This document shows, one piece after another, positions 1-64,000 of a stretch of DNA of 64,000 nucleotides. Source of the stretch: Streptomyces sp. NBC_01754 (lineage in GTDB: Bacteria; Actinomycetota; Actinomycetes; Streptomycetales; Streptomycetaceae). The stretch is from NCBI RefSeq assembly GCF_035918015.1, contig NZ_CP109132.1, positions 3,348,001-3,412,000 on the forward strand, read 5' to 3'. A program made the translations under genes and the position numbers. Numbering within the stretch: the first letter of the stretch is position 1; each line of letters starts with the position of its first letter. The notes under the pieces are model-generated. The model was not told where the DNA came from. It made no database searches and was given only the letters and a program-made list of their open reading frames with translations.

Positions 1-858
1 GAGAAGGGCGAGCAGGACGTCTCCGGGCAGAAGGCCCTGGACTACGTCCGTATCCGGCACGGCATCGGCGACGGCTCCGACATAGGGCGGATCAAACGCC
101 AGCAGGCCTTCGTGTCGAGCCTGCTCAAGAAGATCAAGAGCGACGGTCTCACCCCCACCAAACTGCTGCCGCTGGCCACCGCGGCCACCCAGTCCATGAC
201 CGTCGACCCCGGCCTGGGCACCGCGGACAAGCTGATGACCTTCGCCATGTCGCTGAAGGACATCGACCTGCACGACACCAAGTTCGTCACCGTCCCGTGG
301 CGTTACCAGGGTTCGCGCATCGCGATCGCCGAACCCGACGCCTCCGGTCTGTGGGCCGCGCTGAGGGCCGACCGCACCATCGACGGCAAGGACGCGAGCG
401 GTGGGGGCGGGAAGACCGCCGAGGCGGCCACTCCCTCCGAGCCCGCAGGGGAAGGCGTCGACGGGGACGGCATCGACGTGGCCGTCTACAACGGGACCAC
501 CGTCGAGGGACTGGCCGCCGAGGCCGCCGCCTCCCTCACCGACCACGGCTTCACGGTCACCGGCACCGGCAACGCGAGCAGCCGGGAGCACAGCACCACG
601 GTCGTCCAGTACGGTACGGGGCTGCGAAGCCGGGCCGAGACGGTCGCCGAGCTGTTCCCCGGCGCCCGGCTGGAGCCCGTCGGCGGCTCCGCGGTCAACG
701 TGGTGGTGGGCGCCTCCTACACGGCCGGCGGCGCCTCGGCGGCTCCGGGCACCGGGGTGGAGCCGGCGCCGACCGCCGCGCCCGACTCGGTGGCGGACGA
801 CGCCCGCTCGGCCGACGACGACCTGTGCGCGGACCTCTCGTACGGAACCGGCGGCTGA
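1..858 (+). CDS. LCP (LytR-CpsA-Psr) family protein, 3' part
   Basis: The reading frame is open from the first base, so the gene starts left of the window. The first 100 or so residues contain the end of the LCP catalytic domain, including the Arg-rich stretch YVRIRHGIGDGSDIGRIKRQ that binds the polyprenyl-pyrophosphate donor in this family. After a low-complexity linker (about 120-155) there is a LytR_C-type domain beginning IDVAVYNGTTVEGLA, followed by an Ala/Pro-rich tail. LCP enzymes transfer cell-wall glycopolymers from undecaprenyl pyrophosphate to peptidoglycan outside the membrane. The family call is firm. Which glycopolymer it handles cannot be told from this fragment, and the membrane anchor lies outside the window. 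Confidence 0.88.
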   Translation, partial: EKGEQDVSGQKALDYVRIRHGIGDGSDIGRIKRQQAFVSSLLKKIKSDGLTPTKLLPLATAATQSMTVDPGLGTADKLMTFAMSLKDIDLHDTKFVTVPWRYQGSRIAIAEPDASGLWAALRADRTIDGKDASGGGGKTAEAATPSEPAGEGVDGDGIDVAVYNGTTVEGLAAEAAASLTDHGFTVTGTGNASSREHSTTVVQYGTGLRSRAETVAELFPGARLEPVGGSAVNVVVGASYTAGGASAAPGTGVEPAPTAAPDSVADDARSADDDLCADLSYGTGG

Positions 859-899
859 CGGGCCGAGGCCACCTCCGGCCGGTCGCGGTCACACCCGCC

Positions 900-3572
900 T
901 CACTCCTCCCCCGGGCGCTGTGCGTGCCGTCGCTCGTACCGCGCCCGGGCCGCCAGGAGGCCGACGGTGTACAGCCCCAGGACCGCGGCGAGCAGCGGGT
1001 AGTACATGAGTGGCAGCGTGGTCAGGCCGAGCGGCGGGCCGAGCGGTGACGGCGGCAGCAGCAGGCCGATGGCGGCCAGTGCGGTCGCGGCCCAGGCGAC
1101 CGGCCCAGGTCTGCGCCCCTCGGCGCTGCGGCGGCCGATGCGCAGGAGCAGCATCACCAGGGCCTGGGTGAGCAGGTTCTCGGTGAACCAGCCCGAGTGG
1201 AACGCCGCCTCGTCGTCACCCGTTCCCGGGCCGTACAGGGCCAGCGCGAGGACTCCGAAGGTGGCGAGGTCGGCCACGGCGTTGAGCATGCCGAACCCGG
1301 TGATGAACCGCAGGAGCTCGCGCGGACGCAGCACGGTCGGCCGGCGCAGCTCCGACGGGTGCGGGCGGTCGTGGACGAAGGCGAGCTGGGCGGCGTCGAA
1401 ACACAGGTTCTGCGCCAGCACCTGGGCCGGAAGCATCGGCAGGAACGGCAGCAGCAGGCCAGCGGAGAGCATCGCGATCACGTTTCCGAGGTTGGACGAG
1501 AGCGTGACGCGCAGATACGTGGCGATGTTGCCGCTCGCGTGCCGCCCCGCGTTGATCGCGTGGGCGATCGCGGTGAGGTCCTTCTCGGCAAGCACCACGT
1601 CGGCGCCCTCACGGGTCACGTCCGCGGCCCCGCGCGGGGCGATACCGACGTCGGCGCTGCTCAGGGCGGGCAGGTCGTTGACGCCGTCGCCGAGGAATCC
1701 CACGGTGTGCCCGGCCGTCCGTAGTGCCAGGGTGAGCCGGGCCTTGTGTTCGGGGGTGCAGCGGGCGAAGACCGTCGTACGGCGGGCCAGGTCGGGGAGT
1801 TCGGCGTCGCTGAGCCCGTCGATCCGGTCGGCGGTGAGCACCGCGCCGTCGGCCACGGGGATGCCGAGGTCGCGGCAGGCGCGGGCCGCGGTGCCCGGGT
1901 GGTCGCCGGTGAGGATCTTGACCGTGACGCCCTGCCCGGTGAGGACGGCCAGCGCGTCGGCGGCGGTGGGGGTGAGCGCGTCCCTCAGGGTGATCAGACC
2001 GTGGAAGGTGAGTCCGCGTTCGTCGGCCGCCGTGTAGGCACGGGTGCGTGCCCGGCGTTCCGCGGTGGCGACCGCCAGGACGCGTACGCCGCCCTCGGCC
2101 TGCGCGGCGGCGAGTCGGCGCAGCCGTTCGCGTTCGTCCTCGGCGAGGACACAACGGCCGAGCACCGCCTCGGTGTCCCCCTTGACCACCAGAGTGTGCC
2201 GGCCGAGGCGGCCGGGAGTGCGGACGACGGCGGTGGCGAGGCGGCGGAGCGGGTCGAAGGGGACGGCCGCCGCCCCGTCGTACGCCGTGAGGGCGTCCTC
2301 GTCGGCCGCGTCCAGGATCGCCTCGTCCAGGGCGTCCGGTACCGGAAGTTCCGCGAGTTGCAGGGTCCACCAGGCGTTGACGGCTGCCCAGTGCAGGACC
2401 TCGGGGTCGTCCTGGCCGTCCGCTCCGAGGGCGCGGTCGACGACCGGGCGGTCCTGGGTGAGGGTGCCGGTCTTGTCCAGGCACAGCACGTCCACGGCGC
2501 CGACGTCGTGGAGCGCCGGCAGCCGCTTGACGATCACCCCGTGCGTACGGGCCAGCAGCGAAGCGCCCCGGGCCAGGCAGGTGGTGACGAGTACCGGCAG
2601 CATCTCGGGCGTCAGCCCGACCGCCACCGCGACGGCGAACGGCAGTGTCTCCAGGCCCCGCCCGCGCAGCGCCGCGTTGGCCATCAGCACCAGGGGCGGG
2701 GTGAGCAGCATGAACCGGATCAGGGTCCACGAGATCCCGTGGACGGACCGGTCGAAGGCGCTCGCCTCCTTCGGGCCCGGGGCCCGGCCCTGAGCGGTGG
2801 CGAACCGGGTGCGCGCGCCGGTCGCGGTGACGACCGCGGAGGCGCTGCCGGACGCGACGCTGCTGCCCTGGAAGCAGAGCTGCGGCTGCTCGAACACCCC
2901 GCCGCCGGCCCTGCCGGGGACGTCGTCGGCGTACTTCACGACGGGAGCGGACTCCCCCGTCAGCGCGGCCTGGTGCACGGTGAGTCCGCTCGACCGCAGC
3001 AGCCGTACGTCCGCCGGGACCAGCTCGCCCGGGCCGAGGCGGACCACGTCCCCCGGTACCAGCTCGTCCACGGGTATCTCGCGGGCCGTGGCCGCCGCTT
3101 CCCCGTCCGCGCGCCGCAGCACGGTGGCGGTGGTGGCGACCAGTTCGCGCAGTCCGGCCATGGAACGGTCGGCACGGTGTTCCCCGGACGCACGCAGCAC
3201 GCAGCTCACCGCGACCAGCAGGAGGATGACCGAAGCGGCGCCCCAGGCGAGGACGAGGGCCGACACCAGCCCGAGGCACCCCAGCACGGCCGTGAAGGGG
3301 TCTCGCAGACTGCGTACGAACAACCGGGGCCAGGACACCGGGCGCCGCCCCGGGACCGTGTTCCCGCCCGAGCGGGCCAGCCGTTCCTCGGCCGCCGATT
3401 CCGTCAGGCCGCGCGGGCCGCTGTCCAGCCGGCGCAGCACCTCCAGGACGGTCGGCACGGCGGGATCCGGGCCGAAGTCCTCGGCCGCACCCCGGCCGCG
3501 CCCGTCTTCCGGTATGCCCGCGGGGGCGGGTGCCCCTGCGCCCCGGCCCGAAGCCGCGGTGGTCTCAGCCAC
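900..3572 (-). CDS. mgtA: Magnesium-transporting P-type ATPase (P3B, MgtA-like)
   Basis: The product has 890 residues, the usual size for MgtA/MgtB importers. It has the N-terminal cation-ATPase domain, paired membrane helices near 85-130, the TGES actuator motif, and the phosphorylation motif LDKTGTLT with the Asp near residue 366. The hinge region reads GDGVNDLPALSSADVGI, and about six C-terminal membrane helices follow. P-type ATPases of this class drive Mg2+ influx with ATP. The GTG start overlaps the last 8 bases of the upstream arsR-like gene, so the two are co-transcribed and probably translationally coupled. An ArsR partner is unusual for Mg2+ import, so Ni2+/Co2+ or another divalent ion should stay open as substrate. 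Confidence 0.9.
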   Translation of the reverse strand: MAETTAASGRGAGAPAPAGIPEDGRGRGAAEDFGPDPAVPTVLEVLRRLDSGPRGLTESAAEERLARSGGNTVPGRRPVSWPRLFVRSLRDPFTAVLGCLGLVSALVLAWGAASVILLLVAVSCVLRASGEHRADRSMAGLRELVATTATVLRRADGEAAATAREIPVDELVPGDVVRLGPGELVPADVRLLRSSGLTVHQAALTGESAPVVKYADDVPGRAGGGVFEQPQLCFQGSSVASGSASAVVTATGARTRFATAQGRAPGPKEASAFDRSVHGISWTLIRFMLLTPPLVLMANAALRGRGLETLPFAVAVAVGLTPEMLPVLVTTCLARGASLLARTHGVIVKRLPALHDVGAVDVLCLDKTGTLTQDRPVVDRALGADGQDDPEVLHWAAVNAWWTLQLAELPVPDALDEAILDAADEDALTAYDGAAAVPFDPLRRLATAVVRTPGRLGRHTLVVKGDTEAVLGRCVLAEDERERLRRLAAAQAEGGVRVLAVATAERRARTRAYTAADERGLTFHGLITLRDALTPTAADALAVLTGQGVTVKILTGDHPGTAARACRDLGIPVADGAVLTADRIDGLSDAELPDLARRTTVFARCTPEHKARLTLALRTAGHTVGFLGDGVNDLPALSSADVGIAPRGAADVTREGADVVLAEKDLTAIAHAINAGRHASGNIATYLRVTLSSNLGNVIAMLSAGLLLPFLPMLPAQVLAQNLCFDAAQLAFVHDRPHPSELRRPTVLRPRELLRFITGFGMLNAVADLATFGVLALALYGPGTGDDEAAFHSGWFTENLLTQALVMLLLRIGRRSAEGRRPGPVAWAATALAAIGLLLPPSPLGPPLGLTTLPLMYYPLLAAVLGLYTVGLLAARARYERRHAQRPGEE

Positions 3573-3927
3573 CGGTCCCGGGCAGCCTGGTCACCGCCGC
3601 GTGGGCCTGGTGGGAGCGCACGGTCAGCTGCCCGACCATCACCCGCACCACGGTCACGATGTCGGGGTCGTCGACGTAGTAGACCTGCCGCCGACCCTCA
3701 CGCCGGGAGCGTACGAGTCCGGCGAGCTTCAGCTTGGCGAGGTGCTGGCTGACCGCGGGCAGCGCGCCACCCACGCGGTCGGCGAGGTGCGTGACGTCGC
3801 TCTCGCCCTGCGACAGGGCCCACATGATGTGCAGCCGGGCCGACGAGGCCAGCAGTCCGAACGCGGCGGCCGCGTCCGCCAGGACCTCGGCGGACGGGTC
3901 CCCGAAGCCAGCGACGTTCTCCGGCAA
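3565..3927 (-). CDS. ArsR/SmtB-family winged-helix repressor
   Basis: This protein of about 120 residues carries the ArsR winged helix: LADAAAAFGLLASSARLHIMW, then DVTHLADRVGGALPAVSQHLAKLKLAGLV as recognition helices and REGRRQVYYVDD as the wing. I chose the TTG at 3927, which follows GGGAGAGG with a 6-base gap to GGAG; an in-frame GTG at 3954 (129 residues) is the alternative. The frame stays open to 4365, but that extension is low-complexity and not family-like. It ends inside the start of the P-type ATPase gene. ArsR proteins release DNA on binding metal or another effector, so this one most likely controls the ATPase. No classical CxC metal site is visible, so the effector is unclear. Confidence 0.85.
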   Translation of the reverse strand: MPENVAGFGDPSAEVLADAAAAFGLLASSARLHIMWALSQGESDVTHLADRVGGALPAVSQHLAKLKLAGLVRSRREGRRQVYYVDDPDIVTVVRVMVGQLTVRSHQAHAAVTRLPGTGG

Positions 3928-4286
3928 AGTCCTCTCCCGTCCCGCCCGCGTCACGGCTGTCGCCCGTGCGCCCACCCAGTGTAGGCGTCCGGGGCGGTCT
4001 CTTCCGCTGCCGGGACGGGAGGCGGTCCCCCGCTTCGCCGGGTGCACGGCTCGAGGGACGGGTGGCAGGGGTCCGGGCCGGCGGGGAGCTCTCCCGCCCG
4101 CCTTCGGCGGAGTCACCCGCACCCCCTCGCTCGCGGCCGGGCTCCGCCGGGTCGCGTCCTCGGACGGCCGGACGGCGCCGGCACGAGGACGACCGACGGC
4201 CGGACGCCCGGGACCCGCTGCCCGTCGGCGTCCGATCGGCGGGCCCGCCGATCGGACGGCGGGGCCCCGGTCATCGGTCCGAGGCC
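3928..4286. other. Intergenic region between terD and the arsR-like gene
   Basis: This stretch of about 360 bases has no convincing gene. Open frames here are low-complexity and have no family resemblance. It contains the arsR-mgtA promoter region, in which I cannot pick a clear -10/-35 pair, and near its left-strand end the perfect palindrome described separately. Confidence 0.6.
4229..4258. terminator. 30-bp perfect palindrome 3' of terD
   Basis: The sequence is self-complementary from 4229 to 4258, centred on GGGCCC, with arms reading CGTCCGATCGGCGGG. It starts 29 bases after the terD stop. As RNA it would form a strong hairpin without a U-tract, typical of Streptomyces terminators. Having almost no loop is unusual, so a protein-binding site is also possible. 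Confidence 0.55.
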
Positions 4287-4862
4287 TCAGACGTTGACCC
4301 CGAAGTCGGACGCGATGCCCGCCAGCCCGGACGCGTAGCCCTGGCCGACCGCGCGGAACTTCCACTCGGCGCCGTTGCGGTACAGCTCGCCGAAGACCAT
4401 CGCGGTCTCGGTCGAGGCGTCCTCGGACAGGTCGTAGCGGGCGATCTCGGTGCCGCCCGACTGGTTCACCACGCGGATGAAGGCGTTGCGCACCTGGCCG
4501 AAGCTCTGGCCGCGCGCCACGGCCTCGTGGATCGACACCGGGAAGACGATCCTGTCGACCTCGCCGGGTACGGCGGCCAGGTTCACCTTGATGGACTCGT
4601 CGTCGCCCTCGCCCTCACCGGTGAGGTTGTCACCGGTGTGCTCGACCGAACCGTCGGGGCTGGTGAGGTTGTTGTAGAAGACGAAGTACTGATCGGAGAC
4701 GACCTTGCCCGACGTGTTCAGCAGCAGCGCGGAGGCGTCGAGGTCGAAGTCGGCGCCGGTCGTGCTTCGCGCGTCCCACCCCAGGCCGATCAAGACGGCG
4801 GAGAGCCCCGGGGCCTCCTTGCTCAGCGAAACGTTGCCGCCCTTGGACAGGGAAACACCCAT
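4287..4862 (-). CDS. terD: TerD-family calcium-binding stress protein
   Basis: The product has 191 residues and starts [15 protein letters not shown], the standard TerD opening. Acidic Ca2+-binding stretches are visible: [11 protein letters not shown] near 38 and [12 protein letters not shown] near 84. The motif [20 protein letters not shown] is also characteristic. The ATG follows CGGAGAGATGAACC. TerD proteins form cytoplasmic, membrane-associated Ca2+-dependent complexes linked to tellurite, phage and oxidative-stress tolerance. In Streptomyces they occur in many copies and affect calcium homeostasis and differentiation. This copy is solitary, with no terB/terC or TerY/P genes beside it. 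Confidence 0.93.
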
Positions 4863-5418
4863 GGTTCATCTCTCCGTACACGCGGTCGGTTCGTGGCCCG
4901 AGGTCCGGGCCCCTTACTGAAATCTACAACACTGTAGAAGTGAACCGCGGGGCCGCGCACCACCCGGGCCCCCGGGGCACGTGCGGGAACGGGCCGGTCA
5001 GTCCCTCGGCACGCACCGCCGGCCGTGGATACGGGTGTTCACGGCGCCGGGACCGGTGACGCGGCCGGGTGGGTCTCGGCGAAGCCGGTCCCGGAACGGG
5101 AGATGGACGGCCGCACACCGGCCATGACCGCGCCACCGGCGACCACGGCCGGCTTGCGGACTTCGTCGCGGGTCCGGACACCGCCGTACCGGCCGAAGGC
5201 GGTGCCCACGGCGGCGACCGGCGTGTCGGTCGAACAGCTGGACCGGGGCCGGCACGACCTCGTCGACCGGCTCGGGGAGAGGCGGCAGGACCGCGACCCC
5301 GGCACCCGGTGTCCCGGTGGGTGTACGGGACTTGGCCATCCGGCGGATCGGTGCGGCGACGGCTGGCTACGATACGTCTCGGCTCATCCGACATCCCCGA
5401 GAAAGGGACCCCGCACCC
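4863..5418. other. Divergent terD/htpG intergenic region
   Basis: This 556-base stretch carries the terD and htpG promoters. Next to terD is a TACA-TGTA type palindrome (4923-4938). For htpG, TACGAT at 5368-5373 could be a -10, but no good -35 is visible. I see no ROSE element and no CIRCE or HAIR repeat here. The open frames inside look like coding shadows or decayed sequence, and I cannot assign any of them. Confidence 0.5.
4923..4938. promoter_or_regulatory. Operator-like palindrome upstream of terD
   Basis: TCTACA-ACAC-TGTAGA is a perfect inverted repeat with 6-base arms and a 4-base spacer, 61 bases upstream of the terD start. The half-site TACA/TGTA resembles BlaI/CopY-type operators. 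The site is AT-rich compared with its surroundings. The binding protein is unknown. Confidence 0.45.
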
Positions 5419-7344
5419 ATGCCGGCCGAAACATTCGAGTTCCAGGTGGAAGCACGTCAGCTCCTGCAGATGATGATCCACTCGATTTACTCGAACAAGG
5501 ATGTATTCCTGCGTGAGCTCATCTCCAATTCATCTGACGCCCTGGACAAGCTGCGGCTGGAAACCCTTCGCGACGACTCGGTCCAGGCAGACACCTCCGA
5601 CCTGCACATCGCCATCGAGGCCGACAAGGAGAAGCGCACGCTGACCGTGCGCGACAACGGCATCGGAATGTCGCACGACGAGGTCGTGCAACTGATCGGG
5701 ACCATCGCGAACTCCGGCACGGCGAAATTTCTGCGGGAATTGAAGGAGGCCAAGGACTCCGCGGCGTCCGCGGAACTCATCGGGCAGTTCGGAGTCGGCT
5801 TCTACGCGAGCTTCATGGTGGCCGACGAGGTCACGCTGCTGACCCGGCGGGCGGGCGAGAGCCAGGGCACGCGCTGGAACTCCGACGGCGAGGGCACCTA
5901 CACCGTCGAGTCCGTCGACGACGCCCCCCAGGGCACGTCGGTCACCCTGCGGCTCAAGCCCGAGGACACCGAGGACCGGCTCTTCGACTACACGTCACCG
6001 TGGAAGATCAGGGAGATCGTCAAGCGGTACTCCGACTTCATCACCTGGCCGATCCGCATGGCCGCCGCGACGCCCGGCGAGGACGACTCCGAGCCGGAGA
6101 CCGAGACGGTCAACTCGATGAAGGCGCTGTGGGCCCGGTCGAAGGACTCGGTGACCGACGAGGAGTACAGCGAGCTCTACAAGCACATCAGTCACGACTG
6201 GACCGACCCGCTCGAGACCATCCGCATGCAGGCGGAAGGCACGTTCGAGTACCAGGCGCTCCTCTTCCTTCCGTCGCACGCCCCGCAGGACCTCTTCATG
6301 GAGGGGCACAAGCGTGGAGTGCAGCTCTACGTCAAGCGCGTCTTCATCATGGACGACTGCGAAGCGCTCACCCCGACGTATCTGCGCTTCGTGAAGGGTG
6401 TGGTGGACGCCCAGGACCTGTCGCTCAATGTCTCGCGTGAAATCCTCCAGCAGGACCGCCAGATCGAATTGATGCGGCGCCGCCTGACCAAGAAGGTACT
6501 TTCTACGGTCAAGGACATGATGTCCGCCTCCCCGGAGAATTACCGGACGTTCTGGAAGGAGTTCGGCCGGGTAATCAAGGAAGGGCTCCTCCAGGACTTC
6601 GAGAACCGTGACGCGATTCTCGAGATCTCCTCGTTCGCCTCCACCCAGGACACGGAGGGACTGACCACTCTGCGCTCCTACGTGGAACGCATGAAGGAGG
6701 GTCAGGACCAGATCTACTTCATGACGGGCGAGTCGCGCGCCGCCATGGAGAGCTCGCCCCACATGGAGGCCTTCCGGGCCAAGGGCCTCGAAGTCCTCCT
6801 GCTGACCGACCCGGTGGACGAGGTCTGGGTGCAGTCCGTGCCGGAGTTCGACGGCAAGCAGCTGCAGTCCATCGCCAAGGGCGAGGTCGACCTGGACACC
6901 GACGAGGAGAAGGAGAAGGCCGAGGCCGAGCGGGAGAAGCAGCAGCAGGACTACGCCGGTCTGCTGGCCTGGATGACCGAGCAGCTGGGTGAGCACGTGA
7001 AGGAGGTACGTCTCTCCTCACGGCTCACCGTGTCGCCGGCCTGCATCGTCTCCGACACGCACGACGTCACCCCGGCCCTGGAGAACATGTACCGCGCCAT
7101 GGGCCAGGAGGTGCCGCACATCAAGCGCATCCTCGAACTCAACCCCTCGCACACGCTGATCAGTTCCCTCAAGAAGGCACACGCCGCGCAGGGCGCGGAG
7201 AGTGCGGAGGCGGACGCGGCTGGCGAACTGGCCGACACCGCCGAGCTCGTCCACGGGCTGGCGCTCCTCTCCGACGGCGGCGAGCTGAGCGACCCGGCGC
7301 GCTTCAGCAGGCTGATGGCCGGTCGGCTGGAGCGCACGCTGTAG
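5419..7344 (+). CDS. htpG: Molecular chaperone HtpG (Hsp90)
   Basis: The product has 641 residues and begins MPAETFEFQVEARQLLQMMI, with the GHKL ATP-binding domain (SNSSDALDKLR; DNGIGMS; GQFGVGFYASFMVADEV) in the first 200 residues. The middle domain follows, including the NVSREILQ motif. The C-terminal dimerisation domain ends with no eukaryotic MEEVD tail. I chose the ATG at 5419 over longer frames because the conserved Hsp90 N-terminus starts there and AGAAAGGGA lies about 11 bases upstream. HtpG is a cytosolic ATP-dependent chaperone. A strong hairpin terminator follows at once, so it is monocistronic. Confidence 0.97.
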   Translation: MPAETFEFQVEARQLLQMMIHSIYSNKDVFLRELISNSSDALDKLRLETLRDDSVQADTSDLHIAIEADKEKRTLTVRDNGIGMSHDEVVQLIGTIANSGTAKFLRELKEAKDSAASAELIGQFGVGFYASFMVADEVTLLTRRAGESQGTRWNSDGEGTYTVESVDDAPQGTSVTLRLKPEDTEDRLFDYTSPWKIREIVKRYSDFITWPIRMAAATPGEDDSEPETETVNSMKALWARSKDSVTDEEYSELYKHISHDWTDPLETIRMQAEGTFEYQALLFLPSHAPQDLFMEGHKRGVQLYVKRVFIMDDCEALTPTYLRFVKGVVDAQDLSLNVSREILQQDRQIELMRRRLTKKVLSTVKDMMSASPENYRTFWKEFGRVIKEGLLQDFENRDAILEISSFASTQDTEGLTTLRSYVERMKEGQDQIYFMTGESRAAMESSPHMEAFRAKGLEVLLLTDPVDEVWVQSVPEFDGKQLQSIAKGEVDLDTDEEKEKAEAEREKQQQDYAGLLAWMTEQLGEHVKEVRLSSRLTVSPACIVSDTHDVTPALENMYRAMGQEVPHIKRILELNPSHTLISSLKKAHAAQGAESAEADAAGELADTAELVHGLALLSDGGELSDPARFSRLMAGRLERTL

Positions 7345-7362
7345 CTGTTGCCCCTCCTCGAC

Positions 7363-7404
7363 ATGACGGTGGCCCACCAGGTGATCCCGGTGGGCCACCG
7401 TCAT
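7363..7404 (+). terminator. htpG terminator hairpin
   Basis: ATGACGGTGGCCCACC (7363-7378) is exactly complementary to GGTGGGCCACCGTCAT (7389-7404) with a 10-base loop, 19 bases after the htpG stop. There is no U-tract, which is normal for Streptomyces. Confidence 0.85.
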
Positions 7405-7842
7405 ATCGGGAGATGCCGTGCCGCGGGCCGACAGGAGCGGGTCCCGGGGCGGCAGAGGTGGCCCCCTGCCACGGAACCGGGACCTGAGGGTGACGAGGGA
7501 ACCAGGTGCTGAGGACGACGACGGGAGCCGGAGCCGGGGGCGACGCGGAGCATCCGGGTAGAGGGCGACCGGAGGATCCGAGGTCGAGGGTGACGCGGGC
7601 AGGTCAGGTCCCGAGGGTGACCGGGAGGAGCCGGCGGAGGGACGTGGCGGGCCCTCAACTTCACCTGTTCGAAGGCTCATCAAAGGTTTATCTACGCGCG
7701 GAGCGTAGTCGGCCGAACGAGCATTCGGGCATATCAGACGACTTCTCGCCTGCCTATTACCGACGGGTACCCGGAGCTGCTACAAACGTGCACACCCCAC
7801 GAACTCCCCACCCGTTCCCCACACTTCGAAGGGCTGACTGTC
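7405..7842. other. Intergenic region upstream of the GDSL lipase gene
   Basis: The first part is purine-rich with degenerate repeats of GAGGGTGACG (around 7486, 7587 and 7613). The second part, from about 7675, is less GC-rich (TCAAAGGTTTATC; CTGCCTATTACCGAC) and is the likely lipase promoter and leader region. No gene could be supported. Confidence 0.45.
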
Positions 7843-8637
7843 ATGTCAGTACGTACCTTCTGGGCCTCTGTCTCGACCCTCGCGATCGGCGCCGCCGCCG
7901 TGCTCGGGCTCGCGCAGCCGGCCTCCGCCGCCGGTGCCGAATACGTCGCTCTCGGCGACTCCTACTCCTCCGGAGTGGGCGCCGGGAGTTACACGTCCGA
8001 AAGCGGTGACTGCAAGCGCAGCACCAAGTCCTACCCGCATCTCTGGGCGGCGGCGAACGCGCCGTCGTCGTTCACGTCCGTCGCCTGCTCGGGTGCGACG
8101 ACGACCAGTGTCTCCAGCAGTCAACTCGGTGCGCTGAAGTCGTCGACCACCCTCGTCAGTGTCACGGCCGGCGGCAACGACGTCGGTTTCGCGGACGTCA
8201 TGCAGGCCTGCGTGCTGCAGTCCGAGGCGAATTGCGTCAGCCGCGTCAACACGGCCATCGCGCAGGCGCAGAACACGCTCCCGGCGAAGCTCGACTCGCT
8301 GTACAGCGGCATCCACTCACGTTCCCCGCAGGCTCACGTGGTCGTGCTCGGCTACCCGCGCTTCTACAAGCTCTCGGGCAACTGCATCGTCGGTCTCACC
8401 GAGAAGGAGCGGGGCGCGATCAACAACGCCTCGGACATCCTGAACGGTGTGATCGCCAAGCGGGCGGCCAACGCCGGGTTCACCTTCTCCAGTGTGGTGG
8501 ACGAGTTCACCGGACACGAGATCTGCTCGGGCGACGCCTGGCTCCACAGCGTGACGCTGCCGGTCACCAACTCGTACCACCCCAAGGCCATCGGGCAGTC
8601 GAACGGATACCTGCCCGCCTTCCGCTCGGTGGTGTAG
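7843..8637 (+). CDS. Secreted SGNH/GDSL lipase/esterase
   Basis: The product has 264 residues. A signal peptide occupies residues 1-29 with cleavage after PASA. The mature protein opens with YVALGDSYSSGVGAG, in which Ser40 of the GDS motif is the nucleophile. The SGNH blocks GGND (oxyanion) and SYHPKAIGQ (His near 246) follow, and several Cys residues suggest the disulfides typical of Streptomyces extracellular lipases. It should hydrolyse esters of lipids or small acyl substrates outside the cell. It is isolated, between its own promoter region and a strong downstream hairpin. Confidence 0.92.
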   Translation: MSVRTFWASVSTLAIGAAAVLGLAQPASAAGAEYVALGDSYSSGVGAGSYTSESGDCKRSTKSYPHLWAAANAPSSFTSVACSGATTTSVSSSQLGALKSSTTLVSVTAGGNDVGFADVMQACVLQSEANCVSRVNTAIAQAQNTLPAKLDSLYSGIHSRSPQAHVVVLGYPRFYKLSGNCIVGLTEKERGAINNASDILNGVIAKRAANAGFTFSSVVDEFTGHEICSGDAWLHSVTLPVTNSYHPKAIGQSNGYLPAFRSVV

Positions 8638-8660
8638 CGCGCCGCCACCCCTTTCCCCCG

Positions 8661-8700
8661 CGCGAGGGCATCACCCGTGAGCCCGGGTGGTGCCCTCGCG
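8661..8700 (+). terminator. Lipase gene terminator
   Basis: CGCGAGGGCATCACCCG (8661-8677) pairs with CGGGTGGTGCCCTCGCG (8684-8700) through 17 positions with one G-U wobble and a 6-base loop, 23 bases after the lipase stop codon. Confidence 0.8.
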
Positions 8701-8769
8701 CACGTGCGCCCGGTACGTGCCCCGGGCGGCGCCAGGGCTCCTCAGGCCACGGCACGGTCCCGCCCCACC

Positions 8770-9231
8770 TCAGTAGCGTTCCACCAGGTGCTCCCGGCCC
8801 GCCGGGGGTTCGTACGGCTCCGGCCAGAAGTCCGTCACCGAGGTGATCCGGCCCTCGGCGTCGAAGGTGAAGAAGTGGACGGCGTGCATCTGGTCGAGAC
8901 CTGCCGTGACCAGTGTCCGGGCAGCGGCCTGAGGCTCCTCCCCGTCGGCCACGAGCCGCTCGATCCGGGTGTGCCGCTCCCCCGGGCAGGCGCGGTTGAA
9001 CGCGACGTACCGCTCCTTGCCGCGGATCCGCTCGCGGCTCTGCGGCAGGTCGTGGACCACGTCGTCGGCGAGTACGGCGGCGAAGGCGTCCCAGTCGCGG
9101 GCGTTCGCCGCGGCCCAGTACGCCTGCACCACGGCCCGTGCCGCGGCGGCCGTGGCGGCGGGTGATGCGGCAGAGACCCCGGCAGACGCTCCGCCGACCG
9201 TCCCGGCGGCCTGTGCAGTCGTGTCAGTCAT
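8770..9231 (-). CDS. SnoaL-like / NTF2-fold protein
   Basis: The product has 153 residues. After an Ala-rich N-terminus (1-35), a SnoaL-like NTF2 domain runs from AVVQAYWAAANARDWDAFAAVLADDVVHDLPQ to the end, with HAVHFFTFDAEGRITSVTDFWPEPYEPP as its C-terminal strands. The ATG at 9231 begins MTDTTAQAAG. The frame continues far upstream, but only as the antisense of the S9 peptidase gene. NTF2-fold proteins are small polyketide cyclases, isomerases or ligand-binding proteins. Nothing here indicates a substrate. Confidence 0.85.
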   Translation of the reverse strand: MTDTTAQAAGTVGGASAGVSAASPAATAAAARAVVQAYWAAANARDWDAFAAVLADDVVHDLPQSRERIRGKERYVAFNRACPGERHTRIERLVADGEEPQAAARTLVTAGLDQMHAVHFFTFDAEGRITSVTDFWPEPYEPPAGREHLVERY

Positions 9232-9334
9232 GGTCCCGAGTGTGACAACGACCACTGACATCGGGCCCGGACCCACCGTGTCGGCCGGTCGGCCGGTGGC
9301 GGGCCCGTGGCCGTGCGGCGAAGCGCCGCGAGGG

Positions 9335-9374
9335 TCTTCCACAGGCCGGGACCGGATACGAACAGTTATCCACA
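9335..9374 (+). promoter_or_regulatory. DnaA-box-like pair
   Basis: TTATCCACA (9366-9374) is the exact E. coli DnaA-box consensus. A second copy differing in its 5' half, TCTTCCACA, sits at 9335-9343; both are followed by GG. They lie in the 183-base divergent gap between the SnoaL-like gene and the S9 peptidase gene. One box can arise by chance, so I treat binding as unproven. Confidence 0.35.
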
Positions 9375-9414
9375 GGCTCACCAGGGTCGCGGTCCCATCG
9401 GGTTGTATGGAGCC

Positions 9415-11316
9415 ATGAGCGACGCACAGGACGACACGTCCGCATCCGAACAGCCGCAGGAGCCGGGACAGAAGGGGACCCAGGAGCCGAAGCCCGGAGG
9501 GGAACAGCCGCCGCGGTGGGAGCAGCGCTTCCGCGCGCCCCGCGTGTCCCTGCCCGACTGGGCGGAGGACGCGCCTGACCACTCGCTGTTCGTCTCCAAC
9601 GCGACCGGCACCTACGAGCTGTACGCCTGGGACCGGGCGACCGGGCGACAGCGTCAGGTCACGGACCGGCCCAACGGCACCACCGACGGGGTGCTGACGC
9701 CCGACGGCGCGTCCGTCTGGTGGTTCTCCGACAACGACGGCGACGAGTTCGGTGTGTGGATGCGTCAGCCCTTCGGGGGCGGCGCGGACGAGCCCGCGGC
9801 GCCCGGCCTCGACCCTTCCTATCCGGCGGGGCTGGCGATCGGCCGGGACGGCACCGCGGTGGTCGGGCGGTCGACCGACGATGACGGCACGACGGTGCAC
9901 GTCGTACGGAGTGGCGCGGACCCCGTCGAGATCTACCGGCACCGGGAGTCCGCCGGCGTCGGAGACCTCTCCCGCGACGGCACGCTGATCGCTCTGGAGC
10001 ACACCGAGCACGGTGACGCGATGCACTCCGCGCTGCGCGTGGTACGTCCCGACGGATCGACGGTCGCCGAGCTGGACGACACGGAGGGCGGCACGAAGGA
10101 GCTGGGGCTGTCGGTCCTCGGCTTCGCCCCGGTGGCCGGCGACACCCGGCTGCTCGTCGGGCATCAGCGGCGGGGACGCTGGGAGCCGATGATCTGGGAT
10201 CCGGTGGCCGGGACCCAGACGGACCTGCCCGTCGAGCTGCCCGGGGACGTGGGCGCCGAGTGGTATCCGGACGGATCGGCGCTGCTCATCGAGCACGGCT
10301 TCGAGGCCCGCAGCGAGCTGTGGAGGTACGAGCCGGGTGCGGAGGGCCCGGTGCGGGTCGAGACCCCCGCGGGGACGGTCTCCGGTGCCACGGCCCGGCC
10401 CGACGGCTCGGTGGAGTACCTGTGGTCGTCGGCCGCGCACCCGCCGGTCGTGCGTTCCACGACCGGCGCCGTCGTCCTGGACCCGCCGGGTGCGAAGGCA
10501 CCGGGCTCCGTTCCGGTGCGGGACGCGTGGGTGGAGGGGCCGGGCGGACGCGTCCATGCCCTGGTGCAGACCCCCGCATCCGGGGAAGGACCGTTCCCCA
10601 CCGTCTTCGAGATACACGGTGGCCCCACCTGGCACGACAGCGACGCCTTCGCGTCCGGTCCCGCCGCGTGGGTGGATCACGGATTCGCCGTGGTGCGGGT
10701 CAACTACCGCGGATCAACCGGTTACGGCCGTGCCTGGACGGACGCGTTGAAGCACCGGGTCGGGCTGATCGAGCTGGAGGACATCGCCGCGGTGCGGGAC
10801 TGGGCGGTGGGGTCGGGGCTCGCCGACCCGGCACGTCTGGTCCTGGCCGGCGGCTCGTGGGGCGGTTACCTGACCCTCCTCGGGCTCGGCACACAGCCGG
10901 ACTCCTGGGCCCTGGGTCTGGCCGCGGTCCCCGTCGCCGACTACGTCACCGCGTACCACGACGAGATGGAGGCCCTCAAGGCCCTGGACCGCACCCTGCT
11001 GGGCGGGACGCCTGAGGAGGTGCCGGAGCGGTTCGAAGCCTCGTCGCCCCTGACCTACGTGGACGCGGTGCGTGCCCCGGTCTACATCTCGGCCGGGGTC
11101 AACGACCCCCGGTGTCCGATCCGTCAGGTGGAGAACTACGTGGACCGGCTCGCCGCGCGGGGCGCGGTCCACGAGGTCTACCGCTACGACGCGGGCCATG
11201 GCTCGCTCGTCGTGGAGGAGCGGATCAAGCAGGTCCGGCTGGAGCTGGATTTCGCGCTGCGGCACCTCGCAGAGCGCGGAGAGGGGGAGGGAGAGGAGGC
11301 GGGCCCTACACCGTGA
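9415..11316 (+). CDS. S9 family peptidase (prolyl oligopeptidase type)
   Basis: The product has 633 residues. An acidic, Gln-rich N-terminus is followed by a seven-bladed propeller region (about 50-370; repeats such as RDGTLIALEHTEHG and PDGSALLIEHGFEARSELW). The C-terminal alpha/beta hydrolase domain is at about 380-625. The catalytic triad is visible as Ser481 in GGSWGGY, Asp564 in VNDPRCPIRQ and His595 in AGHGS. There is no signal peptide, so it is cytoplasmic and probably trims short peptides or acts as an acylaminoacyl peptidase. I used the ATG at 9415 (MSDAQDDTSASEQPQ). The Shine-Dalgarno GGAG is very close to it, so this start is not certain. Confidence 0.88.
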   Translation: MSDAQDDTSASEQPQEPGQKGTQEPKPGGEQPPRWEQRFRAPRVSLPDWAEDAPDHSLFVSNATGTYELYAWDRATGRQRQVTDRPNGTTDGVLTPDGASVWWFSDNDGDEFGVWMRQPFGGGADEPAAPGLDPSYPAGLAIGRDGTAVVGRSTDDDGTTVHVVRSGADPVEIYRHRESAGVGDLSRDGTLIALEHTEHGDAMHSALRVVRPDGSTVAELDDTEGGTKELGLSVLGFAPVAGDTRLLVGHQRRGRWEPMIWDPVAGTQTDLPVELPGDVGAEWYPDGSALLIEHGFEARSELWRYEPGAEGPVRVETPAGTVSGATARPDGSVEYLWSSAAHPPVVRSTTGAVVLDPPGAKAPGSVPVRDAWVEGPGGRVHALVQTPASGEGPFPTVFEIHGGPTWHDSDAFASGPAAWVDHGFAVVRVNYRGSTGYGRAWTDALKHRVGLIELEDIAAVRDWAVGSGLADPARLVLAGGSWGGYLTLLGLGTQPDSWALGLAAVPVADYVTAYHDEMEALKALDRTLLGGTPEEVPERFEASSPLTYVDAVRAPVYISAGVNDPRCPIRQVENYVDRLAARGAVHEVYRYDAGHGSLVVEERIKQVRLELDFALRHLAERGEGEGEEAGPTP

Positions 11317-11734
11317 CCGGACACCTCGACGGACGGTAGGAGCAGGGTCCGGGGCGGACACGAGAGAGAAACGGAGGGGGTGGGAGGCCGGAGACGCGGG
11401 GAGGCTGGAGCCCCGCAGGGGGCGGGGACGAGGAGGGAGGCAGGGAGCGGGGACGAGGAAGGGGCGGTAACTGCCGGGCCCGGGGCCGGAATCGGTACCG
11501 GGGCGGGAACCGGCCGACAGCGCCCGGCGCCAGAACGTCTGCTGCTGGGTCGCGTAGGAGTTCATGTTCGGAGCCGGACCTGCTGAAGCAGACGTTGGAA
11601 CGGGCAGGACCGAGGCCGGTGACCACACCGTCAGGCCGTGCACCCCGTCCGGCAGCCGTCCGGTCGGCGTAAGGCCCGGATAGATGGTGCACCCCGCCCC
11701 TGGGCACCGGAGCGCGGAACCGTACCGTAGAGGG
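11317..11734. other. Intergenic region between the S9 peptidase gene and surf1
   Basis: This 418-base stretch has no assignable gene. The first 150 bases are purine-rich and contain a 13-base direct repeat (GCGGGGACGAGGA at 11422-11434 and 11447-11459). Further on is a 10-base perfect inverted repeat, AACGTCTGCT (11534-11543) and AGCAGACGTT (11587-11596), with a 43-base spacer. Confidence 0.45.
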
Positions 11735-12508
11735 GTGTACCGGTTCCTGCTGACCCCGCGATGGTGGGGGATCAACCTCTTCGTCGTGCTGGCCATCCCG
11801 TTCTGCGTGTTCATGGGCACATGGCAGCTCGGCCGTTTCGAGGACCGCGTCCACTCCCACGAGAAGGCCGAGGAGCAGCCCGCCCCCGGCACCAGGGCCG
11901 CCGAGCCGATCGACGCGCTGCTGCCGGTCAGTACGGAGACCTCGGGCCGGCCCGCGCTGGCTACGGGGACGTACGCCGACCAGTTCCTGGTGCCCGGGCG
12001 CACGTTGGAGGACCGGTCCGGCTTCTACGTGCTGACCCTGCTGCGCACCGACGCGGGCAAGGCGCTTCCCGTGGTGCGGGGCTGGCTTCCCGGCACGCCG
12101 GACCGCGGCGAGGTTCCCGCGCCTCCGGCCGGCGAGGTCACTGTGACCGGCGATCTGCAGGCCTCGGAGAACACCGGCAGCAACGGGGTGAACGTCCGGG
12201 GCGGTCTTCCCCAGGGTCAGCTGGGCATGATCAGCGCCGCCTCACTGGTCAACCTCGTCCCGTACGACGTCTATGACGCCTGGGTGACCCTGACGGAAGC
12301 CGAGCCGGGCGGCGGCCCGATGAAGCCGGTGCCCGCCACGGCGGCCCCGGGAAGCGGTCTGGACATGAAGGCCTTCCAGAACCTCGGGTACACCGGCGAG
12401 TGGTTCGTCTTCGGCGGCTTCGTGATCTTCATGTGGTTCCGGCTGGTGCGCCGCGAGGCCGAGGCGGCACGGGACGTGCGGCTGGGTCTGGCGGCCGACG
12501 CCGACTGA
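11735..12508 (+). CDS. SURF1-family cytochrome c oxidase assembly protein
   Basis: The product has 257 residues. Two membrane helices bracket the protein, near 10-30 (WWGINLFVVLAIPFCVFMGTWQLGRF) and 221-241 (WFVFGGFVIFMWFRLVRREAEA), the standard SURF1 topology. The WQLGRFE motif at the outer end of helix 1 is diagnostic, as is VVRGWLPG in the external loop. I use the GTG at 11735 because the conserved opening is YRFLLTPRWW; a longer frame from 11684 lacks family resemblance. SURF1 helps insert heme A during assembly of the aa3 oxidase. It stands alone here, away from cox genes. Confidence 0.9.
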   Translation: MYRFLLTPRWWGINLFVVLAIPFCVFMGTWQLGRFEDRVHSHEKAEEQPAPGTRAAEPIDALLPVSTETSGRPALATGTYADQFLVPGRTLEDRSGFYVLTLLRTDAGKALPVVRGWLPGTPDRGEVPAPPAGEVTVTGDLQASENTGSNGVNVRGGLPQGQLGMISAASLVNLVPYDVYDAWVTLTEAEPGGGPMKPVPATAAPGSGLDMKAFQNLGYTGEWFVFGGFVIFMWFRLVRREAEAARDVRLGLAADAD

Positions 12509-12637
12509 GACGGGGCGGGATACCGGGGGCCTCCGCCGCCCGTACGCGGCAGGCCCCGCCCGACCGCTTCCACGCGTCCGACGAGGCCTGCCGTGGGGCC
12601 GGTGCCCACCGGCCGCCGACGCTACGAGGTGCTGACG

Positions 12638-14032
12638 CTACGAGGTGCTCAGTACACCCGTGCGGTAGATGGTGCCCGCGCAGGCGTGGGAGATCGTGGT
12701 CTCGGCCGTCGGCGACCCTGCCTCCGGGGTGTGAGTCACCGCGACGCTGCCCTCCACCGGGACCTCGTCCGCGCTGCCGAACTGCGGTGCCGTGTCCGAT
12801 GCCCCCACGGCGGCACCCCCGGTTCCTCCGGTACCGCCGTCGCCGTCCGAGGGTGAGGGAGAGGGGGAACCACCCGTGGTCGGGCAGGTGTCGGACGGTA
12901 CCCAGGCGAAGCGCACCTCATACGCCATCGTCGGTTTCAGCAGCACCGCGTCGAGCTCCCGCGACGGATCCGGCAGCCCGCTCGCCGGGTCCTCCGCCGC
13001 GTGCTGGACGACGGTGATCTTCAGCGGATCGGCCGCACCTGCCGCCTGGAAGCCGACCCTGCCGTCGCTCGTCACGGCACACGCCTTGCCGGACACGTTG
13101 GAGATCTTGAAGCTTCCGTACACCTTGCCGTCCGGGCCCGGCGCGCCCGACTCCGCCGAGGCGACACCGAGCTGGCTCGAGTCGCAGGCCGGCATCGCCG
13201 CCACCTCGACCTCCGGTGTGTCGTCGAGACCGTCGGCGCCGGCGCCGTCGGGCCCCGCGCCAAAGTCGCCCGTCGGGCTCGTGGAGCTGCCCGTCTCGCC
13301 CTCGGCCCCCTCGTTCTGCCGAGCGGCCGGACCGGCGGACTCCGCCCCGTCGTCCTCGGCACCCCCGACCTGGCCGCTGCCGCCCTGGGCCTGCTCACCG
13401 TGGCCGGCGATGGCCGGGTCGGCGGCGAGCGAGCCGTCCGAGTTCGCCACGTGGACGAAGGCGGGGATCCCCGTACCGATGAGCAGGGCGGCCGCTACCG
13501 CACCCACCACGGCCTGACGCCGCCTGGCCCGCCTGGCGGGCACGGCGCGGCGCAGGCGGTCCAGGGTGCCGTCAGAGGGCCGCATCCCCCCCACCGCGCC
13601 GTGCAGCATGCGACGCAGTGCCACCTCGTCCATGTACGCGTCGTCCGGTACACCCTCCGAAGCACCGCCCCCGAACAGCGCGGCCGGGGTGCGGTCCGCA
13701 CCTGCGGTGTTCCCGCCCGGTATGCCTGCGTCCGGTACACCAGGGCCCGGTACACCTGAGCCCGATACGTCGGCGACCGCACGCTCGGCGTCGGCGTCAT
13801 CCTCGGCGGCCGTACGGTCGGCCTCCGGCGCGTCGTCGTCCTCTGAGCCACGTGCCTGCGGTCCGCCGGCCGGAACGCCGGCCAGGGCATCCCCGCCGTC
13901 ACCCTCGCTCTCGCCCGTGTCCCGCTCGTCCGCCGTCGGTTCCGGATCGCTGTTCGGAGTGTTCTCCGGCCCGTGGTTCACAATTCCGTTTCCAGTCCGG
14001 TCATCGTCGTGCCTGTTTTCCGGCCTGCTCAT
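12638..14032 (-). CDS. Membrane protein coupled to the sigma factor (putative anti-sigma role)
   Basis: The product has 464 residues. The first 165 or so are acidic, low-complexity and cytoplasmic, including EVALRRMLHGAVGGMRPSDGTLDRLRRAVPARRARRRQ just before a single membrane helix near 172-193 (AVVGAVAAALLIGTGIPAFV). An acidic Ser/Gly-rich linker leads to an outside domain (about 285-464) with several Cys residues, opening VEVAAMPACDSSQLG. The start ATG overlaps the sigma-factor stop as ATGA, so translation is coupled. A single-pass protein coupled to a sigma gene is often its anti-sigma factor or sensor, but I see no zinc HxxxCxxC motif. The anti-sigma role is therefore inference from position only. 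Confidence 0.75.
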   Translation of the reverse strand: MSRPENRHDDDRTGNGIVNHGPENTPNSDPEPTADERDTGESEGDGGDALAGVPAGGPQARGSEDDDAPEADRTAAEDDADAERAVADVSGSGVPGPGVPDAGIPGGNTAGADRTPAALFGGGASEGVPDDAYMDEVALRRMLHGAVGGMRPSDGTLDRLRRAVPARRARRRQAVVGAVAAALLIGTGIPAFVHVANSDGSLAADPAIAGHGEQAQGGSGQVGGAEDDGAESAGPAARQNEGAEGETGSSTSPTGDFGAGPDGAGADGLDDTPEVEVAAMPACDSSQLGVASAESGAPGPDGKVYGSFKISNVSGKACAVTSDGRVGFQAAGAADPLKITVVQHAAEDPASGLPDPSRELDAVLLKPTMAYEVRFAWVPSDTCPTTGGSPSPSPSDGDGGTGGTGGAAVGASDTAPQFGSADEVPVEGSVAVTHTPEAGSPTAETTISHACAGTIYRTGVLSTS

Positions 14033-14691
14033 GCCTGCGCCTCCATCGTGACGCGCAGTGCCGCTATGCCCCTCGATCCGTACGCCTTCACCGACCCGAT
14101 CGATATCCCCAGCGTCTCGGCGACCTGGGCCTCCGTCATGTCCGAGAAGTAGCGCAGCACCAGCACCTCGCGCTGGCGGCGCTGGAGCCCTTTCATCGCC
14201 TTGATCAGCGCGTCCCGCTCCAGTCGGTCGTACGCGCCCTCCTCGGCGCTCGCCATGTCCGGCATCGGCTTGGAGAGCAGCTTCAGCCCGAGAATGCGCC
14301 GACGCAGCGCCGAGCGGGAGAGGTTGACGACCGTCTGGCGGAGATAGGCCAGGGTCTTCTCCGGTTCCCGGACCCGGTTGCGTGCCGAGTGCACCCGGAT
14401 GAAGGCCTCCTGCACCACGTCCTCGCAGGACGCGGTGTCGTCCAGCAGGAGGGCCGCGAGGCCCAGCAGCGAGCGGTAATGGGCGCGGTAGGTCTCGGTG
14501 AGATGGTCGACCGTCGTTCCCGCCGCCACGGTCTCCTCAGCGCCTTCGCGCTGCGACGGCAGTCGGGCGGGCCGGGCGGCGGGCATGGGCGCGATCACCG
14601 GCATACCGCCGGCTGCGCGGGGCCGCCGGAGCGGACGCGCCGGAGCGCCTCGCAACGGGCCCATGACTGTGATGTCGAGAACCTCTGCCAC
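14029..14691 (-). CDS. ECF RNA polymerase sigma factor (SigE-like subfamily)
   Basis: The product has 220 residues. After a basic, Ala/Pro-rich N-terminal extension of about 60 residues, region 2 reads LTETYRAHYRSLLGLAALLLDDTASCEDVVQEAFIRVHSA. Region 4 carries the HTH, ALKGLQRRQREVLV-type helices with YFSDMTEAQVAETLGISIGSVKAYGSRGIAAL. The first possible start is the GTG at 14691, without a good ribosome site; the ATG at 14661 (MGPLRG) is an alternative. The gene is followed by its coupled membrane partner. ECF factors direct core polymerase to stress or envelope promoters, and this one's regulon is unknown. Confidence 0.9.
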   Translation of the reverse strand: MAEVLDITVMGPLRGAPARPLRRPRAAGGMPVIAPMPAARPARLPSQREGAEETVAAGTTVDHLTETYRAHYRSLLGLAALLLDDTASCEDVVQEAFIRVHSARNRVREPEKTLAYLRQTVVNLSRSALRRRILGLKLLSKPMPDMASAEEGAYDRLERDALIKAMKGLQRRQREVLVLRYFSDMTEAQVAETLGISIGSVKAYGSRGIAALRVTMEAQA

Positions 14692-14963
14692 GCCAGTTGG
14701 ACACGCTTCTCCCCGTCAGGGTTGTACGCGTACGGCACCGCGTTCGGTGCGGTGTGACATGCCCTCATTCGTACCTGCTCTTCCCCAAATGCCCCATAAG
14801 TGCATCCAGCCACGCAAGAAGTGACGACAGAGACGCGCCGCATACGACCAGCGGTTGCAGGAGGCCAGGGGTTCATCGTCGGATACCGCAACGCCCCAGC
14901 TCAAGGGGTTCAGACCAGCAAATTGCTCACAGGGTGCAAACGGATCCTACAAAAGAGTCGCGA

Positions 14964-16028
14964 TCAATCCCGGGGAAATCCGGCGGCGACGGATTCGGCG
15001 ATCTGCGCCACATTGAGCGCCGCACCTTTTCGGAGGTTATCTCCGCAGATGAACATCTCGATGGCACGCGGATCGTCCAACGACTGCCGCACGCGCCCCA
15101 CCCAGGTCGGATCGGTGCCCACGACGTCCGACGGCGTGGGGAAGTCCCCGGACGCCGGGGAGTCGAAGAGCACGACCCCGGGCGCGGTCGCCAGGATCTC
15201 GTGCGCCCGCTCCACGGCCACCTCGTTCTCGAAGCGGGCGTGCACGGACATGGAGTGGGTCGCCACGACGGGGACGTACACGCAGGTGGCCGAGACCTTC
15301 AGGCCGGGAAGGCCGAGGATCTTCCGGCACTCGTCGCGGATGGCCAGCTCCTCGGACGACCACCCGTCGCCGGCGTCCGTACCGGCCCAGGGCACCACGT
15401 TCAGCGCGACGGGCGCGGCGAAGGGGCCGCTGCTCCCGTCGCCCAGGGCCCGCCGTACGTCTCCGGGACTGGTGCCCAGCTCCGTACCGGCCACCCGTGA
15501 CAGCTGCTCGCGGAGGGCGGCGACGCCGTCCCGGCCGGCACCGCTCACCGCCTGGTAGGACGAGACGACGAGTTCCCGCAGCCCGAACTCGGCGTGCAGG
15601 GCGCCGACCGCGACGATCAGCGACAGGGTCGTGCAGTTGGGCGACGCGACGATGCCGCGGGGTCTGCGCCGCGCGGCATGGGGGTTGATCTCCGGGACGA
15701 CCAGGGGCACGTCCTCGTCGAGCCGGAACACCGCCGAGTCGTCCACGACCACGGCTCCCCGCGCGGCGGCGACCGGGCCCCACCGGGCGGACACCTCGTC
15801 CGCCACCAGGAAGAGCGCCACGTCCACCCCGTCGAAGGCGGACTCCTCGAGCGGGAACACCTCGGTCTCCTCGCCGCGCACCACGAGCTTGCGGCCGGCC
15901 GCACGCGGGGAGTCGATCAGCCGGACCTCGCCCCAGACGTCCGCGTGCTGCGAGAGGATCTGGAGCATGACGCCGCCGATCGCCCCGGTCGCCCCCACGA
16001 CCGCGAGCGAGGGGCGGCGGTGCGTCAT
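14964..16028 (-). CDS. asd: Aspartate-semialdehyde dehydrogenase
   Basis: The product has 354 residues. The N-terminal NADP-binding motif is [16 protein letters not shown]. The catalytic Cys lies in [11 protein letters not shown]. The C-terminal dimerisation domain includes [18 protein letters not shown], the family ending. It reduces aspartyl phosphate to the semialdehyde, the branch point to lysine/diaminopimelate, threonine and methionine. Its ATG overlaps the ask stop as ATGA, so the two pathway enzymes are translationally coupled. Confidence 0.97.
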
Positions 16029-17296
16029 CGGCCGGTGCCCCCGTAGATGACGGCCTCGTCGGAGTCGCTGTCGAGTCCGAAGGCGCTGTGCACGGCGCGC
16101 ACGGCCTCGTTGACCTCGTCGGCCCGGGTGACCACCGAGATGCGGATCTCCGACGTCGAGATCAGCTCGATGTTCACACCGACGTCGGACAGGGCCTCGA
16201 AGAAGCCCGCCGTGACCCCGGGGTTGGTCTTCATACCCGCACCGACGAGGGAGATCTTCGCGATCTGGTCGTCGTAGCGCAGCGACTCGAAGCCGATGCC
16301 GGCCCGGTTGCGTTCCAGGGCGTCGATGGCCTTGTGGCCCTCCGACTTGGGCAGCGTGAAGGTGATGTCCGTCAGCCCGGTGGAGGCGGCGGAGACGTTC
16401 TGCACCACCATGTCCATGTTGATCTCGGCGTCCGCGATGGTGCGGAAGATCGCTGCGGCCTCACCCGGCTTGTCGGGCACACCGACGACCGTGACCTTGG
16501 CTTCGGAGACGTCGTGGGCGACTCCGGAGATGATGGCGTGCTCCACCTGCTGGTCCCCTTGCGGCTCGTTGCTGACCCATGTGCCCCGCAGCCCCGAGAA
16601 GGACGAGCGGACGTGGATCGGGATGTTGTAACGGCGTGCGTACTCGACACAGCGGTGCAGCAGCACCTTGGAGCCGGACGCCGCCAGCTCCAGCATGTCC
16701 TCGGAGGAGATCCAGTCGACCTTCCGGGCCTTCGGCACGACCCGGGGGTCGGCGGTGAAGATACCGTCCACGTCGGTGTAGATCTCACAGACCTCGGCGT
16801 CCAGCGCGGCTGCCAGGGCGACGGCGGTCGTGTCGGACCCCCCGCGGCCGAGGGTGGTGATGTTCTTGCCCTCCTGGCTCACCCCCTGGAACCCGGCGAC
16901 GATGGCGACGTTGCCCTCGTCGATCGAGGTCTTGATGCGGCCCGGCGTGACATCGATGATGCGCGCCTTGTTGTGGACCGAGTCGGTGATGACACCGGCC
17001 TGACTGCCCGTGAAGGACTGGGCCTCGTGACCCAGGTTCTTGATCGCCATCGCCAGCAGGGCCATGGAGATCCGCTCTCCGGCGGTCAGCAGCATGTCGA
17101 ACTCACGCCCGGCAGGCATCGGGGACACCTGCTCGGCGAGATCGATCAACTCGTCCGTCGTGTCGCCCATCGCGGACACCACGACAACCACCTGGTTGCC
17201 GTTCTTCTTGGCATCGACGATGCGTTTGGCGACGCGCTTGATGCCCTCGGCATCGGCTACGGAGGAGCCTCCGTACTTCTGCACGACAAGGCCCAC
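16025..17296 (-). CDS. ask: Aspartokinase
   Basis: The product has 423 residues. The kinase domain starts [21 protein letters not shown] and includes [15 protein letters not shown] and [13 protein letters not shown]. Two ACT domains in the last 160 residues bind lysine and threonine for feedback control. The GTG at 17296 follows GAGGAG. It phosphorylates aspartate in the first step of the aspartate pathway. In actinobacteria the same gene often also makes a short beta subunit from an internal start before the ACT domains. That is known of the family but cannot be confirmed here. Confidence 0.97.
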
Positions 17297-17572
17297 GTGC
17301 GCTCCTCGCTCAATAATGGTGCTGTCGGCTCAGTTTAACGAGCAGTCCGGAATCGACCTGTGTCCTTACCATATGGTGAGATGTCCCGCTCGCCACATGG
17401 TCCGGTGTGTCGCCCGAACTGCTCGTACCGGGCTGCTGCCCACTCATGTCGGGGAGCACGCCTGATTGTGGCCCAGGACACACGAAGGCCGCGACCGGGC
17501 CGGGAGGCCGGCCGGACTCCCGTGGGCCCGGGCGGCCCGGCCGGTCGACCTGCCGCAGACCCGGCGCCCCGG

Positions 17573-18232
17573 CTAGTTGACCTGCCGCAGACCCAGCGGC
17601 CCGGCGATCTCCTCGATCATCACCCGGCCCGCCTCCTCGGCGAGGTCGCCGTCGCCCGGGTCCTGGTCGGTGTCCAGCCCGTCCAGCTCCTCCAGCGGCT
17701 GGTTCAGCCGGATGTGGGCCATCAGCGACTGCAGGGCGCGCAGGGCGGCGGACGCGGTGGAGCCCCAGTTGGAGAAGTACGAGAACTGCCACCACCACAG
17801 GGCCTCCGCCGTGCGGTCCGCCTCGTAGTGGGCCAGCCCGTGGCCGAGGTCCGTGACCAGGTCGGCCAGGTCGTCGGAGATGCGGTGCGGGACGGGCGGC
17901 TTACGAGGCTCGTACGGGTCGAAGACCTCGGAGTAGACGTCGATCGGCTCCAGCAGGGTGGCGAACCGCTCACGCAGGCCGTCGGCGTCGGGTTCGGCGC
18001 CGAGGTCCGGCTCGTAGCGCTCGTCCGGGAGGATGTCCTCGTGCGCGCCGAGCCTGCCGCCGGCCAGCAGGAGCTGTGACACCTGGAGGAGCAGGACCGG
18101 CACGGCCTCCTCGGGTTCCTCGGCCTTGGAGACCTCGGCGACCGCGACGATGAACGTTTTGATCTGGTCCGCGATCTGGACGGCGAAGTCGTCCGGGTCC
18201 TGCGTGACGGAGTTCAGCGTGGCGTCGGACAT
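17573..18232 (-). CDS. DUF5063 domain protein
   Basis: The product has 219 acidic residues with no signal peptide or membrane helix. The central part (about 20-170) matches the DUF5063 profile as I remember it, with LVTDLGHGLAHYEADRTAEALWWWQFSYFSNWGSTASAALRALQSL as the conserved core. The ATG is preceded by GGGAGGTCCCCCCG. It lies between recR and ask, all on one strand, as in other Streptomyces. Its function is unknown. The 84-base gap to recR would allow co-transcription. Confidence 0.85.
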   Translation of the reverse strand: MSDATLNSVTQDPDDFAVQIADQIKTFIVAVAEVSKAEEPEEAVPVLLLQVSQLLLAGGRLGAHEDILPDERYEPDLGAEPDADGLRERFATLLEPIDVYSEVFDPYEPRKPPVPHRISDDLADLVTDLGHGLAHYEADRTAEALWWWQFSYFSNWGSTASAALRALQSLMAHIRLNQPLEELDGLDTDQDPGDGDLAEEAGRVMIEEIAGPLGLRQVN

Positions 18233-18316
18233 CGGGGGGACCTCCCGGTGGGCACGGTCGCGAACGGTGGGTAGAACGTAGCGTCGCCCCGCACAAGGGC
18301 GCCGTCAGATGCCGGG

Positions 18317-18916
18317 TCACACATCGAGCAGCCGCCTCCCCTCGAACGCGCGGCCGAGGGTGACCTCGTCGGCGTACTCCAGGTCGCCGCCCACCGGCAG
18401 GCCGCTGGCCAGGCGCGTCACCCGCAGACCCATCGGCTTCACCATCCGGGCGAGGTAGGTCGCGGTGGCCTCGCCCTCCAGGTTGGGGTCCGTGGCCAGG
18501 ATCAGCTCCGTGATCGTGCCGTCCGCGAGCCGGGCCAGCAACTCCCGGATGCGCAGATCGTCGGGGCCGACGCCCTCGATCGGGCTGATCGCGCCGCCGA
18601 GCACGTGGTAACGGCCCCGGAACTCCCGTGTCCGCTCGATCGCCACGACGTCCTTGGGCTCCTCGACCACGCAGATGACCGTCCGGTCGCGGCGCGCGTC
18701 GCGGCAGATGCCGCACCGCTCCTGCTGGGCCACGTTGCCGCAGACCTCGCAGAAGCGGACCTTGTCCTTGACCTCGAGGAGCGCGTGGGCCAGACGGCGT
18801 ACATCGGTGGGTTCCGCCTGAAGGACGTGGAAGGCGATCCGCTGCGCGCTCTTGGGACCGACGCCGGGCAGCCTGCCCAGCTCGTCGATGAGCTCCTGAA
18901 CCACGCCTTCGTACAA
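18317..18916 (-). CDS. recR: Recombination mediator RecR
   Basis: The product has 199 residues, the usual length. The helix-hairpin-helix region reads [18 protein letters not shown], the four-Cys zinc finger is [16 protein letters not shown], and the Toprim domain has [14 protein letters not shown] and [20 protein letters not shown]. Translation starts at a TTG (18916) with AGGAAAGG 8 bases upstream, supported by the conserved start [13 protein letters not shown]. RecR acts with RecF/RecO to load RecA at gaps. It follows ybaB on the same strand, the common bacterial pairing, but hairpins lie between the two. Confidence 0.97.
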
Positions 18917-18934
18917 CGGAACGCCTTTCCTCTT

Positions 18935-18993
18935 CCCGCTCGTACCGTAGCTGGTACGAGCGGGTGGCTACAGGGTCCCGGATCTCCGGGACC
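18935..18993 (-). terminator. Two hairpins between ybaB and recR
   Basis: CCCGCTCGTACC (18935-18946) pairs perfectly with GGTACGAGCGGG (18953-18964), and GGTCCCGG (18974-18981) pairs with CCGGGACC (18986-18993). They lie in the 105-base gap after ybaB. They could attenuate readthrough into recR or stabilise the ybaB message. Confidence 0.55.
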
Positions 18994-19021
18994 GGGGACC
19001 GGCCGGAGACCGGTCCGGGGG

Positions 19022-19357
19022 TCAGAAGGGCAGACCCGGCATGCCGCCCAGGCCCTGGGCCAGCGGGCCCAGCTTCTGCTGCTGGAGCTGCTGGGCGTTC
19101 TCGGTCGCCGCCTGCACCGCGGCGACCACGAGGTCGGCGAGCGTCTCGGTGTCCTCCGGATCCACCGCCCTGGGGTCGATCACCAGGCCGCGGAGCTCGC
19201 CGGACCCGGTCACGGTGGCCTTCACCAGGCCACCGCCCGCCTGTCCGTCGACCTCGGTCCTGGCAAGCTCCTCCTGGGCCACGGCGAGGTCCTGCTGCAT
19301 CTTCTGGGCCTGCTGGAGCAGCTGCTGCATGTTGGGCTGGCCACCACCGGGAATCAC
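19022..19357 (-). CDS. ybaB: YbaB/EbfC nucleoid-associated protein
   Basis: The product has 111 residues from a GTG at 19357, preceded by CAGGAG with a 5-base spacer. An ATG at 19372 adds five residues but has no ribosome site. The family core is clear: [54 protein letters not shown]. YbaB dimers bind DNA non-specifically and shape the nucleoid. Here it precedes recR, as in most bacteria, but dnaX is not upstream. Confidence 0.93.
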
Positions 19358-19728
19358 GGTCACTCCTGGCATTTCGACGACGGATAGTTTTGGTACGCCG
19401 AGCCTACGTGGTCACCGGACGGTGCGCCCCACCCGCCGGAGAGCCACTCTTTCGAGTGAGTTTCAAAAAGTGGCTGTCGTGCTCCTATACCTGACCAGAG
19501 GCCGTGTGCACGCGGGAATCCCGCGATTTCGACCCCGTGCCCCACCATTCGGCGGTAGGAAGGGCAGGCGCATCCGTACACATACGTCCACCGCAGGTAA
19601 CGCAGAGTTACGCGGGTGGGGCCCAGGTCATATGCCGGGATTCGCCCCGTCCGCGTCCGTCCAGCCGTACCGGTCCGCGTCACCACGCGCCGGTACGCGC
19701 CGAACTCAGAGTGCAGAGGAGTGCCCCG
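19358..19728. other. Divergent ybaB/SLATT intergenic region
   Basis: This 371-base stretch contains both promoters. AGCCACT (19442-19448) and AGTGGCT (19469-19475) form a perfect inverted repeat 20 bases apart, with a nested CACTC-TTTC-GAGTG repeat; it could be an operator. I looked for the SRP RNA, which can lie near ybaB/dnaX, and did not find its conserved domain IV. Confidence 0.45.
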
Positions 19729-20517
19729 GTGAGTCAGCCGGAGATGCAGCCCGAAGGGCCGCCCCGCAAGGAGTCCGGCGCGGGATCCGGCGCAGATACC
19801 GGAAGTGAACGGTCCGGTTCGCACCACGGTGCGGGGCCGCAGGACCTGACCGGCCGCGCCTTCCCCCTGGGCGACTGGGGCGACCCCGCGGAGCGCCTGG
19901 ACGAGTTGTACCGCTGGGTCGAGGCGGGCGCCCTGCGGACCGCCGACTGGTACCTCCACGACCGGGTCCGCAAGCGGCGGCTGGCCCGGCTGCTGCGCCT
20001 CGGCACGGCGGTCGGAGTCGTCGCGGGCGCCGCCCTCCCGCTGCTGGACCTGACCGGGCAACTGCACGGGTCGGCCGGCTGGGGCTATCTGTCGCTGCTG
20101 CTGGGCGCCGCGTGCATGGCGTGCGACCGGTACTTCGGTCTGACCTCCGGCTGGATAAGGGATCTCGCGACGGCACAGGCCGTGCAGCGGCGCCTCCAGG
20201 TGTTGCAGTTCGACTGGTCGTCGGAGTGCGTACGGGAGGTGCTCGGGCCGACCGAGGGCACGGCCAGCGAGGCCGCGGAGCGGTGCCTGGGGGTGCTCCG
20301 GCGGTTCTCCGAGGACGTCACCGAGCTGGTCCGGATGGAGACGGCGGACTGGATGGTGGAGTTCCGGGCCGGGCCGGCGCCCATGGGGGTGCAGTCACTG
20401 GTGTCGGGTGCGGCCGGCGGCCGCCCCGAACAGGGCACGCATCCCGGGCGCCTGACCATGCCCGCGGCGGTCCGGCCGAACATGCCGCGCCAGCGGCCGC
20501 CGGAGCCGCCCCGGTAG
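19729..20517 (+). CDS. SLATT-domain two-helix membrane protein
   Basis: The product has 262 residues. The GTG at 19729 follows GAGGAG. A Gly/Ser-rich leader (1-42) precedes an amphipathic region, then two membrane helices near 92-110 (LGTAVGVVAGAALPLLDL) and 118-136 (GWGYLSLLLGAACMACDRYF). A long cytoplasmic helical part and a Pro-rich tail follow. The layout WYLHDRVRKRRLARLLR, helix pair, then GWIRDLATAQAVQRRLQVLQFDW fits the SLATT family, 2TM effectors often linked to SMODS/SLOG second-messenger systems. No such partner lies next to it, so its role here is open. Confidence 0.75.
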   Translation: MSQPEMQPEGPPRKESGAGSGADTGSERSGSHHGAGPQDLTGRAFPLGDWGDPAERLDELYRWVEAGALRTADWYLHDRVRKRRLARLLRLGTAVGVVAGAALPLLDLTGQLHGSAGWGYLSLLLGAACMACDRYFGLTSGWIRDLATAQAVQRRLQVLQFDWSSECVREVLGPTEGTASEAAERCLGVLRRFSEDVTELVRMETADWMVEFRAGPAPMGVQSLVSGAAGGRPEQGTHPGRLTMPAAVRPNMPRQRPPEPPR

Positions 20518-20729
20518 CCCGCGGAACCCTGACGGGATCCCCCGCAGCGGAACCCCGGCGGACGCCCCACGGAACCGGCGGCGGATCCCCGGAGGCTGCC
20601 CCGTGGACCCGTGGGTCCGTCTGTGCGCCTGCCCCGGGGGCCGCGCCCCGCAGGTCGTCTGTGCGTCGCCCCGGGCCCCCGGGCGGCCCCGCGCACGTCG
20701 CCGGGCTGTCCGGGGCGGCCCCGGGGAGC

Positions 20730-21377
20730 TCAGCTGAAGACGATCATGGAGCCCTGGGCGAGACTGCGGGTGACCGCGGCGTGCAGCCCCAGCCACACAT
20801 GGCGTTCGCGGGCGAACGGGCCGTCGTGCAGGATCGGCCCGGCCGGCTCCTCGAGCGAGGTGGGACCGATGGGCGGGAGCGGGGCGGCCGGCGGGTTGGC
20901 CGGGTCGATGCCGATGGACGGGCCGACCGACTCCAGCTCCCGGAGCAGCCCGTGCGAGGACCCCAGCGGGCCGCCGCCCTCCAGCAGCTGGTCGTCACAG
21001 AGCGGGGCGGGGAAGTCCACCGGGACGTAGGCCCCGGCGTGGTCGTAGTGCCAGACCAGGTGCGACCGGAGCGCGGCCTGCTCGAACATCTCCAGCAACT
21101 GCTCGTAGTCCCCGCTCAGTTCGTCGACGGGCGTGACGGCCAGGCCGCTGAGCTGGAGCAGGTGGGCGCGGCGCAGGAGGTGCAGGGCGTCGTAGTCGAA
21201 GCCGGCGACCGGGGCGACGTCTCCGGTGAGTCCGGGCATGTAGGCGTAGACGGGGACGGGCGGCAGACCCGCCTCGCCCAGCGCCTTGTCGTAGGCGGCG
21301 ACCTCTTCGGCGAAGGGGTTGTCGGGGCTGTGGCACAGCACATCGACGAGGGGGACCAGCCACAGGTCACAGGCCAC
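20730..21377 (-). CDS. Conserved protein of unknown function
   Basis: The product has 215 residues with no signal peptide or membrane helix. The GTG at 21377 follows TTGGAGAG. It begins ACDLWLVPLVDVLCHSPDNPFAEEVAAYDKALGEAGLPPVPVYAYMPGL and is rich in His, Asp and aromatic residues, with DLWLVPL near the start and LVWHYDHAGAYVPVDFPAPL centrally. I do not recognise a family. Coding is supported by its regular codon use and by a position next to ybaB/SLATT that I believe is conserved in Streptomyces. Confidence 0.72.
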   Translation of the reverse strand: MACDLWLVPLVDVLCHSPDNPFAEEVAAYDKALGEAGLPPVPVYAYMPGLTGDVAPVAGFDYDALHLLRRAHLLQLSGLAVTPVDELSGDYEQLLEMFEQAALRSHLVWHYDHAGAYVPVDFPAPLCDDQLLEGGGPLGSSHGLLRELESVGPSIGIDPANPPAAPLPPIGPTSLEEPAGPILHDGPFARERHVWLGLHAAVTRSLAQGSMIVFS

Positions 21378-21508
21378 GAAGTCTCGCTCTCCAACGGGTT
21401 CGTGCGATGGTCAAGACAGCGTAATGCGGCCCGGCCCCGGCGCACAGGGCGCGGTCACTCATGGGGCCGGCGGCCCTCCGGACGGCAGGGCGCGGCGGGC
21501 CGGTGAGG

Positions 21509-22225
21509 TCAGTCGCCGTGTCCGGGGTGCGGGGGGTCACCGGCGGCCAGCCGGTCCGCCCAGCTCAGCCCGTGCGCGTAGGAGGCGTCCAGCACGGCCC
21601 GTACGGCGTCGCCGTCGGCGGCGATGATCGCCTCCACCAGGTCCTGGTGGCCGTTCCACAGCCAGTCGCACACGTCGGCGTCCCCGCGCAGATACGGGAC
21701 GGCGAAGACCCAGGCCTGCACCCGCATCCGGTGCAGGAACTCGGTGATGTACGGGTTGCCGATCACCGCGCCCAGCTCCCGCCAGAACCGCAGGTCGTAG
21801 CCGATCAGGATGTCGAGGTCCCCGCCGCGCGCGGCCCGCACGGCCTCTTCGGCCCGGCGGCGTACCGAGACCAGGGCGGCCTGGTGGGTGGCGAGCAGCC
21901 TCCGCTCCGCACCGCTCCCGTCGAAGACGCCCCGGAAGGCCGCGTCGATGACCAGGGCCCGCGCCTTCACCATCGACCGGTAGTCCGCGACGGAGAACTC
22001 CCGGACCCGGAAACCGCGGTGCTGATCGGATTCGAGCAGCCCCTGCGCGGAGAGGTCGAACAGCGCCTCGCGGACGGGGGTGGCCGACACCCCGTACTGC
22101 TCGGCGATCTGCCGGACGGTGAACTCCACACGCGGGCGCATACGTCCCGCGAGCACCTCGTCACGCAGCGCGTCGGCGATCTGCTGCCGCAGCGTGCTGC
22201 GGTTCACAGCTCCGCTCGCAGGCAT
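21509..22225 (-). CDS. GntR-family (FCD/FadR-type) transcriptional regulator
   Basis: The product has 238 residues from the ATG at 22225, which follows a strong GGGAGGGGG site. The N-terminal winged helix reads TLRQQIADALRDEVLAGRMRPRVEFTVRQIAEQYGVSATPVREALFDLSAQGLL. The C-terminal all-helical FCD domain has Asp/His residues that could bind a metal (YDLRFWRELGAVIGNPYI; WNGHQDLVEAI). FadR-type proteins repress catabolic genes until a carboxylate ligand binds. Its target is not obvious. A PucR-type regulator lies directly upstream on the same strand, 155 bases away. Confidence 0.9.
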   Translation of the reverse strand: MPASGAVNRSTLRQQIADALRDEVLAGRMRPRVEFTVRQIAEQYGVSATPVREALFDLSAQGLLESDQHRGFRVREFSVADYRSMVKARALVIDAAFRGVFDGSGAERRLLATHQAALVSVRRRAEEAVRAARGGDLDILIGYDLRFWRELGAVIGNPYITEFLHRMRVQAWVFAVPYLRGDADVCDWLWNGHQDLVEAIIAADGDAVRAVLDASYAHGLSWADRLAAGDPPHPGHGD

Positions 22226-22380
22226 GACCCGCCCCCTCCCGTTCTCGGCTTGGGTCACCTTAAGCCAGGCGCGTGCCCGACTCCGGGCACGCGGATCCGG
22301 GCACCAGGACAGGGGCGCTCCCGGCCCGGCGTACGCACGACCGGACGGGACCGGAGCCGCCCCGCGCCCCGCGCCCCGGG

Positions 22381-23877
22381 TCACGCCACGAGGTCCGCCG
22401 CCCGGAACGCCAGCCAGAGGTCGTACCGCGCGCTCGGTGCCCGGAGCAGGGACCGGTGCAGCACGCCTTCGAGCCGGACGATGCGTTTGCGCGCACCCGG
22501 CACGGAGATGCCCAGCTCGGCTGCGGTCGGGCCGAGTTGGGCCTCGCAGCGCAGCCAGGTGCGCACGGTCTCCTCGGCGGTGCGGCCGGCCGGGGCGAGC
22601 TGCCGCAGTCGCTGGGCCGCCCAGCTCTGGACGCCGGGTGCGCGCAGGACCGCGTCGAGGTCCGGGGCCGCCGCACGCTCCTGGCGGCCGTCGGGGCGGT
22701 GCCGGGCCGGGAGTGCCCTGACGCAGAGAGCCAGGTCGAGGGCGGCCTGGTCGGCCAGGCGGTTCAGGTCCGTGCCCAGCAGGTCGCCGATCAGCCGGAG
22801 GCGCGCCGCCAGCGTGTTGCGGTGGATCTTCAGGTGCTGGGTGGCGTGGGAGGAGAACGCCAGCCAGGACGCCAGGGTGGCCGCCAGTTCATGGCTGCCG
22901 GGGTCCTGCGAGCGGCGCGGCAGGTGGGTGAGCAGGGGCGCGAGCAGTGCGTCGGCCCACCGGGCCCCGGCGGCCCCGACGACGAGGGCCGGCTCCGGCG
23001 CGGAGCCGAACCGGGCGTGCCGGTCCGGGAGTCCACGGGCCACGGCGAGCGCGTGGAAGGCCTGGCGGTAGGCGGCCGCGGTGTCGGACAGCGGCACGTC
23101 CTCGCTGACGCCGACGACGCAGTCGGCCACCAGATCGGCCACGGTCCGGTCGAGCGGGGTGCCGTCCCGTGCCCCGTCCGGTCCGGCTTCCGCCGCCGGC
23201 GTGATCAGGATCAGATGGCGTGCGTAGACCGGGCAGCGCACGATCCACGTCCTGCCTCCGGATGCCTCCGCGCAGATCCGGGCCACCTCGTCCCGCTGCC
23301 CGCCCGAACATTCGACGACACAGACCCGGACCGGGTCCGGGAGCCTCGGCCGCAGCGCGCCCGCCACCTGGTGGGCGATGGAGAGCTGACCGGTCATCAG
23401 CAGATGCAGCACCGCCTCCCGGCCCCGGAACTCCGCGAGGTCGACGCGCCGGCGCTTGCGTTCCACGCTCTCCGAGGACCACGCCACACTCAGTGGCATC
23501 GCCGCGTCGGCGAGCAGCGTGGCCAGTCCGCCGGGCACCGGCCGGGGTGCGACGACGGCGAGCAGAAAAGGGGGCCGCTCCGCCCCCGTGCCGTCGAGCG
23601 GGAGCAGCAGCACCGTACGTTCGCCGGTCTCCACCGAGTAGGCGCGCGCGCCCCGCGTCGTCAGCTCCCGCGCGGCACGGGTCGCGAGCGCCGCGGCGTC
23701 CTGCCCCGGCCACCGCGACGTACCGGAGGCGGCCTGGAGCACCGTGCCGTCGCCGTCGAGGAGCCCGGCCCATCCGTCGGCCCGCCGGGCCAGCCGGCGC
23801 AGCAGCTCCGGCGAACCGCCGGTCCGCGCCAGCCGGTACATCCGCAGTACGTCGTCGGCCCGTTCCCGCGCGCGCAC
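22381..23877 (-). CDS. PucR-family helix-turn-helix regulator
   Basis: The product has about 498 residues from a GTG at 23877 with GGGGGA just upstream; the frame stays open further, without resemblance. The C-terminal HTH of the PucR/CdaR family is clear: LASWLAFSSHATQHLKIHRNTLAARLRLIGDLLGTDLNRLADQAALDLALCVRAL (near 370-425). A second helical segment near the C-terminus reads LRCEAQLGPTAAELGISVPGARKRIVRLEGVL. The N-terminal half resembles the ligand-binding and GGDEF-like parts of these regulators. PucR proteins usually activate purine or amine catabolism. Neither neighbour fits that, so the regulon is unknown. Confidence 0.82.
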   Translation of the reverse strand: MRARERADDVLRMYRLARTGGSPELLRRLARRADGWAGLLDGDGTVLQAASGTSRWPGQDAAALATRAARELTTRGARAYSVETGERTVLLLPLDGTGAERPPFLLAVVAPRPVPGGLATLLADAAMPLSVAWSSESVERKRRRVDLAEFRGREAVLHLLMTGQLSIAHQVAGALRPRLPDPVRVCVVECSGGQRDEVARICAEASGGRTWIVRCPVYARHLILITPAAEAGPDGARDGTPLDRTVADLVADCVVGVSEDVPLSDTAAAYRQAFHALAVARGLPDRHARFGSAPEPALVVGAAGARWADALLAPLLTHLPRRSQDPGSHELAATLASWLAFSSHATQHLKIHRNTLAARLRLIGDLLGTDLNRLADQAALDLALCVRALPARHRPDGRQERAAAPDLDAVLRAPGVQSWAAQRLRQLAPAGRTAEETVRTWLRCEAQLGPTAAELGISVPGARKRIVRLEGVLHRSLLRAPSARYDLWLAFRAADLVA

Positions 23878-24287
23878 TCGTCCCCCGCTCTGCCACCGAA
23901 CCGGAGTGCAGGCTACCGGTTCGACTGTGCGCTCTGGTACCCCCTGACCGTCCTCACCGTGCGGATTGAACCTCTCGGCCGGCCACCCGGCCCGCTTAGA
24001 CTCCCGAGGGTGTTCCGGAGCGTTCGCGAGACATCGGCGAACCCCGGGCAACGTCTCGGATCCGGCCCGGCACCGACAGACGCCGGGGCGCGGCGGCAGC
24101 GGCCCACGGGGGTGGTCGCTGTCGTCGGTCGCCGGCGGATGCCGGTGGGCACCCCGTCAGGTCCCGGTCGGCGCACTCACGTGACCAGTACGCCCCCTCC
24201 TCCGTGTCCGGCCCGCCCGGAGACGGAGGAGGGGGCGTGCCCGGCCGCCGCCGGGCACGCCCCCTCCTTCCCGGGGTGGGGCCGCGT
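23878..24287. other. Intergenic region between the PucR gene and chitinase 1
   Basis: This 410-base stretch carries the PucR promoter region on one side and two overlapping terminator hairpins of the chitinase gene on the other (24190-24264). I see no gene in it. Confidence 0.5.
24190..24264 (-). terminator. Overlapping alternative hairpins 3' of chitinase 1
   Basis: Three segments share one core. ACGCCCCCTCCTCCGT (24190-24205) pairs with ACGGAGGAGGGGGCGT (24223-24238). That middle segment can instead pair downstream, GGGGGCGTGCCCGG (24231-24244) with CCGGGCACGCCCCC (24251-24264). The two stems exclude each other. Both lie within 100 bases after the chitinase stop, so termination is the simplest role. 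Confidence 0.7.
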
Positions 24288-25178
24288 TCAGCAGCTCAGG
24301 TTGGAACCGGGCGTCGTGCCGAGGATCTGGACGAACGACTGGTAGGTGTCGATGCGGCTCTGGACCTGGGCGGGGTTGCCGCCGTCGCACTCGATGCTGC
24401 CGTTGATGGACCGGATGGTCTCACCGAACCCGGCACCGTCGACGATGGCGTTGTGCGGGGTCATGGTGCCGGGGCCCGACTGGGTGTTCCAGTACCAGAG
24501 GCCGGTCTTCCAGGCCACGGAGGCGTTCTGCTCGACCTGCCAGGGGTTGCCGAGCAGGTCGATGCCGAGGGCGTCACCGGCGGCCTTGTAGTTGAAGTTC
24601 CAGCTGAGCTGGATGGGACCGCGGCCGTAGTAGGCGTCGGTGCCGGCCGGGCAGCCGTAGGGCTGGGTGGTGTCGCAGTAGTGCGGGTAGTTGGCGGTGT
24701 TCTGCTCCACGATGTGGACCAGACCGCCGGTCTCGTGGCTGACGTTGGCGAGGAACGCCGCCGCCTCCTGCTTCTTCACCGCGTCGCCGCCGGTGTCGGC
24801 GAAGGCCGGGTACGCGCTCAGTGCGGCCGTGAGCCCGCTGTAGGTGTAGAAGGAGTTCCGGTTCGGGAACATCTGGTTGAACTGCGCCTCGCTGACGACG
24901 AAGCCCGAGGGGTCCGGATCCTCGCCGCCACCGCCGCCCGAGCCGCAGGCACCCTGGTCGGCCCAGACGTCCGAGGTCCCCGGACGCTCGTTCTGCGTCC
25001 ACCACTTCGCGGACCAGTTGTGGCCGTCGTACGAGGCCGAGCCGCCGCCCGTGTACACGGACGAGGCGTCCCACGCCGGGGCGCAGGTGGCCGCCGACGC
25101 GGTGGCGGCGGGGAGGAAGACGAGCGTCGCCACGAGCGCGGCGAGCGTGGTGAGCAGGCTCATGACACGTTTATGCAC
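24288..25178 (-). CDS. Secreted family GH19 chitinase with chitin-binding domain
   Basis: The product has 296 residues from a GTG at 25178 that follows GAAGGAG at 8 bases. The signal peptide is about residues 1-30 (ending ATASA). A small CBM5/12-type chitin-binding domain follows (CAPAWDASSVYTGGGSASYDGHNWSAKWW), then a Gly-rich linker and the GH19 catalytic domain. The proton donor Glu is in VSHETGGLVH and the second acidic residue in VEQN. Other family motifs are AYYGRGPIQLSWNFNY and the NGSIEC region near the end. It cleaves chitin by inversion outside the cell. A chitin-type promoter with two 12-base elements lies upstream. Confidence 0.95.
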   Translation of the reverse strand: MHKRVMSLLTTLAALVATLVFLPAATASAATCAPAWDASSVYTGGGSASYDGHNWSAKWWTQNERPGTSDVWADQGACGSGGGGGEDPDPSGFVVSEAQFNQMFPNRNSFYTYSGLTAALSAYPAFADTGGDAVKKQEAAAFLANVSHETGGLVHIVEQNTANYPHYCDTTQPYGCPAGTDAYYGRGPIQLSWNFNYKAAGDALGIDLLGNPWQVEQNASVAWKTGLWYWNTQSGPGTMTPHNAIVDGAGFGETIRSINGSIECDGGNPAQVQSRIDTYQSFVQILGTTPGSNLSC

Positions 25179-25252
25179 GTGATCAACTCCTTCGGCGCGG
25201 CGCCGCCTGGGGCGTGCGCCGCCATGGGGGGATGGGCCCACCCAAGCCCCAC

Positions 25253-25280
25253 TGGTCTGAACCTGTCAAGGTCTGGACCA
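25253..25280 (-). promoter_or_regulatory. Chitinase 1 promoter with paired dre-like elements
   Basis: On the + strand TGGTCTGAACCT (25253-25264) and AGGTCTGGACCA (25269-25280) flank TGTCAA, which read on the gene strand is a perfect TTGACA -35 box. The elements resemble the 12-base repeats of Streptomyces chi promoters and the DasR site core GGTCTAGACC. The site is 75 bases upstream of the start. DasR would repress until glucosamine or GlcNAc phosphate appears; this follows known chi genes and is not tested here. Confidence 0.75.
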
Positions 25281-25398
25281 ACACCGGAATCCCTGCCCGT
25301 CGGCGGACCCACCGGTCCGGACCCGGCGCACGGCCGATCCGACCCGGCGCGCGGCCCCACACCGGCCCCATGGGAGCCCGCACGCCCCGCACGGGGTG

Positions 25399-26289
25399 TC
25401 AGCAGGTCAGCCCGGACCCCGGCGCCGTGCCGACGATCCCGGTGATCCGCTCGTAGCGGGCGACCCGGGCCGCCACCGACTCCGGGTTGCCCCCCTCGCA
25501 CTCCAGCGCGCCGTTGAGCGAGCGGATGGTCTCGCCGAAGCCCGCGCCCCCGACCATGGCCTCGTGCGAGGTCATGGTGCCGGGACCGTTCTGCGTGTTC
25601 CAGTACCAGAGGGCGGTCTGCCAGGCCACCGACGGGTCCCGCTCGACCAGCCACGGGTCGTTCAGCAGATCCAGGCCGAGCGCGTCGCCGGCGGCCTTGT
25701 AGTTGAAGTTCCAACTGAACATGATCGGGCCCCGGCCGTAGTACGCCTCCTGCCCCGCCGGGCAGCCGTAGGGCTGGTCGTAGTCGCATTTGCGCCAGTA
25801 GTTGGCCTCGTTGATCTCCTTGACGTACTTCAGCCCGACGGACTCGAAGTCCGCGTGCGTCAGGAAGGCGGCGGCCTCCCGGGCCCGGGTCTGCGGCGTA
25901 CCGGTGTTGGCGAAGCGCGGGTAGGCGTTCAGTGCGTCGAGGAGGCCCTGGTACGTGTAGAAGGGGTCCCGGTCCGGGAAGATCGCGTCGAACTGCGCCT
26001 CACTGACGACGAAGTCCGACTCGCCGCCCACGCAGGCGCCCTGGTCCCGCCAGACGGTGGTGGCGCCCGGATTCTCGTTCTGCGTCCACCACGCGGCGCC
26101 CCAGTTGCGCCCGTGGTGGGAGGCCGTCCCGCCGGCCGCGTAGGCGGTGGTGGCGCTCCACGGCGGAGCGCAGGCGGGAGGCGTGGAGTCGCCGGGCGTG
26201 GCGGCGGCCGTCGCCACGGCCCCGGGGAGGACGACGGCCGTGGCGACGACGGCGCTCAGTACGGTCAGGAACCTCTTGATGCGTTTCAG
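25399..26289 (-). CDS. Second secreted GH19 chitinase, apparent CTG start
   Basis: This is a 296-residue paralogue of the neighbouring chitinase, with the same order: signal peptide, CBM5/12 domain (CAPPWSATTAYAAGGTASHHG), short linker and GH19 domain. The nearest canonical start, GTG at 26217, falls inside the signal peptide. The frame upstream encodes LKRIKRFLTVLSAVVATAVV, a proper n- and h-region, and then meets a stop at 26296-26298. The only plausible initiator is CTG at 26289, 9 bases after GAAGGAG, which makes both paralogues exactly the same length. The active site reads ADFESVGLKY instead of VSHETGGLVH (Glu kept, His lost), and GPIMFSWNFNY replaces GPIQLSWNFNY, so substrate handling may differ. 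Confidence 0.88.
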   Translation of the reverse strand: MKRIKRFLTVLSAVVATAVVLPGAVATAAATPGDSTPPACAPPWSATTAYAAGGTASHHGRNWGAAWWTQNENPGATTVWRDQGACVGGESDFVVSEAQFDAIFPDRDPFYTYQGLLDALNAYPRFANTGTPQTRAREAAAFLTHADFESVGLKYVKEINEANYWRKCDYDQPYGCPAGQEAYYGRGPIMFSWNFNYKAAGDALGLDLLNDPWLVERDPSVAWQTALWYWNTQNGPGTMTSHEAMVGGAGFGETIRSLNGALECEGGNPESVAARVARYERITGIVGTAPGSGLTC

Positions 26290-26366
26290 CGCTGCTCACT
26301 CCTTCGGCGGCGGCGCGCCGAGCACCTCAGCGGGCCGAATTGACGTGTCGGTCACTCAATCCCTGC

Positions 26367-26394
26367 TGGTCTGGACCTGTCAAGGTCTAGACCA
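26367..26394 (-). promoter_or_regulatory. Chitinase 2 promoter with paired dre-like elements
   Basis: TGGTCTGGACCT (26367-26378) and AGGTCTAGACCA (26383-26394) flank TGTCAA, a TTGACA -35 on the gene strand. The layout matches the chitinase 1 promoter base for base apart from two changes. AGGTCTAGACCAGT fits the DasR responsive-element consensus closely. It is 78 bases from the proposed CTG start. Confidence 0.78.
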
Positions 26395-26496
26395 GTCGTC
26401 CCGGGGTGCCCGGAACGCCCCGCGCCCTCGTAACGGAACGGCACCAGCGGCCCCGCACCAGCCGCCCGCGGCACGGCCCTGTGCGAAAATCCGGAC

Positions 26497-28842
26497 GTGG
26501 ACCAGCTGACACATGACGACCCGTCACACATCGGCCCCTACCGCCTTCTTGCCCGTCTGGGCGCGGGCGGGATGGGCGAGGTGTATCTGGCGCGTTCCGG
26601 CGGCGGGCGGACCGTCGCCGTCAAGCTCGTGCGCTCCGAACTCGCCACGGAGCCCGAGTTCCGCCGGCGCTTCGCCCAGGAGATCGCCGCGGCCCGCCGG
26701 GTCGGCGGGAAGTGGACCGCGGCCGTGCTGGACGCGGACACGGACGCCGCCGCTCCCTGGGTCGCCACGGCCTACGTCCCCGGGCCCTCACTGCACGCGG
26801 TGCTCGCCGGGCGGACGGAACCGCTGCCGGAGCGGTCGGTGCGCATACTCGGTCACCGGCTCGCCCAGGCGCTCACCGCGGTCCACACCGCCGGGCTCAT
26901 CCACCGGGACCTCAAGCCCGCCAACGTCCTGGTGACCATCGACGGTCCGCGGGTCATCGACTTCGGGATCGCCCGGGCACTGGACGCGGTGACCGCCGAC
27001 GGCAAGCTGACGCGTACCGGAGCGGTGATCGGGTCGCCCGGCTACATGTCCCCCGAGCAGGTGCGCGGTGAGACGCTCACGCCGGTCAGCGACGTCTTCT
27101 CGCTGGGCTCCGTCCTGGCGTTCGCCGGTACGCGGCGGCACCCGTTCGGCTCCTCGGAGAGCGGCATGCACGCGGTGATGTACCGGATCGCCCAGGAGGA
27201 GCCCGATCTCGCGGGACTCCCCGAGGGGCTGACCGAACTGGTGGGTGCGTGCCTGGAGAAGAACCCGGCCGACCGTCCCCGGCCTGAGGAGGTCGTGGCC
27301 CGCACCGAGGAGGCGTCCCAGGACACCGAACCGTGGCTGCCGTCCGGACTGATCGCCGAACTCGGCCGCAAGGCCGCCGAACTGCTGGACTCCGACGGCC
27401 CCGGGCACCGGGTCCCGGCCAGACCCGCCGGTCCCCCCACGGGTGCGACGCCCCCGCCGCCCAGCAGACCGCCGGCGGCGACCGGGACGACACCGCCGCT
27501 GCCCGCGGCCCCGCCCACTCCGCTGCCCTTCACCCCGGCCCCCACCCCGCCACCGCCGTCCTCACCGCCCACGTCCACGGCGCCCCCCTCCCCGCCGCCG
27601 CCGTCATCGGCACCCTCCTCACCGCCGTCGGCCGGGCCCGCGGTTCCGGCCGCCACGCCCGCGGTCGCCCCGCTCGCCGGCCCGGACCCGACTCCGCCCC
27701 CGCCCGCCGCGGCACCGCCCCTCTCCGCGACCCCGGCAGCCGCAGGACCGTCGCCCTCGCCCGGGCCCGGCTCCGGTTCCGACTCCGGGGCGGCTCCCCC
27801 CGCGGGGCCGGCCCCGCTCGGTGTCTTCGGCGCGCCCCTGACCACCCCCGCGGACCTCGGCGGCCCGCTGCCGCCCCACGCGCACCCCGGCTCCACCACC
27901 GTTCCCGTTCCGGTTCCCCGGCGGCGGCGTACGGCGCTGGTCGTCGCCGCGTCGGTGGCCGCGACCGCCCTGCTCGCGGGCGGCATCACCTACGCCGCCA
28001 TGAACTTCGGCTCGAAGTCCTCCGACGACAAGGGCAGCCGGGCGGCCCCCACGAGCCCGTCGGCCACGACCGGGACCCCGACCACCGGACCGTCCACGGA
28101 GGAGGCGTCCCCCTCGGCCGTGGCCGTCGACCCCTCCGACGCGGTGGAGGGCGTCATCCCCTCCGAGTACCTCGGTGTCTGGGAGGGGGCCAGCAAGGAC
28201 TCCGACGGCGACACCCGCTCCTTCCGCCGCCTCACCATCACCCAGGGCAACGCCGGCGCCGACGTCCTCACCACGTTCAACTCCTTCGACTCGGCGCTGT
28301 GCACAGGCGCCGGCGAACTGGTCTCCTTCGACAACCTGATGGTGGTGGACACCCGGGTGACCAGCAGCAGCCCCGAGGAGAAGTGCTCCGACGGCGGGCG
28401 CATGACGCTCCGCGCCTCCGACGACGGCACCCTCACCTGGACCGACGACGACGGCGAGAGCGCGGTCCTGGTCAAGGGAACCGAGAACGAAACCCCCATC
28501 CCCGCCGGTTTCCTCGGTACCTGGGAGTTCGTGGCGACGGGCGGCTCCCCCTCCACCGACGAGTCCACCCTCGTGCTGAGCCAGGGTGCCTACGGCGAGG
28601 TCGTCGCCGCGTACGTCTACGACGGACCGTCCTACCACTGCGAGGACGAGAGCGTCCTCGTCTACGCCAACAGCAAGGAACTGCGCCTCGGCCCGCAGAT
28701 CAACACGGTCGCGGAACCCGAGGAACGGTGCGAGAGCGCCGGCTCCCGCCTGGTGCAGATGAAGGGCGCCGACGGGCTGACCCTCACCTGGCTCGGCTCG
28801 GACGACGACGACGCCCCGTCCACCTACCGGCGCAAGGGCTGA
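26497..28842 (+). CDS. Receptor-type Ser/Thr protein kinase with duplicated outer domain
   Basis: The product has 781 residues. The kinase domain (about 12-275) has GAGGMGEVYLA, the ATP-binding Lys43, HRDLKPANVL with Asp138, DFG at 155, and GSPGYMSPEQ. A Pro/Thr/Ala-rich juxtamembrane region of about 190 residues follows, then one membrane helix near 479-498 (TALVVAASVAATALLAGGIT). The outside part carries two related domains of about 110 residues, each beginning F/YLGxWE and holding paired Cys (around 550-660 and 668-781). PASTA repeats are absent. It presumably senses an extracellular cue. It starts at GTG 26497 and has its own terminator. Confidence 0.9.
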   Translation: MDQLTHDDPSHIGPYRLLARLGAGGMGEVYLARSGGGRTVAVKLVRSELATEPEFRRRFAQEIAAARRVGGKWTAAVLDADTDAAAPWVATAYVPGPSLHAVLAGRTEPLPERSVRILGHRLAQALTAVHTAGLIHRDLKPANVLVTIDGPRVIDFGIARALDAVTADGKLTRTGAVIGSPGYMSPEQVRGETLTPVSDVFSLGSVLAFAGTRRHPFGSSESGMHAVMYRIAQEEPDLAGLPEGLTELVGACLEKNPADRPRPEEVVARTEEASQDTEPWLPSGLIAELGRKAAELLDSDGPGHRVPARPAGPPTGATPPPPSRPPAATGTTPPLPAAPPTPLPFTPAPTPPPPSSPPTSTAPPSPPPPSSAPSSPPSAGPAVPAATPAVAPLAGPDPTPPPPAAAPPLSATPAAAGPSPSPGPGSGSDSGAAPPAGPAPLGVFGAPLTTPADLGGPLPPHAHPGSTTVPVPVPRRRRTALVVAASVAATALLAGGITYAAMNFGSKSSDDKGSRAAPTSPSATTGTPTTGPSTEEASPSAVAVDPSDAVEGVIPSEYLGVWEGASKDSDGDTRSFRRLTITQGNAGADVLTTFNSFDSALCTGAGELVSFDNLMVVDTRVTSSSPEEKCSDGGRMTLRASDDGTLTWTDDDGESAVLVKGTENETPIPAGFLGTWEFVATGGSPSTDESTLVLSQGAYGEVVAAYVYDGPSYHCEDESVLVYANSKELRLGPQINTVAEPEERCESAGSRLVQMKGADGLTLTWLGSDDDDAPSTYRRKG

Positions 28843-28889
28843 CCCGGCACGCACCCCCGGTGGCGAGGGGCCCCGGAGAGCGGACCCAC

Positions 28890-28939
28890 GGCGAGGGGCC
28901 CCCGGCGGGCGCGCACGCGCTCCCCGGGGGCCCCTCGCC
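28890..28939. terminator. Bidirectional terminator between the kinase gene and purA
   Basis: GGCGAGGGGCCCCCGG (28890-28905) is exactly complementary to CCGGGGGCCCCTCGCC (28924-28939) with an 18-base loop. It sits between two convergent genes and can serve both. Confidence 0.8.
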
Positions 28940-28947
28940 CACGACTC

Positions 28948-30231
28948 CTAAAGGAAGGAGTTGATCTCGATCGTCTCGGTCCGGCCGGGGCCGACACCGA
29001 TCGCGGAGATCGGGGCGCCGGACATCTCCTCCAGCGCCTTCACGTACCCCTGCGCGTTCTTCGGCAGGTCGTCGAAGGTCTTGGCCTTCGTGATGTCCTG
29101 CGACCACCCCGGCAGCATCTCGTAGACCGGCTTCGCGTGGTGGAAGTCGGTCTGGCTGTACGGGAGCTCCTCGACGCGCTTGCCGTCGATCTCGTACGCC
29201 ACGCACACCGGGATCCGCTCCCAGCCGGTCAGCACGTCCAGCTTGGTGAGGAAGAAGTCGGTGAGGCCGTTGACCCGGGTCGCGTACCGGGCGATCGGGG
29301 CGTCGAACCAGCCGCAGCGGCGGTCACGGCCGGTGGTGACACCGCGCTCGCCGCCGATGCTGCGCAGCGCCTCGCCGTCCTCGTCGTGCAGCTCCGTCGG
29401 GAACGGACCGGCACCGACGCGCGTCGTATAGGCCTTGAGGATGCCGATGACCCGGCTGATCTTCGTCGGGCCCACGCCGGAACCGGTGCAGGCGCCGCCC
29501 GCGGTCGGGTTCGACGAGGTGACGAAGGGATACGTACCGTGGTCGACGTCCAGCAGCGTGCCCTGGCCCCCCTCGAAGAGGACGACCTTGCCCTCGTCGA
29601 TGGCGTCGTTCAGGATCAGCGTCGTGTCGGCGACGTACGGCTTGATCTGCTCCGCGTAGGTGAGCAGCTCCTCGACGATGCGCCCGGACTCGATGGCGCG
29701 CCGGTTGTAGAGCTTGGCGAGGATCTGGTTCTTGAAGTCGAGGGCCGCCTCGACCTTCTGGACGAGGATCGACTCGTCGTAGAGGTCCTGGACCCGGATA
29801 CCGACGCGGTTGATCTTGTCCGCGTACGTCGGCCCGATGCCGCGACCGGTCGTACCGATCTTGCGGGAGCCGAGGAAGCGTTCCGTCACCTTGTCGACCG
29901 TGGTGTGGTACGAGGTGATCAAATGAGCGTTGCCGCTGATCAGGAGCTTGGACGTATCGACGCCTCGCTCGTTCAGACCGCTCAGCTCGGAGAGCAGGAC
30001 CGCAGGGTCGACGACGACACCGTTACCGATGACCGGGGTACACCCCGGTGACAGGATTCCGGAGGGGAGGAGATGCAGTGCGTACTTCTGGTCGCCAACG
30101 ACCACCGTGTGGCCGGCGTTGTTGCCGCCCTGGTAACGCACCACATAGTCGACGGATCCACCGAGGAGGTCGGTGGCCTTCCCCTTGCCCTCGTCACCCC
30201 ACTGAGCACCGAGCAGCACAAGTGCGGGCAC
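28948..30231 (-). CDS. purA: Adenylosuccinate synthetase
   Basis: The product has 427 residues starting at GTG 30231. The P-loop region is [20 protein letters not shown], with His in [22 protein letters not shown] and the C-terminal [12 protein letters not shown] are family signatures. It joins IMP and aspartate with GTP, the first step to AMP. It is transcribed alone, convergent with the kinase gene, and preceded by a 186-base leader/promoter gap shared with the divergent diacylglycerol-kinase-like gene. Confidence 0.98.
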
Positions 30232-30355
30232 AGGCGTACACCCCTTCCGGGCGGGGCATGTCCAAGGTCAGGGGGCGTACGTGAAAGTCGTACCCGCCGT
30301 ACGACGATGTACGGCACAGCCTGAGCCGTCGAACCGGGTGCCCCGGAATAGACGA

Positions 30356-30383
30356 AGCCCCTGGCGCAATAGCGCAAGGGGCT
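30356..30383. other. Hairpin in the purA / DAGK-like divergent region
   Basis: AGCCCCTGGCGC (30356-30367) pairs with GCGCAAGGGGCT (30372-30383) with one mismatch and an AATA loop. It could lie in the leader of the + strand gene, whose start is 35 bases away, or act as a weak terminator. The function is not clear. Confidence 0.45.
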
Positions 30384-30417
30384 CTTGCACCAAGATGCTA
30401 CCCGAGGAAGGACCGAG

Positions 30418-31266
30418 GTGTCGGCTGCAGAGCCCCCCGGCGACGGCGACCACCAGCTACTCGTACTCATCGACCCCCTGGCCAGGCGCAGCGACGGCGA
30501 GTCCGTCCGCATCGCGAAGGACGTGCTGAGCGCGGGTGCGGACGTGAAGATCTGCCTCCCGGACGGCCCGGAGGAGTTCGCCCGGGCCCTGTCCCGGCGG
30601 GGCGCCCGCAGGCCCGTGGTGGTCGGCGACGACCGCGCCCTGCTGCGGGCGGTGACCCAGCTCCATCGTGAGAGGGAGCTGGCCGGGGGCGCACTCGGCC
30701 TGGTCCCGGTCGGCTCCGCGCCCTCGCTGGAGCTCGCGCACGCGCTCGGCGTGCCCAGGGGCGCGGTGGCGGCGGCGCGCACGGCGCTCGACGGCACCAC
30801 GCGCCGGCTCGACCTGCTGGTCGACGACAGCGACGGCGTCGTCCTGGGCACGGTGCGCGTCCCGGCCCCGGAACCGGGACCGAACCACTTCGGCGTCACG
30901 GCGGTCCTGGACACCTGGCGCACCCTGATAACGGCCCTGCGGCCTTCGCCGCCTCCGCCGCCCCCCGCTCTCCCACCGCGCGCGCACCGCCTGCGGATCG
31001 AGGGGGACGGGGTCCTGCTGAACGACCTGGACCGGCCGGTCGACGGCCTCTCGGTGGCCACGCAGGGCGACGGCGGCCTGGCGGACGTGGTGATCCGGAC
31101 CACGTGCGGCCGGACGGTCACGGCGGAGGTCAAGGCGGTCACGGTCTCCGGCCCGGACTTCCGCTACCACGCCGACATACAGGCCGCGGGCCCGGTCCGC
31201 ACCCGCACCTGGACGGTCCGCGCGGGGGCGTGGGGGCTGGTGCTCCCGGTGGCGCCCGGAAGATGA
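30418..31266 (+). CDS. Diacylglycerol-kinase-fold protein with degenerate catalytic motifs
   Basis: The product has 282 residues from GTG 30418, preceded by GAGGAAGG. The layout matches the DAGK/lipid-kinase N-domain followed by a beta-rich C-domain. The nucleotide loop, normally GGDGT, reads VVVGDDRALLRAVTQL, and the later GTGN motif is replaced by GLVPVGSAPSLELAHALGVP. A poly-Pro stretch (near 180-190) separates the domains. The lost Gly residues argue against normal kinase activity. It may bind a lipid or nucleotide without turnover. It is adjacent to and divergent from purA. Confidence 0.7.
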   Translation: MSAAEPPGDGDHQLLVLIDPLARRSDGESVRIAKDVLSAGADVKICLPDGPEEFARALSRRGARRPVVVGDDRALLRAVTQLHRERELAGGALGLVPVGSAPSLELAHALGVPRGAVAAARTALDGTTRRLDLLVDDSDGVVLGTVRVPAPEPGPNHFGVTAVLDTWRTLITALRPSPPPPPPALPPRAHRLRIEGDGVLLNDLDRPVDGLSVATQGDGGLADVVIRTTCGRTVTAEVKAVTVSGPDFRYHADIQAAGPVRTRTWTVRAGAWGLVLPVAPGR

Positions 31267-31357
31267 CCCGCGCGCCCCCGGTACCGGGGGCGCGCGAGGC
31301 CGCGGCGGGGGAGCCGGGGGCCGGGCCCGGTACGGCACGGGAGCCGTCCTGGTGCCC

Positions 31358-31741
31358 ATGAGCCAACAGGACACGGCGGGACTCGGAGGATGCGCGTCGG
31401 CCGGACTCGGAGCGGTCACCGCGCTGCTCCTCTGGAGTGCCTCACGGCGCACACACGGGCACATGGCCGGCGGCTTCGAGGGGGAGGGCCGGAAGATCTC
31501 CGTGCTGTGGACGGAGCTGCCCCTCGTCGTCCTCGCCGGGGCCCTGGTCCCCACGCTCGTATGGCTCCTGGCGCTGCGACTGCTCGGCGGACACGGCCGG
31601 CGGCCGGTCCGGGTCCTGGCCGCCGTGGTGTGCGCGGCCGTGGCCCTGGCGCTGTCGGCCTGGTGCCTGCACAACTGGGCGAACCCGGCCCGGGACACCG
31701 TGAGGCTCTCGGACCGGACCGCCTCAGACCTCGACCCGTAG
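31358..31741 (+). CDS. Small two-helix membrane protein
   Basis: The product has 127 residues. Hydrophobic segments lie near 9-25 (LGGCASAGLGAVTALLLW), 52-74 (LPLVVLAGALVPTLVWLLALRLL) and 87-107 (VLAAVVCAAVALALSAWCLHNW). No domain is recognised. The ATG at 31358 gives MSQQDTAGLGG; a GTG two codons earlier is possible. Its last 18 bases overlap the end of the convergent P450 gene. The hydrophobic pattern and codon use support coding, but the function is unknown. Confidence 0.6.
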   Translation: MSQQDTAGLGGCASAGLGAVTALLLWSASRRTHGHMAGGFEGEGRKISVLWTELPLVVLAGALVPTLVWLLALRLLGGHGRRPVRVLAAVVCAAVALALSAWCLHNWANPARDTVRLSDRTASDLDP

Positions 31742-32929
31742 CCCCCCGAGCCCCCTGATCACGAACCCCGGCTTCCACTCCGGCTCCTCGACCAGCCGCA
31801 TCCTCGGCGCGCGGCGCAGCAGCGCGCCGAACGACGCCGCCATCTCCAGCCGGGCCAGCGGGGCGCCCAGGCAGTAGTGGATCCCCGCCCCGAACGAGAT
31901 GTGCGGGTTGTCCTGCCGGGAGAGGTCCAGCACCTCGGCGTCCGGGAAGCGCGCCGGGTCCCGGTTGGCCGAGGCGAAGAGCAGGGCGACCTGCGCACCG
32001 CGCGGGATCAGCGTGCCGTCCACCTCGATGTCGTCCAGGACCCAGCGCGCGAACATGGGCACCGGGGTGTCGTACCGCAGCAACTCCTCCACCGCGCTCG
32101 GCAGCAGCCCGTGATCGCCGCGCAGCAGGGCCAGTTGCTCCGGGTTCCGGAAGAGCACCCGCCAGCCGTTGACGGTCGCGTTGACCGTCGCCTCGTGACC
32201 GGCGTTCAGCAGCAGTACGCAGGTGGAGACGATCTCCTGCTCGCTCAGCCGGTCGTCCTCGTCGTGGGCGGCGATGAGCGCGGTGATCAGGTCCGGCCCC
32301 GGACTCGCGCGCCGGGCGGCGATCAGCTCGCGCAGATACGCCGAGAACTCGACCGAGGCGCGGACGGCGGCCCGTGCCGTCTCCTGGGGCGGGTTCAGCT
32401 CGAACATCCCGCAGATCGCCGCCGACCAGGGCCTCAGCAGCGCCCGGTCGGCCTCCGGGACCCCGAGCATCTCGGCGATGACGGCCACCGGCAGCGGTTC
32501 GGCGACGGCGGTGAGCAGGTCACCGCCGCCCGCCTCCACGAACTCCTCCACGAGTCCGGCGGCGAGCCGCTCCACGGTCGGGGCGAGTGCCTCGACCCGG
32601 CGGGGGGTGAACGCCTTGGCCACCAGCCGCCGGATGCGGGTGTGGTCGGGCGCCTCCAGGTCGAGGATCCCGTTCCCGTTGAGCGTGTGGAACGGCTCGT
32701 GGTCGGCGGCAGGTTCGTCGAGGCCGAACTCCTCGTGGCTGAAGCGGTGCAGATACGTCCGGCCGAGCCGCCGGTCGCGCAGCAGCCCGGACACGTCGGA
32801 GTAGTGCGGGATCAGCCACTGCCGGGTCGGCTCGAAGTAGTGCGCCCGGCCGGTGGCGCGCAGCGCGGCGTAGGCGGGGTACGGGTCGGCGACGAACGCC
32901 GGTGACCAGGGGTCGAAGGACACGTGCAT
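31724..32929 (-). CDS. Cytochrome P450
   Basis: The product has 401 residues. The I-helix oxygen-activation motif is LLNAGHEATVN, the ExxR motif is in AVEELLRY, and the heme loop reads ISFGAGIHYCLGAPLAR with the thiolate Cys near 353. Length and sequence style suggest a soluble class I bacterial P450 (CYP107-like). It begins 9 bases after the response-regulator stop on the same strand, so it may be read from the two-component promoter. No ferredoxin or ferredoxin reductase gene is adjacent. The substrate cannot be inferred. Confidence 0.95.
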   Translation of the reverse strand: MHVSFDPWSPAFVADPYPAYAALRATGRAHYFEPTRQWLIPHYSDVSGLLRDRRLGRTYLHRFSHEEFGLDEPAADHEPFHTLNGNGILDLEAPDHTRIRRLVAKAFTPRRVEALAPTVERLAAGLVEEFVEAGGGDLLTAVAEPLPVAVIAEMLGVPEADRALLRPWSAAICGMFELNPPQETARAAVRASVEFSAYLRELIAARRASPGPDLITALIAAHDEDDRLSEQEIVSTCVLLLNAGHEATVNATVNGWRVLFRNPEQLALLRGDHGLLPSAVEELLRYDTPVPMFARWVLDDIEVDGTLIPRGAQVALLFASANRDPARFPDAEVLDLSRQDNPHISFGAGIHYCLGAPLARLEMAASFGALLRRAPRMRLVEEPEWKPGFVIRGLGGLRVEV

Positions 32930-32938
32930 GGCCCGACG

Positions 32939-33607
32939 CTACCCGGGGGTGACCAGCCTGGCCTCGTACGCGAACACCGCCGCCTGGGTGCGGTCCCGCA
33001 GCCCGAGCTTCACCAGGACGCGGCTGACGTGCGTCTTGATCGTCGACTCGGCGACCACCAGGTGCGAGGCGATCTCCATGTTCGACAGGCCCTGGGCGAT
33101 CAGCACGAGCACCTCCGTCTCCCGTTCGGTGAGGTCGCCGACCCGGGCCATGGCGGGCGCCCTCGGCGCCTCGGCGATCTTGGAGAACTCGGTGATCAGT
33201 CGCCGGGTCACGGCCGGCGCGAGCAGCGCCTCCCCGCTCGCCACCACCCGTACCCCGTCGGCCAGCTGGCGGGCGGACGCGTCCTTCAGCAGGAAGCCGG
33301 AGGCCCCCGCGCGCAGCGCCTGGTACACGTACTCGTCGAGGTCGAAGGTGGTCAGCACGAGCACCTTGGCGTCCGCGTCGGCGGCGACGATCTCGCGGGT
33401 GGCCTCGATGCCGTTGAGCTCGGGCATCCGGATGTCCATCAGGACGACGTCGGGCCGCAGGGCCGCGACCTGTGACACGGCCTGCCGGCCGTCGACGGCC
33501 TCGCCCACGACCTCGATGCCCGGCATCGCGTTGAGCAGCACGGAGAAGCCCTCGCGGACCATCATCTGGTCGTCGACGATCAGCACCCGGATGGTGGACG
33601 CGCTCAC
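32939..33607 (-). CDS. NarL/LuxR-type response regulator
   Basis: The product has 222 residues from GTG 33607, whose GTGA overlaps the histidine-kinase stop. The receiver domain begins IRVLIVDDQMMVREGF, with the phospho-acceptor Asp58 in VVLMDIRMPE and Lys in GFLLKDASA. The C-terminal LuxR HTH reads LTEREVLV-type helices followed by GLSNMEIASHLVVAESTIKTHVSRVLVKLGLRDRTQA. Together with the upstream kinase it forms a standard two-component pair. The P450 gene right behind it is the natural candidate target. Confidence 0.95.
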   Translation of the reverse strand: MSASTIRVLIVDDQMMVREGFSVLLNAMPGIEVVGEAVDGRQAVSQVAALRPDVVLMDIRMPELNGIEATREIVAADADAKVLVLTTFDLDEYVYQALRAGASGFLLKDASARQLADGVRVVASGEALLAPAVTRRLITEFSKIAEAPRAPAMARVGDLTERETEVLVLIAQGLSNMEIASHLVVAESTIKTHVSRVLVKLGLRDRTQAAVFAYEARLVTPG

Positions 33608-34917
33608 GCGGCCACCTCGTCCGCCGCGCGGTCGTGCTCCACGGGCACGGGCAGGAACACCGCGACCTCGAAGCCGCCGTCCTCCGTCGCCCCGGCCGTC
33701 ATCTCGCCGTTCAGCATCCCCACCCGCTCCCGCATCCCCGCGACCCCGTGCCCGGCCCCCGGCGAGGGCTTCACCAGGCCCTCGGCGGGCCCGTTCACGA
33801 TGCGCAGCCCCAGTCCCCCGAGCACGTATCCGATCTCCACCTTCGCGGACGCGCCGGGCGCGTGCCGGAGCGTGTTGCTCAGCGCCTCCTGCACGATCCG
33901 GTACGCCGACAGCTCGACGCCCTGCGGCAGGACGCGGACCGCCCCCGTCACGGTCTTCTCCGTCCCCAGTCCCGCCTCCCGGACGTTGTCCAGCAGCCGG
34001 TCGAGCTCCGCCAGCGTGGGCTGCGGGGCGTCCGGGGCCGCCTGGTCCTCCGCCCGTACGACGCCGAGCACCCGGCGGAGCTCGGTGAGGGCGGCGACCG
34101 CGTTCTCGCGGATGGTGACGAAGGCCTGCTCCAGTTCGGGCGGCGGGTTCTCCACCCGGTACGGGGCGGCCTCGGCCTGGATCGCGACGACGGACATGTG
34201 GTGGGCGACGACGTCGTGCAGTTCCCGCGCGATGGTGGTGCGCTCCTCCAGCAGGGTGCGCCGGTCGCGTTCCAGGGCGGTGACGGTGCGCTGCACGGTC
34301 ACCTCCCGCGTGGCGTCCCGGCGGGTCTGCACCACCGTCACGACGAGCAGGGCGATCGCGGAGAAGAAGACCATGCCGACGGTGCTGGAGGAGGAGCTGC
34401 CGCCGAAGTCGAGGAAGGAACCGACCAGCGCGGTGATCAGCCACATCCAGGCGCCGGTACGCGGACGGGTCCGCGCCGCGACGACGACCAGCACTCCCAG
34501 GTGGCAGACGAAGGCGGCCGGTGCCCAGGGCCAGCCCCCCTGGCCCACCAGGGCCACCACCGGGGTCGAGGCGACCGACACCCAGAACGCGAGGAGGGGG
34601 CGGACCAGCGTCATCGCCAGCGTGGCGGCCGGCAGGAACGCGGTGACGACCGTCGCGATCCCGAACGGGGAGTAGGTGTTCGCCGCGAAGACACCGTTCA
34701 GCAGCGCGATCAGCGCGACCAGGCCCACCACCGCGTGCGGGAACCACACGGCGCCCTTCGTGAGGGACTTCGGCAGCCGTCGGATCACCGGCCCGTCGGT
34801 GCCCAGCGGCCCCAGCGGGCGGTAGTCGAGCACGTTGTGGAGAAGGTCCTGCCGCAGGCCCTCTATCGCTCCGGCGGCCGCCCGGTACTCCGGGCTTCTG
34901 CTCTTGGTCTCGGTCAC
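33604..34917 (-). CDS. NarL-type sensor histidine kinase
   Basis: The product has about 437 residues from GTG 34917. The N-terminal membrane sensor has several helices between about 55 and 205 (FPHAVVGLVALIALLNGVF; TVVTAFLPAATLAMTLV; VGMVFFSAIALLVVTVV), with almost no extracellular domain. The HisKA_3 domain has the phospho-His at about 234 in TIARELHDVVAHHMSVV. HATPase_c ends with GHGVAGMRERVGMLNGEM. Such intramembrane-sensing kinases usually respond to envelope stress or small ligands. It is the first gene of a run kinase, regulator, P450. Confidence 0.92.
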   Translation of the reverse strand: MTETKSRSPEYRAAAGAIEGLRQDLLHNVLDYRPLGPLGTDGPVIRRLPKSLTKGAVWFPHAVVGLVALIALLNGVFAANTYSPFGIATVVTAFLPAATLAMTLVRPLLAFWVSVASTPVVALVGQGGWPWAPAAFVCHLGVLVVVAARTRPRTGAWMWLITALVGSFLDFGGSSSSSTVGMVFFSAIALLVVTVVQTRRDATREVTVQRTVTALERDRRTLLEERTTIARELHDVVAHHMSVVAIQAEAAPYRVENPPPELEQAFVTIRENAVAALTELRRVLGVVRAEDQAAPDAPQPTLAELDRLLDNVREAGLGTEKTVTGAVRVLPQGVELSAYRIVQEALSNTLRHAPGASAKVEIGYVLGGLGLRIVNGPAEGLVKPSPGAGHGVAGMRERVGMLNGEMTAGATEDGGFEVAVFLPVPVEHDRAADEVAA

Positions 34918-35060
34918 ACGTCCACGGTAGGCGGCGGCCGGGCCCGGGTCGTCAGCAGTGATGCGGATCCCGGGGCGTCCGTCGCAAGTACTACCGGCCC
35001 CCTGACCGAGTACTACCGGGCCCCAGGAGACAGGGCCCGGAAACCCGGCCGTGAACGGGT

Positions 35061-35936
35061 CTACCAGGCGAGCTGGGCGATCTCCTCGGCCACCACCGCG
35101 CAGGCGTCCGCCGAGGGATCGATGAGCGGGAAGTGGCCGACCCCTTCCAGCACCGTCAGCCCCACCGGCTCCCCCGCCCTGGCCGCCGCGTCCACGAACG
35201 CCTCGGTCACCGCCTGCGGCACGGTGAGGTCCCAGGCGCCCTGCACGACGGCGGTCGCGATCCCGGTCGGAAGCAGCGCCGCGGGGTCGGCGTAAGCCCG
35301 GCGTTCCGCGAAGTGCTCCGCGCCGCCCAGGAGTTGGTGGAGCGCCCCGGAGCACACGTCCCGCTCCACCGCGCTCCCGAAGTCACCGATCGGTGCCAGC
35401 GCGACGACTCCGCGCAGCGGCGGCGGCGCGGGCAGCCGCCACGCGGACCCCTGCGGCAGTACGTGCCGGGCGGCGGCCCACAGCGCGAGCTGCCCGCCCG
35501 CCGAGTGCCCGGTGACCACGGTCCTGCGCACGTCGGCCCGCGGCAGCTCCCGGGCGGCCAGCACCGGCAGGGCGTCCATCGCGGCGGCCACGTCGTCGAA
35601 GGTCTCGGGCCAGCGACCCGCCACGGGCCCGTCCGCGCCCTGGCGCGGGATGCCGCCGCCGCGCCGGTACTCCACGCTGGCCACCGCGAACCCGCGCCGC
35701 GCCAGGAAGTCCGCGAACGGTGACACATGACGCCGGTCGTACGGGGCCCGCCAGGCACCGCCGTGCAGGACCACGACGAGCGGGGCGCCGTCCCGGCCGT
35801 CGCGGGGCGCGAAGAAGTCGACGACCTGGTCGGGGTGGCCGCCGTAGGCCGCGGACCGGTCCGGGGCGACCTCGGGACACGCGAGGACCGACTCGGTCTC
35901 GGCGGCGTCCCGGTCCCGCGCGGCAGAATCCGACAT
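35061..35936 (-). CDS. Alpha/beta hydrolase, probable kynurenine formamidase
   Basis: The product has 291 residues from ATG 35936, with GGAG 5-6 bases before it. The oxyanion motif HGGAW (VVVLHGGAWRAPYD) is the HGGxW signature of kynurenine formamidases and related esterases. The nucleophile is in VVTGHSAGGQLAL, and Asp and His follow in WDLTVPQAV and GVGHFPLID. It lies 128 bases downstream of kynU on the same strand, where it would supply the missing step from N-formylkynurenine to kynurenine. Function is inferred from motif plus context; a general esterase is the alternative. Confidence 0.78.
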   Translation of the reverse strand: MSDSAARDRDAAETESVLACPEVAPDRSAAYGGHPDQVVDFFAPRDGRDGAPLVVVLHGGAWRAPYDRRHVSPFADFLARRGFAVASVEYRRGGGIPRQGADGPVAGRWPETFDDVAAAMDALPVLAARELPRADVRRTVVTGHSAGGQLALWAAARHVLPQGSAWRLPAPPPLRGVVALAPIGDFGSAVERDVCSGALHQLLGGAEHFAERRAYADPAALLPTGIATAVVQGAWDLTVPQAVTEAFVDAAARAGEPVGLTVLEGVGHFPLIDPSADACAVVAEEIAQLAW

Positions 35937-36064
35937 GCTGCTCCACCCGTCCTCCGCGAAAGCCCCACCGGGGCGAACTGCGGGGACGGTATCAGGGCGA
36001 GGACGGGCCCGTTCGCACCCCCGTCCGGGGAACGTGCGACCGGGCCCGTCCCGTGCGTGGGCCG

Positions 36065-37252
36065 TTACCCCTCCAGCACCTCCGCCAGGGTCCGCGCCGC
36101 CCGCTCGGCGTCCGCGAAGCCGACGTACAGCGGGGTGAAGCCGAAGCGCAGGACGTCCGGTCGGCGCAGGTCTCCGACCACTCCACGTGCGATGAGCGCG
36201 CCCATCACCCCGGTCGCGTCCTCGCACCGCAGCGAGACCTGGCTGCCGCGCCGCGCGTGGGCGGCCGGGGTGAGGGAGGTGACCCGGCCCTCGGGGACGT
36301 ACGCGCCGACGCACTCCAGGAAGAAGTCCGTCAGCGCCAGCGACTTGGCGCGCACGGCCGCCATGGTGACGCCCTCCCACACGTCGAGCGACGCCTCCAG
36401 CGCCAGCATGGAGAGGATGTCCGGGGTGCCGACCCGGCCGCGTCCCGACCCTTCGGCGGGGATGTAGCCCCGTTCCATCGCGAAGGGGTCGGCATGCGAG
36501 GTCCAGCCGGGCAGCGGCGAGTCGAAGGCCGCCTGATGGCGCTCGGCCACGTACAGGAAGGCGGGCGAACCGGGGCCGCCGTTCAGGTACTTGTAGGTGC
36601 AGCCGACGGCCAGGTCCACCCCGTGGGCGTCGAGCCCGACGGGCAGGGCGCCCGCGCTGTGGCACACGTCCCACACCGCGAGGGCGCCCGCCGCGTGGGC
36701 GGCGGCGGTGAGACCGGGCAGGTCCTGGAGCCGGCCGGTGCGGTAGTCGACGTGGTTGAGCAGGACCAGCGCGGTACGCGGGCCGAGCGCCTCCGGCACG
36801 TCGAGCGGGTCGGCCACGACGAGGCGGTGCCCCGTCATCCGGGCCGCCGACTCGGCGATGTACCCGTCGGTGGGGAACGTCGTCGCGTCGAGCACGATCT
36901 CGTCCCGGTCACCGGGGGCCAGGCGGGTCGCGGCGACGACCGCCTTGAAGACGTTCACGCTGGTCGAGTCCCCGACCACGATCCGGCCGGGGGCGGCCCC
37001 GACCAGCGGGGCGATCCGGTCGCCGATCCGCTCGGGCGCGGTCCACCAGCGGCTCTCCTCCCAGGAACGGATGCGCAGCTCGCCCCACTGGCGGGTGAGG
37101 ACGTCGCGCATACGGCCGGGGACGTGGCGGGGCAGCGCGCCCAGCGAGTTGCCGTCGAGGTAGACGGTGTCGTCGAGGGCGAACAGCTCCCGGTGTGCGG
37201 CCAGTTCGTCGGCGGTGTCGAGCGCCCGGGCGCGCTCCTCCAGGTCAGACAT
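36065..37252 (-). CDS. kynU: Kynureninase
   Basis: The product has 395 residues from ATG 37252. It is a PLP fold-type I enzyme. VYLDGNSLGALPRHV near the start, DVCHSAGALPV, and VGCTYKYLNGGPGSPAFLYV with the Schiff-base Lys identify kynureninase. It cleaves kynurenine to anthranilate and alanine. Its first 8 bases overlap the end of the tryptophan dioxygenase gene, so the two are translationally coupled. In Streptomyces the anthranilate can feed antibiotic pathways or catabolism. No biosynthetic cluster is visible in this window. Confidence 0.96.
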   Translation of the reverse strand: MSDLEERARALDTADELAAHRELFALDDTVYLDGNSLGALPRHVPGRMRDVLTRQWGELRIRSWEESRWWTAPERIGDRIAPLVGAAPGRIVVGDSTSVNVFKAVVAATRLAPGDRDEIVLDATTFPTDGYIAESAARMTGHRLVVADPLDVPEALGPRTALVLLNHVDYRTGRLQDLPGLTAAAHAAGALAVWDVCHSAGALPVGLDAHGVDLAVGCTYKYLNGGPGSPAFLYVAERHQAAFDSPLPGWTSHADPFAMERGYIPAEGSGRGRVGTPDILSMLALEASLDVWEGVTMAAVRAKSLALTDFFLECVGAYVPEGRVTSLTPAAHARRGSQVSLRCEDATGVMGALIARGVVGDLRRPDVLRFGFTPLYVGFADAERAARTLAEVLEG

Positions 37253-38093
37253 GGCTGCGCGCCGTCCACAGCTCGGGGAACACGCTCTTGGTGGCCCGCT
37301 TCTCCAGCCAGGCGACCCCGGCCGACCCGCCGGTGCCGGTCTTGGAACCCATCGCGCGGCGGGTGGCGGTGAGGTGGTCGTTGCGCCAGCGCCACACCAG
37401 CTCACCGACGTCGGTCAGCACCTCGCCGAGCCGGACGAGCTCGGCGTTCTGGTCCGGACCGGCGTAGATCTCCGCCCACACCGCCTCGACGGCGGGCGAC
37501 GGTTCGTACTTCTGCGACAGGTCCCGCTCCAGCACCGACCGCGGCACGGCGTACCCGCGCCGGGCGAGCAGGGCCAGCGCCTCGTCGTACAGACCGGGCT
37601 CGTGCAGCGCCTTCTCCAGCTCGGCGTGGACGCGGGGCGCGCCCCGGTGCGGCACCAGCATGGACGCGGACTTGTCGCCGAGCAGGAACTCCATCCGCCG
37701 GTACATGGCCGACTGGAACCCGGAGCCCTCGCCGAGCGAACCGCGGTAGGAGTTGAACTGGGCGGGGGTGAGGCCGGCCAGCGGCCTCCAGGACGCGTTC
37801 AGCGCCTCCAGTTCCCGCAGCGAGCGCTTCAGCGCGTCGCGGGCGGCGGGAACACGGTCCTCACGCAGCGCGTGCGTGGCGGTCTCCCACTCGTGGACGA
37901 TGACCGTGAACCACAGCTCCATGACCTGGGTGGTGACCAGGAAGACCATCTCGCCGGGATCGTCCGAGCGCAGATGCTGGAGGTGGGTCAGGACGTCCGC
38001 CTGGACGTAGTCCTCGTACGGGGTCGTTCCCGCGAAGTCGAGGTGCGGGGTGTCCGCACCGGTGGCTTCGGGGTCGGGGTGAAACGTCGACAT
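37245..38093 (-). CDS. kynA: Tryptophan 2,3-dioxygenase
   Basis: The product has 282 residues from ATG 38093, preceded by GAGGAGA. The family opening is HLDFAGTTPYEDYVQADVLTHLQ, with FLVTTQVMELWFTVIVHEWETA for the heme-side helices and the C-terminal VWRWRNDHLTATRRAMGSKTGTGGSAGVAWLEK containing the heme-ligand His. It oxidises L-tryptophan to N-formylkynurenine. The order dioxygenase, kynureninase, hydrolase on one strand gives the full route from tryptophan to anthranilate. Confidence 0.97.
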   Translation of the reverse strand: MSTFHPDPEATGADTPHLDFAGTTPYEDYVQADVLTHLQHLRSDDPGEMVFLVTTQVMELWFTVIVHEWETATHALREDRVPAARDALKRSLRELEALNASWRPLAGLTPAQFNSYRGSLGEGSGFQSAMYRRMEFLLGDKSASMLVPHRGAPRVHAELEKALHEPGLYDEALALLARRGYAVPRSVLERDLSQKYEPSPAVEAVWAEIYAGPDQNAELVRLGEVLTDVGELVWRWRNDHLTATRRAMGSKTGTGGSAGVAWLEKRATKSVFPELWTARSHV

Positions 38094-38249
38094 CGCTGTC
38101 TCCTCGACACAAGCTTCCGGGTAGCGGTCCGCCCCTTCCTGTGAGGTGGTGGAGCTCCGGTCCCCTGTCGGCATCCTAGACCCGGGCGGCCGGGCACGCC
38201 CGGGCCCCGCAGACGGTGCCTGCGGGGCCCGGGCCGGAAGCCGCGGCGG

Positions 38250-38663
38250 TCAGCCGAGGGTGTCGGCGGCCGTCTGGGAGGAGTCGCGCAGGAACGTCGA
38301 GCAGCGCTCGTACTCCTCCTGTTCACCGATGGCCTGCGCGGCGCGCGCGAGGGCGTGCAGGGCACGCAGGAAACCGCGGTTCGGCTCGTGCTCGAACGGG
38401 ACGGGGCCGTGGCCCTTCCAGCCCGCCCGGCGCAGGGCGTCGAGACCGCGGTGGTAGCCGGTGCGGGCGTACGCGTACGACTCGACGACCCGGCCGCCCT
38501 CGAACGCCTCGTCGGCGAGCTGCGCCCACGCCAGGGAGGACATAGGGTACTTCGCGGCTACATCGGCGGGCGCCGTGTCGGCGGCGAGCAGCTCACGCGG
38601 CTCCGGGTCGTCGGGCAGATGGGTCGGGGCAGGGCCCCCGAGCAGGTTCTCGTGGATGGACAT
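38250..38663 (-). CDS. DUF3151 domain protein
   Basis: The product has 137 residues, soluble. It begins SIHENLLGGPAPTHLPDD and contains SLAWAQLADEAFEGGRVVESYAYARTGYHRGLDALRRAGWKGHGPVPFEHEPNRGFLRALHALARAA, which I recognise as the actinobacterial DUF3151 core. The helical, TPR-like pattern suggests a protein-interaction role, which is inference. Its position beside the kynurenine genes is probably ancestral rather than functional. The MFS gene upstream ends 3 bases before its start. Confidence 0.85.
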   Translation of the reverse strand: MSIHENLLGGPAPTHLPDDPEPRELLAADTAPADVAAKYPMSSLAWAQLADEAFEGGRVVESYAYARTGYHRGLDALRRAGWKGHGPVPFEHEPNRGFLRALHALARAAQAIGEQEEYERCSTFLRDSSQTAADTLG

Positions 38664-38666
38664 GGC

Positions 38667-40154
38667 TCAAGTGTGCCTGGATCCGCCTTCCGGCTCCAAG
38701 GGCGGGGCCGAGACCCCGCAGTGCATCGGGCAGGAGGGCTGCGGCTTCGGTGTCAGAGGCGCCCGTACCGCCCACCAGGCGACGGCCGAGCCCACGACGA
38801 GCAACCCGGCGCACAGAGGCATCGCCCTCCGGAACGTCGCGGCGAACTCCCCGGCGTCCCGGTAGGCCTCCGGGCCCATCCCGGCCAGCAGCGGCAGCGC
38901 CGCCACCGCGAGCAGCCCGGCCGCCCGGGCCGCCGCGTTGTTGATCCCGCTGGCGAGCCCGGCCCGCCCGGTGTCCACGGCGGCCAGCACGCTCGCGGTG
39001 AGCGGTGCCACCAGGACGACCATGCCGGTGCCCAGCACCACGACGGCGGGCAGCACGTCAGCCCCGTACGAGGCACCCTCGCCGACCCGCAGCATCAGCA
39101 GCATCCCGGTGGCGGCCACCAGCGGCCCCACGGTCAGCGGAATACGGGGGCCGATGCGCCGGCCGAGGTCCCCGGCGGAGGCGGAGAAGAGCAGCATGAG
39201 GACCGTCGTCGGCAGCAGCGCCGTGCCCGCGCCCAGCGCCGAGTAACCGGCGACGACCTGGAGCTGGATCGCGGAGAGGAAGAAGAACCCGCCGAGGGCC
39301 GCGTACACGCAGAACGTCACGACGTTGACGGCGGTGAACTGCCGGGACGAGAAGATCGACGGCGGCACCATCGGATCGGCCAGCCGCCGCTCCAGCCGTA
39401 CGAAGGCGCCGCCCAGCACCACTCCGGCGACCGCGGCCCCCACGACGACGGCCGACGCGCCCTGCGCCGGCACCTCGATCAGGGCGTACGTGACCAGGGC
39501 GAGCGCGAGGGCGGCGCACACCGCCCCGCGCACGTCGAAGCGCCCGTGGGCCGCCGGATTCCGGGACTCCGGTACGTGGCGCAGGGCGACGGGCACACAG
39601 ATCGCGGCGAGCGGCAGATTGAGCAGGAACACCCACCGCCATCCCGGCCCGTCCACGAGCCAGCCCCCGACGAACGGCCCGATCGCCGACCCGACCCCGC
39701 CGAGCCCCGACCAGAGCCCGACGGCGCGTGCCCGGTCGTCCTCCTGGAAGCTCGCCTGGATGAGCGCCAGCGAGCCGGGGGTGAGCAGGGCACCGCCCAT
39801 GCCCTGGAGCGCACGGGCCGCGACGAGGACGCCCGCGTTCGGGGCCAGCCCGCAGCACAGCGAGGCCACGGCGAACCAGACGATCCCGACGACGAACACC
39901 CGCCGCCTGCCGAACCGGTCCCCGAGCGCCCCGCCGAGCAGGATCAGCCCGGCGAGGGTGAGCATGTAGGCGTTGACGGTCCACTGGAGCGCGGCCATGT
40001 CGGTGCCGAGGTCCCGCCCGATCCGGGGCAGGGCGACGTTGACCACCGTGGAGTCGAGCATGGCCATGCTCGATCCCAGCACGGTCGCCAGAATCACCCA
40101 CCGACCGGTCGCCGAGGCGACCCGGATCCCGCCACCGTCCGTGACATCTCCCAT
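38667..40154 (-). CDS. DHA2-type MFS multidrug exporter
   Basis: The product has about 495 residues, with fourteen predicted membrane segments. Helix 1 reads VILATVLGSSMAMLDSTVVNVALP, and the DHA2 motif C-like sequence is VGSAIGPFVGGWLV. WTVNAYMLTLAGLILLGGALGDRFGRRRVF is the classic motif A region. I use the ATG at 40154; a GTG at 40205 gives 17 more residues. It exports drugs or toxic metabolites by proton antiport. It ends 3 bases before the DUF3151 gene. Confidence 0.9.
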   Translation of the reverse strand: MGDVTDGGGIRVASATGRWVILATVLGSSMAMLDSTVVNVALPRIGRDLGTDMAALQWTVNAYMLTLAGLILLGGALGDRFGRRRVFVVGIVWFAVASLCCGLAPNAGVLVAARALQGMGGALLTPGSLALIQASFQEDDRARAVGLWSGLGGVGSAIGPFVGGWLVDGPGWRWVFLLNLPLAAICVPVALRHVPESRNPAAHGRFDVRGAVCAALALALVTYALIEVPAQGASAVVVGAAVAGVVLGGAFVRLERRLADPMVPPSIFSSRQFTAVNVVTFCVYAALGGFFFLSAIQLQVVAGYSALGAGTALLPTTVLMLLFSASAGDLGRRIGPRIPLTVGPLVAATGMLLMLRVGEGASYGADVLPAVVVLGTGMVVLVAPLTASVLAAVDTGRAGLASGINNAAARAAGLLAVAALPLLAGMGPEAYRDAGEFAATFRRAMPLCAGLLVVGSAVAWWAVRAPLTPKPQPSCPMHCGVSAPPLEPEGGSRHT

Positions 40155-40502
40155 ACGAGCAGCATCACCGCTGCCCACCACCCCGGCATCCGGACCACCA
40201 CCCACACTCCCGGCCTGGCCGCCCGGGTCCAGGCCGCTCAGCCTTTTGTGGCGTTGTCAGGTTGAGTGATCATTCCTCTCGCATGAATTCAGAGCACGGG
40301 AGTGTGGGTTCCTCGTATGATCGTGAGCGGGACGGGGCTCGTAGCGCAGTGGTTGTCGCGCCTTCACCGCATGTGGGAGGACACCGGTTCGAATCCGGTC
40401 AGCCCCGTCCCACCCCGGCTCATCCCGGCAGGACACGTTTCCGGAGGAGTTGGAATCCGGAAGCACTCCCGGCATCACCGGCAAACGACTCCCTGGCTTC
40501 GT
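40155..40502. other. Intergenic region containing the tRNA-like element
   Basis: This 348-base stretch lies between two - strand genes. Apart from the tRNA-like sequence on the + strand I see no coding potential. Upstream of that element the sequence is relatively AT-rich (GTTGAGTGATCATTCCTCTC, around 40260-40280), which would suit a promoter. Confidence 0.5.
40329..40411 (+). tRNA. tRNA-like element of undetermined identity, possibly a tRNA pseudogene
   Basis: The T-arm is perfect (ACCGG-TTCGAAT-CCGGT, 40383-40399). The D-arm has U8 A9 and the stem GCGC/GCGC around an AG..GG loop. The acceptor GGGGCT pairs with AGCCCC but continues outward as GGGAC/GTCCC, making 11 continuous pairs, and a bulged C (40340) follows. 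The anticodon arm is irregular. The best folding puts CAT in the loop but without U33 and with a mismatched stem, and the variable loop is short. A standard tRNA body would be 40334-40407. I cannot assign an amino acid. It may be a decayed tRNA or a stable tRNA-like RNA. Confidence 0.5.
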
Positions 40503-41750
40503 TCACCGCACCGCCCCCACCCCCCGCACCAACGCCTCCACCCCCGCCGACACCTTGCTCTGCGGGCACCCCGCGTTCAGCCGCAGGAAGCCCGGCGCCC
40601 CGTACACCGCCCCCGGCATGATCGCGACCTTCTCCCGCTCGATCAGCACCCGCTGCAACGCCTCGTCGTCCACACCCAGCGGACGCAGATCGATCCACGC
40701 CAGGTAGCCCGCCTGCGGCGGCTCCCACGCCAGCTCGGGGAACGCCCCGTTCAGCCGTTCCGCGATCAGCGCCAGGTTCCCGGCGACGTACGCCCGGGCC
40801 GCGTCCAGCCACCCCGCCCCCTCCCGGTACGCCGCGATGTGCGCGGTCAGCGACAGCACCGCCGGAGAGGCGAGCCCCTCCGCCGTCTCCATGCGGCGCA
40901 GGAACTCCGTCCGGTCCGCCGGGTCGCCGATGAACCCGTACGACCCCGTCAGCGCCGGAAAGTTGAACGACTTCGACCCCGACGTGATCACCGCCCAGCG
41001 CCCACCACCCGCGGCCCCGTCGTCCCCGGCCCGACCACCGGCCCCGACGCTCCTCTCTCCCTCTCCCTCTCCCTCTCCCTCTCCCTCTCCCTCTCCCGCG
41101 ATCCGCGTCCACGGCACATGCCGGTGTCCCTGGTGCACGAAGTCCGCGTGGATCTCGTCGCTGATCACCGCGACCCCGTGGCGCCGGGCGAGCGCGGCAG
41201 TCTCCCGCAACTCCTCCTCCGTCCACACCCGCCCCGTCGGATTGTGCGGCGAGCACAGCACGAGCACCTTCGCGTCCGCCCGCGCCAGCTCCCGTTCCAG
41301 CGCCTCGGTGTCCCCCAGCGGGACACCGCGCAGCTCCCGCCCGAGCCCGGTGATCGCCTTGCGGAACCCGTCGTACGTCGGGGTGTGGACGACGACGCCC
41401 TCCCCCTCCGCCGTCCACATCTGGAGCAGTTGCGAGAGCTGGCTCAGTACGGACGGCCCGTAGACCAGCCGTCCGGTATCGGCCTCGGTGCCGTACCGGG
41501 TCGCGTACCAGTGCGCGATCGCCGACCGGAAGTCGTCCTGCTGCCAGGTGGTGTATCCCAGGACCCCGTGATCGAGTCGGGCCCGCAGCGCGGCCAGCAC
41601 CTCGGGCGCGGTCTCGAAGTCCATGTCGGAGATGGTGAACGGAAGCAGTCCGTCCACCCCGAACCGGTCGGCGACCCCGTCCCACTGGACGCACCAGGTG
41701 CCCCGGCGGTCGATGACGGTGTCGAAGTCGTAGCGCGCACGCGTGTTCAC
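40503..41750 (-). CDS. MalY/PatB-type PLP aminotransferase (C-S lyase family) with repeat insertion
   Basis: The product has 415 residues from GTG 41750, which follows GGAGGAACCGCT. The MalY/PatB family opening is YDFDTVIDRRGTWCVQWDG...LPFTISDMDFETAPEV, with SPHNPTGRVWTEEEL, DEIHADF and the PLP Lys in ITSGSKSFNFPAL. Members act as cystathionine beta-lyases or aminotransferases. Between HVPWTRIA and WAVITSGSK there is an extra low-complexity loop of about 30 residues whose first part is a run of Glu-Gly pairs encoded by a perfect hexanucleotide repeat. The folded core seems intact. Confidence 0.9.
   Translation of the reverse strand: MNTRARYDFDTVIDRRGTWCVQWDGVADRFGVDGLLPFTISDMDFETAPEVLAALRARLDHGVLGYTTWQQDDFRSAIAHWYATRYGTEADTGRLVYGPSVLSQLSQLLQMWTAEGEGVVVHTPTYDGFRKAITGLGRELRGVPLGDTEALERELARADAKVLVLCSPHNPTGRVWTEEELRETAALARRHGVAVISDEIHADFVHQGHRHVPWTRIAGEGEGEGEGEGEGERSVGAGGRAGDDGAAGGGRWAVITSGSKSFNFPALTGSYGFIGDPADRTEFLRRMETAEGLASPAVLSLTAHIAAYREGAGWLDAARAYVAGNLALIAERLNGAFPELAWEPPQAGYLAWIDLRPLGVDDEALQRVLIEREKVAIMPGAVYGAPGFLRLNAGCPQSKVSAGVEALVRGVGAVR
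41056..41097. repeat. Hexanucleotide tandem repeat (TCTCCC)x7
   Basis: Seven perfect copies of TCTCCC (GGGAGA on the coding strand) lie inside the MalY-type gene and encode alternating Gly-Glu. The unit is two codons, so copy changes keep the frame and would only alter loop length. Confidence 0.95.
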
Positions 41751-41833
41751 AGCGGTTCCTCCGGGTCGTCCGGACGTGCCACGGGCCCGGCCCCACGAGG
41801 GGGACCGGGCCCGAGACGTCCGTGCGTACGTAC

Positions 41834-42856
41834 TTACTTCAGCTTGGTGCCCGTGGAGCGCAGGTTGGCACAGGCCTCCGTGACACGCGCGGCCATGCCC
41901 GCCTCGGCGGACTTGCCCCAGCTGCGCGGGTCGTAGACCTTCTTGTTGCCCACCTCGCCGTCGACCTTCAGCACGCCGTCGTAGTTGCGGAACACGTGGT
42001 CCACGATCGGACGGGTGAAGGCGTACTGGGTGTCCGTGTCGAGGTTCATCTTCACGACGCCGTTCTCCAGCGCGGTGGCGATCTCCTCGGCCGTGGACCC
42101 TGAGCCGCCGTGGAAGACGAAGTCGAACGGGGACGTCTTGCCGTACTTGGCGCCGACGCCCTCCTGGAGGTCCTTGAGGAGCTCCGGACGCAGGACGACG
42201 TTGCCCGGCTTGTAGACGCCGTGGACGTTGCCGAAGGACGCGGCCAGCAGGTAGCGGCCCTTCTCGCCCAGGCCCAGCGCCTCGGCGGTGCGCAGCGCGT
42301 CGTCGACGGTCGTGTACAGCTCGTCGTTGATCTCGTGGGTGACGCCGTCCTCCTCGCCACCGGTCGGGGTGATCTCCACCTCGAGGATGATCTTGGCCGC
42401 GGCGGCCTTCGCGAGCAGCTCCTGGCCGATGGCCAGGTTGTCGGCGAGGGTCTCGGCCGACCCGTCCCACATGTGGGACTGGAACAGCGGGTTCTGGCCC
42501 TTGGCGACGCGCTGCGCGGAGACGTCGAGCAGCGGACGGACGTAGCTGTCCAGCTTGTCCTTGGGGCAGTGGTCGGTGTGCAGGGCGACCGTGATGTCGT
42601 ACTTGGCGGCGACGACGTGCGCGAACTCGGCCAGGGCGACCGCGCCCGTGACCATGTCCTTGTTGTACTGGCCGCCCAGGAACTCGGCCCCACCGGTGGA
42701 GATCTGGACGATGCCGTCGCTCTCCGCCTCCGCGAAACCGCGCAGCGCAGCGTGCAGGGTCTGGGTCGACGTCACATTGATGGCCGGGTAGGCGAACTTG
42801 CCTGCCTTCGCCCGGTCGAGCATCTCGGCGTAGACCTCGGGGGTTGCGATGGGCAT
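41834..42856 (-). CDS. fba: Class II fructose-bisphosphate aldolase
   Basis: The product has 340 residues from ATG 42856, preceded by AAGGAGCGGACAG. The zinc-binding motif is VALHTDHCPKD. GVVKMNLDTDTQYAFTRP and FVFHGGSGST are family blocks that bind substrate phosphates. It splits fructose 1,6-bisphosphate to triose phosphates in glycolysis and runs in reverse for gluconeogenesis. It is monocistronic, with 200 bases between it and the pyrE terminator. Confidence 0.98.
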   Translation of the reverse strand: MPIATPEVYAEMLDRAKAGKFAYPAINVTSTQTLHAALRGFAEAESDGIVQISTGGAEFLGGQYNKDMVTGAVALAEFAHVVAAKYDITVALHTDHCPKDKLDSYVRPLLDVSAQRVAKGQNPLFQSHMWDGSAETLADNLAIGQELLAKAAAAKIILEVEITPTGGEEDGVTHEINDELYTTVDDALRTAEALGLGEKGRYLLAASFGNVHGVYKPGNVVLRPELLKDLQEGVGAKYGKTSPFDFVFHGGSGSTAEEIATALENGVVKMNLDTDTQYAFTRPIVDHVFRNYDGVLKVDGEVGNKKVYDPRSWGKSAEAGMAARVTEACANLRSTGTKLK

Positions 42857-43004
42857 CTGTCCGCTCCTTGGGATGTGCGGGTGTGCGTGCTGGTCCCTGA
42901 CCTGGGGGGCGACGTCATCGTCACCCCCCATCTTTCCAGACTCCTGCCCCGGCTCCACCTCTCGGTCCCGTCCGTCCGCACCCGCTGATGCCGGGCGGAC
43001 GGAA

Positions 43005-43046
43005 CCGAGGGGTGGGCGGTTTCACGTGAAACCGCCCACCCCTCGG
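43005..43046 (-). terminator. pyrE terminator, 42-bp perfect hairpin
   Basis: CCGAGGGGTGGGCGGTTTC (43005-43023) is exactly complementary to GAAACCGCCCACCCCTCGG (43028-43046) with an ACGT turn. It begins 12 bases after the pyrE stop. The stem tip coincides with a parS core. Confidence 0.85.
43019..43032. promoter_or_regulatory. parS site (ParB-binding), GTTTCACGTGAAAC
   Basis: This is an exact match to the 14-base Streptomyces parS core, GTTTCACGTGAAAC. ParB bound at clustered parS sites around oriC organises chromosome segregation into spores. The site lies at the tip of the pyrE terminator palindrome. The syntenic region in S. coelicolor, as I recall it, is within a few hundred kb of oriC, which is where parS sites cluster. 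Confidence 0.85.
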
Positions 43047-43058
43047 CAAACACGCAGG

Positions 43059-43598
43059 TCAGGCCAGCCCGAGGTCGGCAACCGAGTACACCTGGAGGTA
43101 AGGCAGTCCTGCCTCGGCGACGGCCGGGGCGGCGCCCCGCTCCACGATCACGGCGACGGCGACGACCTCACCGCCGGCCTCACGGACCGCCTCGACCGCG
43201 GTCAGCGGCGATCCGCCGGTCGTGGAGGTGTCCTCGACGACGAGGCAGCGCCGCCCCTTGACGTCGGTGCCCTCGATCCGGCGCTGCATCCCGTGGGCCT
43301 TCTGCGCCTTGCGGACGACGAACGCGTCCAGGCGCTTCCCGCGCGCCGCGGAGGCGTGCAGCATCGACGTGGCGACCGGGTCGGCGCCCAGGGTCAGGCC
43401 GCCGACACAGTCGTAGTCCAGCTCGGCGGTGGCGTCGAGCATCACCTGGCCGACCATCGGTGCGGCCTCGCCGTCCAGCGTGATCCGGCGCAGGTCGATG
43501 TACCAATCGGCTTCCAGCCCCGAGGAGAGGGTCACCTTGCCGTGCACCACGGCCTTGTCCTTGATCTGCTGGAGCAGCTCAGCACGTACGTCAGTCAT
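43059..43598 (-). CDS. pyrE: Orotate phosphoribosyltransferase
   Basis: The product has 179 residues. The PRPP-binding motif is RCLVVEDTSTTGGSPLTAVEAVREAG, and VVHGKVTLSSGLEADWYIDLR near the start is the orotate site of the actinobacterial enzyme. It converts orotate and PRPP to OMP in pyrimidine synthesis. It sits 62 bases downstream of the aldose epimerase gene on the same strand and ends in a strong terminator. Confidence 0.97.
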   Translation of the reverse strand: MTDVRAELLQQIKDKAVVHGKVTLSSGLEADWYIDLRRITLDGEAAPMVGQVMLDATAELDYDCVGGLTLGADPVATSMLHASAARGKRLDAFVVRKAQKAHGMQRRIEGTDVKGRRCLVVEDTSTTGGSPLTAVEAVREAGGEVVAVAVIVERGAAPAVAEAGLPYLQVYSVADLGLA

Positions 43599-43660
43599 GC
43601 CCACGAGGGTAAGCGCTGGCGCCATCGCTCCGGTCCCGCCGGTGCCCATGACGGGTGCGG

Positions 43661-44455
43661 TCAGAGCCGGGTCCAGCTCCAGGTCGTGGTGATCTCCAGC
43701 GGATCGATCGGGGTGACCAGCCGGGGGGTGGTGTTCAGCCCGTTGGGCGGGCCCGACTGGGGTTCCACACAGACCGCTTCCGCCTGCTCGTCGTAGATCA
43801 CGACCCACTCGTCCCTGCTCGTCACCGTCAGCTGGAGCTGCCCTGGCCAGGTGAGCTTCACCTCGACGCCGTCCGGCATCCCGAAGCAGTCGTCCCACGG
43901 GCCCGGCCGGGGGGCGATCCGCCGGCCGGTCGGAAGGTGGTCCTCGCCGCGCTCCTCCTGCCAGGCCGCCTCGAAGTCGACGCGTACGTCCTGGCCGCCG
44001 GTGTTGCGGAGGAACCAGGGGTGCCATCCGGCCTGGGCCGGGAAGGAGTTCCCGTACGTCTCGACACCGAGGCGGAGCGTCAGCGCGTCCTCGGCCAGCT
44101 CGAAGGACTGGGTCACCCGGCCCGTGTACGGCCAGGGATCGGCCAGGTCGTAGAAGAACGCCGCCTCCGCGTCCCCCTGACAGGCGAGCTGCCAGGCGGT
44201 GTCGCGCCCGGTGCCGTGGATGGCGTGGGGCGGGGAGTTCAGCGGCAGTTGGTGAAGTCCGTCACCGTTGCGGAACAGGCCGTTCTCGGTGCGGCCGCAC
44301 CACGGGACCATCGGGAAGGAGCCGTACCGCTCACCCTGGCGCAGCAGTTCGGTGCCGCCGATCCGGAAACTGCTGATCCGGCAGCCATGGACGGGGTCGA
44401 CGGTCAACTCGGCGTCGCCGGCGGTCAGCCGGACGTTCTTCGTAGCTCTGCTCAC
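43661..44455 (-). CDS. Aldose 1-epimerase family protein
   Basis: The product has 264 residues from GTG 44455. Family features are PMVPWCGRTENGLF, PPHAIHGTGRDTAWQ with the catalytic His, and QAGWHPWFLRN; VCVEPQSGPPNGLN contains the catalytic Glu. It interconverts alpha and beta anomers of hexoses or hexose phosphates. It lies directly upstream of pyrE on the same strand, so the two are probably co-transcribed. The exact sugar is unknown. Confidence 0.9.
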   Translation of the reverse strand: MSRATKNVRLTAGDAELTVDPVHGCRISSFRIGGTELLRQGERYGSFPMVPWCGRTENGLFRNGDGLHQLPLNSPPHAIHGTGRDTAWQLACQGDAEAAFFYDLADPWPYTGRVTQSFELAEDALTLRLGVETYGNSFPAQAGWHPWFLRNTGGQDVRVDFEAAWQEERGEDHLPTGRRIAPRPGPWDDCFGMPDGVEVKLTWPGQLQLTVTSRDEWVVIYDEQAEAVCVEPQSGPPNGLNTTPRLVTPIDPLEITTTWSWTRL

Positions 44456-44511
44456 CTCTATGACATTACTGGCGCCGGGTCGCCGTCACCGCCGGGAGCT
44501 TCTCCGCCGCG

Positions 44512-45609
44512 TCACCGGCGTCGCCGCAGGGCACGGCCGACGACCACGGCCGAGGCGATGGCGAGGGCGGCCGCCGGAGCGATCCAGCGCAGCGTGATAC
44601 CCACGACGCCCGTTTCCGGCGCCGGCACGGGCGCGTACCGGCCGCGTGGCGGGGCGTGGTCGACCTCCTCCGTACTACGGCCGATCATCGTGCGGCGGGC
44701 GTGTGCCGCCTCCGCCGGCGGCTCGTCCGGTTCCCCGAACTCCAGCTCCGGGGAGGCGCCGTCGAGAGACGACGGAGGCACGGGGGTGTCGAACACCGAA
44801 CCCGAACCGGCCTCGGCGTCCGGGGCCCCCTCGGCGGAGTGCGCCGGATCGTCGGGCGAGGAATCGTCGGGCGGCGAGTCGGCCGGCGGGGAGCCGTCGG
44901 GCACGGGGCCGGAAGACGCCGGGCCTGTGGACGCCTCGTCCGAAGAAGCCGCTTCCGAGACGCTCTCGTCGGCTGCCGAGGCGTCGGACGCCTCCGTACC
45001 CGGGGTCTCCGCAGCCGGGTGCCCTTCCTCCGACGGCTCTCCCTCCGGCCGCTCACCGTCGGACGGCGCACCCCCCGACGCCTGAACGCCTTGGGTGGAC
45101 CGGTCGTCCGTGGCCGCCGCCCCGCGCGCGCCTGCGAAGCCTTCCGGATCCGTCGTCCCCACCGTGTCCGGCTCCGCCAGGGACTCCGTGACCAGCTGCT
45201 GGGTAAAGCGGTCCAGCAGCCGGTGGGCCGCCGTGAGCGCCGCCGCCTGCCCCAGGTCCAGGATGCGGCCCTCACCGCTCGCCGTCCCGGCGAAACCGAT
45301 GGTCGTGCCGCCGTCCGTCCGCGTGAGGCGCACGATCAGGGCCAGCTTCGCCGAGCCCGTGCCCCGGGCCTCCACACCCTGACCCGCCACCGAGAAGGTC
45401 TCGCCCTCCTCGGCGGGCCGCAGGGTCAGCGCACCCCGGTAGGTGATCGTGTGACCGCCGGCCCGCACCTTCAGCCGCCCCGCCAGGGGCCCCGCCGTGG
45501 CGTCGGCGTCCTGCTGGAAGCCCGGTAGACAGCGGGCCACCCGGGCAGGATCGCCCAGCGTCCGCCGAAGGGACGCGACCGGCACCGGAACGAACACCTC
45601 ATGCTCCAT
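44512..45609 (-). CDS. SRPBCC (CoxG-like) domain protein with C-terminal membrane helix
   Basis: The product has 365 residues. The N-terminal 145 form a CoxG/SRPBCC domain: VASLRRTLGDPARVARCLPGFQ, ITYRGALTLRPAEEGETFSVAGQGVEARGTGSAKL, and AHRLLDRFTQQLVTESLA. A long acidic Ser/Glu/Pro-rich disordered stretch (about 150-300) follows, then a single helix near 338-356 (VVGITLRWIAPAAALAIASAVVV) and an Arg-rich end. CoxG proteins bind membranes or hydrophobic ligands and anchor CO dehydrogenase in some bacteria. No cox genes are here, so a lipid-binding or anchoring role is all that can be said. Confidence 0.82.
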   Translation of the reverse strand: MEHEVFVPVPVASLRRTLGDPARVARCLPGFQQDADATAGPLAGRLKVRAGGHTITYRGALTLRPAEEGETFSVAGQGVEARGTGSAKLALIVRLTRTDGGTTIGFAGTASGEGRILDLGQAAALTAAHRLLDRFTQQLVTESLAEPDTVGTTDPEGFAGARGAAATDDRSTQGVQASGGAPSDGERPEGEPSEEGHPAAETPGTEASDASAADESVSEAASSDEASTGPASSGPVPDGSPPADSPPDDSSPDDPAHSAEGAPDAEAGSGSVFDTPVPPSSLDGASPELEFGEPDEPPAEAAHARRTMIGRSTEEVDHAPPRGRYAPVPAPETGVVGITLRWIAPAAALAIASAVVVGRALRRRR

Positions 45610-45752
45610 ACCGACCGAGCCTACTCAGCCGCGGCCGTCCCGTCAGTGCTTCCACACGCCGTCCCACGACCACCACGCCGTCCCACGACGACCACCCCCC
45701 GCTCGCGCCGCCCCTCTCGTCGCAGCCGTCCCACCCGCCCCTCCCGTCCCAC

Positions 45753-47363
45753 TCAGCGCTCCTCCCGGTACCGCGGATGCACCAAGGTCGACGGCAGCGC
45801 CCCACTCCGGCGTACCCGCTCCGCCGACTGCCCCGCCGCCACCAGTTCCCGCTCCCCCAGGGACCGCGGCTTCGGGGTGTCCGGGCCGAGGCGCAGCCGT
45901 ACCGACGGCTCCCGACCGGCCAGCACGAATCCCCAGTCGTGCGGAGCCTCGGACCGGTCCGCCGAGCTGTCCGTGGACCGGTCCGGGCCCGCGGCGAAGC
46001 CGACGAGCCGCCCCTCCACGTGGTAGGGGCGGGTGGAGAGGCCGCCCGCCCGCATCGACGCCTCGACCGTCCAGAAGGTCGCGGGCCTGCTGCCGAACGG
46101 CCCCGCGTGCACCGCCAGCCGGCCGCCCGGCTCCAGGACACCGGCGACCAGCCCGTAGAACTCGGCGGAGTAGAGCTTGGTACTGGCCGTGATCCCGGGA
46201 TCCGGCAGATCCGAGATCACCACGTCGTAACGGTCACGCTCGGAGCGCAGCCAGGTGAACACGTCCCCGGTGACCGTCGTCAGCCGCGGATCGTCGTACA
46301 CATGGCCGTTGAGCCCGGACAGCGCCGGATCCGAACGGGCCAGCCGGGTGACGGCCGGATCCAGCTCCACGACCACGACGGACCCGACGTCCGGGTGGCG
46401 CAGCACCTCACGGGCGGCCAGCCCGTCGCCCCCGCCGAGGATCAGCACCCGCCGGTGCCGCCCGGCCATCGCCGGATGGACGAGCGCCTCGTGATAGCGG
46501 TACTCGTCACGCGCGCTGACCCGCAGCCGGCCGTCCAGATAGAGGTCGAGCGAGCCCTGGCCCGTCCCCGTGAGGACGATCTCCTGCACCCCGGTCTGGA
46601 CGGCGACTCGCACACCCTCGCCGTACACCGCTCGCCGCGCCGCCCGCTCGAAGTCGTCGACCAGGAACGTCGCCGTGGCCAGCAGGGTGAACACGGTGGC
46701 GTAGACGGTGATCAGCAGCCAGCGTGACCGGGTGTCCAGATCCCGCCGGAACACCCACAGCACCAGCGCCCCGCCCGCCGCCGCGTTGACCGCGCCGGTG
46801 ACCAGCGCGCCCGTGAGCTGGCCCATCACCGGCAGCAGCAGGAACGGGAAGGCGAGCCCGCCGACCAGGGCTCCCACGTAGTCGGCGGCGAAGAGATCGG
46901 CGACCGCCCCGCCCGCGTCCTGCCGGTCGACCCGCTGGATCAGCGTCATCAGCAGGGGGATCTCCGCCCCGATCAGGACACCGATCGCGAGCGAGAATCC
47001 GACCAGCGCGAACCGCGACTCCCCGAACCACGCGAAGGACGCGTACAGCACCAGCGCCGAGGTCCCGCCCATCAGCGCGAGGGCCGCCTCCAGCAGACCG
47101 AATCCCACCGCCGCCCTGCCGCGTAAACGTTTCGCGAGAAGAGACCCGATGCCCATCGCGAACACCATCACGGAGAGCACCACGGAGGCCTGGGTGACCG
47201 AGTCACCGATCAGATAGGAGGCCAGCGCCACCAGTTCGAGCTCGTACACCAGGCCACAGGCGGCACAGACGAACACCACGGCCAGCACCAGGAACCGGCC
47301 GGTCCGCGGCCGTACGGGGATCCCCGCCGCGCCCCCTCGCAGCGATGTCTGCTGGTCGATCAT
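45753..47363 (-). CDS. speE: Polyamine aminopropyltransferase (spermidine synthase) with membrane domain
   Basis: The product has 536 residues. About seven membrane helices fill the first 220 residues ([47 protein letters not shown]). The C-terminal half is the spermidine-synthase Rossmann domain with [32 protein letters not shown] and [12 protein letters not shown]. It moves an aminopropyl group from decarboxylated S-adenosylmethionine to a polyamine. The membrane-fused form is common in actinobacteria. DUF2617 lies upstream on the same strand. Confidence 0.92.
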
Positions 47364-47485
47364 GAAGGGAACGCTACGTCACGGCGTCGTTGCAGCTTGT
47401 CACCCACACGGGTGTAAGTGGCGCCCGGACCGGCCCCCGGCGCACAGCGGCAGCCGAGCCGCTCGCCGGTGTGGACGGCAGCCGC

Positions 47486-48007
47486 TCACAGCACCGGTGC
47501 CGCGGTCCGTACGCCGACCCGGGTGCGGGTCACGACCAACTGCCCCTCCTGCGGGTACGCGTGCCACGTCCGCCACCGCACCTGCCCCTCCGTCCGCTGG
47601 GCCAGCATCGCGGTGAACGCGTGCGGGCTGCCGGGGAACGTCCCCGCGAGGCCGTGCGGGTGGTCGGCGACCAGGGCGAGCAACTCCTGGGCCCGCCCCG
47701 CGAACGAGCCCTCCGAAAGGGTCTCGACGCGCGCCGCGAACTCGTACTCCCAGTCGCCGAGCCGCTTGGCGACACCCAGGGGCAGGGGCGTACTGCTGCC
47801 CGGCATACAGGCGACGGTCTCGGAGCAGGAACCCCGCTCCTCCTCGAGCAGCACCTGGTGGGAGGCGCCGAGCAGCCTCATCTGCAAGGTGGCTCCGGCC
47901 AGTTGGAGGTCGAGCGCGGCGAGGGCGGGCAGCGGCTCACGGCCCAGCGCCCAGGCCAGGTCGGCGGCACGGGTGTCGGAATAGGCGGTCTGGAGGGTCC
48001 TGAGCAT
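47486..48007 (-). CDS. DUF2617 family protein
   Basis: The product has 173 residues from ATG 48007, with GGAG 9 bases before it. It begins LRTLQTAYSDTRAADLAWALGREPLPALAALDL, and LGDWEYEFAARVETLSEGSFAGRAQELLALVADHPHGLAGTFPGSPHAFTAML is the conserved DUF2617 core. It is soluble, of unknown function. It is next to, and probably co-transcribed with, the spermidine-synthase gene (122-base gap). Confidence 0.87.
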   Translation of the reverse strand: MLRTLQTAYSDTRAADLAWALGREPLPALAALDLQLAGATLQMRLLGASHQVLLEEERGSCSETVACMPGSSTPLPLGVAKRLGDWEYEFAARVETLSEGSFAGRAQELLALVADHPHGLAGTFPGSPHAFTAMLAQRTEGQVRWRTWHAYPQEGQLVVTRTRVGVRTAAPVL

Positions 48008-48363
48008 TTGGATCGGCTCCGCACACACATGTGGAACGTGGACAGGGGGCTCCCCCGGCGGCGCGCACGTGGGGGTATGGGGCGCCCGAACCGGCCCAAC
48101 AGGGTTCCGGGGGCTGAATGTTCTTTACAATGATGAAATCATGAAGTAAGCGACACTCGCAGCCTTTCGGCCCAACTCGCCGCGGATTCCATCCCCTCGG
48201 GGGCAGAGCGGTTCACGTGTTCCCGAAAAAGCCGCCCGCGCACCGCACATGGCCCGACCACAGCTGCAACGCACAAGTGCCCGGCGGTAGTTGCACCGCC
48301 GGGCACTGCCATGATCTGACGGGCGCATACGCCCTGCCACCGGCCGGGCCGGTGGCGGGACCG
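48008..48363. other. Intergenic region upstream of the DUF2617 gene
   Basis: This 356-base stretch has an AT-rich patch (TTCTTTACAATGATGAAATC, near 48120-48140) suitable as the DUF2617/speE promoter, and the terminator of the Gly-rich gene. I see no other gene. Confidence 0.5.
48276..48307 (-). terminator. Terminator of the Gly-rich membrane protein gene
   Basis: AGTGCCCGGCGGT (48276-48288) pairs perfectly with ACCGCCGGGCACT (48295-48307) with a 6-base loop, about 60 bases downstream of the stop codon. Confidence 0.8.
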
Positions 48364-48672
48364 TCAGTCGCCACCACCGCCTCCGCAGCCACCGCCGCCC
48401 CCGCAGGAGTGGCCACCCCCGCCTCCGCAGGAGTGACCGCCCCCGCCCTCGTGCCCACCGTGGTGCGAACCGCTGTCCCCGGCCCACCAGCTGCCGCCGC
48501 CGGAGCCGCCGTCCGCCGGGCCGCCGCCCCCGGAACCACCACCCGCGTACCGGCGGCCGGCCCGTCCGCCGCGCCCGGCCGACGGCTTCTTCCGTCCGCC
48601 CGGTCGCGAGGCGAGCGCGGTGATCCCCACCGCCATGAGCGTGACGACCACGACGAAGAAGAGCATCCCCAT
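48364..48672 (-). CDS. Small membrane protein with Gly/Cys/His-rich tail
   Basis: The product has 102 residues from ATG 48672, preceded by GGTGAGG. One helix opens the protein (GMLFFVVVVTLMAVGITALAS, residues 2-22). A basic patch follows, then a tail of more than half Gly with HHGGHEGGGGHSCGGGGG and a second HSCGGGG. The frame continues upstream but only as the antisense of the aminotransferase gene. The His/Cys spacing could bind metal. I know of similar Streptomyces proteins but no function. It is divergent from the aminotransferase. Confidence 0.72.
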   Translation of the reverse strand: MGMLFFVVVVTLMAVGITALASRPGGRKKPSAGRGGRAGRRYAGGGSGGGGPADGGSGGGSWWAGDSGSHHGGHEGGGGHSCGGGGGHSCGGGGGCGGGGGD

Positions 48673-48798
48673 CGACCTCACCTTCTTCTCCCCCGAAGCG
48701 AGGTCCCCCCGCTTCCTGTGTGCCGGGGCGATTCCCTCGCCCGCTCCGGGCCAAAGCGGACTTGAGCAACTCCAGAGCTTCGGCCCAGGATGGCGCCC

Positions 48799-49977
48799 AT
48801 GACACAGGGACGACCGCTGCTCAACCGCCGCCTCACCGAGTTCGGCACGACGATCTTCGCCGAGATGTCGGCGCTGGCCGTACGGACCGGCTCCATCAAC
48901 CTCGGCCAGGGCTTTCCCGACACCGACGGCCCCGAGGAGATCCGCGAGGCCGCGGTCCGGGCCCTGCGGGCGGGCCACGGCAACCAGTACCCGCCGGGAC
49001 CGGGCGTCCCGGAGCTCCGCTCGGCGATCGCCGGGCACCAGCTGCGCCGCTACGGGCTGACGTACGACCCCGACAGCGAGGTCCTGGTCACCGCCGGCGC
49101 CACCGAGGCCGTCGCGGCCTCCCTGCTGGCCCTCGTGGAACCCGGCGACGAGGTCATCGCCCTGGAGCCGTACTACGACTCCTACGCCGCCTGCGTCGCC
49201 ATGGCCGGCGGCACCCGGGTCCCCGTCACCCTGCGGCCCGACGGCGGCGCCTACCGCCTCGACCTGGACGAGCTCCGCGCCGCCGTGACGCCCCGCACCC
49301 GCCTGATCCTCCTGAACACCCCGCATAACCCCACCGGAACCGTCCTCACCCGCGACGAACTGGCCGCCGTGGCCACGCTCGCGTGCGAGCGGGATCTGCT
49401 CGTGGTCACCGACGAGGTCTACGAGCACCTGGTGTTCGAGGGGGAGCACATCCCGCTCGCCTCCTTCCCCGGCATGCGCGAACGCACGGTGACCATCAGC
49501 AGTGCCGGCAAGACGTTCTCGTTCACCGGCTGGAAGATCGGCTGGATCACCGCGAGCCCGGACCTGGTCGGCGCGGTGAGATCCGCCAAGCAGTTCCTGA
49601 CGTTCGTCTCCGGCGGCCCCCTCCAGTACGCCGTCGCCGAGGCCCTGCGGCTGCCCGACCGCTACTTCGACGAGCTGCGCGCCGGTCTGCGCGCCAAGCG
49701 GGACCTCCTGAGCGACGGGCTGGCCGCGGCGGGCTTCGAGGTCTACCGGCCCGCGGGTACCTACTTCGTCACCACCGACATCCGCCCGCTCGGCGGTGAG
49801 CGGGACGGTGTCGCGTTCTGCCGGGCACTGCCCGAGCGGTGCGGGGTGGTCGCCGTCCCGAACGCGGTCTTCTACGATCACCGGGAGCAGGGCGCACCCT
49901 TCGTGCGCTTCGCGTTCTGCAAGCGGAAGAGTGTGCTGGACGAGGCCGTGACCCGCCTGAGGCGACTGGCGCCCTGA
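48799..49977 (+). CDS. PLP-dependent class I aminotransferase (DapC/KAT-like)
   Basis: The product has 392 residues from ATG 48799, with AGGATGG 6-7 bases upstream; an ATG three codons earlier is possible. INLGQGFPDTDGPEEI and NQYPPGPGVPELRSAIA mark the kynurenine aminotransferase / methionine aminotransferase group. LLNTPHNPTGTVLT, VVTDEVYEHLVF and the PLP Lys in ISSAGKTFSFTGWKIGW follow. Related actinobacterial enzymes serve as N-succinyl-diaminopimelate aminotransferase (DapC) or general aminotransferases. The kynurenine operon is about 11 kb away, so kynurenine is another possible substrate. Confidence 0.92.
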   Translation: MTQGRPLLNRRLTEFGTTIFAEMSALAVRTGSINLGQGFPDTDGPEEIREAAVRALRAGHGNQYPPGPGVPELRSAIAGHQLRRYGLTYDPDSEVLVTAGATEAVAASLLALVEPGDEVIALEPYYDSYAACVAMAGGTRVPVTLRPDGGAYRLDLDELRAAVTPRTRLILLNTPHNPTGTVLTRDELAAVATLACERDLLVVTDEVYEHLVFEGEHIPLASFPGMRERTVTISSAGKTFSFTGWKIGWITASPDLVGAVRSAKQFLTFVSGGPLQYAVAEALRLPDRYFDELRAGLRAKRDLLSDGLAAAGFEVYRPAGTYFVTTDIRPLGGERDGVAFCRALPERCGVVAVPNAVFYDHREQGAPFVRFAFCKRKSVLDEAVTRLRRLAP

Positions 49978-50172
49978 CGGCCCCGGGAGCCACGTGCTGC
50001 CGGGTCGGTGCGGGCCGTGAGGCGGCCTCGGACAGCCGGGAGGCAGCGGTCACCCGCCGAAGCGGCCGACCGCGCACCGGTGGTCGTGTGAACGGCCGCG
50101 AGCCCGGACGGGACCGTGGTCGCGAGGACCACCGTCGCCCGGCCGGGCTCGTACCGCGGTGCCGGATCAGAC

Positions 50173-50739
50173 CTACTCGGCCTGCTCCCCGCCTTCACCG
50201 CCGGCCTCGGGCGCGCCCTCGGCCTTCTTCTCGTCGGTCTCCAGGCCCAGGTGCTGCACGAGCCACTTGTCGAACTCGATCGAGGCGCGGACCCAGCTCA
50301 CCGTGGAGGAGACGAAGTGCTCCAGGTTGACGCCGGTGCCGATGAGCATCTGCGCCTCGCCGATCAGCCGGACGGAGGCGACGGCCCCCTCCTCGCCCTC
50401 GTGCGAATGCGTGTAGACCTTGGGCCACAGGGTGCGGCGGTTCCAGTCGTCGATCGCGTCGAGCAACTGCGGGCGTCGGTCCAGGGCGTGGGGGCGGTCG
50501 TAGAAGGTACGGACCGAGAAGACCTGCTGCTCCGCCTCGCCGCGGAACATGAAGTACGTCCGGAACTCCTCCCACGGCGCGGCGAGGTCGCCCTCGTCGT
50601 CGACGACGTACTTCAGCTCCATCTGCTCGAGGAGCTGCTTGACGAGGTCCTGGTCCGGGACAACGGGGCCCTCGGGTCCTGTCGACTGCGGCTCGGGCTG
50701 GCCGCCGAAGCTGGGAATCGAGGACGGGTCGATAGACAT
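50173..50739 (-). CDS. YbjN domain protein
   Basis: The product has 188 residues, acidic, without signal peptide. The YbjN domain (about 40-165) reads YVVDDEGDLAAPWEEFRTYFMFRGEAEQQVFSVRTFYDRPHALDRRPQLLDAIDDWNRRTLWPKVYT, then VSSTVSWVRASIEFDKWLVQHLGL. YbjN proteins resemble type III secretion chaperones in fold and affect stress and motility in other bacteria. Here the role is unknown. It is monocistronic, 72 bases upstream of the MFS gene's end. Confidence 0.88.
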   Translation of the reverse strand: MSIDPSSIPSFGGQPEPQSTGPEGPVVPDQDLVKQLLEQMELKYVVDDEGDLAAPWEEFRTYFMFRGEAEQQVFSVRTFYDRPHALDRRPQLLDAIDDWNRRTLWPKVYTHSHEGEEGAVASVRLIGEAQMLIGTGVNLEHFVSSTVSWVRASIEFDKWLVQHLGLETDEKKAEGAPEAGGEGGEQAE

Positions 50740-50811
50740 CGCTGGGTACTCCTGTGGGATCGCTCGTGGTTTTCTGCTCCCGACCCTAGCCGCGATCGGG
50801 GTCCTGTAGTC

Positions 50812-52080
50812 CTACGCCCTCAAGGGAATCGTCCCCGCGCCGGTCCCCCGGGCGCGTGCCCAGGACACCGCGACCAGGACCGCGCAGAGCGTCCCCAGCA
50901 GCCCGGCCCCCGCGATGGCGTCCGCCGACGACCCGGCCAGTTCCGCGGCCAGTCCGCCCGAGGCGATGCCGATGCCCTGCATGGCCGTCAGCCCCGACCT
51001 GGCCAGCCCCAGCGCCTGTCCGCGCTGGTCCACCGGCGTGAGCAGGACGAAGGTGGCTCCGGCGGTGATCTGGTACGCCGAACACACACCCGACAGCAGG
51101 AGCAGCAGCACCGCCGACGCGACGCCGGGGCCCGCCCAGTACAGGACCAGCGGCAGGTTCGCGCCGATCGCCAGCGGGCCCAGGAGCCGGCGGCGCCAGT
51201 CGTCACCGACCCCCGCCCGGCCCAGCAGGGACGCGCCCAGCACCATGCCGGCGGGGTGCGCCGCCAGCAGCAGCCCGACCGAGGTGCCGCCACCGCCGCC
51301 CGCTTCCTGGGCGAAGGGCGCGGCCAACCCCTCCGGCAGCACGATGAAGCCGGCCAGCCAGCCCAGTGCGATCAGCGACCGCAGCCGCGGGTCCGCCCAG
51401 ATCAGCGCGATCGCGCTGCCGACCTGGGTGTGCACGCGCTTGCGCCCGGGGGCGCCGCCCTCGACGGGCCGGGCCTTCACCCCGATCCGGATGAGCGTCG
51501 CGGAGAGCAGGAACGTCGCCGCGTTCAGCCCCAGGGAGGCCGAGCTCCCCAGCCACACGACCAGCACACCGCCGACGGCGAAGCCGATCAGCTGCCCGGC
51601 CTGATGGGTGATCAGCATGACGCGCTGCCCGCGCTCGTACCGGTGCGTGCCCAGCACGGTGGGCAGCAGGGCACCCTGGGCGGCGCCGAAGGGAGCCTCC
51701 GCCAGCTGCGCCAGCACCAGCAGCGCGGCGAGCAGGGGCAGCGGCATCCCGGGCAGGGCCATCAGTCCGACGATGACGGCACGCACCAGGTCGCACCCGA
51801 CCATGACCGTGCGCCGGGGGAACCGGTCCGCGAGGCCGGACAGGAGGACTCCGGACAGCAGGGCGGGCAGGGTCGTCAGCGCGTAGGCGGCCGCGGTCCA
51901 GCCCGCCGACTCGGTGCGTTGGAAGACCAGCAGCGACAGTGCCACACGGGCCAGCTGGTCCCCGAAGACCGATTGGGCATAGGCCGCCCACAAGGTACGG
52001 AATTCGCCGAGGCGAATGAGATTGTCACCTTTGCGGTCTTCCAAGTCGGGACTTATCTCAGCAGGTTTCCGTTCCGTCAT
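50812..52080 (-). CDS. MFS transporter (DHA3/EntS-like)
   Basis: The product has 422 residues with about twelve membrane helices. The first half has FGDQLARVALSLLVFQRTESAGWTAAAYALTTLPALLSGVLLSGLADRFPRRTVMV, the motif A loop of EntS-like exporters. Substrates of this group include siderophores and macrolides, so efflux is likely. The promoter region contains a perfect 8-base inverted repeat (ATATCCCG...CGGGATAT, near 52112-52134), a possible operator. Confidence 0.85.
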   Translation of the reverse strand: MTERKPAEISPDLEDRKGDNLIRLGEFRTLWAAYAQSVFGDQLARVALSLLVFQRTESAGWTAAAYALTTLPALLSGVLLSGLADRFPRRTVMVGCDLVRAVIVGLMALPGMPLPLLAALLVLAQLAEAPFGAAQGALLPTVLGTHRYERGQRVMLITHQAGQLIGFAVGGVLVVWLGSSASLGLNAATFLLSATLIRIGVKARPVEGGAPGRKRVHTQVGSAIALIWADPRLRSLIALGWLAGFIVLPEGLAAPFAQEAGGGGGTSVGLLLAAHPAGMVLGASLLGRAGVGDDWRRRLLGPLAIGANLPLVLYWAGPGVASAVLLLLLSGVCSAYQITAGATFVLLTPVDQRGQALGLARSGLTAMQGIGIASGGLAAELAGSSADAIAGAGLLGTLCAVLVAVSWARARGTGAGTIPLRA

Positions 52081-52467
52081 GCGCGCACCCTACCGGCCGG
52101 TGAATTGCGCCTATATCCCGTGCCGCCCGGGATATGGAGTCCAGAGTGTCCCGATATTAAACGGAAACCGGACCCACCCCGGGAAGTCGATGGCCCTGCA
52201 TACGAGGGCACGGATATGTATCACTCCGATACAAAAAGCGTCCGCCCACAGACCGGCCTCTGGCATCCAGCCACCGAATGGAAGATTTCGGCTCGATTTC
52301 GCGGGCGCTCCCCGGCCGTCCCCCCGCGCGACGGGTGCGGGGTGAACGGATCGGTGCGGCCGGGACCGCGCACGTGCCCCGGGCCGGGACCGTCACCGGT
52401 CCCGGCCCGGGGCCCTCAACGGGCGCGCCGCCGGACGCGGAGTCTTCACCGCGGGGACGGCGAGCCC
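52081..52467. other. Intergenic region between clpB and the MFS gene
   Basis: This 387-base stretch holds the MFS promoter with the ATATCCCG-TGCCGCC-CGGGATAT inverted repeat, an AT-richer zone (CCCGATATTAAACGG), and on the far side the clpB terminator. I see no gene. Confidence 0.5.
52377..52412 (-). terminator. clpB terminator, 36-bp hairpin
   Basis: CCCCGGGCCGGGACCG (52377-52392) is fully complementary to CGGTCCCGGCCCGGGG (52397-52412) with a 4-base loop, 56 bases after the clpB stop. Confidence 0.85.
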
Positions 52468-55065
52468 TTACAGGGTCTTCACCTCGGCGGCCCCGACGGC
52501 CAGACCGTCCCCGGCACGGTCCACCCGCACCGTGTCGCCGTCCTTGATCTCACCCGCGAGGATCTCCTTGGCGAGCCGGTCACCGATCGCGGTCTGGATC
52601 AGCCGGCGCAGCGGCCGGGCGCCGTAGGCCGGGTCGTTGCCCTCCTCGGCCAGCCAGGCCAGCGCCTCGGGCGTGACGTCGAGGCTGATCCGGCGGTCGG
52701 CCAGCCGGTCGACGAGACGGCCGACCTGGAGGCCCGCGATATGGGCCAGCTCGTCGGCGGAGAGCGCCGAGAAGACGACCAGGTCGTCGAGCCGGTTGAG
52801 GAACTCCGGCTTGAACGAGGCCCGTACGACCTCCAGGACCTGCTCCTTCTTCACCTCCGGTTTGACCAGCGGGTCCACCAGGAACTGGCTGCCCAGGTTC
52901 GAGGTCAGGACCAGGATGGTGTTGCGGAAGTCCACCGTCCGCCCCTGCCCGTCCGTCAGCCGGCCGTCGTCGAGCACCTGGAGCAGGATGTCGAAGACCT
53001 CGGGGTGCGCCTTCTCCACCTCGTCCAGCAGGACGACGCTGTACGGTCGCCGGCGGACGGCCTCCGTGAGCTGGCCGCCCTCCTCGTACCCGACGTATCC
53101 GGGCGGGGCGCCGACGAGGCGGGCGACGCTGTGCTTCTCGCCGTACTCGCTCATGTCGACGCGGATCATGGCCCGCTCGTCGTCGAACAGGAAGTCCGCC
53201 AGGGCCTTGGCCAGCTCGGTCTTGCCGACCCCGGTCGGGCCCAGGAAGAGGAACGACCCGGTGGGCCGGTCCGGGTCGGCGATACCCGCCCGGGTGCGGC
53301 GCACCGCGTCGGACACGGCCCGCACGGCCTCCGTCTGGCCGATCAGCCGCCGGCCCAGCTCCGACTCCATGCGCAGCAGCTTCTGCGTCTCCCCCTCCAG
53401 GAGGCGCCCGGCGGGGATCCCGGTCCAGGCGCCGACGACGTCGGCGATGTCGTCCGGGCCGACCTCCTCCTTGACCATGGTGTCCCTGGCCGCCTCCTGC
53501 TCGGCCTCGTCCGCCTCGGCCAGCTCGCGCTCCAGGCCGGGGATCTCCCCGTACAGCAGCTTGGAGGCGGTGTCGAAGTCACCGTCACGCTGGGCGCGTT
53601 CGGCCTGGCCGCGCAGGTCGTCGAGGCGCTCCTTGAGCTCACCGACCCGGTTGAGGCCCTGCTTCTCCTTCTCCCAGCGGGCGGTCAGACCGCGCAGCTC
53701 CTCCTCCTTGTCGGCGAGGTCACGGCGGATCTTCTCCAGGCGCTGCTTGGAGCCCTCGTCGGACTCGTTCTTGAGGGCCAGCTCCTCCATGTGCAGCCGG
53801 TCGACGGCACGCTGGAGCTCGTCGATCTCCAGGGGGGAGGAGTCGATCTCCATGCGGAGCCGGGACGCCGCCTCGTCGACCAGGTCGATGGCCTTGTCCG
53901 GGAGGAAGCGGGAGGTGATGTAGCGGTCGGAGAGAGTCGCGGCGGCGACCAGCGAGGAGTCGGCGATCTGTACCTTGTGGTGCGCCTCGTAGCGGCCCTT
54001 GAGACCACGCAGGATCGCGATGGTGTCCTCGACGGACGGCTCGGCGACCAGGACCTGCTGGAAACGGCGCTCCAGGGCGGGGTCCTTCTCGATGCGCTCG
54101 CGGTACTCGTCGAGCGTGGTGGCGCCGACCATGCGCAGTTCACCACGGGCGAGCATCGGCTTGAGCATGTTGCCCGCGTCCATCGCGGAGTCGCCGCCGG
54201 CGCCCGCGCCGACGACGGTGTGCAGCTCGTCGATGAAGGTGATGACCTGGCCGTCGCTCTCCTTGATCTCGGAGAGGACGGTCTTGAGCCGCTCCTCGAA
54301 CTCACCCCGGTACTTGGCACCCGCGACCATCGCACCGAGGTCCAGGGAGATGAGCCGCTTGTCGCGCAGGGACTCGGGGACGTCGCCCTTGACGATGCGC
54401 TGCGCGAGCCCCTCCACCACGGCGGTCTTGCCGACGCCGGGCTCACCGATGAGCACGGGGTTGTTCTTCGTGCGGCGCGACAGCACCTGCACCACGCGGC
54501 GGATCTCCTGGTCCCGGCCGATGACCGGGTCGAGCTTGCCCTCACGCGCGGCGGCGGTGAAATCGGTACCGAACTTCTCCAGGGCCTTGTACTGGCCCTC
54601 GGGGTCGGGAGTGGTCACCCGGCGCCCTCCCCTGCTCTTCTCGAAAGCGTCCAGCAGCTTCTCCGCCTCGGCGCCCTGCCCCTGGAGGATCTCACCGGCA
54701 CGTCCGCCCTTCGCCGCCAGGGCGATCAGCAGGTGCTCGGTGGAGAGGTAGTCGTCGCCGAGCTCCTTCGCCCGCCGGTCGGCGTCGGCGAGGACGGCGA
54801 GCAGGTCGCGGCTGGGCTGTGGCGGGGCGACGGTCGACCCGGTGACGCTGGGCAGTGAGCCGAGGAGGCGCTCGGTCTCCTCGCGCACGGCCACCTGGTC
54901 GGCCTCGACGGCGGCCAGCAGGTCGGTGATGTTCGCGTTGTCCTCGCCCGCGAGCAGCGCCAGAAGCAGATGTGCGGGGGTCAGGTCGGGGTGTCCGTCC
55001 TTGACGGCCCTGCTGCCGGCCGCGTTGAGGGCATCCCGGCTCTTGTTGGTCAGCTCGGCGTCCAC
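52468..55065 (-). CDS. clpB: ATP-dependent disaggregase ClpB
   Basis: The product has 865 residues from GTG 55065, with GAGGAGG 9-10 bases upstream. Order: N-terminal Clp repeat domain (1-145), AAA1 with the Walker [14 protein letters not shown], a long coiled-coil middle domain (about 400-525, rich in Glu/Arg/Lys), then AAA2 with [14 protein letters not shown]. ClpB works with DnaK/DnaJ/GrpE to rescue aggregated proteins. A HAIR operator overlaps its promoter, placing it under HspR, whose gene is 5 kb away. A large opposite-strand open frame across this gene is a coding shadow. Confidence 0.98.
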
Positions 55066-55125
55066 GGGCGCTGCCTCCTCCTCGTACGGGGAACGGGTGG
55101 GTCCGGAAGTATGACTCCATCAACG

Positions 55126-55154
55126 AGTATAAAGTTGAGTCTATTCCACTCAAG
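55126..55154 (-). promoter_or_regulatory. clpB promoter overlapping a HAIR operator (HspR)
   Basis: GTTGAGT-CTATTCC-ACTCAAG (55134-55154) fits the HAIR consensus CTTGAGT-N7-ACTCAAG with one mismatch. On the gene strand TTGAGT (55153-55148) serves as -35 and TATACT (55131-55126) as -10 with a 16-base spacer. HspR bound here would block the polymerase. The same arrangement is established for clpB of S. coelicolor and S. albus. Confidence 0.9.
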
Positions 55155-55251
55155 CCCGAACCACCGCCTCCGCCCGCCCCCAGGTGCCCAGGCGTCCCAG
55201 GCCCAGGAGCCCCGGACACCCCGGGAGACCCCCCATCTCTAGGCTGGCCCC

Positions 55252-55653
55252 ATGCCTGACATCCGCAACCCCGGCCCGGACTACCTCGCCTTCTGGCGGG
55301 AACGGCACGTGTGCACGCTGACCACGCTGCGCCCGGACGGGACACCGCACGTGGTGCCGGTCGGCGTGACGTACGACCCGGACACCCGGACCGCACGCGT
55401 CATCACGAGCGGGAGGAGCCGGAAGGTCGCCCACGTCCTGGCGGCCGGCCCGGAGGGGGCACGGGTCGCGGTGTGCCAGATGCAGGGGCGCCGCTGGGCG
55501 ACGCTGGAGGGGCGCGCGGTGATCCGCACGGAGCCCGGCCAGGTCGAGGACGCGGTGCGCCGTTACGCGGTGCGGTACGAGCGCACGCCGGCGCACAACC
55601 CGGAGCGGGTGGTCATCGAGATCGCCGTGGACCGGGCGCTCGGCAGGGGCTGA
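55252..55653 (+). CDS. F420-dependent PPOX-class oxidoreductase
   Basis: The product has 133 residues, a split-barrel flavin/F420 fold. YLAFWRERHVCTLTTLRPDGTPHVVPVGVTYDPDTRTARVITSGRSRKVAHV is the family N-terminus, and RWATLEGRAVIRTEPG is the central strand pair. Single-domain members bind the deazaflavin F420 and reduce small substrates. It is divergent from clpB, with the shared gap holding the HAIR site, and is followed by a strong hairpin. Confidence 0.88.
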   Translation: MPDIRNPGPDYLAFWRERHVCTLTTLRPDGTPHVVPVGVTYDPDTRTARVITSGRSRKVAHVLAAGPEGARVAVCQMQGRRWATLEGRAVIRTEPGQVEDAVRRYAVRYERTPAHNPERVVIEIAVDRALGRG

Positions 55654-55669
55654 ACCGCCCCCGGACAGC

Positions 55670-55710
55670 ACAGCGGCGCCACCGTGTTCAGGTCACGGTG
55701 GCGCCGCTGT
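55670..55710 (+). terminator. Terminator of the PPOX gene
   Basis: ACAGCGGCGCCACCGTG (55670-55686) pairs perfectly with CACGGTGGCGCCGCTGT (55694-55710) with a 7-base loop, 17 bases after the stop. Confidence 0.85.
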
Positions 55711-55718
55711 GTGGGGGA

Positions 55719-55762
55719 AGCGCCTGAACGACATGGAACGACGGGGGAATCGTTCAGGCGCT
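55719..55762 (-). terminator. Hairpin at the end of the 106-residue Rieske-like gene
   Basis: AGCGCCTGAACGA (55719-55731) pairs with TCGTTCAGGCGCT (55750-55762), loop 18 bases. One arm includes the stop codon of the - strand gene, so on that strand the stem forms at the very end of the message and is followed by CCCCC. Terminator or message-stabilising stem. Confidence 0.65.
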
Positions 55763-56074
55763 GCGGGGGGTGGCGGAAATAGCTTCTTGTGCGAACAGCT
55801 CGTGGTCACGCTGGTCGAGATTGACGAAGATCATGCCGTATCTGACGACACAGCGGACCGGCTGCGGAGCCCCCCGGGGCCGACGGAGGCACCGATAGGC
55901 GCGAATGTCGTCCTCCGCCTCCATCACGACGACGACCGGCTCCCCGAACAGGGTGACCATCAACGAATCGCCCTGGCGGGTCAGCGCCGTGAGCAGATCG
56001 ATGAAATGCCACCCTGACCGATAGGCCGTGGCCATCTCCCGGCGAAAGGTGCGGTCGTCCGGGGGGGTGGTCAT
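55754..56074 (-). CDS. 106-residue protein, possible Rieske-domain remnant, coupled to the DIGW-repeat gene
   Basis: The ATG overlaps the stop of the DIGW-repeat gene as ATGA, so the two are translated together. I see no signal peptide. The centre, SLMVTLFGEPVVVVMEAEDDIRAYRCLRRPRG, looks like the first strands of a Rieske domain. PVRCVVRYGMIFVNLDQRD resembles what follows the iron-sulfur loop in Rieske oxygenases. The ligand pairs CxH and CxxH are absent and the cluster-binding part seems deleted. The Rieske relation is a weak inference from pattern alone. A role as partner, chaperone or modifier of the repeat protein would fit the coupling. Confidence 0.65.
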   Translation of the reverse strand: MTTPPDDRTFRREMATAYRSGWHFIDLLTALTRQGDSLMVTLFGEPVVVVMEAEDDIRAYRCLRRPRGAPQPVRCVVRYGMIFVNLDQRDHELFAQEAISATPRSA

Positions 56075-56463
56075 GCGACCGTACCCGTCGGGGCGGACCA
56101 GCCGATCTCACCGGCGGACGCGGACCAGCCGATGTCGCCGGCGGACGCGGACCAGCCGATGTCGCCGGCGGGCGCGGACCAGCCGATGTCGTTCATGACG
56201 CCGGCCGGTGTGCTCCAGCCGATGTCGGCGGCCCGTACGCTCCAGCCGATGTCGGCGGCCTGTGTGCTCCAGCCGATGTCGGCAACCGGCGTGCTCCAGC
56301 CGATGTCAGCGGCCTGCGCGCTCCAGCCGATGTCGTTCGTGACGCCGGCCGGCGTGCCCCAGCCGATCTCGCCTCCGCTCAGCCCCAGCCCAAGAGCCGC
56401 GACGAACGAGGCGGCAAGCACCGAGCGAAGCATTCGCTTATACATAGTCGGCTTCGTCCTCAC
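56071..56463 (-). CDS. Secreted DIGW-repeat protein (putative peptide precursor)
   Basis: The product has 130 residues from GTG 56463, preceded by GGGAGAGG at about 9 bases. A basic n-region and hydrophobic stretch (MYKRMLRSVLAASFVAALGLGLS, about 7-29) form a signal peptide. The rest is ten copies of [DE]-I-G-W-[SG] plus four variable residues, period nine, with a three-residue insert (GVTN/GVMN) in two copies. Most units end in small residues (AQAA, TPVA, TQAA, VRAA, ASAG) before the next Asp. It is coupled to the Rieske-like gene and divergent from an HTH regulator. No family is recognised. A precursor of short Trp-containing peptides or a surface repeat protein are the two readings. Confidence 0.75.
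   Translation of the reverse strand: MRTKPTMYKRMLRSVLAASFVAALGLGLSGGEIGWGTPAGVTNDIGWSAQAADIGWSTPVADIGWSTQAADIGWSVRAADIGWSTPAGVMNDIGWSAPAGDIGWSASAGDIGWSASAGEIGWSAPTGTVA
56099..56370. repeat. 27-bp tandem repeats encoding DIGW units
   Basis: Ten copies of the + strand core CAGCCGAT(G/C)TC recur every 27 bases, or 36 where a 9-base insert is present. Third positions vary between copies while Ile-Gly-Trp is invariant, which points to selection on the peptide sequence. Confidence 0.92.
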
Positions 56464-56538
56464 GTGTGGATTCCTCTCCCCCGCACCTATGACGATGTCT
56501 CACCCAGGCACTTGAACACCACCGAGTCGATGCATCAT

Positions 56539-56558
56539 GTTCCTGTATGTTCAGGAAC
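56539..56558. promoter_or_regulatory. Inverted-repeat operator candidate in the divergent DIGW/regulator promoter
   Basis: GTTCCTG (56539-56545) and CAGGAAC (56552-56558) are perfect inverted arms with a 6-base spacer. The site lies 16 bases before the regulator ATG and 76 bases from the DIGW start, and is a natural autoregulatory site for the adjacent HTH protein. Confidence 0.6.
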
Positions 56559-56573
56559 CTGGGGGGTGGAGAT

Positions 56574-57557
56574 ATGACCAGAAGCAACACAAAGCCGACA
56601 CATCCTCACGGGATCGCCGAACTGTGCGAGGCCGGAGGGCTCCTTTACGCCAGCGCACTACGGCTAGGCCGTATCGCACGTACCGAAGTCGCCCAGGCCC
56701 CGTGCCTGATGGAGTTCGCGCTGCTGCACCCCGACCCGGACGACGAGCAGTGGCTCCGGCCTGTTCCGCCGTCCGCCGCGCTCGCCCAGCATCTCCACCC
56801 CATCGAGCGAGAGATCCAGGAGCACCGGAGGTATTCGGTCGCGCTGGCCGAACGCTTCGAGCCGTTCATGGACATCAGCGCCCAGGGCCCGCCGACCACC
56901 CACGCCATCACGGTGCTGGAGGGTGAGACCCGGATCAACGCCGCCCTCGACCTGGCCACGGCGGAGTGCCGCACCGAGGTCCTCACGGTCCAGCCGGGCG
57001 GCGGCAGGAGTGAGGACCGTCTGGGTAAATCGCTCGAACGCGGTCTGTCCGTGGTGCACCGGGGTGTGCGCATCCGCACCCTTTACCAGCACACCGTGCG
57101 CCACAGCCCCAGCACGCTCGCCTATGCCGAACGCATTGCCAGCAATCATGTCGAGATAAGGACGCTCGAAGAACTCATAGAACGACTCATCGTCTTCGAT
57201 CGCACGGTCGCTTTCATCCCTGCCCAGGACGACCGCCAAGTCGCCCTGGAACTCCGTCATCCGGGCCTCGTGGTGTATCTCGCCAAGGTGTTCGAGCAAC
57301 TCTGGACACGGGCCGAGCCGCTTCTCGAAGAAGTGAAGTACGCCCCGACCCCTCTGGGAATCAGCGGTGTCCAGCGGTCCATTGCCCAACTCCTCGTCGA
57401 GGGACATGTCGACGACTCCATCGCACGGCGCCTCGGCATGAACGTCCGCACCTGCCGGGCCCACGTGGCCAAGCTCGCCGCGGCGCTCGGCAGCAACAGC
57501 CGCGCCCAACTCGGCTACCTGATAGCCCGGTCGGGGATCCTGGACCAGGACTCCTGA
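56574..57557 (+). CDS. HTH regulator with N-terminal TrmB/PLD-like domain (paralogue 1)
   Basis: The product has 327 residues from ATG 56574, preceded by GGTGGAGAT. A central alpha/beta region (about 110-250) resembles the phospholipase-D-like part of TrmB-type regulators: ATAECRTEVLTVQPGG, GVRIRTLYQHTVRHSP, ELIERLIVFDRTVAFIPA. The C-terminal LuxR-like HTH reads GVQRSIAQLLVEGHVDDSIARRLGMNVRTCRAHVAKLAAALGSNSRAQLGYL. It is divergent from the DIGW-repeat operon, with an inverted repeat between. It is likely to control that operon; the ligand is unknown and could be the peptide. Confidence 0.82.
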   Translation: MTRSNTKPTHPHGIAELCEAGGLLYASALRLGRIARTEVAQAPCLMEFALLHPDPDDEQWLRPVPPSAALAQHLHPIEREIQEHRRYSVALAERFEPFMDISAQGPPTTHAITVLEGETRINAALDLATAECRTEVLTVQPGGGRSEDRLGKSLERGLSVVHRGVRIRTLYQHTVRHSPSTLAYAERIASNHVEIRTLEELIERLIVFDRTVAFIPAQDDRQVALELRHPGLVVYLAKVFEQLWTRAEPLLEEVKYAPTPLGISGVQRSIAQLLVEGHVDDSIARRLGMNVRTCRAHVAKLAAALGSNSRAQLGYLIARSGILDQDS

Positions 57558-57801
57558 CCCTCCGGCGGGAGGTACGCCCGTCCGGTAGGACCAGCCTCCC
57601 CCCACAGCTAGGCTTCCGCCACCTTCATCTTGTTGCAGTGCAGAAAGCGGGGGGTCCCAAATCGATACCGCCGAGGCAAACCCGACCCATTCGCACGGCA
57701 GCAGAGAGCTCTGCGGCCCGGCTGTCCGCCTCTACGAGGAGGCGCTGCGAGCAGGACGCATCCCCCGCGCCCGGCTGTCCGCCGCCCCGTGCCTGCTGGA
57801 C

Positions 57802-58677
57802 ATGGCCCTCGTCCATCCCGACCCCGCGGACGGCACCTGGGTGTGCCCTGTACCGCCGTCGGCCGCCCTGGCACACCTGCTCCAGCCCCTCACCCGCGAG
57901 ATAGGCGAGCGGATCCAGCTGACCGCCGCGCTCACCGAGGCGCTGGCGCCCCTGGCGGCGGTCGCCAACGAGGACCCCAATCTGGCCATCACCGTGCTCG
58001 AGGGGCGTCCGCTGATCACCTCGGCGCTCCGGGAGGCCTCCGCACGCGCCACCGAAGAGGTCCTGACCGCACAACCGGGTGGCAACCGCCTGGAGCACCA
58101 CATGCGGCAGGCCGTGGACAACGGCCGCGCGGCAATCTCCGGCGGAGCCCGCCTCCGGCACCTCTACCAGCACCCTGCGCGCTACAGCCCGCGGCTCAGG
58201 GAGTACCTGGCGCGGATGTCGGGCGACCACCTCCAGGTACGGACCGTCGAACAGACGGTCGACCGGCTCATCATCTTCGACCGCACCGTGGCCTACATCC
58301 CCGCCGCGCCCGGTGACGAGGTGGCCCTGGAGGTCCGTCACCCGGCGCTCGTCCGCTATCTGACCCAGGTCTACGAGGTCCTCTGGGCGCAGGCCACCCC
58401 GTACAGCGACCCGCTCCCCACCACCGCCCCCGGCACCCCTGTCACCGCCGTCCAGCAGAGCGTCGCGCGGCTCCTGGCCGAGGGCCACGTCGACGACGTG
58501 GTGGCCCGCAAGCTGGGCATCAGCATCCGTACCTGCCGCTCGCACATCTCCCGGCTGATGCAGACGCTCGGCGCCCACAGCCGCACCCACCTGGGAGTGC
58601 TCCTCGTGCAGTCGGGCATCGCCGAGCCCGACAGCACACGCGCCCCCAGGACGCCCCCTCCCCGCCCGCCTGCCTGA
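57802..58677 (+). CDS. HTH regulator, paralogue 2, with no identifiable start codon
   Basis: From the ATG at 57802 it has 291 residues and matches paralogue 1 through the whole PLD-like region and HTH (SVARLLAEGHVDDVVARKLGISIRTCRSHISRLMQTLGAHSRTHLG). The resemblance begins earlier, at ELCGPAVRLYEEALRAGRIPRARLSAAPCLLD (from about 57706), in the same frame. The open frame back to a stop at 57586 has no ATG, GTG or TTG. Either an unusual start is used (AUC at 57661 follows a G-run), or one base is missing from the six-G run at 57649-57654, which would join it to the GTG at 57638. The real protein is probably about 340 residues, or the gene is damaged at its 5' end. Confidence 0.75.
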   Translation: MALVHPDPADGTWVCPVPPSAALAHLLQPLTREIGERIQLTAALTEALAPLAAVANEDPNLAITVLEGRPLITSALREASARATEEVLTAQPGGNRLEHHMRQAVDNGRAAISGGARLRHLYQHPARYSPRLREYLARMSGDHLQVRTVEQTVDRLIIFDRTVAYIPAAPGDEVALEVRHPALVRYLTQVYEVLWAQATPYSDPLPTTAPGTPVTAVQQSVARLLAEGHVDDVVARKLGISIRTCRSHISRLMQTLGAHSRTHLGVLLVQSGIAEPDSTRAPRTPPPRPPA

Positions 58678-58797
58678 CGGGCGGCCCCCGCGGATCCGCC
58701 TCAGGCCCCGGAACCTCGTTCGTCATATGTCTCCCGCGCTCCCCGGCCCGTTTCCATGATGCAACGGCGCGAACATCCGATCGACTGGAATGAGACG

Positions 58798-59630
58798 TAT
58801 GAATGACAGTCGGAACGCCCTCGCCAACGATGACCTCCTCGTGTCCGTGGAAGCCGTGAGCCACGTGCACGACTGCGCTGGGACGTCCACGACGTCCTCG
58901 CCGTCCAGCTCTCGGGAGAGAAGGACTGGAAGGTACGGAACCCCCCACGTACCGCACCGCTGTCCCGCGATGCCCCGCCCCGGACGACACCCCGGCGAGG
59001 AGACCCTCCGGACCGGAACCATGAGCCGCGGCGACGTTCTGCACATCCCGCGCGGCTACTGGCACATGGCCGGCCGCGACGGTCGCGGTTCGGGACACAG
59101 TCTGCACATGACGCTCGGGTTCGCCACGAGGACGGGAGCGTGCTGGCTCTCCGAACCGCTGCCGTGAGGACGAGTTGTTCCGGCTCGACCTGGACTCCTC
59201 CGCCGACTCCGGGCAGCACCGGCGGCTCACCGAGGCAGCCCTCCGGCTGGTGAGCTCCCGAACCCCCGCGGACTTCCGGGCGGCGCGCGAGCACGACGTC
59301 GCCCCGGCCCGGCACGTACCCTTCCTGGAGACGTTCGGGGAGCCCGACGCCGTCGTATGCGTCTGCGAATTTTGCCCGCGGCTCAGCGACCTGGGAGAGA
59401 CGGTCGAGGTGCTCTCCTCGGGTAAGAAGCCCACGTTCAGAGCCAGGGCCCTGCCCGCCCTGCGCCTCCTGCTGAGCGGAGAGCCGGTGCCTCTGGACCG
59501 AGTGGCCGACGCCGTCGGGGACGAGGTGCGTCCACTGGCCGAGATCCTCATGGGCCACGGATGGTGCGCGCCCCTGACACCCGAACTGGCCTCGGGCCAC
59601 TCCGGTCTCGTGGCCGACGCCACCCCATGA
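58798..59630 (+). pseudogene. Frameshifted JmjC/cupin-type oxygenase
   Basis: Pieces of one cupin_4/JmjC-like protein are spread over three frames. LLVSVEAVSHVHD is followed in another frame by WDVHDVLAVQLSGEKDWKV (58879 on). The next piece, SRGDVLHIPRGYWHMA...SLHMTLGF, lies back in the first frame (about 59020-59130), and the C-terminal winged-helix part LFRLDLDSSADSG...LMGHGWCAPL is in the third (59174-59630). At least three frameshifts are needed, and the region before the iron site looks shortened; Arg precedes WDVHD where a His ligand is expected. Intact relatives are 2-oxoglutarate/Fe protein hydroxylases. Confidence 0.78.
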
Positions 59631-59697
59631 CCGTTCCGCCGCCCGGAGGCTCCCGCCGGGCCTCGTGCCCGGCCTTCCGGGGGGCCGGGAAGCACGT

Positions 59698-59732
59698 GAA
59701 GGCGGAATCACCGAGCCGGTGATTCCGCCTTC
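59698..59732 (-). terminator. Terminator of the dnaK operon (3' of hspR)
   Basis: GAAGGCGGAATCACC (59698-59712) pairs perfectly with GGTGATTCCGCCTTC (59718-59732), loop 5 bases, 45 bases after the hspR stop. Confidence 0.88.
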
Positions 59733-59776
59733 CGTGTGGCTTCCGTGCGCCGGCCGGGAGCGGCCGGCCGTACGCC

Positions 59777-60223
59777 TCAGTCCTTCGGCCTCTTGGGCCG
59801 CCAGACCACCAGCGCACCGGTCTGCTGCACGTCCTGGTACGGCACCAGGTCCCGCCGGTAGGACGCGTGCACCTGGGCCTCGCGCTGCTGCATGGCCACG
59901 GCCGCGCCGTCCACCGCGGCGGAGAGCTCGGCGACGCGCTGCTGGAGCGCGGCGACCTGGTTCTCCAACTCGATGATGCGCTTGATGCCCGCCAGGTTGA
60001 TGCCCTCGTCCTGCGACAACTGCTGGACGGTACGCAGCAGTTCGATGTCACGGGCCGAGTAGCGCCGGCCACGCCCCGCCGTACGGTCGGGCGAGACCAG
60101 ACCGAGGCGGTCGTACTGGCGCAGTGTCTGCGGGTGCAGGCCCGAGAGCTGGGCCGCGATCGAGATCACGTACACCGGTGATTCGTCGGTCAGCTGGTAC
60201 GGGTTACGTCGACGGCCGTCCAT
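59777..60223 (-). CDS. hspR: Heat-shock repressor HspR (MerR family)
   Basis: The product has 148 residues. The MerR winged HTH begins VYVISIAAQLSGLHPQTLRQYDRLGLVSPDRTAGRGRRYSARDIELLRTVQQL, followed by a coiled coil (NQVAALQQRVAELSAAVDGAAVAM). HspR binds HAIR sequences with DnaK as co-repressor, so free DnaK reports folding stress. It is the last gene of dnaK-grpE-dnaJ-hspR, starting one base after the dnaJ stop. Its targets here should include the clpB promoter at 55.1 kb. Confidence 0.97.
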   Translation of the reverse strand: MDGRRRNPYQLTDESPVYVISIAAQLSGLHPQTLRQYDRLGLVSPDRTAGRGRRYSARDIELLRTVQQLSQDEGINLAGIKRIIELENQVAALQQRVAELSAAVDGAAVAMQQREAQVHASYRRDLVPYQDVQQTGALVVWRPKRPKD

Positions 60224-60224
60224 C

Positions 60225-61427
60225 TCAAGCTCCCTTCGCCGCCTGGAACAGCTCGGCCCGCGGATCCTCCCCCGCGGTCGCCTTGCGGTAGGCCTCCAGC
60301 GCGTCCTGTGCGTCCGGGCCGAGGTCCCTGGGTACGGACACCTCGACCGTGACCAGCAGGTCGCCGCGGGTGCCGTCCTTGCGCACGGCGCCCTTGCCGC
60401 GGGCCCGCATCGTACGCCCGTTCGGCGTGCCCGCGGGGAGTTTCAGGGTGACCGGCGGTCCGCCCAGCGTGGGGACCCTCACCTCGCCGCCGAGCGCCGC
60501 CTCCACGAAGGTGACGGGCACGGTGACCGTGAGATTGTCGCCCTTGCGGCCGAAGACCGGGTGGGCGTCGACGTGGACGACGACGTAGAGGTCGCCGGCC
60601 GGGCCGCCGCGCTCGCCCGGGCTGCCCTTGCCGCGCAGCCGGATCCGCTGGCCGTCCAGCACACCGGCCGGGATCCTCACCTGCATCGTGCGGGACGACT
60701 TGGCCCGGCCGCTGCCCTTGCAGACGTCACAGGGGTCCTGGGCGATGAGGCCCCGGCCCTTGCAGTCCACGCACGGATCGGTGAGCGAGAAGCCGCCCCC
60801 GGTACCGCGGGAGACCTGGCCGGTACCGACACAGGTGGGGCAGACCCTCGGGGTGCCGTTCTTGTCGCCGGTACCCGAACACGCCTTGCAGGGGGCCTGG
60901 CTGGACATCCGCAGCGGGACCGTGGCCCCGTCGACGGCCTCGGTGAAGCTGAGCGTCACCTCGGACTCGATGTCCTGGCCGCGGCGCGGCTGGACACGGG
61001 TGCCCGCGCCGCCGCGGTTGAACAGGCCGCCGAAGACGTCACCCAGACCGCCTCCGCCGCCGAACCCGCCGGCGCCGCCCGGTCCGCCGCCGCCCGGGGC
61101 CCCGCCCCCTCCGAAGAGGTCGCCCAGGTCGAAGTTGAAGTTGCCGCCCGCGCCGCCGGGGCCCCCGGGACCCGGCCGGAAGCCTCCGCCGCCGAAGAGG
61201 GCGCGCGCCTCGTCGTACTCCTTGCGCTTCTTGGGGTCACCGAGGATGTCGTTGGCCTCGGAGATCTCCTTGAAGCGCTCCTCCGCCTTCGTGTCACCCT
61301 TGTTGGCGTCCGGATGGTACTCGCGGGCGAGCTTCCGGTACGCCTTCTTGACCTCGGCGTCGGTGGCGTCCTTGGGGACGCCGAGGACCTTGTAGTAGTC
61401 CTTCTCGACGAAGTCCTTCGTGCTCAT
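60225..61427 (-). CDS. dnaJ: Co-chaperone DnaJ
   Basis: The product has 400 residues from ATG 61427, after AAGGAGGG. The J-domain opens DYYKVLGVPKDATDAEVKKAYRKLAREYHPD, with HPD present. A Gly/Phe-rich linker and four CxxCxGxG zinc motifs (CKACSGTGDKNG, CPTCVGTGQV, CVDCKGRGLI, CDVCKGSGRA) follow, then the substrate-binding C-domain. It stimulates DnaK ATPase and delivers unfolded proteins. It lies between grpE and hspR in the heat-shock operon. Confidence 0.98.
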   Translation of the reverse strand: MSTKDFVEKDYYKVLGVPKDATDAEVKKAYRKLAREYHPDANKGDTKAEERFKEISEANDILGDPKKRKEYDEARALFGGGGFRPGPGGPGGAGGNFNFDLGDLFGGGGAPGGGGPGGAGGFGGGGGLGDVFGGLFNRGGAGTRVQPRRGQDIESEVTLSFTEAVDGATVPLRMSSQAPCKACSGTGDKNGTPRVCPTCVGTGQVSRGTGGGFSLTDPCVDCKGRGLIAQDPCDVCKGSGRAKSSRTMQVRIPAGVLDGQRIRLRGKGSPGERGGPAGDLYVVVHVDAHPVFGRKGDNLTVTVPVTFVEAALGGEVRVPTLGGPPVTLKLPAGTPNGRTMRARGKGAVRKDGTRGDLLVTVEVSVPRDLGPDAQDALEAYRKATAGEDPRAELFQAAKGA

Positions 61428-61455
61428 CGACGTCCCTCCTTCCGGACGATCGGCC

Positions 61456-61483
61456 GTGCGGCCGGCCCTGTGGCCGGCCGCAC
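61456..61483 (-). other. Hairpin between grpE and dnaJ
   Basis: GTGCGGCCGGCC (61456-61467) pairs perfectly with GGCCGGCCGCAC (61472-61483), loop CTGT, in the 93-base gap inside the operon. It may attenuate or mark an RNA processing point that sets grpE above dnaJ. Confidence 0.65.
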
Positions 61484-61520
61484 GCCCCGTCGGTGTTCAC
61501 CACGGTGGTCGGACCTGATG

Positions 61521-62168
61521 TCAGACCTCCTCGGTGCCACCGCTCTCCTCGTCGTCCGCCTTCTCTTCCTTGGCCGCCGCGGGCGCGGCGCCCGGCTGCG
61601 GCTCGGCCACGGCCACCCGCGCGGGGCGGATGGTGCGCTCCCCGATGCGGTACCCAGGCTGCAGGATCGCCACGCAGGTCGTCTCGGTGACGTCCGGCGC
61701 GTAGCTGTGCATCAGGGCCTCGTGGATCGTCGGGTCGAAGGGCTCGCCCTCCTTGCCGAACTGCTGGAGCCCCAGCTTCGCGACCACCGTCTCCAGGGAC
61801 TCGGCCACCGACTTGAACCCGCCGACGAGCTCGCCGTGTTCCCGTGCCCGGCCGACGTCGTCGAGCACCGGCAGGAGCTCGGCCAGGAGACCCGCGACCG
61901 CGACCTCCTTGACCGCCACCCGGTCACGCTCCACGCGCCGACGGTAGTTCTGGTACTCGGCCTGGAGCCGCTGGAGGTCGCTGGTGCGCTCACTGAGCGC
62001 GGTGCGGACCTGGTCCAGCTGGGCCGTCAGGGCCGCTGTCTGCTGACCGTCCCCGGCCGGGGCCGCCGTCTCCTCCTCGGAGGGGGTGGCGGCGGCCTTC
62101 GGCTCGGCGTCGTCGGAGCCGGAGGGGACGTCGGGCTTCTCGTCGAAGTCCGGAGTCTCCTCGGTCAC
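61521..62168 (-). CDS. grpE: Nucleotide exchange factor GrpE
   Basis: The product has 215 residues from GTG 62168, whose GTGA overlaps the dnaK stop. An acidic N-terminus (1-55) leads into a long coiled coil ([34 protein letters not shown]). The C-terminal beta domain has [47 protein letters not shown]. It releases ADP from DnaK. The acidic tail after the beta domain is typical of actinobacteria. Confidence 0.97.
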
Positions 62169-64000
62169 GCCGCACCACCCTTCGTGTCCTTCTCGTCGTC
62201 AACGATCTCGGCGTCCACGACGTCGTCGTCGGCCTTGGCCTGGCTGTCACCCGCGGCGTCCGCACCGGGCGCGGCACCTTCGGCCTGAGAGTTGGCGTAC
62301 ATCGCCTGGCCCAGCTTCTGGGAGACGGCCGCGACCTTCTCGGTGGCCGTACGGATCTCGGCGCTGTCCTCGCCCTTGAGCTTCTCCTTCAGCTCGGTGA
62401 GCGCGGACTCCACCTCCGTCTTCACCTCGCCGGGGACCTTGTCCTCGTTGTCCTTGAGGAACTTCTCGGTCTGGTAGACGAGCTGCTCGCCCTGGTTGCG
62501 CGACTCGGCGGCCTCGCGGCGGGCGTGGTCCTCCTCGGCGTACTTCTCGGCTTCCTCACGCATCCGGTTGACCTCGTCCTTCGGCAGCGAGGAGCCGCCG
62601 GTGACGGTCATCTTCTGCTCCTTGCCGGTGCCGAGGTCCTTGGCGGCGACGTGCATGATGCCGTTGGCGTCGATGTCGAAGGCGACCTCGATCTGCGGCA
62701 CACCGCGCGGGGCCGGCGGCAGACCGGTCAGCTCGAACATCCCGAGCTTCTTGTTGTACGCCGCGATCTCGCGCTCGCCCTGGTAGACCTGGATCTGCAC
62801 GGACGGCTGGTTGTCCTCGGCCGTCGTGAAGATCTCGGAGCGCTTGGTCGGGATCGTGGTGTTGCGCTCGATGAGCTTCGTCATGATGCCGCCCTTGGTC
62901 TCGATACCGAGGGACAGCGGGGTGACGTCGAGGAGCAGGACGTCCTTGACCTCGCCCTTGAGGACACCGGCCTGGAGCGAGGCGCCGATGGCGACGACCT
63001 CGTCCGGGTTCACACCCTTGTTGGCCTCCTGGCCGCCGGTCAGCTCCTTGACGAGCTCCGCGACGGCGGGCATACGGGTGGAGCCACCGACGAGAACGAC
63101 GTGGTCGATCTCGGTGAGCTGGATGCCCGCGTCCTTGACGACGTTGTTGAACGGGGTCTTGCACCGGTCCAGGAGGTCGGCGGTCAGCTGCTGGAACTGC
63201 GAGCGCGTGAGCTTCTCGTCCAGGTGCAGCGGGCCCTCGGCCGACGCCGTGATGTAGGGCAGGTTGATCGTGGTCTCCGTCGAGGACGACAGCTCGATCT
63301 TCGCCTTCTCCGCGGCCTCGCGGAGACGCTGGAGAGCCATCTTGTCCTTGGACAGGTCCACGCCGTGCCCGTTGGCGAACTGCTTCACCAGGTAGTCGAC
63401 GACGCGCTGGTCCCAGTCGTCACCACCGAGGTGGTTGTCACCGTTGGTGGCCTTCACCTCGACGACGCCGTCGCCGATCTCCAGCAGGGACACGTCGAAG
63501 GTGCCGCCACCGAGGTCGAAGACGAGGATCGTCTGGTCGTCCTTGTCGAGCCCGTACGCCAGCGCGGCGGCCGTCGGCTCGTTGACGATACGCAGGACGT
63601 TCAGGCCCGCGATCTCGCCGGCCTCTTTCGTCGCCTGACGCTCGGAGTCGTTGAAGTACGCCGGGACGGTGATCACCGCGTCGGTGACCTTCTCACCCAG
63701 GTACGACTCGGCGTCGCGCTTCAGCTTCTGCAGGATGAAGGCGCTCATCTGCTGCGGGTTGAAGTTCTTGCCGTCGAGCTCGATCTTCCAGTCCGTGCCC
63801 ATGTGGCGCTTGACCGAACGGATCGTCCTGTCGACGTTGGTGACCGCCTGGCGCTTGGCGACCTCGCCGACGAGCACCTCGCCGTTCTTCGCGAAGGCGA
63901 CGACGGACGGCGTGGTCCTGGCGCCTTCGGCGTTGGTGATGACGGTGGGCTCGCCGCCTTCGAGAACGCTGACGACGGAGTTAGTCGTGCCCAGGTCGAT
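62165..64000 (-). CDS. dnaK: Molecular chaperone DnaK (Hsp70), start outside the window
   Basis: The frame is open to the right edge; the 5' end is missing by only a few codons, since the last complete codons read [21 protein letters not shown], the start of the ATPase domain. Signatures include [47 protein letters not shown] and the substrate-domain opening [14 protein letters not shown]. The C-terminal lid ends in an acidic [15 protein letters not shown] tail. It is the first gene of the heat-shock operon; its promoter and HAIR site lie beyond the window. Confidence 0.99.

Follow-up and report, generated by a model that had tools for sequence, protein, structure and literature searches.

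A candidate multi-copy short-pheromone precursor and its divergent TrmB-LuxR regulator, probably exchanged as a cassette among Streptomyces species

The locus described here lies between the heat-shock genes clpB and hspR of Streptomyces sp. NBC_01754, within a 64,000-nucleotide stretch of DNA to which we refer as the window. Its features are collected in Table 1. The first-pass annotation, made from the sequence letters, had described a secreted protein built of ten D/E-I-G-W repeats and suggested that it could be a multi-copy peptide precursor. The open reading frame is present and ten units can be counted in it, eight DIGW and two EIGW, with first residues spanning positions 32-119; in 20,000 shuffles of the precursor protein, [DE]IGW occurred on average 0.01 times and at most twice. 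The unit spacings are, in order, 12, 9, 9, 9, 9, 12, 9, 9, and 9, so that the nine-residue period described earlier holds in seven of the nine steps and gives way to 12 residues in the other two, and the residue that follows the first unit is G, not S. The precursor leader is basic and hydrophobic, with a conserved R-S-x-L core in an alignment of 12. We were able to locate the start region in 70 of 81 loci. In 11 of these 70, the GTG that had been taken as the gene start is out of frame with the ATG preceding the leader sequence K-R-M-L-R-S (17 nt apart rather than 18); GTG 56463 is therefore probably wrong as the gene start, and ATG 56445 is the more likely one.

Table 1. Features of the precursor-regulator locus in the window
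Feature	Position	Strand	Basis or remark
Precursor ORF	56071..56463	(-)	130 aa counted from GTG 56463; 124 aa from the likely ATG 56445
Sec-type leader MYKRMLRSVLAASFVAALGLGLSGG	56371..56445	(-)	Judged by eye
Repeat array (ten [DE]IGW, each 5 or 8 residues from the next)	56098..56370	(-)	Residue-level count
Partner gene, 106 aa, degenerate Rieske-type domain	55754..56074	(-)	Overlaps precursor end by 4 bp
Perfect palindrome GTTCCTG-N6-CAGGAAC, candidate operator	56539..56558	(.)	Between precursor and reg1
reg1, divergent regulator: TrmB-like PLD-fold sensor and C-terminal LuxR-type HTH	56574..57557	(+)	Weak Pfam, model, Foldseek/profile
reg2, second regulator, reg1 paralogue (46% identity)	57643..58677	(+)	Variable part of locus

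Divergent HTH regulators, which had also been reported, are indeed found in the window. The reg1 frame as called begins at 56547, but the ATG at 56574, behind GGTGGAG, is the more likely start. A Pfam scan of reg1 returned GerE, DUF7436, TbsP_N, and HTH_24 alone, all below the cut-off; the scan gave no match to Pfam TrmB, to TPR repeats, or to an autoinducer-binding domain of the kind found in AHL-type LuxR solos. DUF7436 had matches in three of the control genomes, none of them Streptomyces. The fold is PLD-like/TrmB, joined to a LuxR HTH. In the predicted model (mean pLDDT 84, pTM 0.58), the sensor resembles TrmBL2 (Foldseek E 1.4e-13 at a whole-chain TM-score of only 0.3-0.4; profile E 6e-8) as well as other PLD-fold proteins, as is characteristic of TrmB-family PLD-fold sensors. 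A possible N-terminal winged helix was read by eye off the secondary structure of the model.

Rieske clusters are bound through the motif CxH..CxxH. The partner gene product has CxR..CxxR at these positions and lacks a cysteine in five of 35 aligned sequences, while a C-terminal PRSA is invariant in all 35. Its fold is Rieske-like but weakly so (best Foldseek E 0.011, none below 0.001). Because the Rieske histidines are replaced and a cysteine is sometimes lost, the partner is unlikely to hold a cluster. On the other side of the locus, homology of reg2 begins near 57643 and the first ATG, GTG, or TTG in frame is at 57802 (window 57589-57802), so that either the start codon would be unusual or the gene truncated. 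A broken Fe/2OG oxygenase had been reported nearby, and there is a partial JmjC-type ORF at 58790-59167, followed at 59175-59630 by an ORF with a weak HTH_15 match; the two are possibly one disrupted oxygenase gene. Of the other loci, that of S. violaceoruber alone was checked for it, and it gave no match. A PPOX gene occurs in 76 of 81 loci, with no PPOX match at S. violaceoruber.

In a search of 40 relatives, 24 of them from the same genus, 13 other genomes gave matches, every one belonging to that genus. Twelve of these share the leader and carry other units (DVGW, DLGW, DSGW, DSTW, DSAWP, DSKWP, DSVWP, DTRWD, and others); the one match without the shared leader (L014) was set aside as spurious. 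One genome (G020) additionally holds a DAGWQ peptide (L015), whose leader differs. The partner gene was used for a wider search and matched in 257 of 295 Streptomyces genomes at E <= 1e-3, 243 of the matches being strong and the other 14, at E 1e-4 to 1e-18, weak and perhaps due to different Rieske proteins. From a partner scan of named genomes we took the best 80 of 383 loci, a choice that favours relatives of the window. In all 80 of these best-scoring loci, a precursor lies immediately upstream of the partner (identified by script in 79 and by reading in L075), the divergent regulator is present, and a small propeptide with an export-type leader thus stands beside a regulator gene; the family adjoins clpB. 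The cores of L075 were seen by reading, and this locus was excluded from the repeat statistics since its open frame is too long. We also looked for homologues with disrupted repeats and no conserved neighbourhood, and this was not the pattern seen. Copy number ranges from 1 to 11 among the 80 parsed precursors, with a single copy in 11 and two copies in 24. Ten of the 80 stop one residue beyond the core W, among them four of the 11 single-copy ones (DSRWD, DSVWD, DSTWD, and DTIWS).

The palindrome of the window, which is its only perfect copy in the 7.77-Mb genome, recurs within 1 mismatch in 63 of the best 80 of 383 loci and with at least 2 mismatches in the other 17, making it a natural candidate for autoregulation. 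At up to 2 mismatches it has 86 genomic places, equal to the control, and for this reason no regulon could be named from it.

It had been proposed that the unit of the array is a 9-mer starting DIGWS. When we compared the copies within genes (625 copy pairs from 69 genes with at least 2 copies), the two middle residues of [DE]xxW were nearly invariant, with amino acid identities of 99% at x1 and 97% at x2 (99.7 and 90.7% when weighted by gene), at codon identities of 83% and 57%, respectively; 93% of the differing codons were synonymous at x1 and likewise at x2. Identity of the acidic residue (96%) and of W (100%) within genes is imposed by the search pattern, from which copies without D/E or W escape, and only x1 and x2 therefore test selection. 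At the positions flanking the tetrapeptide, identity was 27-58% and the synonymous share of the codon differences 13-35%; the residue right after it was 58% identical between copies. The core was uniform in 59 of the 69 multi-copy genes, the 10 others including the window's own (eight D, two E). Between genes, x1 agreed in 25% of pairs and x2 in 17%; there are 24 majority cores among 80 genes, and the cores of different species include DIGW, DITW, EISW, DSTW, and EPTW. Since the core is uniform in most genes and the differences between copies are mostly synonymous, these comparisons indicate that selection preserves the tetrapeptide [DE]xxW and not a 9-mer. The codons differ while the core is held, suggesting that the copies are old enough for their DNA to have diverged with the peptide maintained.

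Core types are dispersed across the clpB tree, and close species carry DIGW, DITW, DIAW, and DLAW. We counted parsimony changes of core type for 75 of the 81 loci, six being dropped for a missing reg1 or PPOX gene. The core required 46 changes on the clpB tree, 46 on that of PPOX, 45 on that of the partner, and 23 on that of reg1, where the minimum is 21. None of 100 label shuffles brought the count below 53 on any of the trees, which shows that core type carries some phylogenetic signal on clpB too. Identity of the reg1 sensor was compared in 111 close pairs (clpB at least 93% identical). It ranged from 0.889 to 1.0 where the core was the same (29 pairs) and from 0.522 to 0.885 where it differed (82 pairs); the two ranges do not overlap, but they are separated narrowly, the nearest pairs being DIAW versus DIGW. 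When core labels were permuted within clpB clusters, the sensor and HTH differences were reached in 1, 0, and 0 of 2000 permutations at thresholds of 0.95, 0.93, and 0.92, compared with 288 of 2000 for the partner, 134 of 2000 for PPOX, and 527 of 2000 for clpB at 0.93. One locus (L033) was left out of the regulator comparisons; in this strain, Streptomyces globisporus 1912-4Crt, reg1 is split over two frames (3614-4652) and the single-copy DLAW precursor is open.

DNA identity profiles, from which L052 and the window were left out, place the limits of the variable segment. In 14 of 14 close different-core pairs, which share loci and are not 14 independent events, the drop in identity spans reg1 and the precursor (34-91% per 250-bp bin and 21-67%, respectively) and ends at the partner start (93-100%). 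The far side of reg1 is nearly identical again in eight of these pairs, and the flank was unalignable in the other six. Eight same-core control pairs gave 80-96% in reg1 and 69-87% in the precursor bin. Because identity falls across reg1 and the precursor and recovers at the partner start, the swapped unit is the regulator together with the precursor.

On the evidence of the trees, permutations, and profiles, we conclude that reg1 is co-inherited with the precursor core type. The two genes are adjacent, and part of the co-inheritance could therefore be linkage; yet the partner overlaps the repeats and does not follow core type, although adjacency alone should have carried it along. The tight coupling to a small partner gene that had been pointed out thus stands as a 4-bp overlap, but the co-inherited gene is the divergent regulator. 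We rejected the partner as the specificity determinant on its 45 core changes against 23 on reg1 and its 288 of 2000 permutations, and regard it as associated with the peptide locus but, by these comparisons, not co-inherited with peptide type. Since the LuxR HTH co-segregates with the core too, association alone does not single out the sensor. Fourteen of the 30 sensor/HTH positions that best separate the cores fall at residues 149-159 or 178-206, and the rest elsewhere, including residues 35, 87-89, 105, and 237-261.

The window's genome encodes two further members of the regulator family, more distantly related at 32 and 25% identity. At one of them (L105), the regulator (1501-2505, minus strand) is divergent from a leader-bearing peptide (2591-2989, plus strand) that ends ...PHDFGWQ and is followed by a SARP (BTAD) gene; at the other, no peptide is in view. 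We chose a paralogue set of 90 loci from 61 Streptomyces genomes among the matches listed (30 kept and 60 further), passing over four loci (two thought to be clpB-linked, one at a contig end, and one without a reason). A script found a leader-bearing ORF with a terminal or repeated [DE]xxW at 25 of the 90, or 24 of 89 without L180, which proved to be clpB-linked. The motifs were DFGWQ, DAGWQ, DLGWQ, DMGWQ, DMSWQ, DFVWP, DDQWG, DNNWP, DTGWD, and others. The 24 candidates probably include orthologues of one another, and of the two matches at L173 one is spurious; 17 of the 24 are divergent from the regulator. A [DE]xxW terminus was found in 20 of 199 non-regulator leader ORFs near paralogous regulators (L180 remains within the 199, its ORF not among the 20) versus 1 of 175 in 549 kb of background, and even this one background ORF lies next to, and divergent from, a further regulator paralogue. 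Control motifs gave, near regulators and in background, counts of 1 and 2 for [KR]xxW, 6 and 4 for [ST]xxW, 6 and 2 for [AG]xxW, 0 and 0 for [DE]xxF, 1 and 0 for [DE]xxY, 7 and 1 for [DE]xxL, 3 and 2 for [DE]xW, and 6 and 2 for [DE]xxxW; some are thus also commoner near regulators, but less so than [DE]xxW. S. violaceoruber likewise has a candidate peptide ending DDSQWG (L284, 1081-1269, minus strand) divergent from a LuxR-type regulator paralogue. In the class as a whole, 83 of 197 genomes encode members of the regulator family, which is represented in 32 of 90 genera. A survey of 67 loci, 57 of them outside Streptomyces, yielded convincing peptides at L214, L228, and L230, all in the same genus, and at one of the 57 outside it (L247, 966-1271, plus strand), which has a leader and DTSWGGY twice. 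Most script matches in this survey were regulator frames or spurious.

Read together from sequence, the repeat, the leader, the selection on the middle residues of the tetrapeptide, the co-inheritance with reg1, the conserved palindrome, and the paralogous pairs make a multi-copy peptide precursor the best-supported reading. We consider it probable that the precursor is a multi-copy source of a short pheromone, that a dedicated regulator senses this signal, and that the two genes are exchanged together as a pherotype cassette; secretion, cleavage, import, binding, and the regulatory outcome are what we infer. The exported precursor would carry ten copies of a short signal whose specificity would lie in [DE]-x-x-W, here DIGW, and would be cut extracellularly to short peptides. 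These would be re-imported, probably by an oligopeptide permease (the genome has 16 SBP_bac_5 open frames from 18 match rows, three in one frame), and would act as ligands of reg1, binding its PLD-fold sensor and so changing what this TrmB-LuxR regulator does at the palindrome and at other targets, including antibiotic genes. With the regulator, the peptide would form a cognate pherotype pair that may be swapped as one cassette between Streptomyces species.

Several features recall the RRNPPA/Phr systems of Bacillota, including a small propeptide with a Sec-type leader beside the receptor gene, a signal that is C-terminal or multi-copy, and, in RRNPPA, a receptor that is usually specific for its own peptide; the precursors stopping one residue after W resemble C-terminal Phr-type signals. 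A TPR domain is the hallmark of RRNPPA receptors, whereas the receptor here has a TrmB-like sensor and a LuxR HTH. The mature RRNPPA signal has 5-10 residues, C-terminal or repeated, while here conservation marks the four residues of [DE]xxW, in up to 11 copies and in Streptomyces. Because its receptor is without a TPR domain and of another family, the peptide-reg1 system follows RRNPP/Phr logic but is not a member. RRNPPA signals are described as C-terminal or in several copies (1-4) (PMC11343458). Archaeal TrmB and TrmBL2 share the sensor likeness, but reg1 adds a C-terminal LuxR HTH and adjoins a secreted peptide instead of having a sugar ligand. In agr and comQXPA, signal and receptor genes are exchanged as one specificity cassette among close relatives, much as proposed here, but the present pair has a one-component regulator as receptor in place of a histidine kinase, and no peptide modification is known for it. 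Another Streptomyces oligopeptide signal is Bld261/BldK of S. coelicolor, which is reported to be taken up by an ABC transporter, to affect development and antibiotics, and to be likely positively charged (PMC11303876). The DxxW peptides differ in being acidic, and we found no gene link to Bld261 here; a few peptide masses were computed for such a link, none of which is used as evidence.

The pheromone reading has to be weighed against others. The precursor could be sensed inside the producing cell, its repeats binding the regulator before export and reporting on secretion or envelope stress with no cell-to-cell signal. Cognate co-inheritance requires only binding, not export, and the neighbouring clpB and hspR are heat-shock genes, both of which suit such a sensor; however, release accounts better than titration does for the conserved hydrophobic leader and for the many copies, and the 10 precursors that end one residue past the core W look like cleavable C-terminal signals, leaving intracellular sensing unlikely. 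A structural cell-surface protein, with [DE]xxW as a packing or wall-binding repeat, had also been put forward and would account for tandem Trp repeats behind a secretion-type leader. We think this highly improbable, given precursors with only one or two copies and a core that varies between genes but is mostly uniform within them, a pattern that, like the tracking of the regulator, a structural role leaves unexplained.

Bacteriocin-immunity modules, too, typically come as species-specific pairs that are exchanged, and the peptides could accordingly be short secreted antimicrobials with the co-inherited gene as their regulator or immunity factor. That gene encodes a DNA-binding regulator with a ligand-type sensor domain rather than an immunity protein, and the conserved unit is merely four residues and acidic, which makes an antimicrobial role quite unlikely. 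Much the same low probability attaches to a RiPP precursor, with enzymatic modification of the core either ahead of cleavage or following it: D and W, being uniform, could mark the modified sites, and the partner has a Rieske-like fold, but this partner is without the Rieske histidines and, in some homologues, without a cysteine.

A possible link between the pheromone pair and antibiotic production comes from gene order. In S. violaceoruber (the genome taken as such), the order is clpB, partner, precursor, reg1, reg2, reg3, a periplasmic-binding protein, and hspR, with a precursor ending DTIWS, a 326-codon match to reg2, and a 394-aa reg3 frame. In S. coelicolor, we take clpB to be SCO3661 and hspR to be SCO3668. 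Judged by this gene order and by the sizes of SCO3665 and SCO3666, rather than by sequence, SCO3664 should be reg1. The listed lengths of these two LuxR regulators, SCO3665 and SCO3666, are 327 and 394 aa, respectively (PMC3282765). In a transposon study, insertions in SCO3664 are among the mutants with actinorhodin raised >50-fold, SCO3664 is listed as a downmodulator, and complementation restored 12 of 16 regulator mutants, a count for the group and not per gene (PMC6585502). We lean slightly towards the broader proposal that Streptomyces has several parallel pheromone channels, each comprising a TrmB-LuxR regulator and a secreted [DE]xxW precursor, and that the clpB-linked channel, present in most of the genus and exchanged as pherotype cassettes, controls antibiotics via the SCO3664 regulator.

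What is known of signalling in Streptomyces concerns mainly gamma-butyrolactone-type molecules. If confirmed, the proposed system would represent a new way in which antibiotic producers communicate by peptides and would add TrmB-LuxR as a receptor class to peptide quorum sensing. A pherotype-specific short peptide would then offer a cheap synthetic handle on antibiotic regulation, and it would become testable which genes encode the oligopeptide signals imported by BldK and similar permeases. Among the open-access papers listed, preprints not included, we found no published description of [DE]xxW precursors or their regulator pairs, and one may exist elsewhere; nor did we find a paper under the locus tags SVEN_3426-3429, SAV_4515, or SGR_3256, the last two of which were guessed. 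In public records, some of the precursors among P0144, P0155, P0210, P0227, and P0234 are labelled 5'-nucleotidase, a label that is almost certainly wrong.
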